From Actinomyces haliotis (lineage in GTDB: Bacteria; Actinomycetota; Actinomycetes; Actinomycetales; Actinomycetaceae): a stretch of DNA of 64,000 nt. The notes beneath the pieces were generated by a model. It saw only the letters and a program-made list of their open reading frames with translations, was not told the DNA's origin and did not search any database. Both the position numbers and the translations under genes were made by a program. Below, piece after piece: positions 1 through 64,000 of the stretch (the stretch's first letter is position 1; the number at the start of each line of letters is the position of its first letter). The stretch covers positions 1 through 64,000 of the forward strand of contig NZ_JACWNA010000020.1 in the NCBI RefSeq assembly GCF_015355765.1, written 5' to 3'.

Positions 1-1
1 C

Positions 2-109
2 TCCAACCAGGAGCGCCGCGACGCCCTTGCCCCCTGGATCGAGCACTACAACACTGAACGCGGACACACCGCGCTCAACGGTCTACCTCCAACCAGCCGA
101 CTGTCATGA
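2..109 (+). mobile_element. C-terminal end of an IS481/IS3-type transposase (cut by window edge)
   Basis: The open frame entering from the left edge encodes 35 residues and stops with TGA at 107-109. It holds the typical end of an rve-type integrase core, WIEHYNTERGHTALNGLPP, close to the YNxxRPHxALxxxxP motif that closes IS481 and IS3 transposases. The last catalytic Glu region would lie to the left of the window, so completeness cannot be judged. Only 32 bp separate the stop from fmt, so one IS end must lie within or next to the fmt promoter. Confidence 0.75.
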
Positions 110-129
110 ACCTGTCTGCCACCAACACC

Positions 130-135
130 TAGACT
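130..135 (+). promoter_or_regulatory. -10 hexamer of a leaderless fmt promoter
   Basis: TAGACT fits the actinobacterial -10 consensus TANNNT and ends exactly 6 nt before the fmt ATG. That places the transcription start on or next to the A of the start codon. No Shine-Dalgarno sequence is visible upstream of fmt. The -35 region overlaps the end of the transposase fragment. Confidence 0.5.
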
Positions 136-141
136 GGGCGC

Positions 142-1107
142 ATGCGCGTCCTCTTCGTCGGCACCCCCGAGGTGGCCCTGCCAGTCCTGCACGCCCTCCT
201 CGACTCGCCCGAGCACGAGGTCGTCGGCGTCCTCACGCGCGCCGACGCGCGCAAGGGCCGCGGCCGCACCCTCCGCCCCTCGCCCGTCGCCGCCGTCGCC
301 CGCGAGGCCGGGCTCGACGTCCGCACCCCCAGCACCCTGCGCGACCCCGAGACCCAGGACTGGGTCCGCTCTCTGGACGCCGACGTCGCCGTCGTCGTCG
401 CCTACGGGCGGCTCGTGCCGCCCGAGCTCCTCGACGTCCCCGAGCACCGCTGGCTCAACCTCCACTTCTCCCTCCTGCCGCGATGGCGCGGCGCCGCCCC
501 CGTCCAGCGCGCCGTCATCGCCGGCGACGACGTCACCGGAGCCTGTGTCTTCGAGCTCGAGGCGGGCCTCGACACCGGCCCCGTCCTCGCCCGGCTCGAG
601 GAGCCGATCCGTGCCAAGGACACCTCCGGCGACCTCCTCGACCGCCTCGCGCAGGCCGGTGGCCCCCTCGTCCTCGACGTCCTGAGCCGGATCGAGACGG
701 GCAGCGCGACCGCGCAGGCCCAGCCCGAGGAGGGCGTCACCCTCGCTCCCGTGCTCGCCACCGCCGACGGCGAGGTCAGCTGGACGGCACCCACGGCCGT
801 CATCGACCGCCTCGTCCGCGGCGTGACACCCGCACCGGGCGCCCGCACCGTCTACGGCGAGAGCCGCTTCCGCCTCGGCCCCGTCACTCCCGTCGACGGC
901 GTCACCGACCTCGCCCCCGGCGAGATCCGCGCGTCCAAGCACGAGGTCCTCGTCGGCACCGGCGACGGCGCCGTGCGCCTCGGTGAGGTCGCTCCCGCCG
1001 GCAAGTCATGGATGCCCGCCGACGCCTGGGCCCGCGGAGCCCACCCCGAGCCCGGGGCGCGACTCGGCACCGACACGTCCGCGACGACCGCGGGGGAGGA
1101 GGCCTGA
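142..1107 (+). CDS. fmt: Methionyl-tRNA formyltransferase
   Basis: This 321-residue protein should transfer a formyl group from 10-formyl-tetrahydrofolate to initiator Met-tRNA in the cytosol. The N-terminal Rossmann-type domain starts MRVLFVGTPEVALPVL. The catalytic triad known from E. coli Fmt is visible as N106, H108 and D144, with the SLLPRWRGAAPVQ loop from about residue 110. The C-terminal third is the OB-fold tRNA-binding domain. The length is normal for the family. The start is set by the leaderless spacing of TAGACT at 130-135. The gene overlaps rsmB at a TGATG junction. The usual upstream partners (def or priA) are not visible; an IS end is there instead. Confidence 0.96.
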   Translation: MRVLFVGTPEVALPVLHALLDSPEHEVVGVLTRADARKGRGRTLRPSPVAAVAREAGLDVRTPSTLRDPETQDWVRSLDADVAVVVAYGRLVPPELLDVPEHRWLNLHFSLLPRWRGAAPVQRAVIAGDDVTGACVFELEAGLDTGPVLARLEEPIRAKDTSGDLLDRLAQAGGPLVLDVLSRIETGSATAQAQPEEGVTLAPVLATADGEVSWTAPTAVIDRLVRGVTPAPGARTVYGESRFRLGPVTPVDGVTDLAPGEIRASKHEVLVGTGDGAVRLGEVAPAGKSWMPADAWARGAHPEPGARLGTDTSATTAGEEA

Positions 1108-2822
1108 TGGCCGGCTACAACGGGGGACGTGGAGGCTCCGGCTCCTCTGGACGCAGCGGTAGCCGCCCCGGCGGGCAGCGCCGCTCCCAGGCGGGGGCCC
1201 AGCGCCGCGGCCAGGGTCGCGAGCGCGGCCGCGGGAACGAGGAGGGCCGCAACAACCGCGCCCGTCGGGACCAGGGCGACGGTGTCGAGGAGCCCGGGGG
1301 CTCGCGGCGCGAGCAGCACGGCGGCCAGCCCCGTGACCGCCGTCGGGAGCAGCGCGGTGGCCGGCCGGGCGACCGCCGTCGGACGGACCGTGACCAGCGT
1401 CCCCGCCGCACGGACGCCCGCGTCGACGAGGCCCGCCTCGTCGCCCTCGAGGTGCTCACCAAGGTTCGCGAGGACGGAGCCTTCGCCAACCTCGTCCTCC
1501 CACCCCTCCTCGACGAGGCCCGCCTGGGCCGCCGCGACTCCGGCTTCGCCACGGCGCTGACCTACGGGACGCTGCGCCTCCAGGGCCGCTACGACGCCAT
1601 CCTCGCGCGCTGCGTGGACCGGCCCCTGGACCGCCTCGACCCCGTCGTCCTCGACTGCCTGCGCCTGGGCGCCCACCAGCTCCTCGGCATGCGGGTCGCC
1701 ACCCACGGTGCCGTCTCCGCCACCGTCGACCTCGCCTCCTACGCCGCCGGCCGCGGCGCCTCCGGCCTCGTCAACGCCGTCCTGCGCAAGGTCGCCGACC
1801 GTGACCTCAACGCCTGGCTCGCCGAGATCACCGCCGACGCCCCCGACGAGCTCGAGGCCCTCGCCCGCAGCCAGTCCCACCCCCGCTGGATCGTCAAGGC
1901 CCTGCGCCAGAGCCTCATCGCGAACGGCCGCGACGCCGCCGAGCTTGAGGCGCTCCTCGCCGCGGACAACGCCGACCCCGAGGTCGTGCTCTGCGCCCGG
2001 CCCGGGCTCATCAGCCCCGAGCACCTCGCCAAGGAGGCCGCCGAGGCCGCCCACGCTGAGCCCCGGCCCGGCGAGACGAGCCCCTACGCGCTCGTCCTGC
2101 CCGGCTCCGACCCCGGCCGGATCGAGGCCGTGCGCACCTCGCGCGCCGGCGTCGAGGACGAGGGCAGCCAGCTCGTCGCCCTCATGCTCGCCGACGCGCC
2201 CCTCGAGGGCCGCGACGACCGCTGGCTCGACCTCTGCGCCGGCCCAGGCGGCAAGGCCGCCCTCCTTGCTGCCCGCGCCGCACAGCGCGGAGCCCACCTC
2301 ACCGCCAACGAGGTGACGCCCCACCGCGCCCGCCTCATCGAGGCGGCTGTCCGGGCCGTCCCCGACGGCGTCGTCGAGGTCCGCTGCGGCGACGGCCGCG
2401 AGTACGGGGAGCGCGAGCCCAAGTCCTACGACCGCGTCCTCGTCGACGCCCCCTGCTCCGGGCTCGGATCGCTGCGACGCCGGCCCGAGGCCCGCTGGCG
2501 CCGTGACCCCAAGGACGTCACCGAGCTCGCCGAGCTCCAGCGCGCACTCCTCACCTCCGCCCTGTCCGCCGTGCGACGCGGGGGAGTGGTCGCGTACGTG
2601 ACCTGCTCACCGCACGTCCTCGAGACCGAGCTCGTCGTCCGCGACGTCATGAAGGCCCTCGACAAGGAGCGCGAGAGCGTCGAGCTCCTCCACGCCGGCG
2701 ACGTCGCTACCCGGGTCGCGCCCGTCCCGCCCGCCGGCGCCGAGCGGGAGACCCTCCAGCTCTGGCCCCACACCGAGGGCACCGACGCCATGTACTGCGC
2801 CCTCATCCGGCGGCTCCACTGA
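1107..2822 (+). CDS. rsmB: 16S rRNA (cytosine-C5)-methyltransferase RsmB/Sun
   Basis: This 571-residue S-adenosylmethionine-dependent enzyme is predicted to methylate C967 (E. coli numbering) of 16S rRNA. About 110 N-terminal residues form a Gly/Arg/Gln-rich, probably disordered tail. A NusB-like RNA-binding domain follows (about 115-260), then the methyltransferase. The SAM loop DLCAGPGGKAALLAA lies near residue 372. The two cysteines of RNA m5C enzymes are C450 in DAPCSG and C500 in VTCSPH, with the same 50-residue spacing as in E. coli RsmB. The open frame extends upstream into fmt, but ATG 1107 is preceded by GGGGGAGGAGG and overlaps the fmt stop, so it is the likely translationally coupled start. 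Confidence 0.93.
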   Translation: MAGYNGGRGGSGSSGRSGSRPGGQRRSQAGAQRRGQGRERGRGNEEGRNNRARRDQGDGVEEPGGSRREQHGGQPRDRRREQRGGRPGDRRRTDRDQRPRRTDARVDEARLVALEVLTKVREDGAFANLVLPPLLDEARLGRRDSGFATALTYGTLRLQGRYDAILARCVDRPLDRLDPVVLDCLRLGAHQLLGMRVATHGAVSATVDLASYAAGRGASGLVNAVLRKVADRDLNAWLAEITADAPDELEALARSQSHPRWIVKALRQSLIANGRDAAELEALLAADNADPEVVLCARPGLISPEHLAKEAAEAAHAEPRPGETSPYALVLPGSDPGRIEAVRTSRAGVEDEGSQLVALMLADAPLEGRDDRWLDLCAGPGGKAALLAARAAQRGAHLTANEVTPHRARLIEAAVRAVPDGVVEVRCGDGREYGEREPKSYDRVLVDAPCSGLGSLRRRPEARWRRDPKDVTELAELQRALLTSALSAVRRGGVVAYVTCSPHVLETELVVRDVMKALDKERESVELLHAGDVATRVAPVPPAGAERETLQLWPHTEGTDAMYCALIRRLH

Positions 2823-2902
2823 GTCCCGGCCGATCAACCGGCGCCGCCGGGCCGTCCGCGCGAACCGTCCAGCTCCGACACCACCTGCACCAGGAGAGCA
2901 CC

Positions 2903-3583
2903 GTGACCACCACCTCGACCGCCGCCATCCACCCGTCGATCCTCAACGCCGACCAGGCCCACCTCGCCGACGAGCTCGACCGCATCTCGTCCGCCGACGG
3001 CCTCCACGTCGACATCATGGACAACCACTTCGTCCCCAACCAGTTCGGCGGCCCGTCCTTCCTCGAGACCGTCCTCGCCAACAGCCAGCTCCCCGTGGAC
3101 GCCCACCTCATGATCGAGGACGCCGACCGCTGGGCCCCCGCCTACGCCGAGGCCGGCGCCGCGATCGTCACGAGCCACGTCGAGGCCACCGCCGCGCCCT
3201 TCCGCCTCGCCAAGGAGCTCCACCGCCTCGGCGCCGGAGCCGGGATCGCCCTGCGCCCGACGACGCCGCTCGCCGCCGTCGAGCACGTGCTCGGCGAGGT
3301 GGACCTGCTCCTCCTCATGACCGTCGAGCCCGGCTTCGGCGGCCAGTCCTTCATCGAGGCCACGCTCCCCAAGATCGCCGCCGCCCGGCGCCTCGTGAGC
3401 GAGCAGGGCCTCGAGCTGCGCATCCAGATCGACGGCGGCGTCACCGCCCGGACCATCGAGCGGGCCGCCGAGGCCGGCGCCAACGTCTTCGTCGCCGGGA
3501 GCGCCGTCTACAAGGCCGACGACGCCCTCAGCGCCATCACCGACCTGCGCGAGCGCGCCGCCTCGCACCTCCATCTGGCCTGA
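2903..3583 (+). CDS. rpe: Ribulose-phosphate 3-epimerase
   Basis: The 226-residue protein should interconvert ribulose 5-phosphate and xylulose 5-phosphate in the pentose phosphate pathway. It is a TIM barrel of the usual length. Family motifs are visible: HPSILNAD at the N-terminus, LHVDIMDNHFVPN (catalytic Asp and metal ligands), DAHLMI, MTVEPGFGGQ and IQIDGGV. The start is GTG with AGGAGAG 6 nt upstream. It follows rsmB by 80 bp in the fmt-rsmB-rpe order common in actinobacteria. The riboflavin genes that often come next are absent here. Confidence 0.96.
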   Translation: MTTTSTAAIHPSILNADQAHLADELDRISSADGLHVDIMDNHFVPNQFGGPSFLETVLANSQLPVDAHLMIEDADRWAPAYAEAGAAIVTSHVEATAAPFRLAKELHRLGAGAGIALRPTTPLAAVEHVLGEVDLLLLMTVEPGFGGQSFIEATLPKIAAARRLVSEQGLELRIQIDGGVTARTIERAAEAGANVFVAGSAVYKADDALSAITDLRERAASHLHLA

Positions 3584-3587
3584 GCCC

Positions 3588-3761
3588 GTGCTCGTCGTCC
3601 TGCGGGGGAACTCCGGCTCAGGGAGGTCGACCGTGTTCGGCGAGGACTCGCTGCGTCGCTGGTACCACGGCTGGAACCCGCTGACCTCGGTCACGGAGCG
3701 CCGCATCGGGCCGGAGGAGACGGCCGAGGAGGTCGTCGACAGGACCCTGGCCGGCCGCTGA
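3588..3761 (+). pseudogene. Internally deleted remnant of a P-loop kinase
   Basis: A 57-codon frame begins at GTG 4 nt after the rpe stop and reads VLVVLRGNSGSGRST, which is the Walker A start of a small nucleoside/zeta-toxin-like kinase family. It jumps straight to FGEDSLRRWYHGWNPL...ERRIGPEET, resembling the C-terminal end of that family (compare its usual E-x-x-x-R-x-W-Y motif). From recalled family members, roughly 120-140 residues between the P-loop and this tail are missing. The invariant Lys of GSGKST is Arg. The product cannot be a working kinase. The family assignment rests on recall of these motifs, not on a search. Confidence 0.6.
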
Positions 3762-3853
3762 CTCTCAGCCCCTCAGGGGCGTCGCGCTGTGGTCGAGCCG
3801 CGCGGTGCCCATGGCGCTGCCGGGACACGATGCGGTCGTGAACGCGCGGCACA

Positions 3854-3873
3854 TGACGGGGTCCTCCCCGTCA
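3854..3873. terminator. Hairpin between convergent genes
   Basis: An 8-bp perfect stem, TGACGGGG/CCCCGTCA, with a TCCT loop lies between the plus-strand rpe/kinase remnant and the end of the minus-strand DUF364 gene. A smaller hairpin (GCCCCT/AGGGGC) lies about 90 bp upstream. There is no T tract, as is usual in high-GC actinobacteria. Confidence 0.45.
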
Positions 3874-3884
3874 CCAGGTGCTCG

Positions 3885-4661
3885 TCAGGGCCGTGACAGC
3901 GCCGGCACCAGGTTGACGTGCCTCCCCGACCGGAACTTCCCCCGCCCGCCTCGCTCAAGGGAGGCGATGATCCCCGCGGGGCCCTCCATGACCGTTCCGG
4001 ACAGGCAGCTGACGCCGTGGGCCAGGAGCACAGGGGACAGCGGCGTCGACGGGCCGAGGACGACGGTGCGGGCCCCGGCGGAGAGCTCCAGCAGCCGCGG
4101 CATCGTCTTGTTCGCGAGCGTCGCCGCCGTCATGAGGACGACGTCGGACTCGGGCAGCAGGTACTCGGCGGCGGTGTCCGGGTAGTCGCCCTCCCACGGT
4201 GATCGCTCGAGGACCCTCAGCTCGCAGCCGCCGTCGAGGAGCGCCTCGATCCCGCGGAAGTGTCCGACCACGGCGACCCGCTTCCCGGCCAGGTCAGTCA
4301 GCCGGCACCCGAAAGCCGTGCCCGCCCCCTGAAGAGTGAGGTCGTCGATGCCGGCGGTGCCCGCGCGCTCAGCAGTGTTCGTCAGGGCGCACAGTGCCGC
4401 GCCGCCGAGCGCCGCCTCCACGAGGTTCCAGGAACGCAGGAGCGCCGCCGCGTCTCGCAGTGGCATCCCGACGAGGTCGCCGTCGTGCTCGCGCGGCCGC
4501 GACTCGCCGCCGTACTGGCTCGTCACCCCGACGGCGCCGTCCTCGGTCTCGATGAGCGCCCAGGACCCGAGCACCTCAGCGCGGCGCACGCGGGGCCCCG
4601 AGGGGACGGCGTCGATGAGCTCGTCGTAGAGGGACCACGGGACGCGAGGCGGGGGAGTCAT
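3885..4661 (-). CDS. DUF4213/DUF364 (putative heavy-metal chelation) domain protein
   Basis: The protein has 258 residues. The N-terminal half resembles DUF4213 (VGMPLRDAAALLRSWN followed by EAALGGAALCALTN). The C-terminal half resembles DUF364, with a Rossmann-like start (GKRVAVVGHFRGIEALLDGGCELRVLER, written here only as its key stretch VAVVGHF) and DTAAEYLLPESDVVLMT. Proteins of this type are linked with metal or methyltransferase functions, but no reaction is established, so none is assigned here. The start ATG has GGAAGGA upstream. The gene stands alone between a hairpin and an intergenic repeat array. Confidence 0.75.
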   Translation of the reverse strand: MTPPPRVPWSLYDELIDAVPSGPRVRRAEVLGSWALIETEDGAVGVTSQYGGESRPREHDGDLVGMPLRDAAALLRSWNLVEAALGGAALCALTNTAERAGTAGIDDLTLQGAGTAFGCRLTDLAGKRVAVVGHFRGIEALLDGGCELRVLERSPWEGDYPDTAAEYLLPESDVVLMTAATLANKTMPRLLELSAGARTVVLGPSTPLSPVLLAHGVSCLSGTVMEGPAGIIASLERGGRGKFRSGRHVNLVPALSRP

Positions 4662-4744
4662 GCAAGTCCTTCCGGGCAGGGATCCTCACGGTACGTCCGG
4701 CGGACGCCGCTGCGTGGCTGGAACGGCGTGGCTGTGTGGACCGG

Positions 4745-4841
4745 CCGACCTCGGCTCGGAGATCGACCGTCCTTGGCACGAACTCCCGATCTCGGGGCGC
4801 GGATGTCCCGATCTCAGCGTCAAGATGTCCCGATCTCGGCG
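4745..4841 (+). repeat. 22-bp-period intergenic repeat array (locus A)
   Basis: The core CCGAYCTCGGNN occurs at 4745-4756, 4786-4797, 4808-4819 and 4830-4841, with a degenerate copy at 4767-4778. Starts are 22 bp apart for the last three copies and for the first two. The linkers GCGGATGTC and CAAGATGTC share GATGTC. Each core contains the inverted repeat CCGA-NN-TCGG. The same motif recurs at 18439, 49238 and 51091, always between genes. Confidence 0.7.
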
Positions 4842-5261
4842 GGAGGAGGCGTGGAGGGAGGGGTGCGTGGGGAACATGTGACTCGTGCGAAAACGGCGTA
4901 CCGGCTCGACCGTCTGGTTTGCACGAAATGCACAAACGTTGCGCCTCGGTTCGTGGTTCGACCGCGACGACCCCGGATTCCTGCGGGTCAGTCCTCGTCG
5001 ACGTCGTGACAACAACGTGACCACGCGGCTTTGTGAGGATTCCATAATGGGTTGCCGGCTCGACCTCCTCGTACAGTGGACCCACGGTCGGTATTCGTCC
5101 TTCTGCTTGTAGACATAGGCGGATCTGGCTCGCACATGGTCGATGCCCCTGCCTCGGCCTCCGCACACGGCGACGTATCCGCAGCGCCCCGGCCCCGGCA
5201 CCCGCTCTTGTGGGAGTCCACCGGTCGCGCGGGACGGCGCCCGACCCGTAGGAGCACATCG
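4842..5261 (+). other. Gene-free leader upstream of the fatty acid operon
   Basis: About 420 bp with no credible gene. It is less GC-rich than its surroundings around 4880-5110. It must hold the promoter of the acc-fas operon. CATAAT near 5043 resembles a -10 box, but no matching -35 was found. A short direct repeat, CGTGAC-AACAA-CGTGAC, near 5007 could be a regulator site. Neither is assigned with confidence. Confidence 0.3.
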
Positions 5262-7154
5262 GTGACCACCAGGACCCTGAACCGCATCCTCATCGCCAAC
5301 AGAGGTGAGATCGCGCTGCGCGTCGTGCGCACAGTGAGGGACCTGGGAGGCACGTCGATCCTCCCGTACACGCCCGAGGACCTCCTCAGCCCGGCCGCCG
5401 AGCTCGCCGACGAGGCCTACGCCCTCCCCGAGGGCTCCTCCTACACCGACGCCGAGGCCGTCCTCGCGATGGCCGTCGAGCACGGTGCCGACGCCGTCCA
5501 CCCCGGTTACGGCTTCCTCTCCGAGCACGACGAGTTCGCCCAGGCCGTCACCGACGCCGGCATCGCGTGGGTCGGCCCCAGCCCCTCGGCCATGAAGGCC
5601 CTCGGCGACAAGATGAGCGCCCGCGCCACCGCCGAGCGCGCCGGCGTCGCCCCCGTTCCCGGCGTCACTGACTCCGTCACCGACCCCGAGACCGTCATTG
5701 CCTTCGCCGCCCAGCACGGCTACCCCGTCGCCCTCAAGCGCACCGACGGCGGCGGCGGACGAGGTATCACCGTCCTGCACTCGGACGATGAGGCCCGCAC
5801 CACCCCCGCCTTCGAGTCCGCCGCAGCCGGCGGCGGCACCCTCATCCTCGAGAAGTTCGTGACGGCCGCGCGCCACATCGAGACCCAGTGCGCCCGCGAC
5901 TCGCACGGCGCCTTCGCCGTCGTCTCCACCCGCGACTGCTCCCTGCAGCGCCGCAACCAGAAGCTCCTCGAGGAGGCCCCCGCCCCCTTCCTGCCGGAGG
6001 GCCTGGACGAGCGCCTCGTCGAGTCCTCCCGCCGCCTCCTCGAGACCGTCGACTACGTCGGCGTCGCCACCTGCGAGTTCCTCCTCACCCCCGACGGCGA
6101 CCTCTGGTTCCTCGAGGTCAACCCCCGCCTCCAGGTCGAGCACTGCGTCTCCGAGGAGGTCACCGGCATCGACCTCGTCGAGGTCCAGCTCCGCATCGCC
6201 GCCGGCGGTCACCTCGGCGGGATCCCCGAGCCTCGCGGCCACTCCATCGAGCTGCGCATCACCTGCGAGGACCCCGCCCGCGGCCTCGCCCCCTCCACCG
6301 GCGCCATCACCCGCCTGCGCTGGCCCGCCGGCCCGGGCGTCCGCATCGAGTCCGGCGTCGTCGAGGGCGACGTCGTCACCCCGATGTTCGACCCCATGCT
6401 CGCCAAGATCGTCATCACCGGCGACACCCGCGACCAGGCGATCCGCCGCGCCCGCCGCGCTCTGTCCGAGACGATCGTCGAGGGCGTCACCGTGTGCACC
6501 GCCCTCCACGAGCACGTCCTCACCCGCCCCGAGCTCACCGGCCCCGACGAGCACGGCCTCCTCGGAGTCACCACCCGCTGGATCGAGACGAGCGTCCTCG
6601 ACCGCCTCGCCGACCCCGGCGCGACCGCCGACGGCGCCGCCGCGCCCGAGGCCCCCGCCGAGGCGACGTCGAGCCCCCGCACCCGCTCCACCTACGTCAT
6701 CGAGCTCAACGGCCAGCGCGTCTCCGTCACCGTCCCCGACGGCATCCTCGGAGGACGCGGCCCGCGCCTGGGAGCCTCCTACTCCGGAGGCACCGGCGAA
6801 CGCCGCATGCACCAGCCGCTGCGCGGACGCGGCGCCTCCCGCGGAGCCCGCGGCACCGAGACGGCCGGCTCCGAGGACCCGAGCGTCATCGCCGCCCCCA
6901 TGCAGGCGATCGTCACCCGGATCTGCGTCGAGCCGGGCCAGCGCGTCGCCGAGGGTGACCTCCTCGTCGTCCTGGAGTCCATGAAGATGGAGAACTACGT
7001 CCACGCCCCCGCCGACGCCGTCGTCGCCGAGATCCCCGTCGGGGCCGGACGCACCGTCTCCGCCGGCGAGGTCCTCGTGCGCATGCGCCCCAGCCAGGCG
7101 GCCGCCCCGGAGCAGGCCGCCGACGCGTCCGCCACCACCGAGCAGGAGGCCTGA
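5262..7154 (+). CDS. Acyl-CoA carboxylase alpha subunit (biotin carboxylase + BCCP)
   Basis: This 630-residue protein should carboxylate its own biotin with ATP and bicarbonate, supplying the carboxyl group for malonyl-CoA. The biotin carboxylase fold starts RILIANRGEIALRVVRT; the Gly-rich ATP loop is KRTDGGGGRGI and LEVNPRLQVEH marks the active site. After a Gly/Arg-rich linker (about 490-545) comes the BCCP domain with ESMKMEN and biotin acceptor K575. The open frame reaches back to 5052, but GTG 5262 has AGGAG 7 nt upstream and starts directly before the conserved fold. The stop is 2 nt before the next gene, implying one operon with it and with FAS. Confidence 0.93.
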   Translation: MTTRTLNRILIANRGEIALRVVRTVRDLGGTSILPYTPEDLLSPAAELADEAYALPEGSSYTDAEAVLAMAVEHGADAVHPGYGFLSEHDEFAQAVTDAGIAWVGPSPSAMKALGDKMSARATAERAGVAPVPGVTDSVTDPETVIAFAAQHGYPVALKRTDGGGGRGITVLHSDDEARTTPAFESAAAGGGTLILEKFVTAARHIETQCARDSHGAFAVVSTRDCSLQRRNQKLLEEAPAPFLPEGLDERLVESSRRLLETVDYVGVATCEFLLTPDGDLWFLEVNPRLQVEHCVSEEVTGIDLVEVQLRIAAGGHLGGIPEPRGHSIELRITCEDPARGLAPSTGAITRLRWPAGPGVRIESGVVEGDVVTPMFDPMLAKIVITGDTRDQAIRRARRALSETIVEGVTVCTALHEHVLTRPELTGPDEHGLLGVTTRWIETSVLDRLADPGATADGAAAPEAPAEATSSPRTRSTYVIELNGQRVSVTVPDGILGGRGPRLGASYSGGTGERRMHQPLRGRGASRGARGTETAGSEDPSVIAAPMQAIVTRICVEPGQRVAEGDLLVVLESMKMENYVHAPADAVVAEIPVGAGRTVSAGEVLVRMRPSQAAAPEQAADASATTEQEA

Positions 7155-7156
7155 GC

Positions 7157-8818
7157 ATGACCGCCACCTTCCCCAAGACGGGACCCAGCGCTCCCACGTC
7201 TGGCACGCCCGCGGGCGCCACCACCCCGGCCGCCCCCGAGACCGCCACCCTCGCTGACTCCGCCGCCACCTGCGCCTTCCGCGAGCGCATGGCCCGCGTC
7301 GACGCCGAGGCCGAGGAGCGCGCCGCCCAGCGCCAGCACGCCAAGGGCAAGCAGACCGCCCGCGAGCGCATCGACGAGCTCGTCGACCCCGGCTCCTTCC
7401 TCGAGATCGGCCGCTACACCGGCTCCGGCGCGGGGGACAAGGCCCGCCCCTCCGGCGTCGTCACCGGCTTCGGCCAGGTCGACGGCCGCCAGGTGGCCGT
7501 CTACTCGCAGGACTTCTCCGTCTCCGGCGGCGCGCTCGGCTCCGTCGAGGGCGACAAGATCGTCCGTCTCCTGGACGACGCCCTGCGCCTGCGCATCCCG
7601 ATCATCGGCCTCATCGACTCCGGCGGCGCCAAGATCCAGGAGGGCGTCGGCGCGCTGCGCCAGTACGGCCGCATCTTCAACCGCACCTGCGCCGCCTCCG
7701 GCCTCGTGCCGCAGATCAGCGTCATCCTCGGCCCCTGCGCCGGCGGTGCCGTCTACAGCCCCGCGCTCACCGACTACATCGTCGCCACCCGCGAGGCCTC
7801 CCACATGTTCGTCACCGGCCCCGACGTCGTGCGCGCCTCCACCGGCGAGCAGATCAGCGCCGAGGAGCTCGGCGGCGCCGACATCCACGGCTCGGTCTCC
7901 GGCGTCGTCCACTACGTCGCGGAGGACGAGTCCGACGCTCTGGCCCAGGTCCGCACCGTCCTGGCCTACCTGCCGTCCTCCTCCGACCTCGAGGCCCCGC
8001 GCTACGAGTACGAGGACGTCGACCGCGCCGACGATGAGGCGGCCGCTCGTGCCGTCGGCTCGCTCGTGCCGGCCTCCACCCGCCAGCCCTACGACGTGGT
8101 CGAGGTCGTCTCGGCCCTGGTCGACCACGGCGAGCTCGTCCAGGTCCAGGAGGACTTCGCCGGCAACGTCGTCGTCGGCTTCGCCTGCTTCGAGGGACGC
8201 CCGGTGGGCGTCGTCGCCAACCAGCCCATGGTCGACGCCGGCACCCTCGACGTCGACGCCTCCGAGAAGCTCGCCCGCTTCGTCCGCTTCTGCGACGCCT
8301 TCGGGCTACCCGTCGTCACCTTCGTCGACGTCCCCGGCTACCGCCCCGGCGCCGAGCAGGAGCACGCCGGCATCATCCGCCGCGGCGCCAAGGTCATCAA
8401 CGCCTACGCCACCGCCACCGTCCCCCTCGTCACGATCGTCCTGCGCAAGGCCTACGGCGGTGCCTACATCGTCATGGGCTCCAAGGCCATCGGCGCCGAC
8501 CTCAACTTCTGCTGGCCCGGCGCGGAGATCGCCGTCCTCGGCGCCCAGGGCGCCGTCGGCATCATCCACCGCCGCGACCTCAAGGCCGTCCGCAAGGAGC
8601 AGGGCGACGAGGCCGCCGCCACCGAGCAGGAGCGCCTCGTCGACGAGTACACGGCAGCCGTCATCAACCCCGACAAGGCCGTCGCCATCGGGGAGGTCGA
8701 CGCCGTCATCGCCCCCGAGGACACCCGCACCGTCATCGTCGACTCCCTCGCGGCCCTGTCCGCGAAGCACGACGCCCGAAGCACCACCGCCAAGAAGCAC
8801 GACAACGGCCCGCTGTGA
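7157..8818 (+). CDS. Acyl-CoA carboxylase beta subunit (carboxyltransferase)
   Basis: This 553-residue crotonase-fold carboxyltransferase of the AccD/PccB family transfers the carboxyl group from BCCP-biotin to acetyl-CoA (or propionyl-CoA). A Pro/Ala-rich N-terminal tail of about 35 residues precedes the fold. Visible motifs include KQTARERIDELVDPGSF, the first oxyanion region DSGGAKIQEGV, GPCAGGAVYSPA, and the C-terminal VPGYRPGAEQE and RKAYGGAYIVMGSK. The location 2 nt after the alpha subunit and 52 bp before FAS I indicates that malonyl-CoA for fatty acid synthesis is the main product. The acyl specificity cannot be read with certainty. Confidence 0.93.
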   Translation: MTATFPKTGPSAPTSGTPAGATTPAAPETATLADSAATCAFRERMARVDAEAEERAAQRQHAKGKQTARERIDELVDPGSFLEIGRYTGSGAGDKARPSGVVTGFGQVDGRQVAVYSQDFSVSGGALGSVEGDKIVRLLDDALRLRIPIIGLIDSGGAKIQEGVGALRQYGRIFNRTCAASGLVPQISVILGPCAGGAVYSPALTDYIVATREASHMFVTGPDVVRASTGEQISAEELGGADIHGSVSGVVHYVAEDESDALAQVRTVLAYLPSSSDLEAPRYEYEDVDRADDEAAARAVGSLVPASTRQPYDVVEVVSALVDHGELVQVQEDFAGNVVVGFACFEGRPVGVVANQPMVDAGTLDVDASEKLARFVRFCDAFGLPVVTFVDVPGYRPGAEQEHAGIIRRGAKVINAYATATVPLVTIVLRKAYGGAYIVMGSKAIGADLNFCWPGAEIAVLGAQGAVGIIHRRDLKAVRKEQGDEAAATEQERLVDEYTAAVINPDKAVAIGEVDAVIAPEDTRTVIVDSLAALSAKHDARSTTAKKHDNGPL

Positions 8819-8870
8819 GCGGCAGCCCCACCGACCACCGACGCTGAAGAACCCCAGGAGAACGAAGCAC

Positions 8871-11800
8871 ATGAGCGAGTCCGCATCTGCCGCCGCCCAG
8901 AACGCCATGGCCGACCAGGCCGAGACCACCCTCACCGACAGCCTCAACGACGCCGCCCCGGCCGTCGCCCACGCCGCCGGCACCGACAACCGGTCGGTCT
9001 CCGAGCGCCTCGAGGCGGGCGAGCCCTACGTCCTCGCCTTCGGCGGCCAGGCCACCCCGTGGCGGTCCACCCTCGACGAGCTCGTCTCGCTCGACCGTGA
9101 CCTCGCCGACGAGCTCGTCCGCGTGGACGAGGCCGTCTCCCAGCGCCTCGCCCCCGTCGCCACCGAGCTGCTCACCGTCACCCCGCGCGGCCTGCGCGCC
9201 CTCGACGCCGCCGCCGCCCCGGTCGCCCCCGCCCCCAAGGGCGCCGCCGCCAACCAGGCCGACACCGCCGACGTCTCCGTGCCGGGCATCCTCCTTGCCC
9301 AGCACGCCGCCCTCGCCTCTCTCTTGGGCGCCGGCATCGCCGTGACCGGCTCCGCCGCCCCCGCCGAGGCGATCGGCCACTCCCAGGGCGTCCTCGGCGT
9401 CGCCCTCCTCGAGGCGCTCTCCGCCGACGACGACTCCGCCGCCTGGGACGGCGTCGTCGAGGTGCACGCCCTCGCCCGCCTCATCGGCGCCGCCGCCGCT
9501 CGCACCACCCACCGCCTCGGCCTCGGCACGGCGGGGGAGGCCACCCCCATGCTCTCCGTGCGCGGCGTCCCGCGCCCCGTCCTCGACGGCGTGCTCGCCC
9601 GCGTCCCGCAGGCCGCCGGCGTCACCGTCGGCGTCACCAACGGCCGCCAGGCCCACATCCTCTCCGGCCGCCCCGCCGACCTGCAGCTCGTCGTCGCCGC
9701 CCTCGAGGCCGCCGCCCGCCGCAGCGAGAAGGACCGCAAGGAGCGCCGCCGCGGCGGCGCCGTTCTCACCCCCGTCACCGAGTTCCTCGCGACCTCCGTG
9801 CCCTTCCACACCCCGCTGCTCGCCCCCGCCGTCGACGACGTCGTCGCCTGGGCCGACGCCTGCGGCCTCGACACCGAGCGCGCCCACGGGCTCGCCGCCG
9901 CCGTCCTCACGAGCCCCGTCGACTGGCCGGCCCTCGTTACCGAGGCCATCACCGCTCACGACGGCGCCGCCGCCGCGCGCCTCGTCCTCGACCTCGGCCC
10001 CGGCGCCGTCCTCGCCCGTCTTACCGAGGCGATCGTCGCCGGCACCGGCACGACCGTCGTCGCCGCCGGCACCGCCCGCGCCATCGACGAGCTCGACCGC
10101 GCCGGCTCCGCCCCGGCCCCCACCGTCGACCGCTCCCGCTTCGCGCCGCGCCTCACGCGCCTGCCGGACGACCGTGTCACCCTCGACACCGCCTTCACCC
10201 GCCTCACCGGCCGCTCGGCCGTCCTCCTGCCCGGCATGACCCCGACGACGGTCGACCCGGCCATCGTCGCCGCGGCCGCCAACGCCGGCTACTGGGCCGA
10301 GCTCGCCGGCGGCGGCCAGACCACCGCCAAGGTCCTCGCCGACAACCTCGCCGGCCTCGAGGCCCAGCTCGAGCCCGGTCGCACGGCCGCCTTCAACGCC
10401 ATGTTCATGGACCGCTACCTGTGGAACCTCCACCTGGGCACCCAGCGCCTCCTGTCCAAGGCCCGCGGCGCCGGCGCCCCCGTCGACGGCGTCGTCATCT
10501 CCGCCGGCATCCCCGAGCTCGACGAGGCCGTCGAGCTCCTCGAGCGGCTCCACGGCGAGGGCTTCCCCTACGTGGCCCTCAAGCCCGGCACCGTCGACCA
10601 GATCCGTCAGGTCCTCACCATCGCCGAGGCCGTCCCGGACACCCCGATCATCATGCAGATCGAGGACGGCCACGCCGGCGGGCACCACTCGTGGGAGGAC
10701 CTGGACACCATGCTCCTGGCCACCTACGACGCCATCCGCGCCCACGAGAACGTCGTCCTCACCGTCGGCGGCGGCATCGGCACCCCCGAGCGGGCCGCCG
10801 ACTACCTCACCGGCAGCTGGGCCCTCGCCTACGGCACCGCCCCCATGCCGGTCGACGGCGTCATGATCGGCACCGCCGCCATGACCGCCAAGGAGGCCCG
10901 CACCAACGACGACGTCAAGCAGCTTCTCGTCGACACCCCCGGGATCAGTGGCGACGCTGCGGGAACCGCCTCTGACGGCGGCTGGGTCGCCTCCGGCGCC
11001 TCCGCCGGCGGCATGACCTCCGGCCTGTCCCACCTGCGCGCCGACCTCTACGAGATCGACAACTCCTCCGCGAGGGCCTCCCGCCTCATCCAGGAGCTCG
11101 CCGGCGACGACGCAGCCATGGCCGAGCGCCGCGACGAGATGGTCGACGCCCTCTCGCGCACCGCCAAGCCCTACTTCGGCGACGTCGACGAGATGACCTA
11201 CCTGCAGTGGGCCACCCGCTTCGCCGAGCTCTGCGTCGCCCCCCACGAGGGCCGCGCCGCCACCGAGGCCGACTGGAACGACGAGGGCTGGTACGACCGC
11301 TTCCTCGACGTCCTCCACCGCGTCGAGGCCCGCCTGTCCCAGACAGACCACGGCGAGATCGAGACCCTCTTCGCCGACTACGAGGACGTCATCGACCCCG
11401 ACGCCGCCCTCGCCGCCCTCGCCGAGCGCTACCCGGCCGCCGCCACCACCCGCGTCGAGCCCGTCGACGCCGCCTGGTTCCCCGAGCTGTGCCGCAAGCA
11501 CCCCAAGCCCGTGCCCTTCGTCCCCGTCCTCGACGCCGACATCCTGCGCTGGTGGGGCACCGACTCCCTGTGGCAGTCCCAGGACCCGCGCTACAGCGCC
11601 GACCAGGTCCGCATCATCCCCGGCCCGGTCTCCGTCGCCGGCATCACCACCATCAACGAGCCGATCGGCGCCCTCCTCGGCCGCTACGAGACCGCCGCCG
11701 TCGAGGCCCTCCAGGCCGCCGGCACCCCCGAGCACGAGGCCGCCGGCCGCCTCGGTACCCAGGCCGGTCCCTCCGGCCGCACCGTCGCCGACGCCCTCGA

Positions 11801-14800
11801 GCTCGTCCGCACCACGCCCCACGTCCTGTGGAACGGTCACCTCACGGTCAACCCAGCCCGGGTCCTCGACGACGACGCCTACACCGTCGTCGCCCGCCCC
11901 GACGTCGCCGAGGAAGCCTACGACCTCGACATCGCCCTCGACACCCACTGGGACGCTACCCCCGGCGGCGACGCCATCCACGCCGTGCGCCGCCTCGTCG
12001 TCCCGCTGCGTCTCGCCCGCGCCTGGGACGGCGCCGCCCCGCTCGTCGACCCGGGTCGCATCTCCGAGACGATGAACGACCTCCTGCGCGCCACCGCGGG
12101 CGTCGGGGCCGTCTCCGTCACCGGCGACCTCGTCGAGCACCTGCCCGAGGTCGTCCCCGCCGTCGACGGCGCCACCAACGCCAAGGGCGAGGTCGTCACC
12201 CAGCCCTTCGGCACCGTCCACGCGACCTTCACCCTCGCCGACACCCTCGGCGCCGACCACGCCGCCGTCACGGCGGACGCCCTCCCGGCCGACCTCTCCG
12301 CGGCGCCGCTCGTCCCCGACGCGCTCCTCGGCCCGTGCTGGCCCGTCGTCTACGCGGCGCTCGGAAGCGTCGTCGAGGACGGCATGCCCCTCATCGAGGG
12401 CCTCCTCGGCGCCGTCCACCTCGACCACACCATTGACCTGCACCGCTCGCTCGCCGAGCTCGCCGCCGACGCCTGCCCGGACGAGCGGATCACCGTCGAC
12501 GGCTGGGTCGAGGCCCTCGAGGAGTCCAGCGCCGGCCGCGTCGTCGACGTCCGTCTCGAGCTGCGCGAGGAGTCGACCGGCGAGCTGGTCGCCCTCATGC
12601 GCGAGCGCTTCGCCATCCGCGGCCGCGCCCACGGCAACGCCGCCCCCTCCAGCCCCGACCTTGCCGGCGGCACCGGCCGCGAGACCGCCCCGGCTGCCCG
12701 CCGCCTCCTGCGCCGCGTCACCGTCACCGCCCCGAGCGACATGACGGCCTTCGCCCGCGTCACCGGCGACTTCAACCCCATCCACACGAGCTACCACGCC
12801 GCGAAGGTCGCCGGCATGCAGGCCCCGCTCGTCCACGGCATGTGGCTCTCCGCCACCGCCGAGCAGGTCGCCGCCTCCTCCGACCCCGAGGGCGGCAAGC
12901 ACGTCCTCGCCGGCTGGACATACGTCATGCTCGGCACCGTCGAGCTCGAGGACCGCGTCGAGATCAGCGTCGAGCGCACCGGCCTGGTGCGAGGCGGCGG
13001 CTACGTCCTCGAGGTCGTCTGCCGCATCGGCGACGAGGTCGTCTCCCGAGGCACCGCCGTCACCGTTCCCGAGCCCACCGCCTACGTCTACCCCGGCCAG
13101 GGCATCCAGGCCCAGGGCATGGGCCTGGACGAGATGAACAGCTCCAGGGCCGCCCGTCAGGTCTGGGAACGGGCCGACGCCCACACCCGCGCCGAGCTCG
13201 GCTTCTCCGTCATCAACCTCGTCCGCGACAACCCGACCGAGATGACCGCCCGCGGCGTCACTTACCGCCACCCCGAGGGCCTGCTCAACCTCACCCAGTT
13301 CACGCAGGTCGCCCTCGCGACGGTCGCCATGGCGACCACCGCGCGCCTCGCCGAGGCCGGGGCACTCGTCGAGAACGCCGCCTTCGCCGGCCACAGCCTC
13401 GGCGAGTACACGGCCCTGTCCGCCTACGGACACGTCATGCCCGTCGAGACGACGATCTCCATCGTCTTCCAGCGCGGCTCCACCATGCACACCCTCGTCG
13501 AGCGCGACGAGAACGGCGCCTCGAACTACCGCATGGGCGCCCTGCGCCCCAACCAGGCCGGCATCCGCCCCGACCAGGTCGAGGACTACGTCGCCTCCGT
13601 CGCCGAGGCCACCGGCGAGTTCCTCCAGATCGTCAACTACAACCTCGCCGGCGTCCAGTACGCCGTCGCCGGGACGATCAGGGGCCTCGACGCCCTCGCC
13701 GCCGACTCCCGCGCCAAGGCCGAGGCCCGCGGCGGCAAGAACCCCTTCATGCTCGTCCCCGGCATCGACGTGCCCTTCCACTCCGAGGTCCTGCGCCCCG
13801 GCGTGCCCGAGTTCCGCGAGCGCCTCCTGGCCCTCATCCCCGAGGACCTCGACCACGAGCGCCTCATCGGCCGCTACGTGCCGAACCTCGTCGCCCGTCC
13901 CTTCGAGCTGACCCGCGACTTCGCCCAGTCGATTCTCGAGGTCGTGCCCTCTGAGCAGGTCGAGAAGCTCCTCGCCGACTGGGACGCCCAGGCGGCCCGC
14001 CCCCGCGAGCTCGCCCGTACCCTCCTCGTCGAGCTCCTCGCCTGGCAGTTCGCCTCCCCGGTCCGCTGGATCGAGACCCAGGACGTCCTCCTCCGCAGCC
14101 CCGCCGAGGGCGGCCTCGGCATCGAGCACGTCGTCGAGGTCGGCCTCGCCGCCTCCCCGACGCTCGCCAACCTCGCATCCAAGACGCTGCTCCTCCCGTC
14201 CAACGCCGGCCGCCACGTCACCGTGCACAACGCCCGGCGCGACGAGGCCCGCGTCCTGGCCACGGACACCGACCCGGCCGTCGACCTCGACGCCGCCGCG
14301 GAGGACTTCGAGCTCCCCGCCCAGGGCGACGCGCCCGCTGCCGAGTCCTCGGCCCAGGCTGAGGCTGCTCCCGCCGCCCCGGCCGAGTCCGTACCCGCCG
14401 CGTCGACCCCGGCCGCTTCGGCGGCACCCGCGGCCTTCGGCCCCGTCGAGGATCTCCCCTTCGGCGCCACCGACGCCCTCACGGTCCTCCTCGCTCACGC
14501 CGCCCGCATCCTGCCCAACCAGATCGGCGCCACCGACACGACCGAGACGCTCACGAACGGCGTCTCCTCGCGCCGCAACCAGCTCCTCATGGACATGGGC
14601 ACCGAGCTCGAGCTCGCCAGCATCGACGGCGCCGCCGACGCCGACATGACGGCCCTCGCCGCCACCGTCGCCAAGGGCGCCCCGGGCTACAAGCCCTTCG
14701 GCCCCGTCCTCACCGACGCCATCCGCACCGGCCTCGGCCGGATCCTCGGCCCTTCCGGCGTGCGCGCGAACCGCATCAGCGAGCGCGTCACGGGCACCTG

Positions 14801-17800
14801 GGGCCTCGGCGAGGGCTGGGTCTCCCACGTCACCGCCGCGATCATGCTCGGCACCCGCGAGGGCGCCTCGATGCGCGGCGAGGACCTCGCCTCCCTCGGC
14901 TCCTCCGCCCCGCTCGGCTCCGCGGCCGCCGTCGACGCCCTCATCGACAAGGCAGTCCAGGCCGTCGCCGCCGACCACGGCGTGTCCGTGGCCAAGCCCA
15001 GCGCCGGTGGCGGCGCCGGCGGCGCCGTCGTGGACTCGGCCGCGCTGGACGCCTTCGCCGCGACCGTCACCGGCGAGGACGGCGTCCTCGCCACGACGGC
15101 CCGCACGATCCTCAGCGCCCTCGGCCTCGACGAGCCGGCCTCCTTCGACCCCGAGGCCGAGAGCGAGCAGGCTGCCACCCGGGTCCTCGTCGAGGCCGTC
15201 GACGCCGAGCTCGGCACCGGCTGGCTCGCCTCCGTCACCCCGGCCTTCGACGCCGACCGCGCCGTCCTCATCGACGACCGCTGGGCCACCGCCCGCGAGG
15301 ACCTCGCCCGCCTCGGCTCCGGCGAGACTGACCTCGAGGCCGCCCGCCAGTCGCTTGCCCCCGAGCGCTTCACCGGCCTCGGCACCGCCGTCGCCGACCA
15401 GGCCGCCTGGTGGGCCCACTCCCTCGACGGCTCGGACCTCCCCGACGCCGCCGAGCGCGCCGGGATCGCCTCCGCCATCGCCGAGGCCGCCCGCCGCGCC
15501 CCCGTCGCCGGAACCGACTCCGTGCGCTGGGCGGACGACGTCGCCGTCGTCACTGGCTTCGCGCCCCGCTCCATCGCCGCGGCCGTCGCCGGCGACCTCC
15601 TCGCCGGCGGCGCCACCGTCGTCGCCACGAGCTCGCGCCTGACCCACGAGCGCCTCGACTTCGCCAAGCGCCTCTACCGCGAGCACGCCTCCGCCGGCGC
15701 CCGCCTGTGGATCGTGCCGGCGAACCTCGCCTCCTACCGCGACGTCGACGCGCTGACCGACTGGATCGGCCACGACCAGGTCGTCACCTCCGGCGGCTCC
15801 TCGAAGCTCGTCAAGGCGGCCCTCGTCCCGACGCTGCTCTTCCCCTTCGCCGCTCCGCGCGTCGTCGGCACCCTCGCCGACGCCGGCCCGGAGGCCGAGT
15901 CCCAGACCCGCCTCCTGCTGTGGAGCGTCGAGCGCTCCATCGCCTCCCTGTCCGCGATCGGCACCGACACGCACGTCGACCACCGCCTGCACGTCCTCCT
16001 GCCCGGCTCCCCGAACCGCGGCACCTTCGGCGGCGACGGAGCCTACGGCGAGGTCAAGTCCGCGCTCGACGCCGTCGTCAACCGGTGGCGCTCCGAGCCC
16101 GCCTGGTCCGGCCGCGTCACCCTCGCCCACCCGCGCATCGGCTGGGTCCGGGGGACCGGCCTCATGGGCGGCAACGACCCGCTCGTCGAGGCCGTCGAGG
16201 CCGCCGGCGTGCGGACCTGGTCCACCCAGGAGATCGCCGACCAGCTCGTTGAGCTGTGCACCGCCGAGAAGCGCGCTCAGGCCGCCGACGCCCCGGTCGA
16301 GGCGGACCTCACCGGGGGACTGGGCGACGGGGTCGACCTCGTGGCCCTCCGCCAGGACGCCGCCGGCCGCACCGCCCAGGCGCCCGCCGCCGAGCAGGCA
16401 CCGGCCGCCACGATCCCGGCCCTGCCGACGGCCCACACGCCCACGCAGCCCATTGCCCCCGAGTGGGGCGAGGTCGACACGGACCTCGACGACATGGTCG
16501 TCATCGTCTCCACCGGCGAGGTCTCCACGTGGGGCTCCGGCCGCACGCGCCGCGAGGCCGAGCTCGGCATGAGCGGCGGTGACGACGTCGAGCTCACCGC
16601 CGCCGGCGTCCTCGAGCTCGCCTGGGGCATGGGCCTGCTCACCTGGCAGGACTCCCCGAAGGCCGGCTGGTACGACGCCGAGGGCGAGCTCGTGCCCGAG
16701 GACGCCATCTACGACCGCTACCGTGACGAGGTCGTGGCCCGCTCCGGCATCCGCGAGTTCACCGACGACGGCGTCATCGCGCCGATCGCCCCCGAGGAGG
16801 TCACGGTCTACCTTGACCGCGACATCACCCTCACCGTGCCGGACGAGGCCTCCGCCCTCAAGGTCGCCGACTCCGACCCGGAGCACACCCGGATCGTCCC
16901 CGACGAGGAGACGGGCGAGTGGACGGTGACTCGCCTGGCCGGCTCGCTCGCCCGCGTGCCGCGCCGCGCCGCCCTGTCGCGCACCGTCGGCGGCCAGTTC
17001 CCCACGGACTTCGATCCGCAGCGCTGGGGCATCCCGAAGGCCATGAGCGAGGGCATGGACACCATCGCCTCGTGGAACCTCGTGACCGCCGTGGACGCCT
17101 TCCTCTCCGCGGGCTTCAGCCCCGCCGAGCTGCTCCAGGCCGTCCACCCCAGCGACGTCGCCTCCACCCAGGGCACCGGCTTCGGCGGCATGGAGTCCAT
17201 GCGCAAGATGTTCGTCGGCCGCTTCCTGGGCGAGGAGCGCCCCAGCGACATCCTGCAGGAGGCCCTGCCCAACGTCGTCGCCGCGCACGTCATGCAGTCC
17301 TACGTCGGCGGCTACGGCTCGATGGTCCAGCCGGTCTCGGCCTGCGCCACCGCCGCCGTCTCCATCGAGGAGGGCTGGGACAAGATCGCGCTCGGCAAGG
17401 CGGACGTCGTCGTCGCCGGCGCCATCGACGACATCTCGATCGAGTCCGTCGTCGGCTTCGGCAACATGAACGCCACCGCCGAGGCGGCCGCCATGTACGC
17501 CAAGGGCATCTCCGCCCGCCACTTCTCCCGCGCCAACGACCGCCGGCGCGGCGGCTTCGTCGAGGCCGAGGGCGGCGGCACCGTCATCCTGGCCCGCGCC
17601 TCCGTGGCCGCGCGCCTGGGCCTGCCGGTCGCCGGCGTCGTGGGCTTCGTGTCCTCCTACGCCGACGGCGCGCACACCTCGATCCCGGCACCCGGCCTCG
17701 GGGCCCTCGGCGCCGCCCGCGGCGGCACGTCCTCGCGCCTCGCCAAGGCGCTGGGCCGCCTCGGGGTCACCGCCGACGACGTCGCCGTCGTGTCCAAGCA

Positions 17801-18431
17801 CGACACGTCGACGAACGCCAACGACCCCAACGAGTCCGAGCTCCACACCCGGATCGCCCGGGCCCTGGGCCGCACCGAGGGCAACCCCCTCATCGCCGTG
17901 TCCCAGAAGTCCATCACGGGCCACGCCAAGGGCGGTGCCGCGCTCTTCCAGGTCGCCGGCCTCACCGAGATCCTCGCCACCGGCGTCGCGCCGGGCAACG
18001 CGAGCCTCGACGTCGTCGACCGGCCGCTGGAGAAGGACGCCTTCTGGGTGTGGCCGCGCACGCCCATCCGCGTCCCCGCCCGCGGCGGCGTGGTGAGGGC
18101 CGGACTGCTCACGAGCCTCGGCTTCGGGCACGTCTCCGGTCTCATCGCCGTCGTCCACCCCGGCGCCTTCGAGTCCGCGCTGCGGGCCGAGGGCGGTCAG
18201 GAGGCCGTCGACGCCTGGCTGGCCAGCGCCAACCGCCGCCTCGCGGAGGGCACGCGCCACCGTCGCGCCGGGATGATCGGCCGCGCCCCGCTCTTCGAGC
18301 AGGTCGAGGGCCGCCGCCTCGGTGAGGAGTCCAAGCACCGCGTCCCCCACGAGGTCGAGGCCGCTATGCTGCTCGACCCGGAGGCGCGCCTGGGCACCGA
18401 CGGCGTCTTCCACACGGGCGAGACCGCCTGA
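8871..18431 (+). CDS. fas: Type I fatty acid synthase, single-chain
   Basis: This 3186-residue multienzyme makes long-chain acyl-CoA from acetyl- and malonyl-CoA. Its size and domain order match bacterial FAS I of mycobacteria, corynebacteria and bifidobacteria. Domains: acetyltransferase (GHSQG, S171); enoyl reductase TIM barrel (about 430-900, LLPGMTPTTV and GGGIGTPE); hot-dog dehydratase (DFNPIH, D1300 and H1305); malonyl/palmitoyl transferase (GHSLGEY, S1509); Ala/Pro linker; ACP with GVSSRRNQLL, where S1899 or S1900 takes the phosphopantetheine; ketoreductase (about 2220-2500); ketosynthase with C2825 (SACAT), H2977 and H3018. There is no C-terminal PPTase domain; acpS nearby supplies that. 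The frame is open from 7746, but ATG 8871 with CCCAGGAG upstream, after the accD stop, is the start. Confidence 0.96.
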   Translation: MSESASAAAQNAMADQAETTLTDSLNDAAPAVAHAAGTDNRSVSERLEAGEPYVLAFGGQATPWRSTLDELVSLDRDLADELVRVDEAVSQRLAPVATELLTVTPRGLRALDAAAAPVAPAPKGAAANQADTADVSVPGILLAQHAALASLLGAGIAVTGSAAPAEAIGHSQGVLGVALLEALSADDDSAAWDGVVEVHALARLIGAAAARTTHRLGLGTAGEATPMLSVRGVPRPVLDGVLARVPQAAGVTVGVTNGRQAHILSGRPADLQLVVAALEAAARRSEKDRKERRRGGAVLTPVTEFLATSVPFHTPLLAPAVDDVVAWADACGLDTERAHGLAAAVLTSPVDWPALVTEAITAHDGAAAARLVLDLGPGAVLARLTEAIVAGTGTTVVAAGTARAIDELDRAGSAPAPTVDRSRFAPRLTRLPDDRVTLDTAFTRLTGRSAVLLPGMTPTTVDPAIVAAAANAGYWAELAGGGQTTAKVLADNLAGLEAQLEPGRTAAFNAMFMDRYLWNLHLGTQRLLSKARGAGAPVDGVVISAGIPELDEAVELLERLHGEGFPYVALKPGTVDQIRQVLTIAEAVPDTPIIMQIEDGHAGGHHSWEDLDTMLLATYDAIRAHENVVLTVGGGIGTPERAADYLTGSWALAYGTAPMPVDGVMIGTAAMTAKEARTNDDVKQLLVDTPGISGDAAGTASDGGWVASGASAGGMTSGLSHLRADLYEIDNSSARASRLIQELAGDDAAMAERRDEMVDALSRTAKPYFGDVDEMTYLQWATRFAELCVAPHEGRAATEADWNDEGWYDRFLDVLHRVEARLSQTDHGEIETLFADYEDVIDPDAALAALAERYPAAATTRVEPVDAAWFPELCRKHPKPVPFVPVLDADILRWWGTDSLWQSQDPRYSADQVRIIPGPVSVAGITTINEPIGALLGRYETAAVEALQAAGTPEHEAAGRLGTQAGPSGRTVADALELVRTTPHVLWNGHLTVNPARVLDDDAYTVVARPDVAEEAYDLDIALDTHWDATPGGDAIHAVRRLVVPLRLARAWDGAAPLVDPGRISETMNDLLRATAGVGAVSVTGDLVEHLPEVVPAVDGATNAKGEVVTQPFGTVHATFTLADTLGADHAAVTADALPADLSAAPLVPDALLGPCWPVVYAALGSVVEDGMPLIEGLLGAVHLDHTIDLHRSLAELAADACPDERITVDGWVEALEESSAGRVVDVRLELREESTGELVALMRERFAIRGRAHGNAAPSSPDLAGGTGRETAPAARRLLRRVTVTAPSDMTAFARVTGDFNPIHTSYHAAKVAGMQAPLVHGMWLSATAEQVAASSDPEGGKHVLAGWTYVMLGTVELEDRVEISVERTGLVRGGGYVLEVVCRIGDEVVSRGTAVTVPEPTAYVYPGQGIQAQGMGLDEMNSSRAARQVWERADAHTRAELGFSVINLVRDNPTEMTARGVTYRHPEGLLNLTQFTQVALATVAMATTARLAEAGALVENAAFAGHSLGEYTALSAYGHVMPVETTISIVFQRGSTMHTLVERDENGASNYRMGALRPNQAGIRPDQVEDYVASVAEATGEFLQIVNYNLAGVQYAVAGTIRGLDALAADSRAKAEARGGKNPFMLVPGIDVPFHSEVLRPGVPEFRERLLALIPEDLDHERLIGRYVPNLVARPFELTRDFAQSILEVVPSEQVEKLLADWDAQAARPRELARTLLVELLAWQFASPVRWIETQDVLLRSPAEGGLGIEHVVEVGLAASPTLANLASKTLLLPSNAGRHVTVHNARRDEARVLATDTDPAVDLDAAAEDFELPAQGDAPAAESSAQAEAAPAAPAESVPAASTPAASAAPAAFGPVEDLPFGATDALTVLLAHAARILPNQIGATDTTETLTNGVSSRRNQLLMDMGTELELASIDGAADADMTALAATVAKGAPGYKPFGPVLTDAIRTGLGRILGPSGVRANRISERVTGTWGLGEGWVSHVTAAIMLGTREGASMRGEDLASLGSSAPLGSAAAVDALIDKAVQAVAADHGVSVAKPSAGGGAGGAVVDSAALDAFAATVTGEDGVLATTARTILSALGLDEPASFDPEAESEQAATRVLVEAVDAELGTGWLASVTPAFDADRAVLIDDRWATAREDLARLGSGETDLEAARQSLAPERFTGLGTAVADQAAWWAHSLDGSDLPDAAERAGIASAIAEAARRAPVAGTDSVRWADDVAVVTGFAPRSIAAAVAGDLLAGGATVVATSSRLTHERLDFAKRLYREHASAGARLWIVPANLASYRDVDALTDWIGHDQVVTSGGSSKLVKAALVPTLLFPFAAPRVVGTLADAGPEAESQTRLLLWSVERSIASLSAIGTDTHVDHRLHVLLPGSPNRGTFGGDGAYGEVKSALDAVVNRWRSEPAWSGRVTLAHPRIGWVRGTGLMGGNDPLVEAVEAAGVRTWSTQEIADQLVELCTAEKRAQAADAPVEADLTGGLGDGVDLVALRQDAAGRTAQAPAAEQAPAATIPALPTAHTPTQPIAPEWGEVDTDLDDMVVIVSTGEVSTWGSGRTRREAELGMSGGDDVELTAAGVLELAWGMGLLTWQDSPKAGWYDAEGELVPEDAIYDRYRDEVVARSGIREFTDDGVIAPIAPEEVTVYLDRDITLTVPDEASALKVADSDPEHTRIVPDEETGEWTVTRLAGSLARVPRRAALSRTVGGQFPTDFDPQRWGIPKAMSEGMDTIASWNLVTAVDAFLSAGFSPAELLQAVHPSDVASTQGTGFGGMESMRKMFVGRFLGEERPSDILQEALPNVVAAHVMQSYVGGYGSMVQPVSACATAAVSIEEGWDKIALGKADVVVAGAIDDISIESVVGFGNMNATAEAAAMYAKGISARHFSRANDRRRGGFVEAEGGGTVILARASVAARLGLPVAGVVGFVSSYADGAHTSIPAPGLGALGAARGGTSSRLAKALGRLGVTADDVAVVSKHDTSTNANDPNESELHTRIARALGRTEGNPLIAVSQKSITGHAKGGAALFQVAGLTEILATGVAPGNASLDVVDRPLEKDAFWVWPRTPIRVPARGGVVRAGLLTSLGFGHVSGLIAVVHPGAFESALRAEGGQEAVDAWLASANRRLAEGTRHRRAGMIGRAPLFEQVEGRRLGEESKHRVPHEVEAAMLLDPEARLGTDGVFHTGETA

Positions 18432-18438
18432 GCCTCCC

Positions 18439-18472
18439 CGCCGAGGTCGGCTGATCTCCGCGCCGAGATCGG
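18439..18472 (-). repeat. 22-bp-period intergenic repeat (locus B)
   Basis: Two cores on the minus strand, CCGACCTCGGCG at 18450-18439 and CCGATCTCGGCG at 18472-18461, are offset by exactly 22 bp. The linker CGGAGATCAG is nearly the CGGAGATCGA linker of locus A. The repeat begins 8 nt after the fas stop codon. Confidence 0.7.
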
Positions 18473-18490
18473 TCGATCCTGAGCCCGGGG

Positions 18491-18522
18491 CCGTGCCGGC
18501 TTCCTGGTCCCCTCCGGCACGG
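18491..18522 (+). terminator. Possible terminator or attenuating hairpin after fas
   Basis: A 9-bp perfect stem CCGTGCCGG/CCGGCACGG with a 14-nt loop lies 60 bp downstream of fas. It could end or reduce transcription before the GNAT and acpS genes. Confidence 0.35.
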
Positions 18523-18646
18523 TCCCGCGTCCCGACGGAGCTCGTCGGTCCCGCACCGCTCTGACGGTGCCGGACCGACGGGCGACGCCGCGCCTCCCCT
18601 CCTATGCCTCGCTTCTCCCTCGTCCCACCACCAGAAGGAGTCCTCC

Positions 18647-19195
18647 ATGGAGGATCGATCCGTCACCGTCGTCCGGCCGATGCGTCCCGAGGACGCCGGC
18701 GCCGCTCGTCGTGCCCAGTACGAGGGCTGGCGTGACGCCTACGTCCGCCCCGACGGGGTGAGCACCGCCTGGCTCGAGGAGGTGTGGCGGCCGCGTCTGA
18801 GCGAGGCAGGGATCGCCGAGTTCGCGGCCGAGGTCGCCGAGGGACAGCACTGTCCGCGGATCGTCCAGCTCGTCGCCGAGCTCGACGACGGTGCGGGACC
18901 CGTGGTGGTCGGGCTCGCGATCGCCCTCGCGCCCGAGAAGGGCCCGCAGGAGCTCCGCGTCCTCTACGTCGCGAGCCGAGCCCGGGGCAGGGGCGTGGGA
19001 AGCGCCCTCATGGACGCCGTCCTGGCGCACATGGACCTGACGCGACCCGTGAGCCTCGGCGTCGCCGCCTTCAACGAGGACGCCCGGCGCTTCTACCGCC
19101 GCTTCGGCTTCCGCGAGGTTCGCGGGCTCGAGTCCGAGTTCGCCGGGGTCATCCCCGAGGTGACGATGACCCGCCGTGCTGCCGTGGCCCGGTGA
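18647..19195 (+). CDS. GNAT family N-acetyltransferase
   Basis: This 182-residue protein has a complete GNAT fold. Motif A, RARGRGVGSALMDAVL, provides the acetyl-CoA pyrophosphate loop (Q/RxxGxG/A), and NEDARRFYRRFGF is the typical motif B. The substrate cannot be told. It has its own ribosome site (AGAAGGAG) and starts about 215 bp after fas, with acpS 19 nt downstream. It therefore sits between fas and acpS, which are more often adjacent, and may be an inserted gene sharing their transcript. Confidence 0.85.
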   Translation: MEDRSVTVVRPMRPEDAGAARRAQYEGWRDAYVRPDGVSTAWLEEVWRPRLSEAGIAEFAAEVAEGQHCPRIVQLVAELDDGAGPVVVGLAIALAPEKGPQELRVLYVASRARGRGVGSALMDAVLAHMDLTRPVSLGVAAFNEDARRFYRRFGFREVRGLESEFAGVIPEVTMTRRAAVAR

Positions 19196-19214
19196 CGCGC
19201 GGGACAATCGGCGC

Positions 19215-19724
19215 ATGAGCGACTCAGCGCCCCGCCCGCCCGCCGTGCCCGAGCCGGCCCCGGGCACGACCGTGCTCGGTACCGGCGTCGACCTCGTCCA
19301 CGTGCCCGGGCTCGCCCACCAGCTGACGATCCCCGGAACGGTCTTCGCCGAGCGGGCCTTCACCGCGCGCGAGCTGCGCGACGCGCGTCGCCGCGCCGAC
19401 GAGACCGGCTCCCTGCAGGCCGAGCACCTTGCCGGGCGCTGGGCCGCGAAGGAGGCCGTCATCAAGGCGTGGTCCGCGGCCGCCAACACCGTCACCGGGG
19501 GAGCGGTGCCGCCGTCGATGGCCCCGGAGGCCGTCGACTGGCGTGAGATCGAGCTCGTCACCGACCGCTGGGGCCGTCCGAGCATCCGCCTCGCTGGCGC
19601 GGTCGCCAGCGCCGTCGAGGGAGCGATCGGCCGGGGAGCCTCCGCGAGTGACCGCTGGCCCGTCTCCCTCAGCCACGACGGCGACTACGCCGTCGCCGTC
19701 GTCCTGGCCCTGGGAGCGCGCTGA
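19215..19724 (+). CDS. acpS: Holo-[acyl-carrier-protein] synthase
   Basis: This 169-residue 4'-phosphopantetheinyl transferase of the AcpS type has both signature motifs: GTGVDLVHVPGL (Mg-binding Asp) and GRWAAKEAVIKAW (the WAAKEA motif with catalytic Glu and Lys). It should move phosphopantetheine from CoA to the Ser in the FAS I ACP domain. It is longer than the usual ~125 residues because of a Pro-rich N-terminal tail and an insertion before the last third (TGGAVPPSMAPE). GACAAT ends 6 nt before ATG 19215, so a leaderless internal promoter is possible; no strong Shine-Dalgarno is seen. Confidence 0.92.
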   Translation: MSDSAPRPPAVPEPAPGTTVLGTGVDLVHVPGLAHQLTIPGTVFAERAFTARELRDARRRADETGSLQAEHLAGRWAAKEAVIKAWSAAANTVTGGAVPPSMAPEAVDWREIELVTDRWGRPSIRLAGAVASAVEGAIGRGASASDRWPVSLSHDGDYAVAVVLALGAR

Positions 19725-19827
19725 GGACCGAGGCCGTACGGTCCGCGCTGCCGCGTGCACGGCGCGCCCGCGCTCCGGCGTCGTCACGCGCCTACGATGG
19801 CAGCGAGCCCGTTCGAAGGAGAGCACG

Positions 19828-21348
19828 ATGACCAGCAGCAAGCCCACCCAGCCCACCGCCCCTCGTGCCGTGAACGACGCGCGCGTCCACGAGCTCCTCG
19901 ACTCGGTCCCAACCGGGATCCTCATCGACGGTCAGTTCCGCGAGGCGGCCTCCGGCACGCGCTTCGAGGTCCTCAACCCCGCCACAGGCGAGGTGCTCAC
20001 GACCGTCGCGGACGGCGACGAGGCCGACGCAAGCGCCGCCATGGACTCGGTCTGCGCGGCGGCCGCCGCTTGGCGCGCCACCCCGCCCCGCGAGCGGGCC
20101 GAGGTGCTGCGACGCGCCTTCGACCTCGTCAACACGACCTACCGCGAGGACCTCGCCCTCCTCATGACCCTCGAGATGGGCAAGCCGCTCGCCCAGTCCG
20201 ACGGCGAGGTCACCTACGGCGGGGAGTTCCTCCGTTGGTTCTCCGAGGAGGCCGTGCGGATCCGGGGCGACTGGTTCCGCGTCCCCGAGGGGCACCTCCA
20301 GGCGATGGTCGTGCGCCGCCCCGTGGGGCCCTGCCTCTTCGTCACCCCGTGGAACTTCCCCCTCGCCATGGGCACCCGCAAGCTCGCGCCAGCCCTGGCC
20401 GCCGGGTGCACGGCGATCCTGCGCCCGAGCCAGGTCACGCCGCTGACGAGCCTCCTGCTGGGTCGCATCCTCACCGAGGCCGGTGTGCCCGACGGCGTCA
20501 TCGCCGTCGTCCCGTCCTCGTCGGCGCGTGCCGTCACCGGTCCGCTCCTCTCCGACGACCGCCTGCGCAAGCTCTCCTTCACCGGCTCCACAGCCGTCGG
20601 CCGCGCCCTGCTCAAGGAGGCCGCGGACGGCGTCCTGCGCACCTCGATGGAGCTGGGCGGCAACGCCCCCTTCATCGTCTTCGACGACGCCGACCTCGAC
20701 GCCGCCGTCGACGCCGCGCTCGCCACGAAGATGCGGAACATGGGCGAGGCGTGCAACGCGGCCGACCACTTCCTCGTCCAGGAGGGCGTCCGCGAGGAGT
20801 TCGCGCGCCGCCTCGCCGAGGCGATGGCCGCCCAGAGGATCGGCAACGGGCTCGAGGACGGCGTCGACGTCGGGCCCCTCGTCTCCGCGCAGCAGCGCGA
20901 CGCGGTCGCCGAGGCCGTCCAGGGCGCGGTCGACGCCGGCGCCACCGTCCTCACCGGCGGGGAGCGCCCGGAGGGACCGGGATTCTTCTACCCGCCGACC
21001 GTCCTCACGGACCTGCCCGCCGACGCCGACATCATCCGCAACGAGATCTTCGGCCCGGTGGCACCGATCATCGGCTTCACGGACGAGTCCGAGGCCATCG
21101 CCCTGGCCAACGACGACGCCATGGGCCTGCAGGGCTACGTCCACACCCGGGACATGGAGCGGGTCCTGCGCCTCACCGAGGCGCTCGAGGTCGGCATGCT
21201 CAGCGTCAACACGGCGACCACCTCCAACGTCTCCGCGCCCTTCGGCGGCGTCAAGCAGTCCGGCCTCGGACGCGAGGGCGGCAAGGAGGGCATCGAGGAG
21301 TACCTCGAGACCGTCTACGTCGGACTGCCCGCACCCGAGCTCGGCTGA
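19828..21348 (+). CDS. NAD(P)-dependent aldehyde dehydrogenase, succinate-semialdehyde type
   Basis: This 506-residue ALDH superfamily enzyme resembles succinate-semialdehyde dehydrogenase (GabD). Motifs: TPWNFPLAM, FTGSTAVGR (cofactor loop), MELGGNAPFIVFDDAD with catalytic E275, MGEACNAADHFLV with catalytic C309, and the late EIFGPVAPI. The conserved Lys that binds the cofactor ribose or phosphate (in KPxxxTP) is R199 here (LRPSQVTPL), an uncommon change. The start is ATG 19828 after GAAGGAGAG, with a TACGAT -10-like hexamer 30 nt upstream. The substrate is inferred from similarity alone; no GABA transaminase lies nearby. Confidence 0.85.
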   Translation: MTSSKPTQPTAPRAVNDARVHELLDSVPTGILIDGQFREAASGTRFEVLNPATGEVLTTVADGDEADASAAMDSVCAAAAAWRATPPRERAEVLRRAFDLVNTTYREDLALLMTLEMGKPLAQSDGEVTYGGEFLRWFSEEAVRIRGDWFRVPEGHLQAMVVRRPVGPCLFVTPWNFPLAMGTRKLAPALAAGCTAILRPSQVTPLTSLLLGRILTEAGVPDGVIAVVPSSSARAVTGPLLSDDRLRKLSFTGSTAVGRALLKEAADGVLRTSMELGGNAPFIVFDDADLDAAVDAALATKMRNMGEACNAADHFLVQEGVREEFARRLAEAMAAQRIGNGLEDGVDVGPLVSAQQRDAVAEAVQGAVDAGATVLTGGERPEGPGFFYPPTVLTDLPADADIIRNEIFGPVAPIIGFTDESEAIALANDDAMGLQGYVHTRDMERVLRLTEALEVGMLSVNTATTSNVSAPFGGVKQSGLGREGGKEGIEEYLETVYVGLPAPELG

Positions 21349-21490
21349 GGGCGGTGCCATGGGTGTGCTCAACTGAGCACCGCGTGTCCTGCGCACGGCA
21401 CAAGACGACGAAGCGTGCCCAAGGTCACACGCCCGTCATCGCTTCGGGGTATGGTCCGGGGATCCCCATCCGGTCCTGACAGGAGTCCCC

Positions 21491-22960
21491 GTGTCTGACT
21501 CGACCTTCCAGGCGATCGCGATGATCGTCTACTTCGTGGGCATGCTCGCCATCGGCGCCTGGGCCTACGGACGCAACAACAACCTCGACGACTACATGCT
21601 CGCCGACCGCGGCCTCAACCCCTGGGTCGCCGCCCTCTCCGCAGGCGCCTCCGACATGTCCGGATGGCTCCTCATGGGACTGCCCGGCGGGCTCTACGTC
21701 GGCGGGCTCGTCGAGGGCTGGATCGCCGTCGGCCTCACCGTCGGAGCCTGGGTCAACTGGAAGGTGGTCGCACCGCGACTGCGCTCCTACACGGAGGTGG
21801 CCCGCAACTCCATCACGATCCCGAGCTTCCTCGACAACCGGCTCCACGACGACAAGCACCTCCTGCGCTGGTCGTCCGGCCTCATCATCCTCGTCTACTT
21901 CACCTTCTACGTCTCCAGCGGCATGGTCGCCGGCGGCGTCTTCTTCCAGTCCTCCTTCGGCATGGACTACCACCTCGGCATGGTGATGGTCGCCGCCATC
22001 ACCGTCGTCTACACGCTCGTCGGCGGCTTCCTCGCCGTCTCCTACACCGACTTCGTCCAGGGCCTCATGATGGTTCTCGCGCTCGTCATGGTCCCCGTCG
22101 TCGGCGTCATCAGGCTCGGCGGGCCCAGCAACGTCATCTCCGCCGTCAGCGACGTCGACCCGCACTACTGGGCCCTCATCGGATCGACGACGACGGTCAT
22201 CGGCATCATCTCCTCGCTCGCCTGGGGCCTGGGCTACTTCGGCCAGCCGCACATCATCGTGCGCTTCATGGCGATCCGGACCGTCGGCGAGGCCAGGATG
22301 GGCCGCCGCATCGGCATCGGCTGGATGCTCTTCGCCGTCGTCGGCGCCTGCTGCACCGCCATCATCGGCGTCGCCCAGTACAAGCGCGGCAGCGGCCTGG
22401 CGGACCCGGAGAGCGTCTTCATCAGCCTCGGCCAGCTCTTCTTCCACCCGCTCGTCGCCGGCTTCATGCTCGCCGCGATCCTCGCGGCCATCATGTCCAC
22501 GATCTCGAGCCAGCTGCTCGTCACCTCCTCCGCCCTCGTCGAGGACCTCTACGGCGCCGTCACCCACCAGAAGGTCTCGGGCGGACGTCTCGTCCTCTAC
22601 TCGCGGATGAGCGTCTTGGCCATCGCCGTCATCGCCGCGCTCCTCGCGTGGGAGCAGAGCGACACGATCCTCAACCTCGTGGCCTTCGCCTGGGCGGGCT
22701 TCGGTGCCTCCTTCGGCCCGACGGTCCTGCTCTCCCTCTACTGGAAGCGGCTCACGGCGAACGGCGCCTTCTGGGGCATGATCACCGGCGCCGTCGTCGT
22801 CTTCGTCTGGGGTCACCTGTCCGGCGGGATCTTCGACCTCTACGAGATCGTCCCGGGCTTCGCCGCCAACCTCCTCGTCGCCTGGCTCGTGTCCCTGCGC
22901 GGGACCGTCCCGCCGGAGGTCGAGGCCGAGTTCGACGCCGCCGTCGAGGCCACGCGCTGA
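21491..22960 (+). CDS. putP: Sodium/proline symporter, SSF family
   Basis: This 489-residue membrane protein has about 13 predicted transmembrane helices. It begins with the SSF features DYMLADRGLNPWVAALSAGASDMSGWLLMGLPG, abbreviated here to its key segment SAGASDMSGWL, the PutP Na+-site region. LGYFGQPHIIVRFMA is typical of proline transporters. It should import proline with Na+ for nutrition or osmoprotection. The GTG start has AGGAGTCCCC upstream. It is monocistronic, between gabD and a strong terminator. A 16-bp palindrome, GTGCTCA-AC-TGAGCAC, at 21365-21380 could be an operator or the gabD terminator. Confidence 0.9.
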   Translation: MSDSTFQAIAMIVYFVGMLAIGAWAYGRNNNLDDYMLADRGLNPWVAALSAGASDMSGWLLMGLPGGLYVGGLVEGWIAVGLTVGAWVNWKVVAPRLRSYTEVARNSITIPSFLDNRLHDDKHLLRWSSGLIILVYFTFYVSSGMVAGGVFFQSSFGMDYHLGMVMVAAITVVYTLVGGFLAVSYTDFVQGLMMVLALVMVPVVGVIRLGGPSNVISAVSDVDPHYWALIGSTTTVIGIISSLAWGLGYFGQPHIIVRFMAIRTVGEARMGRRIGIGWMLFAVVGACCTAIIGVAQYKRGSGLADPESVFISLGQLFFHPLVAGFMLAAILAAIMSTISSQLLVTSSALVEDLYGAVTHQKVSGGRLVLYSRMSVLAIAVIAALLAWEQSDTILNLVAFAWAGFGASFGPTVLLSLYWKRLTANGAFWGMITGAVVVFVWGHLSGGIFDLYEIVPGFAANLLVAWLVSLRGTVPPEVEAEFDAAVEATR

Positions 22961-23004
22961 GCACCACCTCGAGCCTCGCGACCTGACCCGTCAGGCGTGC
23001 CGAT

Positions 23005-23037
23005 GCCGCCCGCGGACCATTGCGGTCCGCGGGCGGC
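23005..23037 (+). terminator. Strong hairpin terminator after putP
   Basis: A 14-bp perfect GC stem at 23005-23018 and 23024-23037 (GCCGCCCGCGGACC and its complement) with an ATTGC loop, 44 bp after putP. No T tract follows. It insulates the riboswitch transcript downstream. Confidence 0.75.
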
Positions 23038-23175
23038 GTCGTGCAGGGGAGCGGACAGGACGTCGGAGGCGGCCGGTCCCGGCCCGAGGGCGCGCCGCCG
23101 CGCGGTACCGTTCACCGCGACGACGGCCACGAGCTGGCAGGACGGCGGCCGGGGGACTACTGTGCGACCAGCACA

Positions 23176-23312
23176 CGTGCTCCGGGGTCGGTGAAAGTCC
23201 GAGCCGGCGGTGACAGTCCGCGACCCGAGAGCGCCCTCCGTCGGGGGGCGTGATCGGCTGAGCTGGTGGAAATCCAGCACCGACGGTGAGAGTCCGGATG
23301 GGAGGAAGCACG
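23176..23312 (+). promoter_or_regulatory. FMN riboswitch (RFN element)
   Basis: The aptamer closes with P1 CGTGCT/AGCACG at its two ends. Conserved RFN blocks are in order: GGGTCGGTGAAAGTCC, CCGGCGGTGACAGTCCGCGACCC, a variable hairpin, GCTGGTGGAAATCCAGCACCGACGGT (each written only in part as GGTGGAAATCC and ACCGACGGTGA), then AGTCCGGATGGGAGGAAGCACG ending the element. About 150 nt of leader follow before the ribX GTG. In it, CCCGG segments around 23422-23440 could pair with the ribosome site CCGGGAG at 23449-23455, suggesting translational control. Binding of FMN should switch off the downstream genes. Confidence 0.93.
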
Positions 23313-23462
23313 AGGCACCCGACGCTCGCGTCGGTCGGGGCCCACCGGTCCCGAGCGCGCAGCGCGTGCCGTTCGGGCGCGAGCCTCCGCCGTTGGCGGC
23401 CCGCCCGTCACCCCGGAGCCGCCCGGGGCGAGCGTCCCGGGGACCAACCGGGAGAACCACGA

Positions 23463-24305
23463 GTGACACGCTCGACGCAGCACGCGACCGACGCGCCGGC
23501 CAGCGCGGCCGTCCGCACCCACCATGGCCCCGACGCGCGGGGCACCGGGGCCGGCCCGGCCCTCGCCCTCGGGGCGCTCGTCCTCGCCGCCTGGTGGGCT
23601 GTCACCTCCTCCGGCGCGGTCCCCGCCGTCTTCCTGCCCGGCCCGGTCGCCGTCGCTCGGCGCCTCGTCCTCGGCGTCACCCAGGGAGGTCTCCTCGCCT
23701 ACGCGTGGGTGACGCTGCGCGAGGCGGTCCTCGGCTGCCTCCTGGCCGCCGCCCTCGCGCTCCCGCTGGCCTGGGCCCTGTACCGCTGGCGCCTCTTCTC
23801 CCGCACCGTGCTGCCCTACGTCGCGGCCTCTCAGGCCGTTCCCGCGATCGCGACGGCACCGCTGCTCGTCCTGTGGATCGGCTACGGCACCCTGCCGGTC
23901 GTCATCCTGTGCGCCTTCATGGTCTTCTTCCCCATCACCGTGACCGTCCTGCTCGGGCTGCGGGGCCTGGACACCGACGTCCTCGACGCCGCCCGCCTCG
24001 ACGGCGCCTCCGGGCTCGCCCTCGTGCGGCACATGGAGCTGCCGATGGCGCTGCCCGCGATCCTCTCGGGCCTGCGCACCGGCTTCACCCTGTCCGTCAC
24101 CGGCGCCGTCGTCGGCGAGATGACGATGGGAGGCGAGGGACTCGGGATGGTGCTGTCCCACCAGCGCGACGCCGTCGACACCGCAGGCCTGTTCGCCACG
24201 ATCGTCCTGCTGTGCCTCATGGCCACGACGATCCACTGGTGCCTCCACGAGCTCGAGCGACGCAGCCGGGTCGTTGACGCCATGCGCGGCCGCCGCGCCA
24301 CCTGA
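23463..24305 (+). CDS. ribX: Riboflavin ABC transporter permease, RibX-like
   Basis: This 280-residue integral membrane protein is of the SsuC/TauC/ThiX permease type, with about six helices and the EAA loop DAARLDGASGLALVRHMELP near residue 180. It follows the FMN riboswitch and precedes a ThiY/NMT1-like binding protein, which is the RibXY arrangement reported for riboflavin uptake. The frame is open upstream into the riboswitch, but GTG 23463 with CGGGAG 8 nt upstream is the start. No gene for an ATP-binding subunit lies next to it, so an ATPase encoded elsewhere would be needed. The riboflavin specificity is inferred from the riboswitch. Confidence 0.85.
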   Translation: MTRSTQHATDAPASAAVRTHHGPDARGTGAGPALALGALVLAAWWAVTSSGAVPAVFLPGPVAVARRLVLGVTQGGLLAYAWVTLREAVLGCLLAAALALPLAWALYRWRLFSRTVLPYVAASQAVPAIATAPLLVLWIGYGTLPVVILCAFMVFFPITVTVLLGLRGLDTDVLDAARLDGASGLALVRHMELPMALPAILSGLRTGFTLSVTGAVVGEMTMGGEGLGMVLSHQRDAVDTAGLFATIVLLCLMATTIHWCLHELERRSRVVDAMRGRRAT

Positions 24306-24381
24306 ACCGCCACCTCAGTCACCACCTGCTCCGCACCAACCGGCCACGACCGCTGACCCACCCCTACCGAAAGGCCCCCCC

Positions 24382-25416
24382 ATGACCACCACCCGCACCG
24401 TCTCCCGTCGCACCCTTCTCGCGGGAGGCCTCGCCACGGGGGCACTCGGCCTGCTCGCCGCCTGCTCCTCGGGCACCGCCGCCAGGTCGGCCGCCAGCGC
24501 CTCGGCGAGCGCGTCCTCCTCCGGCCTCGTCATCGGCCTGACCTACACGCCGAACATCCAGTTCGCCCCCTTCTACATGGCGCTCGCCGACGGCCGCTAC
24601 GCCTCCGACGTCAGCCTCCGGCACCACGGCGCCCAGGAGGGCCAGTTCGACGCGCTGCTGGCCGGCACGGAGCAGCTCGTCGTCGCCGGTGCCGACGAGG
24701 CCGCCGTGGCCGCCTCCAACGGGAGCGGTCTCGTCGTCGTCGGCGGCTGCTACCAGGCCTACCCCGGTTGCGTCATCGTCCCGGAGACCTCGGGCATCAC
24801 GAGCCTCGCCGATCTCAAGGGGCGCACGATCGGCACCCCGGGTCGCACGGGCGAGACCTGGTACACGCTCAAGGTCGCGCTCAGGACCGCCGGGCTCTCC
24901 GAGGACGACGTCACCATCCAGGAGATCGGCTACACCCAGCAGGCCGCCCTCGTCGGGGGGAAGGTCGACGCCATCGTCGGCTACTCCAACAACGACGCCG
25001 TCCAGATCGCCCAGAACGGCATCCCGGTCCGCACGATCGCCGCCGCCGACGAGGTCCCGCTGGTCGGCGTCTCGCTCGTCACGACGAGCGCGTACCTCGC
25101 CGACCACCGCGATGAGCTGTCAGACGCCGTCACCGCCTCCGCCGCCGGCATGGCCCAGTTCGTCGACGACCCCGACGGCGCCGTCACCGCGACGAAGAAG
25201 TACGTCACGGACCTCGCGGACTCGACCCAGGCCGCGAACGCCCGTGAGGTCGCCGTGGCCACCGGGAGGCTCATCCGGCCCGAGAGCTCGACGGTGGTCG
25301 GCTCACTGGACCCGAGCGCCTTCACGTCCATGCTGTCCTTCCTGGGCGGTCAGGAGCTGCTCGGGGGCACGGCGCTCACTGCGGACGACCTCTGCGACCC
25401 GCTCCTGAGCGCCTGA
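24382..25416 (+). CDS. ribY: Riboflavin ABC transporter substrate-binding lipoprotein, RibY-like
   Basis: This 344-residue protein is of the NMT1/ThiY-like solute-binding family. The N-terminus shows a twin-arginine signal (SRRTLLAGG) ending in a lipobox LAAC with lipidated C28, so the protein should be anchored outside the membrane. The mature part starts IGLTYTPNIQFAPFYMAL, typical of the family, followed by GADEAAVAASNG and GRTIGTPGR. It lies 76 bp after ribX and is the likely capture protein for riboflavin under FMN control. The ATG is preceded by GAAAGG. TatA and TatC for its export are encoded at 36.8-38.2 kb. Confidence 0.85.
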   Translation: MTTTRTVSRRTLLAGGLATGALGLLAACSSGTAARSAASASASASSSGLVIGLTYTPNIQFAPFYMALADGRYASDVSLRHHGAQEGQFDALLAGTEQLVVAGADEAAVAASNGSGLVVVGGCYQAYPGCVIVPETSGITSLADLKGRTIGTPGRTGETWYTLKVALRTAGLSEDDVTIQEIGYTQQAALVGGKVDAIVGYSNNDAVQIAQNGIPVRTIAAADEVPLVGVSLVTTSAYLADHRDELSDAVTASAAGMAQFVDDPDGAVTATKKYVTDLADSTQAANAREVAVATGRLIRPESSTVVGSLDPSAFTSMLSFLGGQELLGGTALTADDLCDPLLSA

Positions 25417-25708
25417 AGGGTGTCTCGGGTTGCTCGCGCAGTTCACGAATTCGAGAAACATCATGTCCTCGCACGGAGCGTGGTACACACAGTGAGCCAT
25501 AGTTTCCGCTGATATGTCGGGCTTGTGCTCCGAAGCACATCTTGAGGCCAACTACCCCTCAGTTCGCTCACGGCAGGATCACGTCATCGTTATTCAACTC
25601 GGGTGGCACGGTGGGCCACCTGCGGATATGGTTTTTCTCGATCGAACGACACAGATCGATAGCCGTTGCGTCTTGCTCCGGCGACTCGGTTTCTATAGGA
25701 GGAACCAC
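25417..25708 (+). other. AT-richer intergenic region before the PRC-barrel gene
   Basis: About 290 bp with distinctly lower GC than the flanks (for example TATGGTTTTTCTCGATCG near 25627). No gene is credible here. It probably holds the promoter of the PRC-barrel protein, followed by a near-perfect ribosome site (ATAGGAGG at 25695-25702). I could not settle on a -35/-10 pair. Confidence 0.35.
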
Positions 25709-26524
25709 ATGACCACGAACGAGCGCTTCGACAGCATCCTCAACTCCACGGTCTTCGACCAGGACGGCGACAAGATCGGCGGCGTGGGCCAGCTCTTCCT
25801 GGACGACCAGTCCGGCGAGCCCAGCTGGGTCACCGTCTCCACCGGCCTGTTCGGCACCAAGGAGACCTTCGTCCCCCTGCACAACGCCTCGATCGCCGGC
25901 GACGAGATCCGCGTCCCCTACGAGAAGGGCTTCGTCAAGGACGCCCCGAACGTGGACGTTGACGAGCACCTCTCCACCGTCCAGGAGGACGAGCTCTACC
26001 GCTACTACAACCTCGGCGGCACCGCTCCGGCCACGACCGGCTACGCCGACCGCTCCGCTGCTGCCGACCACGTCGACGAGGGCCGCTCCGCGGAGTACGC
26101 CGACAAGAACCGCGCCGCCCGCACCGACGGCGCTGCCGCCGACGGCTCCGTCGTCGCCCACGAGGAGCGCCTCAACGTCGGCACCGAGCAGCGCGAGGCC
26201 GGCAAGGTCCGTCTCCGCAAGTACGTCGTGACCGAGACCCAGTCCGTCGAGGTCCCCGTCCAGCGCGAGGAGCTCCACGTCGAGCGCGAGCCCATCAACG
26301 AGCGCGTCTCCGGCGACCACGTCATCGGCGAGGACGTCACCGACGGCGAGACCATCACCCTCCACGAGGAGGTCCCGGTCGTCTCGAAGGAGACCGTCGC
26401 CACCGAGCGCGTCTCCGTCGGCAAGGAGACCGTCCAGGACACCGAGACCGTCCAGGCCGAGGTCGCCAAGGAGCAGGTCGAGGTCGAGGGTGACGACACC
26501 CTCCGCAAGGGCCAGCAGCGCTGA
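25709..26524 (+). CDS. PRC-barrel and DUF2382 domain stress-type protein
   Basis: This 271-residue soluble acidic protein has no signal peptide. Residues about 1-100 form a PRC-barrel domain (FDQDGDKIGGVGQLFLDD, PSWVTVSTGLFG, FVPL). Residues about 150-265 form DUF2382 (RLNVGTEQREAGKVRLRKYV, EVPVQREELHVEREP), rich in charged beta-strand repeats with Glu/Val alternation. Such proteins are common in actinobacteria and Deinococcus and are often linked to stress, but no biochemical role is established. A strong Shine-Dalgarno (TAGGAGG, 7 nt from ATG) suggests high expression. The first half is a paralogue of the gene at 26859. Confidence 0.88.
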   Translation: MTTNERFDSILNSTVFDQDGDKIGGVGQLFLDDQSGEPSWVTVSTGLFGTKETFVPLHNASIAGDEIRVPYEKGFVKDAPNVDVDEHLSTVQEDELYRYYNLGGTAPATTGYADRSAAADHVDEGRSAEYADKNRAARTDGAAADGSVVAHEERLNVGTEQREAGKVRLRKYVVTETQSVEVPVQREELHVEREPINERVSGDHVIGEDVTDGETITLHEEVPVVSKETVATERVSVGKETVQDTETVQAEVAKEQVEVEGDDTLRKGQQR

Positions 26525-26578
26525 TCGCGCACTGAGCGAGAGCTGAGACGGAGCCCGGGAGGCTCCGTGACCAGTCCC

Positions 26579-26616
26579 CGGCGAGGGGCGGGACCCGCGG
26601 GTCCCGCCCCTCGCCG
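26579..26616 (+). terminator. Very strong terminator hairpin
   Basis: A perfect 18-bp inverted repeat (26579-26596 and 26599-26616, arms CGGCGAGGGGCGGGACCC and complement) lies 55 bp after the PRC-DUF2382 stop. A smaller hairpin, GGAGCC-CGGGA-GGCTCC, sits at 26550-26566. Confidence 0.75.
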
Positions 26617-26858
26617 CGTGCCCGGAGCGTCCGAGGGCTGAGTCGGTGGTGGGCGCCCGCGCGGGCACGGCCACCGCGCTCGGCCACCGGGCTCGGAACA
26701 GCGCCCCCTGAGGCGCCCTGACGTGACCGCGGTGCCGAGCCCCTGGCGCACGTGGGCCGTGGGGCCTATCGTCACGTGCGACACCGGGGCCCACGGAGGC
26801 CGCCTTCCCCTCGCCGCTGACGCGGTCCCCGAGCACCACGACCTGCAGGAGCGGTCCC

Positions 26859-27200
26859 ATGAGCACCATTCCCGTCCCCGACGACGCCGTCGAGCGGATC
26901 CTCGCCTCTGCCGTCGTCGCCGTCGACGGTGAGCGTATGGGCGACGTGGGCAGACTCTTCCTCGATGACCGCACGGGAGAGCCCTCGTGGATCACGCTCT
27001 CCACGGGACTGCTCGGCAAGAAGGACGTCCTCGTCCCTCTGGAGGGCTCCCGTGCGGACGGCCGCGAGCTGAGGCTCGCCGTCGGGGCCGACGCGATCAA
27101 GGACGCGCCCGAGGCGCACCTGGACGCCTACCTCACGGCCGACCTCGAGGCGCGAACGCGGGAGCACTACGGACTGCCTCCCCGCGATGACCGCCTCTGA
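26859..27200 (+). CDS. Single-domain PRC-barrel protein
   Basis: This 113-residue protein is the PRC-barrel alone. DGERMGDVGRLFLDD, PSWITLSTGLLGKKDVLVPL and IKDAPEAHLDAYL align closely with the N-terminal half of the preceding gene, so the two are paralogues and probably arose by local duplication followed by loss or gain of DUF2382. GCAGGAG lies upstream of ATG 26859, and TATCGT near 26766 resembles a -10 box. It has its own transcript, bounded by terminators on both sides. The function is unknown. Confidence 0.85.
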   Translation: MSTIPVPDDAVERILASAVVAVDGERMGDVGRLFLDDRTGEPSWITLSTGLLGKKDVLVPLEGSRADGRELRLAVGADAIKDAPEAHLDAYLTADLEARTREHYGLPPRDDRL

Positions 27201-27250
27201 GCGGTCCCACCGTCGGCGCCGCCTCGGAGTCTCGGCGCGAGCGCTCACGG

Positions 27251-27294
27251 ACGACGGCGGGTCGGGAACCACCTGGTTCCCGACCCGCCGTCGT
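27251..27294. terminator. Bidirectional terminator between PRC-barrel gene and hisG
   Basis: A perfect 20-bp stem (27251-27270 and 27275-27294) with loop ACCT, placed between convergent genes and 22 bp from the hisG stop. Confidence 0.8.
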
Positions 27295-27316
27295 GGTCTC
27301 CCGGAGCGCCACGCCC

Positions 27317-28162
27317 TCAGAGGGGACAGGCGCCCAGCCCCCTCACGAGGATTGCGCGGGCGCCCACCTCGTAGAGCTCGTCCATGACGCGGTTGACGTC
27401 CTTGCGCGGCACCATGGCGCGCACGGCCACCCAGTCCGGGTTCTGCAGCGGCGAGACCGTCGGCGACTCGAGGCCGGGCGTGATGGCTGTGGCGAGGTCG
27501 AGGTCGTTCATCGGGATGTCGTAGTCGACGAGCACGTAGGAGCGCGCGCGCATGACGCCCTCGAGCCGACGGACGAGGGTAGCGAGGGCCGGCTCGTCGC
27601 GGTACTGCTCGGTGGTGATGAGGACCGCCTCGCTGGCGAGGATCGGCTCACCGAAGGTCTCCAGCCCCGCGGCGCGCAGCGTCGTGCCCGTCTCGACGAC
27701 GTCGGCGATGAGGTCCGCGATGCCGAGCTGGACTGAGGACTCGACGGCGCCGTCGAGGTGGACCGTCTGGGCCTGGACGCCCTGCGATTCCAGGTAGCAG
27801 CGGACCAGGACGTCGTAGGACGTGGCGACGCGCCGGCCCTCGACGTCGGCCAGCGTGCTCATGGTCCCGGCCGGGGCGGCGAAGCGGAAGGTGGAGCGGG
27901 CGAAGCCGAGCGGCAGGTGCTCGACGGCGTCGACGCCGGAGTCCAGGAGGAGGTCGCGGCCGGTGATCCCGGCGTGGACGGTTCCCTGGCCGACGTAGAC
28001 GGCGATGTCGCGGGGCCGTAGGAAGAAGAGCTCGACGTCGTTGGCCTCGTCGACCAGGACGAGCTCGCGGCCGGTGCGGCGCGTGCGGTAGCCGGCCTCC
28101 TTGAGCATGGTGGTGGCGGGCTCGGACAGTGAGCCCTTGTTCGGGACGGCGATGCGCAGCAT
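27317..28162 (-). CDS. hisG: ATP phosphoribosyltransferase, long form
   Basis: This 281-residue enzyme catalyses the first step of histidine synthesis, joining ATP and PRPP. It has the N-terminal catalytic domains ([44 protein letters not shown] in part, and the PRPP loop [18 protein letters not shown]). It also has the C-terminal ~75-residue regulatory domain ([20 protein letters not shown] in part) that binds histidine in long-form enzymes, so feedback inhibition is expected. It lies 83 bp downstream of hisE on the same strand. No other his genes are in the window. Confidence 0.95.
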
Positions 28163-28245
28163 GGGCGTGGTGGTCCTGTCGATGCGGGTGGGGCTGGCGG
28201 TGCTGGTGTCTCAGCGATGGCGCGGGACGCGGGGGAGCGGTGCGC

Positions 28246-28509
28246 TCACAGGTACTTGTAGACGTCCTCGAGCGTGTAGCCCTTGGCGATCATCATGACC
28301 TGGGCGTGGTACAGGAGCTGGCTGATCTCCTCACAGGCCTCGGCGTCCGTCTCGTACTCGCAGGCCATCCAGGACTCGGACGCCTCCTCGACGAGCTTCT
28401 TGCCGATGAAGTGGACGCCCTTGTCGAGCTCCTCGACGGTGCCGGAGCCGGCGGGACGCTCCGCGGCCTTGGTGCTGAGCTCGGCGAACAGGTCCTCGAA
28501 GGTCTTCAT
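28246..28509 (-). CDS. hisE: Phosphoribosyl-ATP pyrophosphatase
   Basis: This 87-residue helical MazG-like protein carries out the second step of histidine synthesis, hydrolysing phosphoribosyl-ATP to phosphoribosyl-AMP. The metal-binding helices are visible: [11 protein letters not shown] and [14 protein letters not shown]. The length is normal for the stand-alone actinobacterial enzyme. TAGCCT at 28521-28516 ends 6 nt before the ATG, so the transcript is probably leaderless and begins a hisE-hisG operon. Confidence 0.93.
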
Positions 28510-28515
28510 GCGCCC

Positions 28516-28521
28516 AGGCTA
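28516..28521 (-). promoter_or_regulatory. -10 hexamer of leaderless hisE promoter
   Basis: TAGCCT on the minus strand, 6 nt from the hisE ATG. No Shine-Dalgarno is present, supporting a leaderless start. Confidence 0.5.
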
Positions 28522-28619
28522 GCGGGCGCAGGCGCCCAGCCGACCAGCTTCCCGCTTGGTGGTCCCTCACGCAGCCCGGCCCGGCCCGCTCGCACGGACT
28601 CTGAGACTCTCACTGACTC

Positions 28620-30245
28620 TCACTCCGCGCCGGCCCGGGCCGCCCGACGCGAGCCCACCCGCATGACGAGCAGCGCGACGACCGTGATGAGGACGCTGAG
28701 CAGGACGATCTCCAACCAGGTCCCGGGGTACTGCCCGGCGACGGCGGACCAGCCCCACGGGGCCCACCGCCACAGTGACGCGGTGAGGACCTCGTTGCCG
28801 TCGATGACGAGTGAGTCGAGGAGGCCGAGCACGCCGACCGCGATCGAGGCGCCCAGCCCTAGCCACTGCGTCACCGCCATGGACACGGCGACGAGCATCG
28901 CCGTGACGAAAGGGACCGTGATGAGTGCGTACACGGTGCTGCCGGTCCCGCCGACGGCGGCGGAGGCGCCGATGATGACGAGCACGAGGCCCAGCACCGC
29001 GGAGGGCGTGGCGCTCAGCGCCGTCACGAGCCGACCCGGGCCCTGCCTGGTGAGGAGCAGGCGCCACGGCTCGGCGACCGACCGCCACGTCATCGTCCCG
29101 ACGGTCGTCGCCGCGACGGGCAGGCCCACGAGCGTGAGGATCGACAGCGCCGTCGACGGGGAGTAGACGACCCGGACGACGAGGAGCAGGGCGAGGAGGA
29201 GGACGGCCAGGGCCGCCCACGTCGGCCACGGGAGGGTGGGAAAGAGCGCCCCCACCACGGCGGGCCGCCGGCTCGCGCCCGCGACGGGTGAGTCCCAGGG
29301 GCGAACCATCTCGTGGACGGCCGGCCTCGGCGGCTCGACCTCGGTGGCGCCCGCGAGGGTCGCGGCCGACGACCGTGGACGACGCGGTCGGCGGAGAGCG
29401 GTCCGTCCGGCCCCCAGCAGGAGCAGGAGCCCGACGGCGCCCACGGCCGCGGTCAGCGCCATTGACGGCCACGAGGCGTAGCCCCACGCCGGGTCGCCAG
29501 GATCGAGGTTGACGGAGTTGCCGTGAACCCCTAGCAGAGGCAGCTGCCCGCGCACCAACCAGGTCCACGGGCGCACGAGCCAGCCGGAGGACTCGGCCTG
29601 GACGGCGCCCGCCACGCCCAGCACGAGGGCGGCCGCGGGTGCGAGACCGACGGAGGCGACGCCGAGGAGACCCGCGACGAGCAGGCCCCACACCGCCGCA
29701 GCGGTCTGGCCCACGGTCCACATGGCCAGGAGCGTGGACCAGGTGCCCACCGGCCCCCAGCCCTCACCGGTCAGGAGGGACTGGACGAGCACCGGGGCGA
29801 TGACGAGCACCTGGCACAGCAGCGAGCCGAGGGCGAGCACGCAGACCCGGGCGAGCACGACCCGCCGGGAGCTCACGTCGCGCCAGGCGGTGCCGCCCTC
29901 GCGCCAGCGCGCCTCGCGGGTGCGAGCGAGCGCCCCCATGAGCGCGCCGAGGGGCAGGAGGACGAAGAAGGGGTAGAAGGACAGCCAGCCGAGGACGTTG
30001 CCGTCCCAGCGGCCTTCCGCCGAAGCGAGGCCGTTCGCCGTGGCTGACGCGGCGATGCGCACGCAGAAGAGCGTCGCGGCGAGCCCCACGAGACTCGCGC
30101 CCCAGGTGAAGGTGCGGTGGTGGCGGAGGAGCTCGGCGCGCAGGACCGAGACCCGCCCGCTCCCGAGGGGACGAGGTGCGCAGCGACGGGACGCGCCGTG
30201 GTCGGTGCCCGTGGTCAACGAAACGGAGACCGCGTCGAGGCTCAT
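28620..30245 (-). CDS. ABC-2 type exporter permease
   Basis: This 541-residue membrane protein has about 12 hydrophobic helices in two halves separated by an Arg/Pro-rich cytoplasmic loop (about 285-340, TALRRPRRPRSS). It lacks any recognisable catalytic domain. Its start overlaps the stop of the ATPase gene (ATGA-type overlap), so the two form one exporter. With the two-component system just upstream, the layout resembles antibiotic or peptide resistance exporters (BcrAB-like), but the substrate cannot be read from sequence. Confidence 0.8.
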   Translation of the reverse strand: MSLDAVSVSLTTGTDHGASRRCAPRPLGSGRVSVLRAELLRHHRTFTWGASLVGLAATLFCVRIAASATANGLASAEGRWDGNVLGWLSFYPFFVLLPLGALMGALARTREARWREGGTAWRDVSSRRVVLARVCVLALGSLLCQVLVIAPVLVQSLLTGEGWGPVGTWSTLLAMWTVGQTAAAVWGLLVAGLLGVASVGLAPAAALVLGVAGAVQAESSGWLVRPWTWLVRGQLPLLGVHGNSVNLDPGDPAWGYASWPSMALTAAVGAVGLLLLLGAGRTALRRPRRPRSSAATLAGATEVEPPRPAVHEMVRPWDSPVAGASRRPAVVGALFPTLPWPTWAALAVLLLALLLVVRVVYSPSTALSILTLVGLPVAATTVGTMTWRSVAEPWRLLLTRQGPGRLVTALSATPSAVLGLVLVIIGASAAVGGTGSTVYALITVPFVTAMLVAVSMAVTQWLGLGASIAVGVLGLLDSLVIDGNEVLTASLWRWAPWGWSAVAGQYPGTWLEIVLLSVLITVVALLVMRVGSRRAARAGAE

Positions 30246-31015
30246 CGCAGGGCCTCCGTCGCGCTCGAGGCGGCGGTCGTGGTCGCGGCGCCGGTGACCA
30301 GCGAGAGGTAGGCATCCTCGAGGCTCGTCGAGCTGGTACGGTCGGCGAGCCCGTCCAGGGGCCCCTCGTAGACGAGGCGTCCACCCACGAGGACGCCGAC
30401 GTCGTCGGCCATGCGGGCCATCTCGCCGAGCTGATGGCTGGAGACGATGACGGTGCGGCCGGCGTGGGCGAGGGAGCGCAGCAGGTCGCGCAGCTCGATG
30501 ATGCCCTGAGGATCCAGGCCGTTCTGCGGCTCGTCGAGGATGAGCACCGCCGGGTCGGTGAGGAGGGCCATCGCCAGCGCGAGTCGCATCCGCATCCCGG
30601 TGGAGAAGCCCTTGGCCCGCTTGCGGCCGGTGCCCGCCAGGCCGACGGCGTCGAGCACCGGACTGATGGCCGCCGGGTCCGTGCCGGTGAGGCGGCAGTG
30701 GACGAGGAGGTTCCGGCGCGCGGAGAGCTGGGGGAAGAGCGCGGGGCCGTTGATCGAGGCGCCCACGTGGCGCAGCGCCTCACGCGACCAGGGGTGCCCG
30801 AGCACCTCGACGGTGCCCGAGTCGGCGCGCAGCAGGCCGAGGGTGACGGAGAGCGTCGTCGACTTGCCGGCGCCGTTGGGCCCGAGCAGCGCGTAGACGC
30901 GGCCCGGACGGGCGGTGAGGTCGAGGCCCGTGAGGACCTGCTGCCGGCCGTAGGAGCAGGTGACGCCCCGGAGCCGGAGACCGGCGGGGACCGTGGGGGC
31001 TGGTGCTGTCGTCAT
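30242..31015 (-). CDS. ABC transporter ATP-binding protein
   Basis: This 257-residue ATPase is of the drug/peptide exporter (CcmA/BcrA) family. Walker A is GPNGAGKST near residue 43, the Q-loop region includes GASINGPALFPQLS, and Walker B is AVLILDEPQNGLDP. The switch His is in IVSSHQLGEM. The signature is degenerate (GFSTGMRMRLALA in place of LSGGQ), as in many exporters of this group. It powers the permease encoded immediately downstream. The gap of 103 bp to the response regulator suggests either read-through or a separate regulated promoter. Confidence 0.9.
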   Translation of the reverse strand: MTTAPAPTVPAGLRLRGVTCSYGRQQVLTGLDLTARPGRVYALLGPNGAGKSTTLSVTLGLLRADSGTVEVLGHPWSREALRHVGASINGPALFPQLSARRNLLVHCRLTGTDPAAISPVLDAVGLAGTGRKRAKGFSTGMRMRLALAMALLTDPAVLILDEPQNGLDPQGIIELRDLLRSLAHAGRTVIVSSHQLGEMARMADDVGVLVGGRLVYEGPLDGLADRTSSTSLEDAYLSLVTGAATTTAASSATEALR

Positions 31016-31117
31016 GGCCCCAGCGTCCTCGGGCGGCGACGGCGGCGGATCCCCCGTGGGGATCGCGCTCGCGGGCGGCCTCGCCTGCGGCCTCCCCCCT
31101 GAGGGGGAGACTGCGCG

Positions 31118-31879
31118 TCAGACGGTGACGAGGCCCGCCCGGTAGGCGTGGACGATGAGCTCGACGCGGTTGCGGCAGCCGGTCTTGCCCAGGACCGCCT
31201 TGACGTGGGTCTTCACGGTCGACTCCGCGAGGAAGAGCCTCGCGCCGATCTCGGCGTTCGACAGGCCCTCGCACACGAGGTCGAGCACGTCGCGCTCGCG
31301 GCCCGTGAGGGGTTCGAGGAGCGCCGAGGTGCGCGCCGGGGCCCGGTCCGCGTCCGCGGTGACCTCGCGCTCGGTCGCCGGCACCGTGGCGGGCCCTGCG
31401 ACGGTGTCGGCGTCGTCGCCCAGGTGCGCGAGCACCGTGCCGGTGACGGCCGGGTCGAGCCACGATCCTCCCGCGGCCACGGTCCTCGCCGCCTGGAGGA
31501 GGACGGCGGGGCTGGCGTCCTTGAGGAGGAAGCCTCGCGCGCCGGAGCGCAGGGCCCCGAGGATGAGCTCCTCCTCGTCGAAGGTCGTGAGGACGAGGAC
31601 GGGTACGTCGGACAGCGCGGGGTCGGCCCGCACCGCGTGGAGCACGCCAAGGCCGTCGAGGACGGGCATGCGGATGTCGAGGAGCACGAGGTCGAGGGCT
31701 CCGGGCAGGGCCCGCAGCACCTCGAGCGCGGCGGCTCCGTCGGCCGCGGTCGCGACGACGGTGAGGTCGTCCTGGGCGTCGAGAAGCATCTGGAAGGCGC
31801 CTCGGAGCAGCTCCTGGTCGTCGACGAGGAGGACGCGCACCGGGTGCTGCGCGTCAGCGGGGCGGGATGTCTGGGTCAT
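31118..31879 (-). CDS. NarL/LuxR-family response regulator
   Basis: This 253-residue DNA-binding regulator has a receiver domain with acidic pair D20/D21, phosphorylation site D68 (VLLDIRMPVLDG) and T/S switch in VLTTFDEEE. The C-terminal LuxR helix-turn-helix is TGRERDVLDLVCEGLSNAEI followed by ESTVKTHV. A longer than usual Ala/Thr-rich linker (about 150-185) joins them. The start overlaps the kinase stop by 4 nt, so the two are translationally coupled. The ABC exporter next door is the likely target. Confidence 0.92.
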   Translation of the reverse strand: MTQTSRPADAQHPVRVLLVDDQELLRGAFQMLLDAQDDLTVVATAADGAAALEVLRALPGALDLVLLDIRMPVLDGLGVLHAVRADPALSDVPVLVLTTFDEEELILGALRSGARGFLLKDASPAVLLQAARTVAAGGSWLDPAVTGTVLAHLGDDADTVAGPATVPATEREVTADADRAPARTSALLEPLTGRERDVLDLVCEGLSNAEIGARLFLAESTVKTHVKAVLGKTGCRNRVELIVHAYRAGLVTV

Positions 31880-33264
31880 GGAACGTCCTCGTCAGGGCTG
31901 GACGGAAGCGGAGCCTCGGGGACGGGCCTCGTGGGCCCTGGGCGGGCGGGGGAGGTGCTCACGGGAACCGACGCGGTCAGGGCGAACTCGGTGGTGCCCT
32001 CCTCCCGCTCACGGGCCTCGAGCGAGCCGCCGACGAGGCGCATGCGCTCGCGCAGGCCCTCGAGCCCGGTGCGCGAGCCCGTTGACGGCCGGGGACCTCC
32101 CGCAGGGAGCGGGTTGGTGACCACCACGGTGCAGCGGCCGTGCTCGACGGCGACGCGCAGGCGCGCGCTCCCGTCCCCGTGACGCAGGGCATTCGTGAGG
32201 GCCTCCTGCACGGCGCGCAGGACGGCGAGGCGCTGCGTGCGCGTCCACTCGGCGTCCGCTCGTGCGAGGGCGGCCTCGTTCGGAAGCTCGGCAGCGAGCG
32301 CCAGGCCCGCGGAGCGGGAGCGCTCCACCTCGCCTGAGAGGGCGCTCAGACTCGCTGTCGGCTCGACGTCGCCGACGCCGCGCAGCAGGCGGACGAGCTC
32401 TCGGACCTCGCGCAGCGAGGACTCCGCGGTGGACTCGATGAGGCGCAGCGCCCGGGCCTCATTGGCCTCGCCCGAGAGCTCGAGCCCCGTCGAGGCCTGG
32501 ACCTTGATGGCGGTGAGGGAGTGCCCGAGCAGGTCGTGGAGCTCACGTGCCAGACGGAGCCGCTCCTCGGCGGCGGCGGTCTGCCGGGCGCCCTCGCGCG
32601 CGGTGTCGATCTCGCGGTACCTGTCCTCGAGACGGCGGCGCCGCGCTGACGCGTCGAGGGCGGTGAGCGCGACAGCGAGGAGGCAGACGGCGTCGGCGAG
32701 CACGATCGTGACGAGCGAGCCGCCGGAGCCGTCAACGGCCGAGGCTCCGGGCCGGTCGGCGGAGGCGGGGGAGAGGCGGTGCAGGACGACCGGGTTGACC
32801 AGGCTGCCCAGGACCGCGAGGGTGACGGCTGCCGTCGACCACCGGCGGTCTCCGTCCCACCGGATGACGGCGTGGACGGCGAGCAGCGCGACGAGGGCCA
32901 CGGGTGAGAAGCCCAGCGTGACGGGCGAGGTCGCCACGACGAGCCCGTACCCGACGAGTCCGAGCGCGGTGACGCTCATTGAGAGACGTGCGACGCGCCG
33001 GCGCAGGACCTGGGCGAGGCCGATGACCGTGGTGAGCGTGACGTCGGCGACGTAGGGCCAGGCGGGGCCGAAGCGGCTGATGAGGCTCGCCTCGACGAGC
33101 GCGACGCCGAGGACGAGGACTGCGAGGAGCACGTCCACCAGGGGGACCGACCATCGCGCGCCCGCTGGTCCGAGGAGGACGCACTGGCGGCGCCAGTCCG
33201 TGGCGTAGAGGCGAGCCTCGACGTCGCGGGCGGTGACGGTGCCCCGACCCCGGGTCGGTCTCAC
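31876..33264 (-). CDS. Sensor histidine kinase, HisKA_3 type
   Basis: This 462-residue membrane kinase has five to six N-terminal helices (about residues 35-205), a short coiled linker, then a HisKA_3 domain with H243 in ARELHDLLGHSLTAIK. A compact HATPase follows, with NALRHGDG (N box) and GSRTGLEGLRERM (G box). There is no large extracellular sensor loop, so it is of the intramembrane-sensing type. The frame is open far upstream, but GTG 33264 lies 7 nt after the DUF3866 stop and directly before the conserved part. It pairs with the response regulator that overlaps its end. Confidence 0.88.
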   Translation of the reverse strand: MRPTRGRGTVTARDVEARLYATDWRRQCVLLGPAGARWSVPLVDVLLAVLVLGVALVEASLISRFGPAWPYVADVTLTTVIGLAQVLRRRVARLSMSVTALGLVGYGLVVATSPVTLGFSPVALVALLAVHAVIRWDGDRRWSTAAVTLAVLGSLVNPVVLHRLSPASADRPGASAVDGSGGSLVTIVLADAVCLLAVALTALDASARRRRLEDRYREIDTAREGARQTAAAEERLRLARELHDLLGHSLTAIKVQASTGLELSGEANEARALRLIESTAESSLREVRELVRLLRGVGDVEPTASLSALSGEVERSRSAGLALAAELPNEAALARADAEWTRTQRLAVLRAVQEALTNALRHGDGSARLRVAVEHGRCTVVVTNPLPAGGPRPSTGSRTGLEGLRERMRLVGGSLEAREREEGTTEFALTASVPVSTSPARPGPTRPVPEAPLPSSPDEDVP

Positions 33265-33271
33265 TCCGGGC

Positions 33272-34492
33272 TCACCGTGCCTCGATCTCGGCAGCAGGCG
33301 GCTGGGTGAGGAGGTCCGCGGCGTGCCGCCCGGCCGCGGCCGCGGCGAGGAAGGCGGCCTCGTCCTCGTCCAGGCCGCGTCCCATGGTGGAGAGCCGGAC
33401 GCCGGTGGCCTCCTGCATCGCGAGGAGAGCCTCGCGCAGGCCCTCCGTGGCGACGTCGACGAGGCGGTGGGGCTCGGCGCCGGGGCGCGATCCGCCGAGC
33501 GCCGCGGCGTCGGTACGTACGCGGTCACCGAAGGCACCGGGAAGGTCCGGGACGACGACGTCGGCGCCCGCCCGTGAGACCAGGCCGTAGGCGGTCAGCG
33601 AGTGGTGCGAGACCCCGCGGTGCCGCTCACGCGGGTCGGCGTCGCTCACCCGGAGGCAGGCGATCGCCCGGCCGCCGAGCGTCGCGACGGCGTTGACGGC
33701 GTCGCCGCAGGCGACCCCGGAGAAGCCCCACGGCGTGTCCGTGCCGAGGTTCCCGGGGCCCTGGATGACGACGACGGCCTCAGCCCGCAGCACGTGGACC
33801 GCGGCGAGCAGGGCGTTGTGGAGGCTGACGGCCTCGAAGTCACCGCCCCAGGCCTGGCCGGCGGTCACGGTCCCGTCGAGCCACCCGGACTCGGTGAGCG
33901 AGGCGACGGTGCGGGAGTACGTCATCGGGAGGGCGCCGCCGTCGGTCATGACGTAGACGACCCGCGGAGCGGAGGAGGTGGGCGCGACGGTCGTTGCGCA
34001 CGTGCCGGTGCGGACGGTGGGGGAGCGCAGTCCCGCCAGGATCGCGGGAAGGGAGGAGTGCAGGTCCGCGATGACGACGGGGACGCCGTCGAGCCCGAGC
34101 TCGCCGACGGGGGCGCTGAGGAGCTCGTGGTGCTCCGTGCCCTGCTCGTCGACGCCCGTGATCATGACCTGGTCCGGCATGTAGCGGGCCTTGACGAGGT
34201 GCCCCTCACGCGGCGGGTCCGTCGGCAGGACGTCGAGGCGGGCGCTCACCATGGCGTGCCCGCCCGTCCCGAGCGCGCGGTCCAGTGCGGAGACCTCGAG
34301 CCGGACCCGCTCACCCGGATCGGGCAGCCCGGTGCCCTGCTCGTAGGCGACGGCTCGGCGCTCCTCGCCCGGCAGGATCGAGTCCGCACCGTCGGGGGCG
34401 GCCGTGACGCGGACGGCGAGCTCGGCGCAGCGGCGCCCCTCGGGCCCCCAGCTCCGCCGCAGGGAGAGCACCTCGCCGTCGCGCCACATCAT
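33272..34492 (-). CDS. DUF3866 family protein
   Basis: This 406-residue protein belongs to the actinobacterial DUF3866 family. Recognisable stretches are VKARYMPDQ, VIADLHSSLPAILAGL, VVYVMTDGGALPMTYSRTV, GPGNLGTDTPWGFSG and RERHRGVSHHSLTAYGL. There is no signal peptide or membrane segment. The function is unknown. In related genomes it is found near pafB/pafC and tat genes, as here, where it is divergent from pafB. TAGGGT at 34504-34499 lies 6 nt before the first of two adjacent ATGs, which selects 34492 as the start. The kinase gene follows after 7 nt, so it probably heads that operon. Confidence 0.8.
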   Translation of the reverse strand: MMWRDGEVLSLRRSWGPEGRRCAELAVRVTAAPDGADSILPGEERRAVAYEQGTGLPDPGERVRLEVSALDRALGTGGHAMVSARLDVLPTDPPREGHLVKARYMPDQVMITGVDEQGTEHHELLSAPVGELGLDGVPVVIADLHSSLPAILAGLRSPTVRTGTCATTVAPTSSAPRVVYVMTDGGALPMTYSRTVASLTESGWLDGTVTAGQAWGGDFEAVSLHNALLAAVHVLRAEAVVVIQGPGNLGTDTPWGFSGVACGDAVNAVATLGGRAIACLRVSDADPRERHRGVSHHSLTAYGLVSRAGADVVVPDLPGAFGDRVRTDAAALGGSRPGAEPHRLVDVATEGLREALLAMQEATGVRLSTMGRGLDEDEAAFLAAAAAGRHAADLLTQPPAAEIEAR

Positions 34493-34498
34493 GGGGCC

Positions 34499-34504
34499 AC
34501 CCTA
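34499..34504 (-). promoter_or_regulatory. -10 hexamer of leaderless DUF3866 promoter
   Basis: TAGGGT on the minus strand, 6 nt before the ATG of the DUF3866 gene. It decides between two tandem ATG codons. Confidence 0.5.
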
Positions 34505-34621
34505 TCGGTGCCGTGACCGACCGGTCACACGGCCTCGACGTCTGCGGGCCGAGGGGCGTCCCGGCGTCCCGGTGACGCGGTGCCGCGGTGTCCGCCGAGG
34601 TGCTGCGCCACCCACTCGTGA

Positions 34622-34635
34622 CGAACACGTGTTCG
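34622..34635. promoter_or_regulatory. Putative LexA SOS box
   Basis: CGAACACGTGTTCG is a perfect 14-bp palindrome that matches the Gram-positive/actinobacterial LexA consensus CGAAC-N4-GTTCG, with a further A after the right half as in GTTCGA. It is centred about 51 bp upstream of the pafB start and 130 bp from the divergent DUF3866 start. The core CACGTG could in principle be read by another regulator. Confidence 0.65.
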
Positions 34636-34666
34636 ATCGCTCAGCGCGTCCACGACCCCGACCCCC

Positions 34667-34672
34667 TACGCT
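34667..34672 (+). promoter_or_regulatory. -10 hexamer of leaderless pafB promoter
   Basis: TACGCT ends 7 nt before the GTG of pafB and there is no Shine-Dalgarno. The SOS box ends about 31 bp upstream of this hexamer, around and above the -35 region. Confidence 0.5.
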
Positions 34673-34679
34673 GTGCGAC

Positions 34680-35651
34680 GTGAAGTCCCCGTCCGCCGTG
34701 CCCGCCGAGGAACGCCAGGTCAACCTGCTCCTGGCCCTCCGCAACACCGTCACGGGCCTCGACCTCGACGAGATCCTCACCGGCGTCCACGGCTACGACG
34801 TCGGTCCCGGACCGGCCTCCGACTCCGCCCGCCGCATGTTCGAGCGCGACAAGGAGACGCTCCGCCGCCTCGGCGTGCCCGTCGTCGCGCTCGAGACCCC
34901 GACCGGCACCCGCTACCGGGTCGACGAGGAGGACTACGCCCTCCCTGAGGTGACCCTGACGGGCGCCCAGGCCGCGGCCCTCGACCTCGCGGCCTCCGCG
35001 TGGCGCGACGGCACCCTGCCCACCACGGCCCGGCACGCCCTCACCAAGCTCCGCGCCGTCACCGACAACGACGCCGAGCCAGGGGTCCTTCCCGACCTGT
35101 CCGTCGACCTGCCCGGCCAGGAGATCCCCGACGTCCTCGTCGCCGCCGTCCACGACCGGCGCCGGGTCGTGTTCTCCTACACGAGCGCCTCGAGCGCGAC
35201 GGCGCGGCGCCGCACGGTCGAGCCGCACGCCCTGCGCCTCGCCGAGGGGGCCTGGTACCTCGACGCCCTCGACGTCGACCGGGGAGAGCTCCGCACCTTC
35301 CGCCTCGCCCGCATCACGGGGAGCGTCGAGCCCGTCGGCGAGGCCGGCGCCTTCGAGCCGCCCGCCCGCCCACGGGTCGCCGAGCACGTCGCCGTCCTCG
35401 CCCTCGCGCCCGGACGGGGCCTCGGCCTGCGCCAGCGCGCACGGCGGCCCGCGATGCGCCCGACGTCGACCGTCCCCGTCCCGCCGGGTGACTGGGACGT
35501 GCTCGAGGTCCCCTACTTGGACCCCTTCGGCTTCGCCGGCTCGCTGGCGTCGCTCGCCGACGCAGTCGTCGTCCTGGAGCCCGCGGCGCTGCGCGAGGAC
35601 GTCCTCGCGCACCTGCGCGGCGCTGCCGCTCTCACCACGGAGGAGGACTGA
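34680..35651 (+). CDS. pafB: WYL-domain transcriptional regulator PafB
   Basis: This 323-residue protein has an N-terminal winged-helix region (ERQVNLLLALRNTV, FERDKETLRRLGVPV), a middle linker and a WYL domain (RRVVFSYTSASSATARRRTVEP in part, then AWYLDALD, the WYL residues) plus a C-terminal WCX extension. In mycobacteria PafB and PafC act together to activate DNA-damage genes, with WYL domains as the sensing part. The frame is open to 34404, but GTG 34680 fits a leaderless promoter and begins just before the first conserved helix. PafC follows after 1 nt. The SOS box upstream would place this activator under LexA. Confidence 0.9.
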   Translation: MKSPSAVPAEERQVNLLLALRNTVTGLDLDEILTGVHGYDVGPGPASDSARRMFERDKETLRRLGVPVVALETPTGTRYRVDEEDYALPEVTLTGAQAAALDLAASAWRDGTLPTTARHALTKLRAVTDNDAEPGVLPDLSVDLPGQEIPDVLVAAVHDRRRVVFSYTSASSATARRRTVEPHALRLAEGAWYLDALDVDRGELRTFRLARITGSVEPVGEAGAFEPPARPRVAEHVAVLALAPGRGLGLRQRARRPAMRPTSTVPVPPGDWDVLEVPYLDPFGFAGSLASLADAVVVLEPAALREDVLAHLRGAAALTTEED

Positions 35652-35652
35652 C

Positions 35653-36648
35653 GTGGCCCGCCCCAGCTCCACCGACCGCCTCGTCCGCCTCCTCGCCCTG
35701 CCCGCCTGGGTCGCCGAGCACGACGGCGCCACCCTGACCGAGGCCGCCGCCCACTTCGGCGTCCCTCCCGAGACCATCGAGGCCGACGTCTCCACCTTGT
35801 GGGTCTCCGGCCTTCCCGGCGGGATGCCCGGCGACCTCGTCGACTTCTCCGCTGACGCCTTCGACGCCGGCCGGCTCAGCCTCACGCTCCCACTGGGCCT
35901 CGAGCGGCCGGTGAGGCTCTCCCGCGAGGAGGGCTCCTCCCTGCTCCTCTCACTGCGCGTTCTCCGCGGTCTCCTCGGCACCGACGCCGACGCCGCGGCC
36001 GCGCTCGTCTCCTGCGAGGAGGTCCTCACGAGCCTCCTCGGGGGAGCGCCCGCTGAGGAGACCGCCGCCGTGCCCGTGGACGAGGGCGTCCTCGCCGTCG
36101 TGCGCGAGGCCCTCGCCGACCGCCGGCGCCTCCACCTCTCCTACGTCTCGGCGACGGACACGCCCTCCGAGCGCGACGTCGACCCGATCCGCCTCACGAG
36201 CGACGGCTCCCACCTGTGGCTGCGCGCCTGGTGCCTCAGCGCGAAGGGCGAGAGGAGCTTCCGCCTCGACCGTGTCCGCTCCGCGGCCCTCACCGGTGAG
36301 CGGGCCACCGCCCACCGGGTCAGGCGCGGCTCGGGCGCCGAGTCCGAGGAGGCCGCCGGTCCGGAGACCGCCGAGCTCCTCCTCGCCCCGGGCGGCCGGT
36401 GGCTCGCCGAGCAGGTGCCCTGCGAGGTCCTCGAGCAGCGCCCCGACGGCACCACCCGCGTGCGCGTCACGGGCCGCGACCGCACCTGGCTCGTCGGCCT
36501 CGCGCTGTCCGCCGGGCGGCACCTCCTCGCCGTCGAGCCCGCCGACCTCGCCTCCGAGATCGCCCGCCGGGCCGACGCCTCCCTGCGCGCCTACGGGGAC
36601 GCCGCGGACCGAGGTCCCGCCGAGGAGCCGACGGCGACGCACGAGTGA
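35653..36648 (+). CDS. pafC: WYL-domain transcriptional regulator PafC
   Basis: This 331-residue partner of PafB has an N-terminal winged helix (DRLVRLLALPAWVAEHDGAT in part; TLTEAAAHFGVPPETIEADV in part), then LPGGMPGDL, and a WYL domain (RRLHLSYVSATDTPSERDVDP in part, LWLRAWC). A C-terminal WCX domain ends it. The GTG start lies 1 nt after the pafB stop, so translation is probably coupled and the products likely form a heterodimer. The gene precedes tatA by 119 bp. No proteasome genes are in the window. Confidence 0.9.
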   Translation: MARPSSTDRLVRLLALPAWVAEHDGATLTEAAAHFGVPPETIEADVSTLWVSGLPGGMPGDLVDFSADAFDAGRLSLTLPLGLERPVRLSREEGSSLLLSLRVLRGLLGTDADAAAALVSCEEVLTSLLGGAPAEETAAVPVDEGVLAVVREALADRRRLHLSYVSATDTPSERDVDPIRLTSDGSHLWLRAWCLSAKGERSFRLDRVRSAALTGERATAHRVRRGSGAESEEAAGPETAELLLAPGGRWLAEQVPCEVLEQRPDGTTRVRVTGRDRTWLVGLALSAGRHLLAVEPADLASEIARRADASLRAYGDAADRGPAEEPTATHE

Positions 36649-36767
36649 GGCGTGCCATACGCCGAGGGGTGAACACGTGAGCCACTGGTCTGGCCCCCTC
36701 CTGACCTGCCGCTAGACTCAAGGCGTTCCGAACCGAACCAACGTCTACACGGAAGTAGGACATCCTC

Positions 36768-37073
36768 ATGGTGAAGCCCTGGCACTGGATCGTGCTGCTC
36801 ATCCTCATCCTCCTCATCTTCGGCGCCAACAAGCTCCCCGAGATCGCGGGCAGCCTCGGCCAGTCGATGAAGGTCTTCAAGAAGGAGGTCAAGGAGCTGC
36901 GCGACGACGAGCAGCCGGCCACCGGCGCCACCGCCGTCCAGCCGCAGCAGATCCAGCAGCCTCAGCAGGGCACCTACTACACGCAGCCCACGCAGCAGGG
37001 CCAGACCGCCCCGGTCCAGAACCAGCAGCCGCAGCAGCAGTACCCGACGGACCCGACGACGCCCGCCAACTGA
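36768..37073 (+). CDS. tatA: Sec-independent protein translocase subunit TatA
   Basis: This 101-residue protein has one N-terminal transmembrane helix (about 5-21, WIVLLILILLIF), the hinge FGANKLPEIAGSLGQ, an amphipathic helix, and a Gln/Pro-rich flexible tail. TatA oligomers form the pore for folded proteins with twin-arginine signals, such as the RibY-like protein. TAGACT at 36712-36717 resembles a -10 box, giving a leader of about 45 nt that carries GGAAGTAGG. tatC follows after 124 bp. Confidence 0.95.
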   Translation: MVKPWHWIVLLILILLIFGANKLPEIAGSLGQSMKVFKKEVKELRDDEQPATGATAVQPQQIQQPQQGTYYTQPTQQGQTAPVQNQQPQQQYPTDPTTPAN

Positions 37074-37197
37074 CCCGACCCTGGTGTCCGGTCGGAGACC
37101 CGGTCACCAGGACCAGCTCCACGAAGCAGCACGGGTGCGCCAGGGCGCGCCCGTGCCGTCGTGAGCACAGACGAGCACCCGGGAAGAAGGAGACGGC

Positions 37198-38151
37198 ATG
37201 CCGCACGTGCCCAAGGTCTCGAAGGTGGACCGCAAGACGAACCCCGAAGGGGTCATGTCGATCAGCGACCACCTCCGCGAGCTGCGCAACCGCCTCCTCA
37301 TCGCCGCCGCGGCGATCCTCATCGGGTCCGTGGTCGGCTACTTCTTCTCCTCCAGGGTCATCGACATCCTGCAGTCTCCGCTCAACGCGGTGCGCGACGC
37401 CGGCTACACCGTCAAGTTCAACTTCGACGTCATCACCGGCGCCTTCGACCTGCGCCTGCGCGTGTCCATGTGGCTCGGCTTCCTCGGCACGGCCCCCGTC
37501 TGGCTCTACGAGCTGTGGGCCTACATGGCCCCTGGCATGACGAAGAAGGAGAAGCGCTACGTCTGGGGCTACGGCGTCGCCAGCCTGCTGCTCTTCGGCA
37601 CGGGCGTCGCCCTCGGCATGGCGATCCTCCCGCACGCCATCCTCATCCTGCTGAACTTCATGCCGCACTCGACGTCGGCCATCCTGCAGTACTCGTACTA
37701 CTTCTCCTTCGTCATGAGGCTGCTGCTCGTCTTCGGCATCGCCTTCCTCCTGCCCGAGCTCCTCGTCGCCCTCAACCAGCTCGGTCTCCTCAAGGGCAAG
37801 ACGATGCTCAAGGGCTGGCGCTGGGCCGTCGTCTTCATCTTCGCGTTCATGGCGGTGGCGAACCCCCTGCCCGACCCCTGGTCCATGATCCTCATGGCCC
37901 TGCCCATCTGCGGCCTGTACTTCGGAGCCTGCTGGATCTCCATCCGTCACGACAAGCGCCAGGAGAAGAAGAAGGCGCAGCTCGACGCCGAGCTCGACGC
38001 CGCCCTCGCCACCCCGGCGCCGACGGGCGTGTCCGCGCTGCCCGCCTCGACCCCGCAGCAGACCCAGCCCGCTCCCGCTCCCGCGCTTCCCGCGGCCGAG
38101 CAGCCCGGCACCGCGGCGGGCGAGCTGCCCCCCGCCGACTCCCAGGCCTGA
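37198..38151 (+). CDS. tatC: Sec-independent protein translocase subunit TatC
   Basis: This 317-residue protein has six predicted transmembrane helices and is the receptor for twin-arginine signals. It shows the conserved cytoplasmic start SISDHLRELRNRLLIA, the FNFDVITGAFDLRLRVS region, and GFLGTAPVWLYELWAYMAPGM in part, which contains the usual P-x-x-x-Y-E-x-W pattern. The tail after residue 255 is Ala/Pro/Gln-rich and longer than in E. coli. The ATG has AGAAGGAG upstream. Confidence 0.95.
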   Translation: MPHVPKVSKVDRKTNPEGVMSISDHLRELRNRLLIAAAAILIGSVVGYFFSSRVIDILQSPLNAVRDAGYTVKFNFDVITGAFDLRLRVSMWLGFLGTAPVWLYELWAYMAPGMTKKEKRYVWGYGVASLLLFGTGVALGMAILPHAILILLNFMPHSTSAILQYSYYFSFVMRLLLVFGIAFLLPELLVALNQLGLLKGKTMLKGWRWAVVFIFAFMAVANPLPDPWSMILMALPICGLYFGACWISIRHDKRQEKKKAQLDAELDAALATPAPTGVSALPASTPQQTQPAPAPALPAAEQPGTAAGELPPADSQA

Positions 38152-38198
38152 GCGTCGACCGTCTTACCAGCCCACGACCGCACGCACACGTGCAGCCC

Positions 38199-38330
38199 AT
38201 GAGCCGTTCGCTCCGCATCGCCGTCCTCGGCAACCCCACCGCCCGCCACCTCGGGATCCCGCACCACGCCCCCGAGGCCGCGACCTCCCTGCTCCTGAGC
38301 GAGCTCGCGCCCGCGCGAGCGGGCCGCTGA
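38199..38330 (+). pseudogene. Truncated remnant, possibly a diacylglycerol kinase gene
   Basis: A 43-codon frame starts MSRSLRIAVLGNPTARHLG, like the N-terminus of DagK-type lipid kinases (usually ...NPTAG.G). It then reads EAATSLLLSEL and stops after ARAGR. In related actinobacteria a full dagK commonly lies between tatC and the HelY helicase gene, exactly this slot. No kinase core is present before helY, 77 bp downstream. It could alternatively be a chance small frame; the positional match is the main support. Confidence 0.45.
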
Positions 38331-38394
38331 GCCGCCTGCTTGCGCTGAGCGCGCAGCGCCCGGGCTCTGCCGGGAGGCCCGCCGCCCGCGCACG

Positions 38395-38400
38395 TAGGGT
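38395..38400 (+). promoter_or_regulatory. -10 hexamer of leaderless helY promoter
   Basis: TAGGGT ends exactly 6 nt before the helY ATG. No Shine-Dalgarno is visible. Confidence 0.5.
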
Positions 38401-38406
38401 GGCTTC

Positions 38407-41358
38407 ATGAGCTCGCCCGCAGAACGCTTCGCGGCCGCACGCCGTCGGCAGGCCGCCTCCCGGACCGAGCTGGCGCGCTTCGCCACGGAGTTCGACTTCC
38501 TCCTCGACGACTTCCAGGTGGCCGGCTGCGAGGCCCTCGAGCGCGGCGAGGGAGTCCTCGTCGCCGCGCCCACCGGCGCCGGCAAGACGATCGTCGGCGA
38601 GTTCGCCGTCCACCTCGGCCTCGCCAAGGGTCTCAAGACCTTCTACACCACCCCGATCAAGGCCCTGTCGAACCAGAAGTACCTCGACCTCGTCGCCCGC
38701 CACGGCGCCGAGAAGGTCGGGCTCCTCACCGGCGACACCTCCGTCAACCCGCACGCGGACGTCATCGTCATGACCACCGAGGTGCTGCGCAACATGCTCT
38801 ACTCGGGCTCGCACGACCTCGAGCGCCTCGGCTTCGTCGTCATGGACGAGGTCCACTACCTCGCCGACCGCTTCCGCGGCCCCGTCTGGGAGGAGGTCAT
38901 CATCCACCTCGCCCCCGAGGTGCAGGTGGTGTCCCTGTCCGCGACCGTCTCCAACGCGGAGGAGTTCGGTGACTGGCTCGGGCACGTGCGCGGCCGGACC
39001 GCCGTCGTCGTCTCCGAGCACCGGCCCGTCCCGCTCACCCAGCACATGATGGTGGGCCGGCGCCTCCTCGACCTCTACTCCGTGCCCGTCGCCATCGAGG
39101 ACGCCGACTCCGAGAAGCAGCTCGCGGCGCAGCCTCCGCTCAACCCGGACCTGCTCAAGGCCGTGCGCAACGCCCGGCGCGCCGCGGCGGGGGAGGCGGG
39201 CGGCTCGAAGACCTCGCGCGCCTCGCAGGGCGGGAGCGGCTACCAGCAGCCATGGAGGCGCGGAGCCTCGGGCCGAGGACGCGCGCCCCGGCGCGGGCCC
39301 GACGGGGCACGCACCGCCCGCCTGCGCCCGCCGTCGCGCGGCACGGTCATCCACGCCCTGGAAGAGGCGAGCCTCCTGCCCGCGATCGTCTTCGTCTTCT
39401 CCCGCAACGGCTGCGAGCAGGCCGTCCGCCAGGCCGTCGAGTCCGGCGTCGACCTCACCACCGAGGAGGAGTCGCGCCGCATCCGCGAGGTCATCGACCG
39501 CCGCACCGCGGAGATCCCCGCGGGCGACCTCGGGGTGCTGGGCTTCCACTCGTGGGCCCACGCCCTCGAGCGCGGCGTCGCCGCCCACCACGCGGGCCTG
39601 CTGCCCGTCTTCAAGGAGACCGTCGAGGAGCTCTTCTCCGCCGGCCTCGTCAAGGTCGTCTACGCGACCGAGACCCTGGCGCTCGGCATCAACATGCCGG
39701 CCCGCACCGTCGTGCTCGAGTCCTTGCGCAAGTGGAACGGCTCCGCGCACGTGACGCTGACGCCGGGGGAGTACACCCAGCTCACGGGCCGAGCCGGACG
39801 CCGCGGCATCGACGTCGAGGGCCACGCCGTCGTCCTCGCGGCGGACGACGTCGAGCCCGCCTTCGTCTCCTCCCTCGCCTCCCGGCGCACCTACCCGCTC
39901 GTCTCCGCCTTCCGGCCCACCTACAACATGGCGGTCAACCTCCTCGGCCGCACCAGCCGCTCGCGTGCCCGCGAGGTCCTCGAGTCCTCCTTCGCCCAGT
40001 ACCAGGCCGACCGCGGCGTCGTCGAGATCGCCGCCGAGGCCCGACGCAAGCGCCGCTCGCTCGCGGGCCTCGAGGAGCAGATGAGCTGCCACCTGGGGGA
40101 CTTCCGCGAGTACGCCATGCTGCGCCAGCGCATCAGCGACGCCGAGGCGGACCTCTCCCGCGAGAAGCGCGAGGCCCGCCGCGCCACCGCCAGCCGCGAG
40201 ATGACCGGCCTGCACCGCGGCGACGTCGTCGTGTACCGCAAGGGTCGGCGCCAGAAGCACGGCGTCGTCCTCTCCGTCGGGGAGGACCGCCAGGGCACGC
40301 CTGCGCTCACCGTCCTGGGTGAGGACTCGCGCGTCCTCACCCTGACCCCGGACACCGCACCCGACGGTGTCATGCGGGTCGGCTCGATGCGCGTGGCCGC
40401 GGGGGTCGACGTGCGACGCACCAAGGACCGCGACCGCCTCGTCGGGCGACTCATCGACGCCATCCGCTCCGGCGAGCTCGATGGCTCCGGCACCCACCAG
40501 CGGCGACGCACCCGCAGCGGCAGGCCTGTCGACGGGGCCGGCGCCCCGCACGCGACCGAGCTCACCGCCGCCGAGCGTGTCGAGGCCCTGCGCCACGAGA
40601 TGCGCGCCCATCCCTGCCACGCCTGCCCCGACCGAGAGGAGCACGCGCGCACCGGGCGCAAGTGGGCCAAGGCCGCCGCCGAGGTCGAGCGCCTCACCAA
40701 GCGCATCGAGACCCGTACCGGCACCATCGCGCGCCAGTTCGACGCCGTCTGCCAGGTCCTCCTCGAGCTGGGCTACCTCGAGCCCGTCGACCGCGGCCAC
40801 CCCGAGCGCGAGCTGTGCGTCACCGACGCCGGCCGCGTCCTCGCCCGGGTCTACGCCGAGCGCGACCTCCTCGTCGCCGAGTGCCTCCGCCGCGGGACGT
40901 GGGACGGCCTGGGCCCGGAGGAGCTGGCCGGCGCCGTCTCCGGCTGCGTCTACGAGCCGCGCCTCACTGCGCAGTCCATCGGCCTGCCCGTCTCGCCCGG
41001 CTCGCGCTTGGGCGCCGTCCTGCGCGAGGAGCTGAACCTGTCGCGGCGCATCAACGACCTCGAGTCGCTCGCCCGGATCGAGCCGACCCGCGGCGCCGAG
41101 CCGGCTCTGGCGGGCGCCGTCGAGGCGTGGTGCGAGGGCGCCGAGCTCGCCGAGGTCCTCGACGCCTCTGAGCTCACCGCCGGCGACTTCGTGCGCTGGT
41201 GCAAGCAGCTCCTCGACGTCCTCGGGCAGCTCGCGACGATGACGCCCGCCCGGGACGCTGACCCGGGCTCGGCGCGGGAGCTCACCAGGCTGTCGATGAC
41301 GGCGGCCGAGGGCGTCATGGGCGTCAGTCGCGGCGTCGTCGCCTGGTCCGCCGTCTGA
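38407..41358 (+). CDS. helY: Ski2-like DEVH-box RNA/DNA helicase HelY
   Basis: This 983-residue superfamily 2 helicase contains the Q-like motif FLLDDFQVAGCEAL, Walker A APTGAGKT (K60), PIKALSNQKY, DEVH at D147 (MDEVHYLAD) and SATVSNAEEFGDW. The second RecA domain has HHAGLLPVFKE, ATETLALGINMPARTVVLE in part, and QLTGRAGRRGID. It ends with the DSHCT-like C-terminal domain. A Gly/Ser/Arg-rich insert of about 50 residues (about 250-300) interrupts the region between the domains. Family members act in RNA processing or unwinding, but the cellular role is not settled. The position after tat genes is typical. Confidence 0.92.
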   Translation: MSSPAERFAAARRRQAASRTELARFATEFDFLLDDFQVAGCEALERGEGVLVAAPTGAGKTIVGEFAVHLGLAKGLKTFYTTPIKALSNQKYLDLVARHGAEKVGLLTGDTSVNPHADVIVMTTEVLRNMLYSGSHDLERLGFVVMDEVHYLADRFRGPVWEEVIIHLAPEVQVVSLSATVSNAEEFGDWLGHVRGRTAVVVSEHRPVPLTQHMMVGRRLLDLYSVPVAIEDADSEKQLAAQPPLNPDLLKAVRNARRAAAGEAGGSKTSRASQGGSGYQQPWRRGASGRGRAPRRGPDGARTARLRPPSRGTVIHALEEASLLPAIVFVFSRNGCEQAVRQAVESGVDLTTEEESRRIREVIDRRTAEIPAGDLGVLGFHSWAHALERGVAAHHAGLLPVFKETVEELFSAGLVKVVYATETLALGINMPARTVVLESLRKWNGSAHVTLTPGEYTQLTGRAGRRGIDVEGHAVVLAADDVEPAFVSSLASRRTYPLVSAFRPTYNMAVNLLGRTSRSRAREVLESSFAQYQADRGVVEIAAEARRKRRSLAGLEEQMSCHLGDFREYAMLRQRISDAEADLSREKREARRATASREMTGLHRGDVVVYRKGRRQKHGVVLSVGEDRQGTPALTVLGEDSRVLTLTPDTAPDGVMRVGSMRVAAGVDVRRTKDRDRLVGRLIDAIRSGELDGSGTHQRRRTRSGRPVDGAGAPHATELTAAERVEALRHEMRAHPCHACPDREEHARTGRKWAKAAAEVERLTKRIETRTGTIARQFDAVCQVLLELGYLEPVDRGHPERELCVTDAGRVLARVYAERDLLVAECLRRGTWDGLGPEELAGAVSGCVYEPRLTAQSIGLPVSPGSRLGAVLREELNLSRRINDLESLARIEPTRGAEPALAGAVEAWCEGAELAEVLDASELTAGDFVRWCKQLLDVLGQLATMTPARDADPGSARELTRLSMTAAEGVMGVSRGVVAWSAV

Positions 41359-41459
41359 GCGACGGCGCGGCCGGCGCTCGCTCGCGGGACCGGGCCGCTA
41401 TCGTCGCTCACGCAGCACCCGTCCCGTCCTCGCTCACGGCCCCGACCCTCCAGGAACGC

Positions 41460-42365
41460 ATGTCCGGCTTCTTCGCCCTCCTCGACGACATCGCCACGCT
41501 CGCGAAGCTGACGATGTCGACGCTCGACGACACCGCTGGCATGGCGGTCAAGACCTCGGCGAAGGTCTCCGCGGCCGCCGTCGACGACGTCGCCGCGACG
41601 CCCCAGTACGTCACGGGCATCACCCCGGACCGCGAGCTCCCGATCATCAAGAAGATCACGCTCGGGTCCTTGCGCAACAAGCTGTTCATCATCCTGCCGG
41701 TCGCGCTCCTGCTGTCGGCCGTCGCGCCCGCGCTCCTGCCCGTGGCCCTCGTCGTCGGCGGCTCCTACCTCTGCTTCGAGGGCGGTGAGAAGATCCTCGA
41801 ACGGGTGACAGGCGGCGAGGAGCACGTGCAGGAGGAGCAGGCCCCGCAGGACGAGGCCTCCATCGTTAGCGCCGCGGTGCGCACCGACTTCGTGCTGTCG
41901 ACCGAGATCATGCTGCTCGCGCTCGCCGAGGTCACCGGCGAGTCCTCGATGCGACGCGTCATCGTCCTCGTCATCATCGCCTTCCTCATGACCTTCGCCG
42001 TGTACGGGCTCGTCGGCGCGCTCATCAAGCTCGACGACCTCGGCCTCCGCCTCGCCGAGCGCGGTCGTACCGGCGGCAGCCGGGCGCTGGGCCGGGGGAT
42101 CGTCCGTGTGGCACCCGGGATCTTCACCGTCATCGGCGTCATCGGCACCATCGCGATGGTCTGGGTCGGTGGACACATCCTCGCCACCAATCTCGCCGAG
42201 CTCGGCTTCGAGCCCCTTCACCACCTCATCACCTGGGCCGAGGAGCTCAGCGAGAACGCCGTCCTGTCCTGGATCGCCGGGACAGGCACCGCCTGCCTCA
42301 TCGGCACGCTCGTCGGACTCGTCCTCGCCGGCGGCGTCGCCCTGTTCCACCGTCTGTCCGACTGA
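41460..42365 (+). CDS. DUF808 family inner-membrane protein (YedI-like)
   Basis: This 301-residue protein has the DUF808 start SGFFALLDDIATLAKLTMST in part, then AAAVDDVAATPQYVTGI and PIIKKITLGSLRNKLFIILP in part. Four or so transmembrane segments follow, including a conserved GGSYLCFEGGEKILE loop. The function of the family is unknown. The length is normal. The stop is 2 nt before lnt, so it may be cotranscribed with lnt and ppm1. AGGA lies before the ATG, and TATCGT near 41399 is a possible -10 box. Confidence 0.88.
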   Translation: MSGFFALLDDIATLAKLTMSTLDDTAGMAVKTSAKVSAAAVDDVAATPQYVTGITPDRELPIIKKITLGSLRNKLFIILPVALLLSAVAPALLPVALVVGGSYLCFEGGEKILERVTGGEEHVQEEQAPQDEASIVSAAVRTDFVLSTEIMLLALAEVTGESSMRRVIVLVIIAFLMTFAVYGLVGALIKLDDLGLRLAERGRTGGSRALGRGIVRVAPGIFTVIGVIGTIAMVWVGGHILATNLAELGFEPLHHLITWAEELSENAVLSWIAGTGTACLIGTLVGLVLAGGVALFHRLSD

Positions 42366-42367
42366 CC

Positions 42368-44146
42368 GTGGCCGGTACCTCGCGCTCCCGCATCCCGGAC
42401 CGGGGCGGCTCGCGGCAGTCGCGGTCCGGGCAGCGCGCGAAGGCCCCGGCGCGATCCGCGCGGAGCACCCGGACGAGCGCCGGTCAGTCGGGCCGGGCGG
42501 GCCGAACGGGGGCCAACAGGGCGCGCGGAGGCCGTGGGCGAGCGCCACGGCCCGCTGGGGCATCGGCCTCCGCACCGCTGAGCACCCCGTCCCGCGGCCG
42601 CCGCCTCCTGCTCGCGCTCCTCGCGGTCGGCGCGGGCCTGGCCGTCGCCGCCGCCTTCCCACCCGTCGACGCCTGGTGGGCCGCCGTCCTCGGCGTCGCC
42701 CTCCTCGAGCTCGTCCTCACCCGGCGCGGCGGATGGGCCGGAGCGGGGCTGGGGCTCCTCTTCGGGGCAGGGATGTTCACGCCCCTGCTCCGGTTCACGG
42801 CCGACGCCATGGGCAACCTGCTGGGCTGGGCCGCCCTCACGGTCGTCGAGTCCCTCTACCTCGCGGCCCTCGGCGCCGCCTGGGCCCTCGTGAGCCGGCT
42901 GCCCGCCCTCACGACGGGGAGTCGCCCCGCGGTCACCCGGGTCCTCGCCTTCGCCGTCCTGTGGTGCGGCGTCGAGGAGCTGCGCTCGTCCTGGCCCTGG
43001 GGCGGGTTCCCCTTCGGCCGGCTCGCCTTCGCGATGGCCGATGCCCCCGTCCTGTCCTTCGCCGCCTACGGGGGATCCGTCGGCGTCACCGCCCTCGTCG
43101 CCCTCGCTGGCGCCTGCCTGGCCGAGGCCGTGCTCCAGGTGCACCGCGGCAACGGCCTCGTCGGAGCGCCGACCGCCGTCATCGCCGCATGCGCTGTCGT
43201 CCTCACCCCCCTCGCCCTGCCCATCGCCGCCGGAGCCGAGGACGGGACCATCCGCGTCGGCGCCGTCCAGGGCAACGTCGCCCACGGCGACTCCTCCTTC
43301 GCCAAGGCCCTCGAGGTCACCGCCAACCACGCCGAGGCCACCGAGGAGCTGGCCGACGCCACCGGCGCCGGCACGCTCGACGTCGTCATCTGGCCCGAGA
43401 ACGCCGCCGACCGCGACCCCCGCACCGACCCGGCCGCCGCCTCCCTCGTCGAGCAGGCCGCGCAGGCCGTCCAGGCGCCGATCCTCGTCGGCGCCGTGCC
43501 CCACGGCGACGGCATCCGCTGGAACGACGAGGTCGTCTGGACCCCGGGCCAGGGCGCCGGAGCCTACTACCGCAAGCACCGGCCCGTACCCTTCGGCGAG
43601 TACGTCCCCCTGCGGTCCTGGCTCCGGCGGATCACCACCCAGGTGGACCGCATCGGCGTCGACATGCTCCCCGGCACCGGGCCCACGACCCTCACGGTCC
43701 ACGCGGCCACCCAGCACCGCGACGTCACCCTTGCGATGGGCATCTGCTTCGAGGTCGCCTACGACGACACTCTTCGCTCGGGCGTCGACGGCGGTGGCGA
43801 GGCCATCATCATCCCGACGAACAACGCCTCCTTCGGACGGTCCTCCGAGGCCGCCCAGCAGCTCGCCCAGGGCCGCGTCCAGGCCGTCGTCCACGGGCGC
43901 AGCGTCGTCCAGGTCTCCACCGTCGGCGTCACTGCGATCATCAGTCCCAAGGGCACGGTGCTCCAGCAGACGGAGCCGTACACGCGGGCCTCCCTCGTGG
44001 CCGACGTCGACCTGCGCACCTCCCGGACGGTCGCCGACGTGATCGGATCGTGGCCTGGAATCATCCTCGAGGCGGGGGCAGGAGGCCTCGTGCTCGCGGG
44101 TATCGTGGGCGCGTTCCGAGCCCGCGGCTCGCGCCGACGGCGCTGA
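42368..44146 (+). CDS. lnt: Apolipoprotein N-acyltransferase
   Basis: This 592-residue membrane enzyme adds the third acyl chain to the N-terminal Cys of lipoproteins such as the RibY-like protein. An Arg/Ser/Gly-rich cytoplasmic tail (about 1-75) precedes some eight helices and a periplasmic nitrilase-like domain. The catalytic triad is visible: E344 (IWPENAA), K403 (YYRKHRPVPFGEYVP) and C460 (GICFEVAYDD). The GTG start lies 2 nt after the DUF808 stop without a clear ribosome site, suggesting coupled translation. In some mycobacteria Lnt is fused to Ppm1; here the two are adjacent separate genes. Confidence 0.92.
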   Translation: MAGTSRSRIPDRGGSRQSRSGQRAKAPARSARSTRTSAGQSGRAGRTGANRARGGRGRAPRPAGASASAPLSTPSRGRRLLLALLAVGAGLAVAAAFPPVDAWWAAVLGVALLELVLTRRGGWAGAGLGLLFGAGMFTPLLRFTADAMGNLLGWAALTVVESLYLAALGAAWALVSRLPALTTGSRPAVTRVLAFAVLWCGVEELRSSWPWGGFPFGRLAFAMADAPVLSFAAYGGSVGVTALVALAGACLAEAVLQVHRGNGLVGAPTAVIAACAVVLTPLALPIAAGAEDGTIRVGAVQGNVAHGDSSFAKALEVTANHAEATEELADATGAGTLDVVIWPENAADRDPRTDPAAASLVEQAAQAVQAPILVGAVPHGDGIRWNDEVVWTPGQGAGAYYRKHRPVPFGEYVPLRSWLRRITTQVDRIGVDMLPGTGPTTLTVHAATQHRDVTLAMGICFEVAYDDTLRSGVDGGGEAIIIPTNNASFGRSSEAAQQLAQGRVQAVVHGRSVVQVSTVGVTAIISPKGTVLQQTEPYTRASLVADVDLRTSRTVADVIGSWPGIILEAGAGGLVLAGIVGAFRARGSRRRR

Positions 44147-44176
44147 CCGCCCCACCGACACAGCAGAGGAAGCCCC

Positions 44177-44962
44177 GTGAAGGCACTCGTCGTCATCCCC
44201 ACCTACAACGAGATCGAGTCCCTGCCGGGAGCCCTGGACAGGGTGCGCGCCGCCGTCCCGACCGCGCACGTCCTCGTCGTCGACGACTCCTCACCGGACG
44301 GCACCGGCGAGCTCGCCGACGAGCGCGCTGCGGCCGATGAGCAGGTCCACGTCCTGCACCGCTCCGAGAAGAACGGCCTCGGCCCCGCCTACCTCGCCGG
44401 CTTCTCCTGGGCGCTGGAGAACGACTACGAGCTCATCATCGAGATGGACGCCGACGGCTCCCACCGCGCGGAGGACCTCGCCCTCCTCGTGCAGCGCGCC
44501 GAGATGGCGGACCACCCGGACCTCGTCATCGGCTCCCGCTGGGTCTCCGGCGGCGCAACCCCCGGCTGGGACGCCAAGCGCGTCGCCCTGTCCCGCGCCG
44601 GCAACCTCTACATCTCCGCGATGCTCGGCATGCGCGTCAAGGACGCCACCGCCGGCTTCCGCGTCTACCGCGCCGACCTCCTGCGCCGCATCGACCTCGA
44701 CGACGTCGAGGCCCTCGGCTACGGCTTCCAGGTCAACATGACCAAGATCGTCGACGAGGCGGGCGGCCGCATCGTCGAGATGCCCATCACCTTCGTGGAG
44801 CGCGCCGCCGGCGAGTCCAAGCTCGACGGCGGCATCTTCACCGAGGAGCTCGCCCTCGTCACGCGCTGGGGCCTCACCAAGCGCGGCGGCCAGCTCGCGG
44901 AGGCGGGCCGCAAGGGCCTCGCCGACCTCAAGCACCTCCGCGAGGAGCGCCGGGGCCACTGA
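44177..44962 (+). CDS. ppm1: Polyprenol monophosphomannose synthase
   Basis: This 261-residue GT2 glycosyltransferase should transfer mannose from GDP-mannose to polyprenyl phosphate, supplying mannose for cell-envelope glycans or protein O-mannosylation. Motifs: VVIPTYNEIESLPGALDRV in part, the first DxD-like VVDDSSPDGTG, EMDADGSH with the metal-binding DAD, and IVEMPITFVERAAGESKL in part (QxxRW equivalent region). It has no transmembrane part. GTG start with AGAGGAAG upstream; 30 bp after lnt, one operon. Confidence 0.92.
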   Translation: MKALVVIPTYNEIESLPGALDRVRAAVPTAHVLVVDDSSPDGTGELADERAAADEQVHVLHRSEKNGLGPAYLAGFSWALENDYELIIEMDADGSHRAEDLALLVQRAEMADHPDLVIGSRWVSGGATPGWDAKRVALSRAGNLYISAMLGMRVKDATAGFRVYRADLLRRIDLDDVEALGYGFQVNMTKIVDEAGGRIVEMPITFVERAAGESKLDGGIFTEELALVTRWGLTKRGGQLAEAGRKGLADLKHLREERRGH

Positions 44963-45042
44963 GCCGCCTCACCGGGCACCGGCATCCCGCGCCGGCGCCC
45001 CCACCCGCTCGAGGGAGTGCCGGCGGCCCGGCCGGACGCCGC

Positions 45043-45093
45043 ATGACGACGGGGACGCCGCCGCACCGAGTGGTGCGACGGCGTCCCCGTCAT
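45043..45093. terminator. Bidirectional terminator between ppm1 and rbpA
   Basis: A long imperfect stem pairs 45043-45067 with 45072-45093 around a GAGT loop; the arms differ by a 3-nt bulge and one mismatch. It lies between convergent genes. Confidence 0.7.
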
Positions 45094-45154
45094 GAGTGCT
45101 GATCGCGGCGCCGCTGCGGGCCGGGCCGCTGGGCCGGCCCGCGCCGTCGTCGGC

Positions 45155-45508
45155 TCAGAAGCGCTGCCGGTAGATCTCGCCGGAGCGCAGGAGCTCGAGG
45201 CGCTCGTCGAGGAGGACCTTGAGGTCATCGATCTCGCGGCGCTCGAGGAGCATGTCCCAGTGCGTGCGGGGAGCCTTCTTGGGCTCCTCCGGCTCCGGCT
45301 CCTCCTCGCCCTTGATGGCGGCGACCTGGCCGCACTCCGGGCACTCCCAGGTCTGGGGCACCTCGGCCTCGATCGACATGGGGACGACCGTGACGTGGGC
45401 GAGCGGGCACTCGTAGGTGACGTTCTGGCGCTCGGCGAACTCGACGCCGTCCTCGGACTCCATCGACTTCGCGCCGATGGTCATGCCTCGCAGTGCGCGG
45501 TCTGCCAT
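45155..45508 (-). CDS. rbpA: RNA polymerase-binding protein RbpA
   Basis: This 117-residue actinobacterial transcription factor binds RNA polymerase and principal sigma factors to help open promoters. The N-terminal tail and basic linker are visible (ADRALRGMTIGAKSMESEDG in part). The core follows, with YECPLAH and WECPECG contributing metal-site or structural cysteines, then the sigma-interacting domain THWDMLLERREIDDLKVLLDE in part, and the end IYRQRF. The frame is open far upstream, but ATG 45508 with GAGGAAGG upstream begins the conserved protein. It stands alone and is divergent from pfkA. Confidence 0.95.
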   Translation of the reverse strand: MADRALRGMTIGAKSMESEDGVEFAERQNVTYECPLAHVTVVPMSIEAEVPQTWECPECGQVAAIKGEEEPEPEEPKKAPRTHWDMLLERREIDDLKVLLDERLELLRSGEIYRQRF

Positions 45509-45736
45509 GTGCTGCCTTCCTCGGGGGACGTGTGTGCACGGTGGTCGCCGACCGCCGGGGACGCCCCGCGGCGACGAGTCACCGACCGGCTCAACGCCCA
45601 GGGGTCCCGGAGAATTCCCGCACGACGGGCGCGCGGACGCCGGGCGGGCGAGCCGCTCCAGCCGCCGAGTGTACCGGTTCCGTCCCGGCCACCGGTCGCC
45701 GCCGCCCTCGAGTCTGTGAGATGACGCCGGGACCGG

Positions 45737-45742
45737 CATACT
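45737..45742 (+). promoter_or_regulatory. -10 hexamer of leaderless pfkA promoter
   Basis: CATACT ends 6 nt before the pfkA ATG. No ribosome site is present. Confidence 0.45.
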
Positions 45743-45748
45743 GCGGGC

Positions 45749-46876
45749 ATGGCTACCAAGCGCATCGGGATCCTGACCGCCGGCGGAGACGCCCCTGGAC
45801 TCAACGCCGCGATCCGCGGCTTCGGCAAGGCCGCGATCCAGGAGCACGGCTGGAAGATCATCGGCTTCCGCGACGGCATGCGGGGGCTCGCCGAGAACCG
45901 CTACACCGACCTCGACGCGACCGCCCTGTCGGGCATCCTCACCACCGGCGGCACCCTGCTCGGCACCAGCCGGGACAAGGTCCACCGCATGGTCGTCGAC
46001 GGCGAAGAGCGGGACATGATCCCGACCATCGTCGAGAACTACGAGAAGGACAAGCTCGACGCCCTCGTCTGCCTGGGCGGCGGCGGCACCGCGAAGAACG
46101 CGCGCCGCCTCATGGACGCCGGCCTCAACGTCGTCCACCTCCCGAAGACCATCGACAACGACATCGTCGAGACCGACTCCTCCTTCGGCTTCTCCACCGC
46201 CCTCGAGATCGCCACGGAGGCCGTCGACCGCCTCCACTCGACGGCGCACTCGCACCACCGCATCATCCTCACCGAGATCATGGGGCACCGCGCCGGCTGG
46301 CTGGCCCTCGGCGCGGGCATCGCCGGCGGCGCCGACGTCATCCTCCTGCCCGAGATCCCGTACTCCGTGGACGCGATCGTCGAGAAGATCGAGCGCCGCC
46401 GCTCCCACGGCTCCACCTTCTCCGTCGTCGCCGTGGCCGAGGGCGCGCTCAACGTCGCTGACCGCCTCGAGATCGAGCACGCCGAGGCGCTCGTCAAGGA
46501 CGCCTCGTCCCCGGAGGCGAAGGCCGCCGCAAAGCGCGGGGTCAAGCGCCTCGAGGCCAGCCACCGGGCCAACACCTTCGCGTTGGCCTCCCAGCTCGAG
46601 GAGCGCACCGGTCTCGAGGCCCGCGTCTCGATCCTCGGCTACGTCCAGCGCGGCGGCACCCCGAACGCTGCGGACCGCCTTCTCGGCACGCGCCTGGGTG
46701 TGGCCGGTGCGGCCGCCATCGCGGACGGCAGCTTCGGCGTCATGGTCGGCGACCGCGGCTCCCAGGGCACCGAGCTCGTGCCCCTCAAGCGGGTCGCCGG
46801 CAAGGTCAAGTACGTCCCGGAGGACCACGAGTGGATCCAGGCGGCCCGCGCCGTCGGAACCGCCCTGGGTGACTGA
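45749..46876 (+). CDS. pfkA: 6-phosphofructokinase, group III type
   Basis: This 375-residue enzyme phosphorylates fructose 6-phosphate in glycolysis. The start [19 protein letters not shown] is typical, with substrate motifs PKTIDND (about 131-137) and [13 protein letters not shown]. The donor-site motif is GGGGT (110-114) where E. coli PfkA has GGDGS. The Asp103 equivalent is thus G112, the residue-104 equivalent is Gly as in ATP users, and the residue-124 equivalent is K133 as in PPi users. This G104/K124 combination belongs to the mixed 'group III' enzymes, mostly ATP-dependent. The phosphoryl donor is therefore not certain from sequence. Confidence 0.9.
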
Positions 46877-46906
46877 GGATCAAGTCGACCCGCGTCAGTG
46901 CGGCGG

Positions 46907-46932
46907 CCCCGGCACCCACAGTGGTGCCGGGG
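46907..46932 (+). terminator. Terminator after pfkA
   Basis: A 10-bp perfect stem CCCCGGCACC/GGTGCCGGGG with a 6-nt loop, 30 bp after the pfkA stop. Confidence 0.65.
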
Positions 46933-47054
46933 CTGCTATCGTGATCTCCCTTCGGATCCAGAGAGCCCCGCGCTCGGTGAGCAGAGACGCTGAGCCTGTG
47001 CGATCCGCCCGGTGAGCCCGGTCGAGGGCACCTGGCTCGTGAGAGCCTGAGGGC

Positions 47055-48068
47055 ATGATCCCCCTGACCACGGACCGCCTCAGGCTGCGCCCCCTCCGCC
47101 CCGGCGGCGTCGGCTCCGACGACGCACGCTTCCTCCGGCGCCTCCACGCCAACCCGGATCTCGCCCGCTTCATCCCCTCGGCCGCCGTGCCCGTGGGGGA
47201 GGCGGGCGACGCCGTGGTGGCCGCGCAGCTCGAGCGCTTCACGTCGCTGGCCGAGCACCCGGTCCAGGGCTTCAGCCTCGTCGGGCTCGCCGCCAGCGGC
47301 GAACCGGTCTCTCTCATCATGGTCAAGCCCATCCCGCCCTCGGGCGGGGGAGCTCCCACGGTCCTCGAGATCGGGTGGCGGCAGGTGGCCGAGCACTGCG
47401 GCCACGGCTACGTCACCGAGGCCGCGCGCGCGGTCCTCGACGCCGTCCACGCCCGCGGCGTCACCGACGTCGTCGCCGTCACCCACCCCGACAACCTCGC
47501 GTCCCAGGCGGTCGCCGAGCGCATCGGCATGGAGCGGGTGGGGGAGTCGCGCGACTTCTACGACGAGACGACGGTTCTCTTCCGGTCCCACCGCGAGCGC
47601 CCGGCCGGCACCGAGTGGCTCCCCGACGGCTGGGAGCTCCTCCCGGAGAGCCTCTTCGCGTTCCCCGGGCCGTTGCGCGACCGGCTCGTCTCAGCGGTCC
47701 TCTCGGGCGCGAAGCGGACGACGACGGGCCTGCTCGCCGAGCTCGAGCTCGAGGGCGAGGCGCCCGGCGACGACGTCGGGCTGCGCGAGGTCGTCGTCGA
47801 CTCGGCCGGCCGTCCCGTGGCGGTCACCCGCACGACGGAGGCCCACGTCGTGAGGCTCGGCGACGTCACGCTCGAGCACGCCGTCGCCGAGGGCGAGGGC
47901 CACGCGAGCGTCGCGGAGTGGCGCGCCGGGCACGAGCGCTTCTGGCGCAGCGACGAGGAGCGGGCCTGGTTCCGCGAGCACGGGGCGGAGCCGCCCGCCC
48001 TCGATGACGACACCCCGGTGGTGTGCTGGCGCTTCGAGGTCGAGGCGCAGGACTCGGCGGTCTGCTGA
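47055..48068 (+). CDS. GNAT acetyltransferase fused to an ASCH domain
   Basis: The protein has 337 residues in two parts. Residues about 1-180 are a RimJ/RimL-like GNAT domain (TDRLRLRPLRPGG, LEIGWRQVAEHCGHGYVTEA in part, HPDNLASQAVAERIGM). Residues about 195-337 look like an ASCH domain (PGPLRDRLVSAVLSGAKRTTTG in part, RPVAVTRTTEAHVVRLGDVT in part, GHASVAEWRAGHERFW). ASCH domains resemble PUA RNA-binding folds, and one family (YqfB) hydrolyses N4-acetylcytidine. A GNAT-ASCH chain could therefore act on RNA or a nucleoside, but no substrate is visible. The reading frame is continuous, with no sign of a frameshift artefact. Confidence 0.75.
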   Translation: MIPLTTDRLRLRPLRPGGVGSDDARFLRRLHANPDLARFIPSAAVPVGEAGDAVVAAQLERFTSLAEHPVQGFSLVGLAASGEPVSLIMVKPIPPSGGGAPTVLEIGWRQVAEHCGHGYVTEAARAVLDAVHARGVTDVVAVTHPDNLASQAVAERIGMERVGESRDFYDETTVLFRSHRERPAGTEWLPDGWELLPESLFAFPGPLRDRLVSAVLSGAKRTTTGLLAELELEGEAPGDDVGLREVVVDSAGRPVAVTRTTEAHVVRLGDVTLEHAVAEGEGHASVAEWRAGHERFWRSDEERAWFREHGAEPPALDDDTPVVCWRFEVEAQDSAVC

Positions 48069-48202
48069 GGACGCTCGCCGCGCCGGGCCCTGCGCGTCGG
48101 GAGCAGCGCCCCGAGCGAGGTCACGGGCTGACGTCTCCCCGGCGGAGGCCGGATCGGCCCAGGCTGTTGCGGCGTCGCGCCCGCCGTGCCCACGATGGCC
48201 CC

Positions 48203-49213
48203 ATGACGCGCACGACGACCGCCATCGGCTACACCGACAACCTGCCCGCCTCCGACCCCGCGAGCCTCGTCGAGCGCGAGGTCGAGCTCCCGGAGCCCGG
48301 ACCGCACGACCTCGTCGTCGCCGTCGAGGCGGTGTCGGTCAACCCCATCGACACGAAGGCCCGTCGCGCCCAGCCCTCGGGCGGCTTCCGCGTCCTCGGC
48401 TTCGACGCCGCCGGGACCGTCGCCGCCGTCGGCAGCGAGGTGACGCTCTTCGGCGTCGGCGACGAGGTCGCCTACGCCGGACAGGTCAACCGCGACGGCT
48501 CCAACGCCCGGCTCCAGCTCGTTGACGAGCGGATCGTCGGGCGCCGTCCCTCTGGGCTCTCGTGGGAGGAGGCGGCCTCACTGCCGCTGACGACGCTCAC
48601 GGCCTGGGAGTCCGTCATGGACAGGCTCGGCCTCACCGAGGCCAGCGAGGGCACGCTCCTCGTCATCGGTGCGACCGGTGGGGTCGGCGTCGTCCTCCTC
48701 CAGCTCGCCGAGGCCCTCCTGCCCGGGGTGCGCGTCATCGCGACTGCCTCGGACGACGAGCGTGCCGCCCTCGTGCGTGAGCTCGGGGCCGAGGAGGTGG
48801 TCGACCACCACGGCGACCTCGCCGAGCAGGTCGAGGCACTCGCCCCCGACGGCGTCGACTGGGTCTTCACCTCCCACAGTGAGGACATGGCCGAGACCCT
48901 CGCGCGGATCGTCAAGCCCTTCGGTGAGGTCGTCGCCATCGACGTCGCCCCTGGGAACCTCGAGGCGCTCAAGTCGAAGGCGATCACGTGGCACTGGGAG
49001 TCCATGTTCACGCGCGCCGTCTTCGGCACGCCGGACGTGGCCGAGCAGCACGCGATCCTCGAGCGCCTCGCCGACCTCGTCGAGGAGGGCCGCGTTCGCC
49101 CGGTCATCCAGGAGCGGGTGAGCCCCATCAGTGCGGCGACGCTCCGCGCGGCGCACGAGCGGATCGAGTCGGGGCGCACCCTGGGCAAGATCGTCCTGTC
49201 TGGCTGGGAGTGA
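48203..49213 (+). CDS. Medium-chain (zinc-type) alcohol dehydrogenase/quinone oxidoreductase family protein
   Basis: This 336-residue MDR family protein has the GroES-like N-terminal domain (VEAVSVNPIDTKARR, VLGFDAAGTVAAVG) and a Rossmann domain (LLVIGATGGVGVVLLQLAE in part). The Cys and His zinc ligands of true alcohol dehydrogenases are not in their usual places, so it is probably a zinc-independent NADPH:quinone or enone reductase (QOR/ZADH subgroup). The start ATG 48203 has CACGAT 6 nt upstream and no Shine-Dalgarno, and begins just before the conserved fold although the frame opens earlier. The substrate is unknown. Confidence 0.85.
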   Translation: MTRTTTAIGYTDNLPASDPASLVEREVELPEPGPHDLVVAVEAVSVNPIDTKARRAQPSGGFRVLGFDAAGTVAAVGSEVTLFGVGDEVAYAGQVNRDGSNARLQLVDERIVGRRPSGLSWEEAASLPLTTLTAWESVMDRLGLTEASEGTLLVIGATGGVGVVLLQLAEALLPGVRVIATASDDERAALVRELGAEEVVDHHGDLAEQVEALAPDGVDWVFTSHSEDMAETLARIVKPFGEVVAIDVAPGNLEALKSKAITWHWESMFTRAVFGTPDVAEQHAILERLADLVEEGRVRPVIQERVSPISAATLRAAHERIESGRTLGKIVLSGWE

Positions 49214-49237
49214 GTCGGGGCGGAGCGCGCCGCTGAA

Positions 49238-49271
49238 CCGACCTCGGCGCGGGGAACGACCGACCTCGGCG
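49238..49271 (+). repeat. 22-bp-period intergenic repeat (locus C)
   Basis: Two perfect cores CCGACCTCGGCG at 49238-49249 and 49260-49271 are offset by 22 bp, with linker CGGGGAACGA. They lie 25 bp after the MDR gene stop. Confidence 0.7.
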
Positions 49272-49404
49272 GGTGGGAGTGGGAGGCAACACGGGGTCGT
49301 CGTCACGACGCCGGCCATCCACTGGGCCGGTGCACCGCCAGTGACACGGCGCCCCTAGGCTGACCCCCGGTCACCCGGACCGACTCCCCGCCTAGGAACC
49401 ACGC

Positions 49405-50910
49405 ATGCCGAACACGGACCAGCACGCCCCCGCACGCACGACCTCGTCGACCGAGACGACCCAGCTCGCCAAGGACCAGGAGAAGGTCCTCCATCGCACC
49501 CTGAGCCGCCTCGACATCGTCCTCATGACGGTCTCCGCCGTCGTCGGGCTCGAGATGCTCGGCTCGGTGAGCAGCTACGGCGGCCAGACCTTCACGTGGC
49601 TCCTCGTTCTCCTCATCCTCTTCCTCATGCCCTACGCCCTCGTCTTCGGCGAGACCGGCGCGGCCTTCGTCGGCGAGGGAGGTGTCTACCTCTGGGTGCG
49701 CGACGCCTTCGGCCGTCCCGCCGCCGCCGTCGCGAGCGCGCTCACGTGGATCACCCAGCCGGTGTGGGTCGGAGGGACCATGTCGTTCCTCTGCGCCGAC
49801 GCCGCGCGGACCGGCATCGTCCACTTCGAGGAGGGCGGAGTCGGCGACTACGCCTTCAAGCTGGGCTTCATCGTCGTCACGGTATTCGCCGCGATCATGA
49901 GCCTCAAGAAGGCCAAGTGGATCCCGAGCGTCGGCGCCGTCTTCAAGGTCGCCTTCCTCGCGCTCTTCATCCTCTCGGCGATCGTCTACGCCTTCCAGAA
50001 CGGCCTCCAGAGCCTGCCGGCCGCCTCCCTCAAGCCGACCATCGCCGGATTCTTCGGGATCGTCCCGCTCCTCCTCTTCGCCTTTCTCGGCTTCGAGAGC
50101 TCCTCCTCGGCCTCCGGCGAGATGCTCGACGCCCAGAAGGACGTCGCCTTCGGCATCCTCCGCTCCGCCGCCTCCGCCGCCGTCCTCTACGTCGTCCCCG
50201 TTCTCACGATCCTCCTCATCGTTCCCAACGAGCAGATCGACGGCCTGTCCGGCCTCATGACCGCAGTGAGCATCGTCTTCCGCGTCTGGGGCGGCGCCCA
50301 CGGATTCATGCTGGGCCTGGCCACCGTCATGTTCATCCTCGCCAACACGGGGCAGGGCGCGGCGTGGATGATCCTCTCCGACCGCATGCAGGCGATCACC
50401 GCCGCGGACGGCTCCTTCTTCGGCGGCTTCTTCGGCTACTTCCACAAGACCCTCGGCACGCCGATCCGCGTCAACCTCATGTCCGCGACCGTCGCCACCG
50501 TCTTCATGCTCTTAGCCATGCAGCTCTCCGGAAGCGCCGGCTCGGCCTTCGACGTCGTCCTCAACGTCGCGGTGAGCACCTACCTCTTCAGCTACCTGCT
50601 CATCATCCCGGCGGCAGCCAGGCTGCGCCGCACCCGCCCCGACGCCGTGCGGCCGTTCCGCGTGCCCGGGCCCGACTCGGTCTTCCGCGGCATGGCGTAC
50701 CTCTGCACCGCTTGGGTCCTTCTTGGCTCGTGGGTGACGATCGTCCCCGGGAGCCTCGAGCGCCTCTTCGGGGTCGACTACGACTTCCTCGACACCTGGG
50801 GCGTCCCCTTCGGGCAGTTCGAGGGTCTCACGCTGGGCACCCTCGCCTTCATCGTGCTGCTCTCGCTCGTCGGCTACGTACGCGGGGCGCGGATCCGCAG
50901 CGAGCGCTGA
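49405..50910 (+). CDS. APC superfamily amino acid permease
   Basis: This 501-residue membrane protein has about 12 transmembrane helices and a polar N-terminal tail of about 35 residues. Family features are TLSRLDIVLMTVSAVVGLEML in part, VFGETGAAFVGEGGVYLWVR in part, and AFLGFESSSSASGEML. These resemble glutamate/GABA or related antiporters of the APC family (the GxxY/F-W region GVYLWVRDAFG). The substrate cannot be assigned. The ATG has CTAGGAACC upstream. It is flanked by intergenic repeats and followed by a large inverted repeat. Confidence 0.87.
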   Translation: MPNTDQHAPARTTSSTETTQLAKDQEKVLHRTLSRLDIVLMTVSAVVGLEMLGSVSSYGGQTFTWLLVLLILFLMPYALVFGETGAAFVGEGGVYLWVRDAFGRPAAAVASALTWITQPVWVGGTMSFLCADAARTGIVHFEEGGVGDYAFKLGFIVVTVFAAIMSLKKAKWIPSVGAVFKVAFLALFILSAIVYAFQNGLQSLPAASLKPTIAGFFGIVPLLLFAFLGFESSSSASGEMLDAQKDVAFGILRSAASAAVLYVVPVLTILLIVPNEQIDGLSGLMTAVSIVFRVWGGAHGFMLGLATVMFILANTGQGAAWMILSDRMQAITAADGSFFGGFFGYFHKTLGTPIRVNLMSATVATVFMLLAMQLSGSAGSAFDVVLNVAVSTYLFSYLLIIPAAARLRRTRPDAVRPFRVPGPDSVFRGMAYLCTAWVLLGSWVTIVPGSLERLFGVDYDFLDTWGVPFGQFEGLTLGTLAFIVLLSLVGYVRGARIRSER

Positions 50911-50974
50911 CGCTGCCCCGGGTCGCACCGGCTGCTCGCGCTCGCACCCTCGGGCTACGGGTGCACCTACTGCT

Positions 50975-51036
50975 CGCCTTCGCATCCTGTGCGCGCCTTG
51001 TTGCACGGTCAATGGCGCGCACAGGGTGCGAACGCG
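50975..51036. repeat. Large imperfect inverted repeat after the permease gene
   Basis: Arms of 23 bp (50975-50997 and 51014-51036) match with two mismatches; the core CCTGTGCGCGCC/GGCGCGCACAGG is perfect. The loop is 16 nt. Outside it, CTGCTCGC copies at 50932 and 50970 face GCGAGCAG at 51047, extending a cruciform-like structure to more than 110 bp. It may be the terminator for the permease and the convergent GNAT gene, or a small palindromic element. Confidence 0.55.
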
Positions 51037-51090
51037 TGCGACGAATGCGAGCAGGAGTGAGTGGCACGCTAGGCCGTCGAGCAGGATGTC

Positions 51091-51102
51091 CCGATCTCGG
51101 CG
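51091..51102 (+). repeat. Single copy of the intergenic repeat core (locus D)
   Basis: CCGATCTCGGCG preceded by GATGT-C, so the 18-bp stretch GATGTCCCGATCTCGGCG is identical to the last copy in locus A. It lies 7 bp beyond the stop codon of the minus-strand GNAT gene. Confidence 0.6.
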
Positions 51103-51108
51103 GGGGTG

Positions 51109-51624
51109 TTAGAGCCGGAGGCTCATGAGGGTGAGGTCGAGCAGCTCGCCGTGCTTCTCGCCGGCGGCCTCGATGGTACCGACGACGCCGAAGCCCACCC
51201 GCGCGTGCAGGTGCACCGACTGGGCGTTGCGCGCCTCGATCTGCGCGACCATCGTCCGGTCCCCGGCCGTGCGTGACGCCTCGACGAGCGCTGCGAGGAG
51301 CCGTCCGCCGAGACCGCGACCCTGCGCGGCGTCCTGGACGTAGACGGAGTCCTCGACGGTGCGGGCGTAGCCCTCGTAGGCGTGCCACGGAGAGGCGACG
51401 GCGAATCCGAGGATGGTCTCCTCGGGCATGGCGCTCGTGACGGCGACGAGAGCGGTGCCCCGCTCGACCTGCGGAGCCAGCCAGGCTCGCGCCTCGTCCT
51501 CGTCCTGCTCGGTGCTCGTCCAGATCGCGAGGGAGTCCCGGATGACGGCGTTGCGGATGTCGCGGATCGCGGGGGAGTCCTCGAGGGTGGCGGGACGGAT
51601 GTCGAAGGCGTCGCTCATGCTCAC
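51109..51624 (-). CDS. GNAT acetyltransferase, phosphinothricin-acetyltransferase-like
   Basis: This 171-residue protein of the PAT/YncA GNAT subgroup starts DIRPATLEDSPAIRDIRNAVIRDSLA in part. Motif A is AAQGRGLGGRLLAALVE and the end includes ARNAQSVHLHARVGFGVVGT in part (usual E-N-x-x-S-x-x-L-H-x-x-x-G-F). The substrate of YncA-type enzymes is usually methionine sulfoximine/sulfone or a similar amino acid analogue; here it is unknown. GTG 51624 is chosen because TAGCGT at 51636-51631 lies exactly 6 nt upstream, giving an N-terminus MSMSD. Confidence 0.85.
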   Translation of the reverse strand: MSMSDAFDIRPATLEDSPAIRDIRNAVIRDSLAIWTSTEQDEDEARAWLAPQVERGTALVAVTSAMPEETILGFAVASPWHAYEGYARTVEDSVYVQDAAQGRGLGGRLLAALVEASRTAGDRTMVAQIEARNAQSVHLHARVGFGVVGTIEAAGEKHGELLDLTLMSLRL

Positions 51625-51630
51625 GCCCTC

Positions 51631-51636
51631 ACGCTA
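51631..51636 (-). promoter_or_regulatory. -10 hexamer of leaderless GNAT promoter
   Basis: TAGCGT on the minus strand, 6 nt before the GTG start of the PAT-like GNAT gene. Confidence 0.45.
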
Positions 51637-51667
51637 GCCGCGGTGGGCCAGGGTGCGACAGCCCAGC

Positions 51668-54075
51668 TCACTCCGCGACGTAGCGGGCCAGGTAGTCGCC
51701 CGTGACAGAAGGCGATCCCTCGCCAGCCCCAGAGCGCGCCTGCTCGACCAGCGCGGCCGGCGTACCTGTGAAGACGACGCGTCCGCCGTCGTGGCCGGCT
51801 CCCGGACCCATGTCGATGATCCAGTCGGCGTGGGCCATGACGGCGAGGTGGTGCTCGATGACGACGACGGTCCGTCCGGCCTCGACGAGGTGGTCGAGAA
51901 GGCTGAGCATGGCCTCGACGTCGGCGAGGTGGAGGCCGACGGTGGGTTCGTCGAGGACGATGACGTCGTCCTCCTCGCCGAGGTGCACCGCGAGCTTGAG
52001 GCGCTGGCGCTCGCCTTCCGAGAGCGTGGAGAGGGCCTGGCCGATGCGGACGTAGCCGAGGCCGACGTCGTGGAGCCGCTGGAGGATCCTCGTCGCGGCG
52101 GCGACCTTGGTCACCTTGGCAGTGAAGAGCTCGAGGGCGTCGTCGACGGGCATGTCGAGGACGTCGGCGATTGACGGGCCGGTGGCGCCGTCGTCGGCCG
52201 GGCCGTCGAGCCGGTACTGGAGGACGTCGTTGCTGTAGCGGCGCCCGCCGCAGGCCTCGCAGACCGTGGTGACGGTCTCCATGAAGCCGAGCTCGGTGTC
52301 GATGACCCCGGCGCCGTTGCACACGGGGCAGGCGCCCTCGGAGTTCGCGGAGAAGAGGGCGGGCTTGACGTTGTTGGCCTTGGCGAAGGCCTTGCGGATC
52401 GGGTCGAGGAGGCCGGTGTAGGTGGCGGGGTTGGAACGGCGCGAGCCCGTGATGGGGGACTGGTCGATGGTGGCGACGCCGTCCATGGGGGAGAGGCTGC
52501 CGTGGATGAGGCTGGACTTCCCGGAGCCCGCGACGCCGGTGACGACGGTGAGGACACCCCGGGGGACGTCGACGTCGACGTCGTCGAGGTTGTTGGTGGA
52601 GGCGCCGCGGATCTCGATGGTGCCGGTGGGGGTGCGGACGGTGTCCTTGAGCCGGGCGCGGTCGGCGAGGTGGCGGCCGGTGAGCGTGTCGGAGGCGCGC
52701 AGCCCGGCGACGTCTCCCTCGTAGGTGACCTGCCCGCCGTGGCTGCCGGCGCGGGGCCCGAGGCCGACGACGTGGTCCGCGATGGCGATGGTCTCGGGCT
52801 TGTGCTCGACGACGAGCACCGTGTTGCCCTTGTCGCGCAGGGACAGGAGAAGCTCGTTCATGCGCGCGAGGTCGTGCGGGTGCAGGCCGATCGAGGGCTC
52901 GTCGAAGACGTAGGTGACGTCGGCCAGGGCGCTGGCGAGGTGGCGGACGAGCTTCATGCGCTACGCCTGACCCCCGGAGAGCGTCGAGGCCGTGCGGTCC
53001 AGAGAGAGGTATCCCAGGCCGATGGTGCAGAAGCCGTCGAGGGTGGCGCGCAGGCGTGTGAGCAGCGGCGCGGCGGCGGCGATGCCGGGGACGGCGCGGG
53101 CGTCGTCGGGCGCGTCAGTGCGGCCGAGTGCCGCGGCCTCGAGGCGGTGCACCCACTGCGCGAGGTCGCTCACCTGCATCGCGCAGGCGTCGGCGATGGA
53201 GACGCCGGCGATGGTGGCGGTGCGGGCCAGCTCGGCGAGTCGGGTGCCGCCGCACTCGGGGCAGGGCTGGAAGACGACGGCGCGCTCGACGAAGGTGCGC
53301 GTCTGGGGTTGGAGGGCCTCGACGTCCCTGGAGAGGATCGACTTGCGGATCTTGGGGACGAGGCCCTCGTAGGTCAGTCGATCTTGACCTTCGTCGGCTC
53401 CTTGTAGAGGAAGTCGTCGAGCTGCTTGGGGGTGAAGGTGCTGATGGGCTCGTCACCGGGGAAGAAGGCGGACTCCATGAAGACGCGGACCCACCAGCCG
53501 TCGGGGGTGTAGCCGGGGACCTTGATGGCGCCGTCGCGCAGGGAGAGAGTCTCGTCGTAGAGCTCGGTGAGGTCGATGTCGGAGACCTGGCCGGTGCCGT
53601 CGCAGCGCGGGCACATCCCGCCCTGAACCGTGTAGTGCTTGCGCTCGGTGACGGTGCGGCCGTTCTTGACGGTCTTGAGGGCGCCGCCCCCGGAGACGGA
53701 GGGGACGTTGAAGGCGAGGGCCTGCGGGGAGCCGATCTGCGGGGTGGACAGGTGCGAGAAGAGGACCCGCAGAGCACCGTTGACGTCGCTGGCGGTGCCC
53801 AGGGTGGAGCGCGTATTGGCTCCGAGGCGCTCCTGGTCGACCAGGAGCGCCGGGGTGAGGCCCTCGAGGCGGTCGACGTCCGGGTGAGCCGTCGACGGCA
53901 TGAAGCCCTGGATGAAGCTGGAGTAGGTCTCATTGGTGAGGCGGCGCTTGGGGATGGTGACATCGACGCCGCGCAGGTTGTTCTCGCGCGCGCCGACGAC
54001 GGTGATGACGTCGTGCGCGTCGGGTGCGGCGGGCGTGGGAGAGAGGTCCGGGTCGGCGGGGCTCGTGGTGGTCAC
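51668..54075 (-). pseudogene. UvrA-like ABC ATPase (UvrA paralogue), inactivated
   Basis: Read through its lesions, this is the compact UvrA-like family (about 750-800 residues) associated with drug resistance. Three lesions are visible. First, at about 53934 the text jumps from IPKRRLT to NETYSSFIQGFMPS, losing the first Walker A and its neighbours (about 25-30 residues). Second, after PTKVKID a TGA stop occurs at 53374-53376 and the frame shifts, continuing LTYEGLVPKIRKSIL. Third, GGQA is followed by TAG at 52961-52963 where the family has Gln (GGEAQR), a CAG-to-TAG change. The rest is well kept: CPECGGTRL, DEPSIGLHPHD, the second Walker A TGVAGSGKSSL, CPVCNGAGVI and DEPTVGLH. Decay is therefore recent. 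Confidence 0.88.
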
Positions 54076-54260
54076 CGCGTGATCATGCCTGACTCGCCTG
54101 TCTGCACGGCGTCGGCTCGGCCTCGGCGAGAACGAGCCAGGAACGAGCAGAACGCGATGGGGACGTGCTCGATCCGTTGCCGGCGCTGCTACCGTGGTGC
54201 GTGGCCCCGATCAAGGCGGAGGCGACGCCTCCCGTTGGGGCAACCACGAAGGAGTGGGAC

Positions 54261-55043
54261 ATGTCAGAGCAGAAGGTCGCATTCGTCACCGGAGCAGCCC
54301 AGGGCATCGGACGAGGGATCGCGCTCAAGCTCGCGGGCGACGGCTTCGACGTCGCCATCGCGGACCTCGACTTCCAGAAGGAGAAGGGCGAGGGCGTCGT
54401 CAAGGAGATCGAGGCGCTCGGCCGCAAGAGCGTCTTCGTGACGATCGACGTCTCCGACAAGGCGGCCTTTGACGGCGCGGTCGACGAGGCCGCTGAGGCA
54501 CTCGGTGGGCTCAACGTCCTGGTCAACAACGCGGGCATCGCGCAGATCAAGCCGCTCGTCGACGTCACGAGCGAGGAGCTCGACAAGATCTTCTCCATCA
54601 ACGTGAAGTCGGCCGTGTTCGGCATCCAGGCCGCCGTCCGCAAGTTCGACGAGCAGGGCATCAAGGGCAAGATCATCAACGCCGCCTCGATCGCCGCCAT
54701 CCAGGGCTTCCCGATCCTCGGCGCGTACTCCGCCTCGAAGTTCGCGGTCCGCGGCATCACCCAGGTGGCGGCGCAGGAGCTCGCCCCGAAGGGGCACACC
54801 GTCAACGCCTACGCGCCTGGCATCGTCGGCACGAGCATGTGGGACCAGATCGACCGCGAGCTCCACGAGATCAACGGCAAGCCGCTCGGCCAGAACCTCC
54901 AGGAGAACATCGACACTATCGCGCTCGGGCGCGTCGAGACGCCCGACGACGTGGCCGGCGTCGTCTCCTTCCTCGCGAGCCCCAACTCGGACTACGTGAC
55001 CGGGCAGGTCATCCTCGTCGACGGCGGGATGCTCTACAACTGA
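54261..55043 (+). CDS. butA: Diacetyl reductase [(S)-acetoin forming]/butanediol dehydrogenase, SDR family
   Basis: This 260-residue short-chain dehydrogenase has the NAD loop TGAAQGIGRGIA, NNAGIAQIKPL, and catalytic Y156 and K160 in GAYSASKFAV. The stretch GIVGTSMWDQIDRELHEING in part is typical of the ButA/BudC group, which interconverts diacetyl, acetoin and 2,3-butanediol with NADH during fermentation. The ATG has GAAGGAGTGGGAC upstream. TACCGT near 54190 may be the -10 box. It is divergent from the UvrA-like pseudogene and followed by a hairpin terminator. Confidence 0.9.
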   Translation: MSEQKVAFVTGAAQGIGRGIALKLAGDGFDVAIADLDFQKEKGEGVVKEIEALGRKSVFVTIDVSDKAAFDGAVDEAAEALGGLNVLVNNAGIAQIKPLVDVTSEELDKIFSINVKSAVFGIQAAVRKFDEQGIKGKIINAASIAAIQGFPILGAYSASKFAVRGITQVAAQELAPKGHTVNAYAPGIVGTSMWDQIDRELHEINGKPLGQNLQENIDTIALGRVETPDDVAGVVSFLASPNSDYVTGQVILVDGGMLYN

Positions 55044-55107
55044 CGCGGTCGTCGCGCCGCCGGCACCCGCTCGCCCGGATGTCGCGGCACCGACCCGTTC
55101 GCCCACG

Positions 55108-55139
55108 GTGCGCCCCGCGGCACCCACCGCGGGGCGCAC
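55108..55139 (+). terminator. Terminator after butA
   Basis: A 13-bp perfect stem GTGCGCCCCGCGG and its complement with a CACCCA loop, 65 bp after the butA stop. Confidence 0.65.
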
Positions 55140-55191
55140 AGGCGACCGCGGAGGGGACGAAGCCGACGCGCGAGCGCGGGATACTGCGCCG

Positions 55192-56007
55192 GTGACGGCA
55201 CGGACCCGCGACGACCTCCTCGCCCTGTACGACGAGCGGCTGCGCGGCGACGCCGAGCTCTGGGACGCCCCGGAGCTCACCCGGATCGGGGCCCTCTGGG
55301 CCGGAACCTTCCCGAAGCGACGCCGCGGTTTCCGCAGCCATCAGCCCCTCGAGCCCGGAGCTGACGTCGACGTGATCGTCGGCGCTGCCGTCGCCCACTT
55401 CCAGGCCGATCGCCGCGTCGACCGCTTCGAGTGGAAGACTCGGGGCCACGACGCCCTGCCCGGGCTCGCCCGCGCGCTTGACGAGCACGGTCTGCGGGCC
55501 GGGGAGCGCGAGACGGTCATGGCGGGCGAGGCTAGGGCGGCGATCGACGCCGACCGTGGGCTGCCACCGGGCTACATGGTCGAGCGAGCCCGCGATGAGG
55601 CGACCGTCCGGGAGGGTGAGGCGCTCGCCGGGCGGGTCTTCGAGGACTCTCCGGGGGAGCCGGGGCGGATGGCGGACGAGCTCGTGGAGTCGATGCGGCC
55701 GGATCCTGAGCGCGTGACCATGTGGCTGGTTCGCGGTCCCGGTGGTGAGGCCGTGTGCTCGGGTCGCCTCGAGCTCGTCCCGGGTAGCGGATTCGCTGGA
55801 CTGTGGGGCGGTGCTTGCGATCCGGCGCACCGGGGGAGAGGCCTCTACCGCGCCGTCACCGCGGCCCGGGCGCGATGGGCGATCGAGCACGGAGCCTCGC
55901 TCCTCCAGTCGGACTGCACGGAGTACTCCCGACCGATCCTCGAGCGTGCGGGACTCCTGGCCATCACGACCACGACGCCGTTCCTGTGGCGGCGCGCTGC
56001 CGATTGA
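55192..56007 (+). CDS. GNAT-fold acetyltransferase-like protein
   Basis: This 271-residue protein has a C-terminal GNAT domain (about 140-271) with DPAHRGRGLYRAVTAARARW in part as the acetyl-CoA loop and LLQSDCTEYSRPILERAGL in part. The N-terminal half has an unassigned alpha/beta region (VGAAVAHFQADRRVDRFEWKT in part). This two-part form is common in actinobacterial GNATs of unknown substrate. GTG 55192 is supported by GATACT 6 nt upstream (leaderless). Confidence 0.75.
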   Translation: MTARTRDDLLALYDERLRGDAELWDAPELTRIGALWAGTFPKRRRGFRSHQPLEPGADVDVIVGAAVAHFQADRRVDRFEWKTRGHDALPGLARALDEHGLRAGERETVMAGEARAAIDADRGLPPGYMVERARDEATVREGEALAGRVFEDSPGEPGRMADELVESMRPDPERVTMWLVRGPGGEAVCSGRLELVPGSGFAGLWGGACDPAHRGRGLYRAVTAARARWAIEHGASLLQSDCTEYSRPILERAGLLAITTTTPFLWRRAAD

Positions 56008-56058
56008 ACGCGTCGTGGACCCTTGATGGAGGACCTCGGTGCCCGCAACATTCGTTGC

Positions 56059-56430
56059 ATGGCTATCACGAGCATCCAGACGCTCACCGTCTTCGTCTCC
56101 GACCAGGACCGCGCACGCGACTTCTACGTCGACGTCCTCGGCATGGAGGTCAAGCTCGACCAGACGATGGGGGACTACCGCTGGCTCGAGGTCGGCACCC
56201 AGCAGGGCCCGAGCCTCACGCTCCACAAGCCCTTCCCGCGTGCCGCCGCGGGCGGCTCCACGGGCATCATCGTCACCTGCGAGGACATCGACGCCGAGTG
56301 CGAGCGGCTCAAGGCGGCAGGCGTCGACGTCTCGGGGCCGAAGGACGAGGTCTGGGGCCGCGAGGCGGTCCCGCGCGACCCCGACGGCAACCTCTTCGTC
56401 CTGCACACGCAGGAGACCTACGGGCTCTGA
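56059..56430 (+). CDS. VOC (glyoxalase/bleomycin-resistance) family protein
   Basis: This 123-residue protein has two beta-alpha-beta-beta-beta modules: TVFVSDQDRARDFYVDVLGM and TCEDIDAECERLKAAGVDV, ending EAVPRDPDGNLFVLHTQ. Metal ligands could be the Glu in FYVDVLGMEV and E in the last strand region, but the His of true glyoxalase I at the N-terminus is not evident, so the reaction is open. ATG 56059 fits homologues. An upstream in-frame ATG at 56023 would add 12 residues. GGAGG at 56026 would serve neither start well. Confidence 0.8.
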   Translation: MAITSIQTLTVFVSDQDRARDFYVDVLGMEVKLDQTMGDYRWLEVGTQQGPSLTLHKPFPRAAAGGSTGIIVTCEDIDAECERLKAAGVDVSGPKDEVWGREAVPRDPDGNLFVLHTQETYGL

Positions 56431-56888
56431 GTTCGCGCGACGGCTTGGCCCGAGCTCGTACGTCTTATGTCAGAACACGACGTGCCGGAGCTCTTCTGAC
56501 TGGCTCTGCTGAGCCCGAGGAGGGGTGAGGGCCGTCCGCGTCCGGGATCCGACAGTGACGCGCGCCTGGCGACGAGGGCAGGGACGGCCGAGCGCCTGAT
56601 CGGGCGCCAAGGGCTCTGCCCACCGGGCGAGTGTCCTGGCCGCCGCGGTACGTGCTGACCACGAGAGCGCGTCACAGATGGAACCTCGGTGCGACACTGA
56701 GAGTGATCGGCCTGCTGCTGTCACTGAGATTCAGCGAGGAGGTCCCTGACGCGCCCTGGTGGACAGAGGGACTCGGAGACCCTCCGCCGATAATGTACAT
56801 TATGTCAAACTCGCTACGTGGTCCGCTCTTCCACCACGGGCTGCGCCGGAGTCCGGCCGTCTGGACTCGATCTGATGGGATCTCGTCG
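56431..56888. other. Gene-free region around the dif site
   Basis: About 460 bp with no reading frame that looks coding on either strand. GC content drops around 56690-56830. Apart from the dif-like sequence, no repeat, tRNA or IS end was recognised. Confidence 0.5.
56783..56810 (+). other. dif: Candidate chromosome dimer resolution site dif
   Basis: The 28-bp site has a left (XerC) arm TCCGCCGATAA, central hexamer TGTACA and right (XerD) arm TTATGTCAAAC. The layout is 11-6-11, as in E. coli dif, whose XerD arm is TTATGTTAAAT and whose left arm also ends ATAA. The inner ATAATGTACATTAT is a perfect 14-bp palindrome. It lies in an intergenic, less GC-rich stretch. It should be the substrate of XerC/XerD at the replication terminus. 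A dif-like site carried by a Xer-using mobile element is the alternative, but no element is seen beside it. Confidence 0.85.
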
Positions 56889-57362
56889 TCAGCGCTGCTC
56901 GTGCTGGATGCGGGTCGTCGTCGCACCCGCACCCACGAAGCTCATCTGCTCCTGGAACGACTGAGTCGCGCGGCGTGCAGCCACCGTGGCCCAGAGCACG
57001 GACCCGCCCGTCACCATCGTGAACGCGCCGAGCGGCCAGCACACGACCGCCGCGATGCCGCTCGTCAGGGCGATCATCGCCAGACCGATGAGCATGACCG
57101 CGATCCCCGTCGCGATGCCGACGCGCCACACGCTGCCCAGGATCCTGCTGCGCGGCGCCCCGGCTGACGCACCGCCGATCGTGAAGGAACGGACGACGAA
57201 GGCCGGCTGTCCCTCGGGTCCGGCGGCGCCGCCGGCGGAGCGGGCAGCATCGGGTCCGGTCAGCGGGTTCCCGTTCTCGTCGATGTACTCGACCGCGCTC
57301 CTGGAACGGCTCGTGGGCCGCCGCTGGGTGGTGCTCTGCGAGGTGCTCTGCTCCGTGGACAT
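56889..57362 (-). CDS. Small membrane protein of unknown function
   Basis: This 157-residue protein has a Ser/Thr/Gln-rich N-terminus (about 1-70, containing SAVEYIDENGNPLTGPDAA), then two hydrophobic helices (about 83-103 and 106-127), and a short polar tail ending IQHEQR. No family is recognised. No partner gene shares its strand nearby. It is the first gene past the dif site. The coding assignment rests on length, charge pattern and membrane segments. Confidence 0.6.
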   Translation of the reverse strand: MSTEQSTSQSTTQRRPTSRSRSAVEYIDENGNPLTGPDAARSAGGAAGPEGQPAFVVRSFTIGGASAGAPRSRILGSVWRVGIATGIAVMLIGLAMIALTSGIAAVVCWPLGAFTMVTGGSVLWATVAARRATQSFQEQMSFVGAGATTTRIQHEQR

Positions 57363-57608
57363 GCTCTGACCCTAGGAAGCCGACCTGCGCCGCTCCCCCG
57401 TGTTCCCTGTGAGGACTCTGAGCCTCTGGACTGGGCAGGCGACCCCCCGTCGGTCGCCGTCGCCGACTCACGTGCTGCGTCCTTCTCCGCGCCACGCGTG
57501 CGAGGCGCCCGCACTGCCCGTGGTCACGGGATCGCGCTCTGGGATAGGCTCCCTGACCTGGAGGTACGCACCCGAGTCCGACCACCCCGCCCCCCCCGAG
57601 GAGCCCGC

Positions 57609-58760
57609 TTGTTCCTGGCCCTGCGCGAGATTCGGCATGAGCCCGCGAGGTTCGCGCTCATCGTCGCGGTCATCGCCCTCGTCGCCTACGTCACATTCTT
57701 CCTCGCCGCGCTCGCCGTCGGCCTCGCGCACTCCTACCGGGCCGCCATCGACTCCTGGAACGCTGACGCCGTCGTCCTCACCGGCGCCTCCAACGAGAAC
57801 GTCGCCGCGTCGCGCCTCAGCGACGAGCAGGTCCGGCAGGCCGAGGAGGACGTCTCCGCCGCCGGCGAGGCGGACGTCGCACCTCTTATCGCTCAGGCCG
57901 CCGTCGCCGAGCTCACCGACGCCGACGGCGCGGCCCGGCGGGCACCGGACGCCGGCTCCGAGGACGACCAGCTCAAGTCCGACGTCTACGCCTTCGGCAT
58001 CGACCTGGACGGAGCCCTCGCCGCTGACGTCACCCAAGGTCGCGCCATCACCGACCCAGCTACGGAGGTCCTCCTCGACGACTCGCTGCTCGAGGACGGC
58101 TGGGCGCTCGGTGACCACCTTCAGCTCGCAGGCACCGACCACGTCTGGACGGTCGTCGGTCTCACCCACGACGACACCTTCCAGGCCGCCGGCGTCGTCA
58201 CCGTCGACGCCGACGCACTCAAGGAGGCTGCCGGGCAGGCACTCGCCCCCAGCATCAACGCCCTCGTCATCACGGGCGCCTCCTGGGGTGACACCGCCCC
58301 CACCTCGCTCACGAGCAGTCTGTCCGACGACGGTCTCAACCTGCTCACCCCGGAGGCCTTCATCAAGACCCTCTCCGGCTACTCGGCGCAGGTCCTCACC
58401 TTCAGCCTCATGATCGGTGCCCTCGTAGTGATCGCGGCACTCGTCCTGGGGATCTTCCTCTACGTCCTCACCCTGCAGAAGCGCCCAGTCCTCGGGATCC
58501 TCAAGGCCCGCGGCGTCCCGACCCGCTACCTCGTCGCCTCGGGCGGTGCCCAGACCACGATCCTCGCAGGTACCGGAGTCCTCGCCGGCCTCGTCCTCAC
58601 GCTCCTCACCGGGCTGGTGCTGCCCGACGCCGTCCCCTTCCGCCTCTCCCCGGTGCTGGACGCCGGGATCACGGTCGCCTTCATCCTTGTGGCCGTCCTC
58701 GGCGGCCTCATCTCCGTGCGCGTCGTCGCACGCATCGACCCCGTGGAGGCGATCGCGTGA
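57609..58760 (+). CDS. FtsX/DevC-type ABC transporter permease
   Basis: This 383-residue membrane protein has one N-terminal helix (about 13-35), a large extracytoplasmic domain (about 36-255) and a C-terminal FtsX core with three helices (TFSLMIGALVVIAALVLGIF in part, KRPVLGILKARGVPTRYL in part, VVARIDPVEAIA). It resembles DevC/MacB-like exporter permeases. TTG 57609 is preceded by GAGGAG at 5 nt and starts right at the conserved LFLALREIRHEP. An ATG at 57498 would add an unlikely Arg-rich tail. A run of eight C lies just upstream (57590-57597). The stop overlaps the ATPase start (GTGA). Confidence 0.82.
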   Translation: MFLALREIRHEPARFALIVAVIALVAYVTFFLAALAVGLAHSYRAAIDSWNADAVVLTGASNENVAASRLSDEQVRQAEEDVSAAGEADVAPLIAQAAVAELTDADGAARRAPDAGSEDDQLKSDVYAFGIDLDGALAADVTQGRAITDPATEVLLDDSLLEDGWALGDHLQLAGTDHVWTVVGLTHDDTFQAAGVVTVDADALKEAAGQALAPSINALVITGASWGDTAPTSLTSSLSDDGLNLLTPEAFIKTLSGYSAQVLTFSLMIGALVVIAALVLGIFLYVLTLQKRPVLGILKARGVPTRYLVASGGAQTTILAGTGVLAGLVLTLLTGLVLPDAVPFRLSPVLDAGITVAFILVAVLGGLISVRVVARIDPVEAIA

Positions 58761-59623
58761 CCACCCCGTCCCAGCACTCCCCCGAGCCGGCCGAGCCGCG
58801 TCCCCGCGGCCGCCACGTCGCTGAGCCCGCACCCGGCGCCCGCATGAATGCGCCGGCGATGGACCGGCCCGGTGCCACCCCGGACACCGCCGCCGAGATC
58901 GCTGCGTCCGACGCCGCGTCGCGCTCCGACGCTCGCTCCGCCGGCGCGAGCGAGCCCGTCATGGTCCTCGACGACGTCTCCAAGGAATACGAGCAGGGTG
59001 GCGAGACCGTCCACGCCCTCGCACCCACGGATCTCACCCTGCACTCCGGCGAGCTCGTCGGCGTCCTCGGCCCCTCGGGCTCCGGCAAGTCCACGCTCCT
59101 CACCATCATGGGCGGACTGCGCACCCCGAGCACCGGTACGGTCCGCGTCGGCGACGAGGCGTTCTCCGAGCTGCCTGAGAAGCGCCGCGCCCGGATCCGG
59201 CACCAGCGACTCGGATTCGTCCTCCAGGCCGCCGGGCTCGTGCCCTTCCTGCGGCTCGCCGACCAGTTCGAGCTGCACGACAAGGTTGCCCGCCGCCGCG
59301 GCGACCCCGACCGCCGTGACCACCTCGTCGCCGAGCTCGGGATCACCGAGCGCCTGCGCGCCTACCCCGAGGAGATGTCGGGCGGTGAGCGCCAGCGCGC
59401 CGCCATCGCGGTCGCCCTCTACCACGACCCGGCCATCGTCCTCGCCGACGAGCCGACCGCCGCCCTCGACTCCCGCCGCGCTCAGGACGTTGCCCGGCTG
59501 CTGGCGCAGCAGACCCACGAGCTGGGCAAGGCCACCGTCATGGTCACCCACGACGAGCGCCTCCTGCCCGTGTGCGACCGCGTCCTCGCCATGGAGGACG
59601 GGCGCCTGCGCGAGGTGGGCTGA
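58757..59623 (+). CDS. ABC transporter ATP-binding protein (MacB/DevA/LolD type)
   Basis: This 288-residue protein carries a Pro/Ala/Arg-rich, probably disordered N-terminal tail of about 65 residues. The ATPase follows, with Walker A GPSGSGKSTLL, Q-loop FVLQAAGLVPFL, signature MSGGERQRAAIA, Walker B IVLADEPTAALD and switch His in MVTHDERLL. It should drive the overlapping FtsX-type permease. No membrane-fusion partner is encoded here. A second start at an internal Met near the domain (about residue 30 or 68) is possible. Confidence 0.9.
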   Translation: MTTPSQHSPEPAEPRPRGRHVAEPAPGARMNAPAMDRPGATPDTAAEIAASDAASRSDARSAGASEPVMVLDDVSKEYEQGGETVHALAPTDLTLHSGELVGVLGPSGSGKSTLLTIMGGLRTPSTGTVRVGDEAFSELPEKRRARIRHQRLGFVLQAAGLVPFLRLADQFELHDKVARRRGDPDRRDHLVAELGITERLRAYPEEMSGGERQRAAIAVALYHDPAIVLADEPTAALDSRRAQDVARLLAQQTHELGKATVMVTHDERLLPVCDRVLAMEDGRLREVG

Positions 59624-59663
59624 CCGCCCGGGCCATCGCCGCGCACCCGTTCCCGGGCGCGAC

Positions 59664-59669
59664 TAGGGT
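59664..59669 (+). promoter_or_regulatory. -10 hexamer of leaderless SGNH hydrolase promoter
   Basis: TAGGGT ends 7 nt before the ATG at 59677. No Shine-Dalgarno is visible. Confidence 0.45.
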
Positions 59670-59676
59670 CGCTGGC

Positions 59677-60312
59677 ATGCCGACCGTGCCGCGTTCCGCG
59701 CCCTTCCCGACCGCCGTCTTCCTCGGTGACTCGGTGACCACCGGCTGGCAGGCGGTGAACCACCCTCGCAACCGCTGGACCTCCCTCGTCTGCGAGCACC
59801 TGCGGTGGCGCGAGGTCAATCTCGCCGCGGACGGCATGGGTTACTTCGCCCGGCGCGGCGGTCACCTCCCCGGCGGCTCCCGCTCGCCGAGCGCCCGTGA
59901 CACCACGTGGCTCGAGACCGTCCTGCGCGCCGAGCCCGACGTCGTCACCGTGGCCCTCGGGCTCAACGACGCCGGCTTCCTCCCCTCGCAGCTCGAGCTC
60001 GTCGAGCAGGCCGTCGATCACGACCTCGCCTTCCTCGCCTCCCGGTTGCGCGGTACGACGGTCGTCGTCGCCCCCTACTTCCCGGCGCTCGGCGTCGGTC
60101 CGCGCTTCGGCGTCGTCCGCCGCCTCGTCCACGAGACGGCCACGCGAGAGGGCCTCGTGTCGACGGACGCGATGAGCACCGCCATCGACGGCGACGAGGA
60201 CAAGCTCGCGGTCGACGGAATCCATCCCAACGACGCCGGGCACGCCGCCATCGCCCGCTCGATGATCAGTGTCTACGAGGAGCTCGTCCCGAGGCTCTGC
60301 CGTCCGGCCTGA
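59677..60312 (+). CDS. SGNH/GDSL-type esterase
   Basis: This 211-residue hydrolase has the SGNH blocks: GDSVTTGW (nucleophile Ser, block I), block II around ADGMGYF, GLNDAGF (Asn, block III) and DGIHPNDAG (catalytic Asp and His, block V). No signal peptide is present, so it is probably cytoplasmic. Substrates of this family are esters or acetylated glycans; here it is unknown. The frame opens earlier inside the ABC gene, but ATG 59677 has a leaderless -10 box and begins close to block I. Confidence 0.88.
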   Translation: MPTVPRSAPFPTAVFLGDSVTTGWQAVNHPRNRWTSLVCEHLRWREVNLAADGMGYFARRGGHLPGGSRSPSARDTTWLETVLRAEPDVVTVALGLNDAGFLPSQLELVEQAVDHDLAFLASRLRGTTVVVAPYFPALGVGPRFGVVRRLVHETATREGLVSTDAMSTAIDGDEDKLAVDGIHPNDAGHAAIARSMISVYEELVPRLCRPA

Positions 60313-60461
60313 CCACGAGGCCGAGCCGCCGACGGCGCCGCACGTCCCCGTCGGGCAAGCTACGGTCACGGTCCGCAGGCGCCTCCCACCGCCGGACCGC
60401 CTCGGCGCACGCCAGGGCATAGGGTTGGGCGTCCCTGATCGTCAGACACCCAGGAGTTCAT

Positions 60462-61469
60462 GTGACGTCCCGCCGAGAGCCCACGCTGGCCGACGTCGCC
60501 GCGGAGGCGGGGGTCTCCCTCACCACCGTCTCGCGCGTCCTCAACAACCGCGGCTACCTCTCCCAGGCCACGAAGGACCGGGTCGCGGCCGCCATCGAGA
60601 AGCTCAGCTATCGGCCCAACCAGGTGGCGCGCGCGCTCCACGGCAAGTCCACCCACACGATCGGCGTCATCGTCCCGACCGTCGCGCTGCCCTTCTTCGG
60701 CGAGCTCGCCGCCGACCTCGAGGACGCCCTCGCGGAGCACGGCTACCGCATCCTCATCTGCAACTCCATGGGCCGCGCCGAGCGTGAGCGCGAGTACCTC
60801 GACCTCCTCGTCTCCCACCGCGTCGACGGCATCATCTCCGGCGCGCACAACGAGAACCTGTCCGAGTACGGCACCGTCCGGATGCCGCTGGTGACCATCG
60901 ACCGCGACCTCGCCCCGACCGTCCCCAACGTCCGGTGCGACAACGAGGACGGCGGCCGTCAGGCGACGACGCACCTGCTGGAGCGCGGCGTGCGCCGACC
61001 GGCGCTCCTCACCTCCCGGTCCGGATCGCACAACCGCCGTGAGGCCGGCTACCGCGCGGTCCTCGAGGAGGCCGGCATCGAGCCGATCGTCCTCACGGTC
61101 GACTTCCACACCCCCGACGCCGAGCGCGGTGGCCTCATTGCCCAGCGCCTCGGCTCCGTCGCCGACGTCATCGACGGCGTCTTCGCCACGGACGACCTCT
61201 CCGCGGCCGCCGCCATCGAGTGGGCGCACGAGCGCGGCCGCCGGGTCCCTGAGGACCTGCACGTCGTCGGCTTCGACGGCACCTTCGCCGTGCGGCGCGC
61301 GATGCCGGGCCTGAGCACCTTCCAGCAGCCCATCGAGGAGATCGCGCGCACCGCCGTTCGGACCCTCATGGAGCAGGTGCGCGCCGCCGGCCCGGGCGGG
61401 GCGGAGCGCGACGTCGCCGTCGCGCCCATCGAGCTGCCCGGGCGACTGCTCGTCGGCCGCACGTCCTGA
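60462..61469 (+). CDS. scrR: LacI-family transcriptional regulator (probable sucrose repressor)
   Basis: This 335-residue repressor has the N-terminal helix-turn-helix PTLADVAAEAGVSLTTVSRVL in part with hinge YRPNQVARAL, then a periplasmic-binding-like effector domain (IGVIVPTVALPFFGELAADL in part, CDNEDGGRQATTHLLERG in part, VVGFDGTF). The GTG start has CAGGAG 6 nt upstream, and TAGGGT at 60420 resembles a -10 box. It converges on a PTS gene and lies near a GH32 hydrolase, so sucrose control is inferred; the name scrR rests on context only. Confidence 0.82.
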   Translation: MTSRREPTLADVAAEAGVSLTTVSRVLNNRGYLSQATKDRVAAAIEKLSYRPNQVARALHGKSTHTIGVIVPTVALPFFGELAADLEDALAEHGYRILICNSMGRAEREREYLDLLVSHRVDGIISGAHNENLSEYGTVRMPLVTIDRDLAPTVPNVRCDNEDGGRQATTHLLERGVRRPALLTSRSGSHNRREAGYRAVLEEAGIEPIVLTVDFHTPDAERGGLIAQRLGSVADVIDGVFATDDLSAAAAIEWAHERGRRVPEDLHVVGFDGTFAVRRAMPGLSTFQQPIEEIARTAVRTLMEQVRAAGPGGAERDVAVAPIELPGRLLVGRTS

Positions 61470-61559
61470 ACGGGCCAGCGGCGCGGAGCGCGCTTCGACC
61501 GCTTCCCTGCTGCGCGGCGCCCACCCGCACCGTTTCCTGCCCCCCCCGAGCACGACGAA

Positions 61560-61590
61560 GGCCCTGTCCGGGCGATCCCGGGACAGGGCC
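61560..61590. terminator. Bidirectional terminator between LacI regulator and PTS gene
   Basis: A 10-bp perfect stem GGCCCTGTCC/GGACAGGGCC with an inner GGG/CCC pairing lies between the convergent genes. Confidence 0.65.
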
Positions 61591-61612
61591 TCCGTCGTAC
61601 TGACGGTGCGCG

Positions 61613-63643
61613 TCAGGCGGTCGGCTGGACCGCCTCGGCGGCGCTCACCTCGAACAGGGCGTCCCCGCGGCTCACGGCACCGGTGGCCGCGCCGGTGACA
61701 CCGGCGAAGGACGAGGCGTTCGAGACGACGACCGGGGTCACCGTCTGGTAGCCGGCCTCGCCGACTGCGGCCCAGTCGACCTCGACGAGGGGCTGGCCGC
61801 GGCGGACCTTCTGACCGGCTGTGACGAGCGGCGTGAAGTGCTTGCCGTCGAGCTCGACGGTGTCCATGCCGACGTGGATGAGGAGCTCGACGCCGGAGGC
61901 CGAGCGCAGGCCGTAGGCGTGGCCCGTCGGGAAGGCGACGAGGACCTCGCCGTCGACCGGGGAGACAACGGGGCCTTCGGAGGGCACGACGGCGGCGCCG
62001 GGACCGAGCATCCCGGAGGCGAAGGTCGGGTCCGCGACCTCGGACAGCGGGATGGCGCGGCCCTGGATCGGGGAGGTGACGGCGAGGTCGGTGGCGGCCT
62101 CGGCCGGGATCTCGACCGGGGCGGTCTCGCTGTGCTCGGCGAGCGCCTCGGCCGCGAGGGCCTCCTCGTCGGCGTCGTCTGCGTCCGCTGCCAAGGAGGC
62201 TGCCCCTCTGGTGGAGGCGTAGAAGAACGCCGCGGTGAAGGCGATGATGAAGACGAGGACCTCGAGGATGAGGTACGCCGGGATGTCCTTCGTGATGATC
62301 GAGACGAATCCGACGAAGCCGGCGGCGCCGAGCGCGGAGCCGCGGATGTCGAGGAGCGCGACTCCGGCCCCGCCGAGGGCGGCCGTGCCCATGCCGATGA
62401 AGAAGGGCCAGCGCAGGCGGAGGTTGACACCGAAGATCGCGGGCTCGGTGATCCCGAAGACGGCGGAGACGCCACCGGCGCCGGCCAGGCCCTTCATCTT
62501 GGCGTCACGGGTCTTGAAGAAGACGGCGAGGGCGACGGCGCCCTGAGCGACGTTGGCCATGGAGGCGATCGGGAAGATGAAGTCGCCGACGCCGCCGTTC
62601 TGCGGAAGCAGCGGGATCTCGACCGCCGGGAAGGACTGGTGCAGACCGGTGACGACGATCGGCGAGTAGACGAGGCCGAAGAGCAGACCGCCGACGACGC
62701 CGAGGTGGACGTACAGCCAGTTCAGTGCGGTCGTGATGTCGTTGGAGAGGACGCGCGTGATGGGGCCGACGATCACGAAGGTGAGGAAGCCGGTGACGAG
62801 CATCGTGATCAGGGGCGTGAGGAGGAAGTCCGCGGTGCCGGAGAGGCGCTTGTGGAGCCACTTCTCGATGGTGGCGAGGATCCAGGCGACGCACAGCACC
62901 GGGATGACCATGGCCTGGTAGCCGATCTTGTCGACCGTGATGCCGAAGAGGTGCCACGTGGGGTTCTCGCCGGTGTACTTCCAGAAGGCGGCCGCAGCCG
63001 TCGGGTTTGACATCGAGTAGGCGCTCAGCAGCGAGCTGGAGACCATGGCGGCGCCCATGGCGCCGCCGAGGTAGACGTTGCCGCCGAAGCGCTTCGTCGC
63101 GGAGAAGCCGACCAGGATGGGCAGGAAGGCGAAGGCCGCCGCGGAGATGAGGTTGATGAGGCTCGCGTAGTCGCTGAGCCAGCTCCACCGCTCGACGAGC
63201 GACGGACTGCCGACGCCCCCGAAGAGGCCCTCCGCCGTGAGGACGTTGTTGAGCGCCATCATGAGACCGCCGGCGATGAGGGCCGGGAGGATCGGGACGA
63301 AGATGTCCGCGATCACCTTGATGAAGCGGGTGACCGGGTTTCCGCTCTTGGCGGCCTCCTGCTTGGCCTCGTCCTTGGAGACCTCCTTGACGCCACCGGT
63401 CTTGACCATGTCGTCGAAGACGATGTCGACGTCGCCAGGACCGACGATGATCTGGTACATGCCGCCGGCGATGAAGGTCCCCTTGATGTCGGGATCCTTG
63501 TCGAGAGCCTTCTGGTTGACCTTGTCCATGTCGTTGAGGACGAGGCGCAGGCGCGTCGCGCAGTGCGCGGCGGCGCTGATGTTCTCCGAGCCCCCGACGT
63601 AGTCGAGGACGTCCTTCGCCACTCGGGCGTGATCCATTGCCAC
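61613..63643 (-). CDS. scrA: PTS sugar transporter EIIBCA, sucrose/beta-glucoside family
   Basis: This 676-residue permease imports a sugar and phosphorylates it with phosphate from PEP via HPr. Domains run IIB (about 1-90, phospho-Cys C28 in AAHCATRLR), IIC (about 105-480, ten or so helices, with GITEPAIFGVNLR) and, after an Ala/Glu/Asp-rich linker, IIA (about 525-665, phospho-His H590 in ELLIHVGMDTVEL). The BCA order is as in sucrose, trehalose and beta-glucoside PTS proteins. The GH32 gene end just upstream on the same strand favours sucrose. Trehalose or another disaccharide remains possible. Confidence 0.9.
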   Translation of the reverse strand: MAMDHARVAKDVLDYVGGSENISAAAHCATRLRLVLNDMDKVNQKALDKDPDIKGTFIAGGMYQIIVGPGDVDIVFDDMVKTGGVKEVSKDEAKQEAAKSGNPVTRFIKVIADIFVPILPALIAGGLMMALNNVLTAEGLFGGVGSPSLVERWSWLSDYASLINLISAAAFAFLPILVGFSATKRFGGNVYLGGAMGAAMVSSSLLSAYSMSNPTAAAAFWKYTGENPTWHLFGITVDKIGYQAMVIPVLCVAWILATIEKWLHKRLSGTADFLLTPLITMLVTGFLTFVIVGPITRVLSNDITTALNWLYVHLGVVGGLLFGLVYSPIVVTGLHQSFPAVEIPLLPQNGGVGDFIFPIASMANVAQGAVALAVFFKTRDAKMKGLAGAGGVSAVFGITEPAIFGVNLRLRWPFFIGMGTAALGGAGVALLDIRGSALGAAGFVGFVSIITKDIPAYLILEVLVFIIAFTAAFFYASTRGAASLAADADDADEEALAAEALAEHSETAPVEIPAEAATDLAVTSPIQGRAIPLSEVADPTFASGMLGPGAAVVPSEGPVVSPVDGEVLVAFPTGHAYGLRSASGVELLIHVGMDTVELDGKHFTPLVTAGQKVRRGQPLVEVDWAAVGEAGYQTVTPVVVSNASSFAGVTGAATGAVSRGDALFEVSAAEAVQPTA

Positions 63644-63744
63644 CCGGTGTTCCTTTCTCCGTGTCCGGCCAGTCTGCGTTGAGCTCGGGACCCTCGCGCT
63701 GGGCGGGGTCGGGGGTCAGCGGTGACGCCCGTGGTCCGGACCTA

Positions 63745-63760
63745 TGTCAATCGATCGTCA
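63745..63760. promoter_or_regulatory. Possible LacI-family operator upstream of the PTS gene
   Basis: TGTCAATCGATCGTCA is an imperfect inverted repeat centred on CG, the usual centre of LacI-family operators (five of seven half-site bases match). It lies about 100 bp upstream of the PTS start, in the 155-bp gap before the GH32 stop. Assignment is tentative. Confidence 0.3.
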
Positions 63761-63798
63761 GGTTACCGGTCGCGAGAACTTCGCCGCAAGCGATCGTC

Positions 63799-64000
63799 TC
63801 ACCCCGTCGGCTTCTCGTCGTGGACGACGGCGCGGGCGGACGTCACGCGCGTCGTGCCGTCGGCGGAGAGGAGCGCCCCGGTGGTTCGCGTGTCGACGAA
63901 TGAGCGCACGGTGAGGGCGACGTCCCCGTCGCCGACGACGACCTCGGTGATCGAGCGGTCATGCAGGACCTCGATCCGAGGCGCCGTGCCCTCCGGGAGG
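63799..64000 (-). CDS. C-terminal end of a GH32 hydrolase (sucrose-6-phosphate hydrolase), cut by window edge
   Basis: The minus-strand frame entering from the right edge ends with TGA at 63801-63799. Its 66 visible codons include PRIEVLHDRSITEVVVGDG followed by VALTVRSF, matching the C-terminal beta-sandwich of GH32 enzymes (typically L-x-x-x-x-D-R-S-S-V-E-V-F-x-x-D-G). It would cleave sucrose 6-phosphate delivered by the PTS. The catalytic five-bladed propeller lies outside the window, so the subfamily is not proven. Confidence 0.65.
   Translation of the reverse strand, partial: LPEGTAPRIEVLHDRSITEVVVGDGDVALTVRSFVDTRTTGALLSADGTTRVTSARAVVHDEKPTG

Follow-up and report, generated by a model that had tools for sequence, protein, structure and literature searches.

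The dif site of Actinomyces haliotis and oriented XerD-arm half-sites near dif in Actinomycetaceae

Introduction

Within a 64,000-nt window of the Actinomyces haliotis genome (the whole stretch of DNA analyzed here, part of an 80.5-kb contig), a 28-bp word with two arms around a short centre lies between two genes, and a second word resembling only one of these arms lies a few hundred bases upstream. This raises two questions, namely whether the 28-bp word is the site at which chromosome dimers are resolved, and what a lone arm would do beside it. Sites of this kind (dif) have been predicted in 66 of 66 actinobacterial genomes, the one of Frankia alni reading CACGCCGATAATGCACATTATGTCAAGT (PMC3025954); according to that report, no actinobacterial dif had been experimentally confirmed at the time.

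A single dif site opposite the replication origin

The 28-mer, TCCGCCGATAA-TGTACA-TTATGTCAAAC on the forward strand (Table 1), had been proposed as dif in an earlier sequence-only reading of the window, based on its 11-6-11 layout and TGTACA centre, and comparison bore this out. Allowing up to three mismatches, it was matched once in the window and in none of 100 shuffles. At the same tolerance, the dif core CCGATAATNNACATTATGTC had a single match in the entire A. haliotis genome (42 contigs, 2,678,437 bases, 99.99% complete), i.e., no second equally good site, and a reversed control pattern had none. The core is conserved across the order: of 99 genomes, 95 have it, including 49/49 Actinomyces, and no match with ≤3 mismatches was seen in G069, G074, G090, and G097; since the reversed control yielded nine matches in seven of the 99 genomes, some of these three-mismatch matches are due to chance. 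G031, whose XerD is the closest (97% identical), has a letter-identical 28-mer within poorly alignable flanks. The site is identical to E. coli dif at 20 of 28 positions, and to the published F. alni dif at 23 of 28 (PMC3025954). It resembles other actinobacterial dif sites in its length, layout, CCGATAA and TTATGTC cores, single copy, location opposite dnaA in relatives, and association with encoded XerC, XerD, and FtsK, while the five letters that set it apart from F. alni dif are confined to the centre and the outer ends of the arms. We regard it as virtually certain that this 28-mer is the dif site of the chromosome and of the canonical actinobacterial kind. Such an identification is ordinary; a dif is expected in every such chromosome. 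Two side observations concern dif sites elsewhere: G084 carries two dif-like sites in opposite orientation ~2.2 kb apart (G084:C1:179296-181496, L243), which may delimit a mobile element that uses Xer, and in G082:C12 and G093:C3 the contig ends 79 and ~103 bases past dif, respectively, as though a repeat or an inserted element adjoined dif.

The predicted placement at the replication terminus also held, with the position being read from relatives because the A. haliotis assembly is fragmented: in 21/21 relatives checked, the distance from dif to dnaA amounts to 43.5–49.9% of the chromosome by the shorter arc. Unexpectedly, xerD is close to dif, at 26–132 kb, in 21/21 Actinomyces genomes that are closed or nearly so. 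A. haliotis encodes two tyrosine recombinases detected by PF00589, the first of which exceeds the XerD cut-off, while the second scores best against XerC and remains under the cut-off for that family (306 of 335 bits). An FtsK with a gamma domain and an SMC (TIGR02168 over cut-off, G000:C8:14180-17953) are encoded as well. Separately, the XerD of G004, G036, G033, and G028 matches as two segments, with additional residues around position 243–246 inside a single open frame, an insert that was not seen in the other members of the two XerD searches.

Base composition provided a mixed picture of the terminus. The GC-skew switch anticipated at dif was recovered as a weak switch in the closest closed relative, G031, where a sample of 20 stretches gave mean skews of −0.029 and +0.030 on the two replichores (p = 0.01), and local skew was noisy in the window and its 80.5-kb contig, with no extremum exactly at dif. 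The KOPS-like word GGGNAGGG, counted over 49 loci, occurred 60 times on the plus and 53 times on the minus strand upstream of dif, and 35 and 153 times, respectively, downstream; other words disagree, and polarity over six KOPS-like words was inconsistent.

The gene-free region of about 460 bp noted around dif was confirmed at ~458 bp, between a glyoxalase-domain open reading frame (ORF) and an ORF of 157 codons on the opposite strand (Table 1). By eye, the latter product is similar to that of a small ORF following dif in G004, G033, G036, and G048. Further upstream, a uvrA-like gene (window 51671–54054, minus strand) reads in two frames meeting near 53380–53389, and one-frame homologs of 858 and 849 aa exist in G036 and G004, respectively; the split may reflect decay or a sequencing error.

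Table 1 Features of the dif locus in the A. haliotis window
Feature	Position	Strand	Remarks
Glyoxalase-domain protein, left neighbour	56056–56430	+	PF00903, E = 9.8e-18
Gene-free stretch holding dif and half-site	56431–56888		~458 bp
Imperfect inverted repeat, half-site in loop	56452–56493		Arms 56452–56464 and 56479–56493, read from sequence
Accessory XerD-arm half-site (candidate), CTTATGTCAGAA	56464–56475	+	Arm-like part 56465–56475; points at dif
dif site, 28 bp	56783–56810	+	Unique in 2.68-Mb genome; conserved in 95/99 genomes
dif, XerC arm	56783–56793	+	
dif, central region	56794–56799	+	
dif, XerD arm	56800–56810	+	
157-aa protein, right neighbour	56889–57362	−	No Pfam/NCBIfam match

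An oriented half-site beside dif in Actinomyces

The half-site lies upstream of dif, at a start-to-start distance of 319 bp, and matches the dif of its own genome at 9 of 11 letters in the XerD arm, compared to 4/11 on the XerC side and 1/6 in the centre. Over both strands of the whole 80.5-kb contig, TTATGTC occurs in two places only, which are the XerD arm of dif and position 56465. The 12-mer CTTATGTCAGAA was found in 5 of the 99 genomes, each time 323–689 bp from dif on the XerC side, in the same orientation and pointing at dif, while a longer word, the 15-mer CTTATGTCAGAACAC, was restricted to the A. haliotis genome (1/59).

To place this word in a broader context, we analyzed the dif loci (up to ±10 kb) of 49 Actinomyces. 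In these loci, all 17 copies of the word CTTATGTCA lay no farther than 700 bp from dif; 11 of the 17 were upstream on the plus strand, five downstream on the minus strand, and one downstream on the plus strand. For the shorter TTATGTC, 18 convergent sites and one divergent site were detected within 1 kb of dif, where 0.37 would be expected per orientation, and only six in the remaining 863 kb. This convergent enrichment (p = 1.8e-24) ranked first among 210 letter permutations, and the XerC-arm control CCGATAA gave no convergent, two divergent, and 22 distal matches. When the four genomes in which the word was first sighted were removed, 12 sites were left (p = 1e-14), and without the coding cases and the window, 11 were left (p = 3e-13). 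Because the genomes are related, they are not independent samples, and all half-site p-values reported here are optimistic.

A convergent TTATGTC within 1 kb was present in only 16 of the 49 Actinomyces; the naeslundii/oris group, for example, yielded no half-site. Its distribution implies at least nine gains or losses on a quick XerD tree, in which 20 of 47 inner branches are unresolved; G009 and G034, which carry the variant TTATGAC, were counted among the genomes without a half-site. A search for another companion motif in 31 Actinomyces without a half-site was discarded, the top k-mers (CTTAGGG, TGAGGTAA, AATATGAG, and AGAAAGTG) being mostly shared homologous sequence.

In the window, the half-site is enclosed by the arms of an imperfect inverted repeat, which may be a terminator of the upstream gene. 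The half-sites of G051, G238, and G101, near −530 to −500 from dif, likewise occupy the loop of such a repeat or of a hairpin resembling a terminator. An RNA hairpin as the cause of the half-site was considered and set aside, as the fold of the 91-nt segment is not unusual (z = −0.95).

Half-sites in other genera and families

We next turned to the rest of the family, using ±4 kb on either side of dif in 60 genomes that represent 16 other genera. These were drawn from at least 163 other-genus genomes, the choice being made by genus and without prior view of the flanks. Within 1 kb of dif, 27 convergent TTATGTC sites were found against 1.9 expected (p = 6e-22), again first of 210 permutations, along with a mild enrichment in divergent sites (7, p = 0.004) and 11 sites further out in 360 kb. 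Inspection by eye marked 11 of the 27 convergent sites as unclear or potentially coding; with these removed, the 16 retained ones were still in excess (p = 3e-10). Convergent sites were present in 19 of these 60 genomes; together with the 16 of 49 Actinomyces, this indicates that the half-site is not required everywhere.

Signals were weaker in the remaining sets. An earlier set of 12 other members of the family showed a slight excess (two convergent sites, p = 0.057), and 33 genomes from other families yielded four convergent (p = 0.013) and two divergent (p = 0.23) sites. Among 67 named non-Actinomyces loci, six convergent (p = 0.047) and five divergent (p = 0.12) sites were detected, i.e., without orientation. 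In assembling dif loci, 80 of 102 matching stretches were available from one collection, many with dif near one end, and G064 was left out. Given the weaker excess in other families, the phenomenon is clear in Actinomycetaceae and doubtful beyond.

Some individual loci displayed unusual arrangements. In G142 and G114, three TTATGTC and one TTATGAC form a tandem array about −645 to −590 from dif, spaced by 19, 22, and 12 bp. In G080 (L227), a XerD arm with unusual letters is repeated, along with eight flanking bases (TTATGTCCGTTCGCGGGAA), 38 bp downstream of the arm of dif itself. An apparent co-variation of a TTATGTCC arm with its companion, noted in G228, G183, and G056, was not retained, as a conserved reading frame runs through these sites.

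Letters and coding contexts of the half-sites

Alignment of the 18 Actinomyces sites showed that constraint covers the preceding base (C in 17/18) and the arm, TTATGTCA-n-W-h, and then fades. Letters shared with the dif of the same genome number 8–11 in the 11-bp XerD arm, 0–6 among the 11 positions of the XerC side, and 0–2 among the six of the centre, and none of the 18 has a XerC or central-region match. In the 16 retained sites from other genera, the base before the arm is A or G, so that the preceding C is an Actinomyces feature.

These patterns bear on the possibility that half-sites are scars, left by Xer-dependent mobile elements (IMEX) or by earlier dif positions, whose XerC side has decayed. 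Xer-using elements do leave partial sites, and the two opposed dif-like sites of G084 and the repeated arm of G080 would fit such an origin; a decayed dif, however, would not be expected to carry C before TTATG, where dif has A, nor to lack any remnant of the XerC side or central region in all 18 Actinomyces sites, and scars are not expected to persist in rare codons across divergent genes. Scars thus appear to be a quite unlikely source of the half-sites. The same alignment bears on a polar fork trap near dif, in which the sites would be bound by a Tus- or RTP-like protein and their likeness to the XerD arm would be incidental. Such a trap could account for the sites of G004 and G036, which are inverted about dif, and for the tandem copies in G142 and G114, but not readily for constrained letters that match the 11-bp XerD arm and stop where the arm stops, nor for the 11/11 identity to the genome's own dif arm in 3/18 Actinomyces and 4/16 other-genus sites, and we consider it very unlikely.

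The sequence contexts of the half-sites are diverse. The site in the window is intergenic. In six Actinomyces genomes, the site lies in sense orientation in a homologous GNAT acetyltransferase gene (PF13302 in the two tested), where the six share a Tyr-Val codon pair. Elsewhere, it is antisense in a uvrA-like gene (two genomes), antisense in an unnamed ORF (two genomes), or located 5′ of a small ORF that follows dif (at least four genomes). Coding half-sites use rare codons, including ATA (0.017 of Ile), AGT (0.03 of Ser), AGG (0.065 of Arg), and TAT (0.098 of Tyr). These differing contexts and rare codons indicate that the DNA, rather than the protein, is selected at half-sites.

This also informs the simplest alternative, i.e., an ordinary dif only, with an arm-like word that arose by chance or as a by-product of conserved coding sequence. 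The six sites in a single homologous GNAT gene, several other-genus sites in conserved reading frames, and the two thirds of genomes without a half-site are in line with this alternative. On the other hand, the enrichment persists in both sets once coding cases are removed, TTATGTC ranks first of its letter permutations in both, and sites occur in intergenic DNA and in rare codons on both strands of unrelated genes, all of which make chance or coding by-product highly improbable. The half-sites are non-random, oriented, and under selection, and we are confident that they represent a real DNA element. XerD is their likely binding partner.

The XerD-arm word away from dif

Genome-wide, CTTATGTCA was detected 49 times in 22 genomes, or ~2 per genome, with 7 of the 49 lying within 1 kb of dif as judged by eye. 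In many genomes, the word CTTATGTCATTC also occurs within a conserved promoter-like element ~280–530 kb from dif, where it points away from dif, and in 9 of 14 other places that were read, the XerD-arm word is inside such an element far from dif. The A. haliotis copy (G000:C9:16239, L197; equivalents at L198, L199, L201–L205, and L210) consists of CCTCAACCTCAAGTTGAGG, followed by ATACTTATGTCATTC and GATGAC, and contains the full XerD-arm word; its CCTCAACCTCAAGTTGAGG part resembles a MerR/SoxR box. No Rfam match was found at five far CTTATGTCA places. As this element carries the XerD-arm word, the word has another use and is not reserved for the terminus.

Discussion

A possible function for a XerD arm separate from dif is suggested by Bacillus subtilis, in which the XDS of Karaboja et al. 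(2021) are reportedly XerD sites that unload Smc-ScpAB. Unloading of SMC by XerD on its site at the B. subtilis terminus, the site being termed XDS, is described in PMC10945525 (also PMC12322038 and PMC8669397), and one study inferred SMC unloading at dif more widely (PMC13342612). Since XerD-bound sites unload SMC in B. subtilis, we propose an SMC-unloading, XerD-holding role for the half-sites. At dif itself, the left arm would be occupied by XerC and the right by XerD, and activation of the pair by FtsK, located at the division septum, would resolve a chromosome dimer into two monomers. A half-site cannot recombine, because it is devoid of a XerC arm or central region; instead, it may be a landing site that keeps XerD beside dif, and SMC complexes arriving from the origin would then meet the bound XerD and be unloaded before they run over dif. 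Overall, we lean slightly towards a locus made of dif and accessory XerD-only half-sites that probably work like the SMC-unloading XerD sites of B. subtilis. Taken by itself, the suggestion that the half-site serves SMC unloading is tentative, and we would put it a little short of an even chance.

The half-sites could alternatively tune dimer resolution, with extra XerD being loaded on them, or pushed from them to dif by FtsK, in a way that raises synapsis or provides directionality. Their mostly convergent orientation and the presence of the FtsK gamma domain are compatible with such tuning. To our knowledge, however, no chromosomal dif requires an accessory half-site. The accessory sequences of plasmid cer, which involve PepA and ArgR, differ in kind (PMC5357621), and tuning of dimer resolution seems unlikely overall.

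Compared to known terminus systems, the proposed XerD-holding half-sites are closest to XDS: both are XerD-type sequences near the terminus and apart from the full dif, in genomes that encode SMC. The candidate half-sites differ in lying within 0.7 kb of dif in Actinomyces and in being present in only about one third of genomes. With the Tus/Ter system of E. coli and the RTP/Ter system of B. subtilis, the half-sites have in common that they are short polar sites flanking the terminus and mostly pointing inward, but unlike these, their letters match the XerD arm. MatP on matS is the unloader of MukBEF in E. coli (PMC8669397, PMC10945525); if half-sites do unload SMC, the two systems would both clear the terminus of SMC-type complexes in a sequence-specific manner, with a different protein and motif, and with matS sites scattered over hundreds of kb rather than located <1 kb from dif. 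A literature search, judged by titles and the opening of abstracts, returned no paper on such XerD half-sites in Actinomycetota, which is weak evidence for novelty as most subscription journals were outside the search.

For Actinomycetaceae as a whole, it is possible, if not quite probable, that XerD-only half-sites located some hundreds of bases from dif, and for the most part oriented towards it, are dedicated to unloading SMC or to otherwise holding XerD at the terminus. If so, they would add a hitherto undescribed component to the dif locus of Actinomycetota, one that is able to evolve: it would have come and gone repeatedly and have entered even protein-coding sequence, where rare codons are the price. 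Such half-sites would make it testable whether XerD unloads SMC at dedicated sites outside Bacillota, and whether such sites must point at dif. Importantly, because some closely related species carry a half-site and others do not, a natural comparison is available for both questions.
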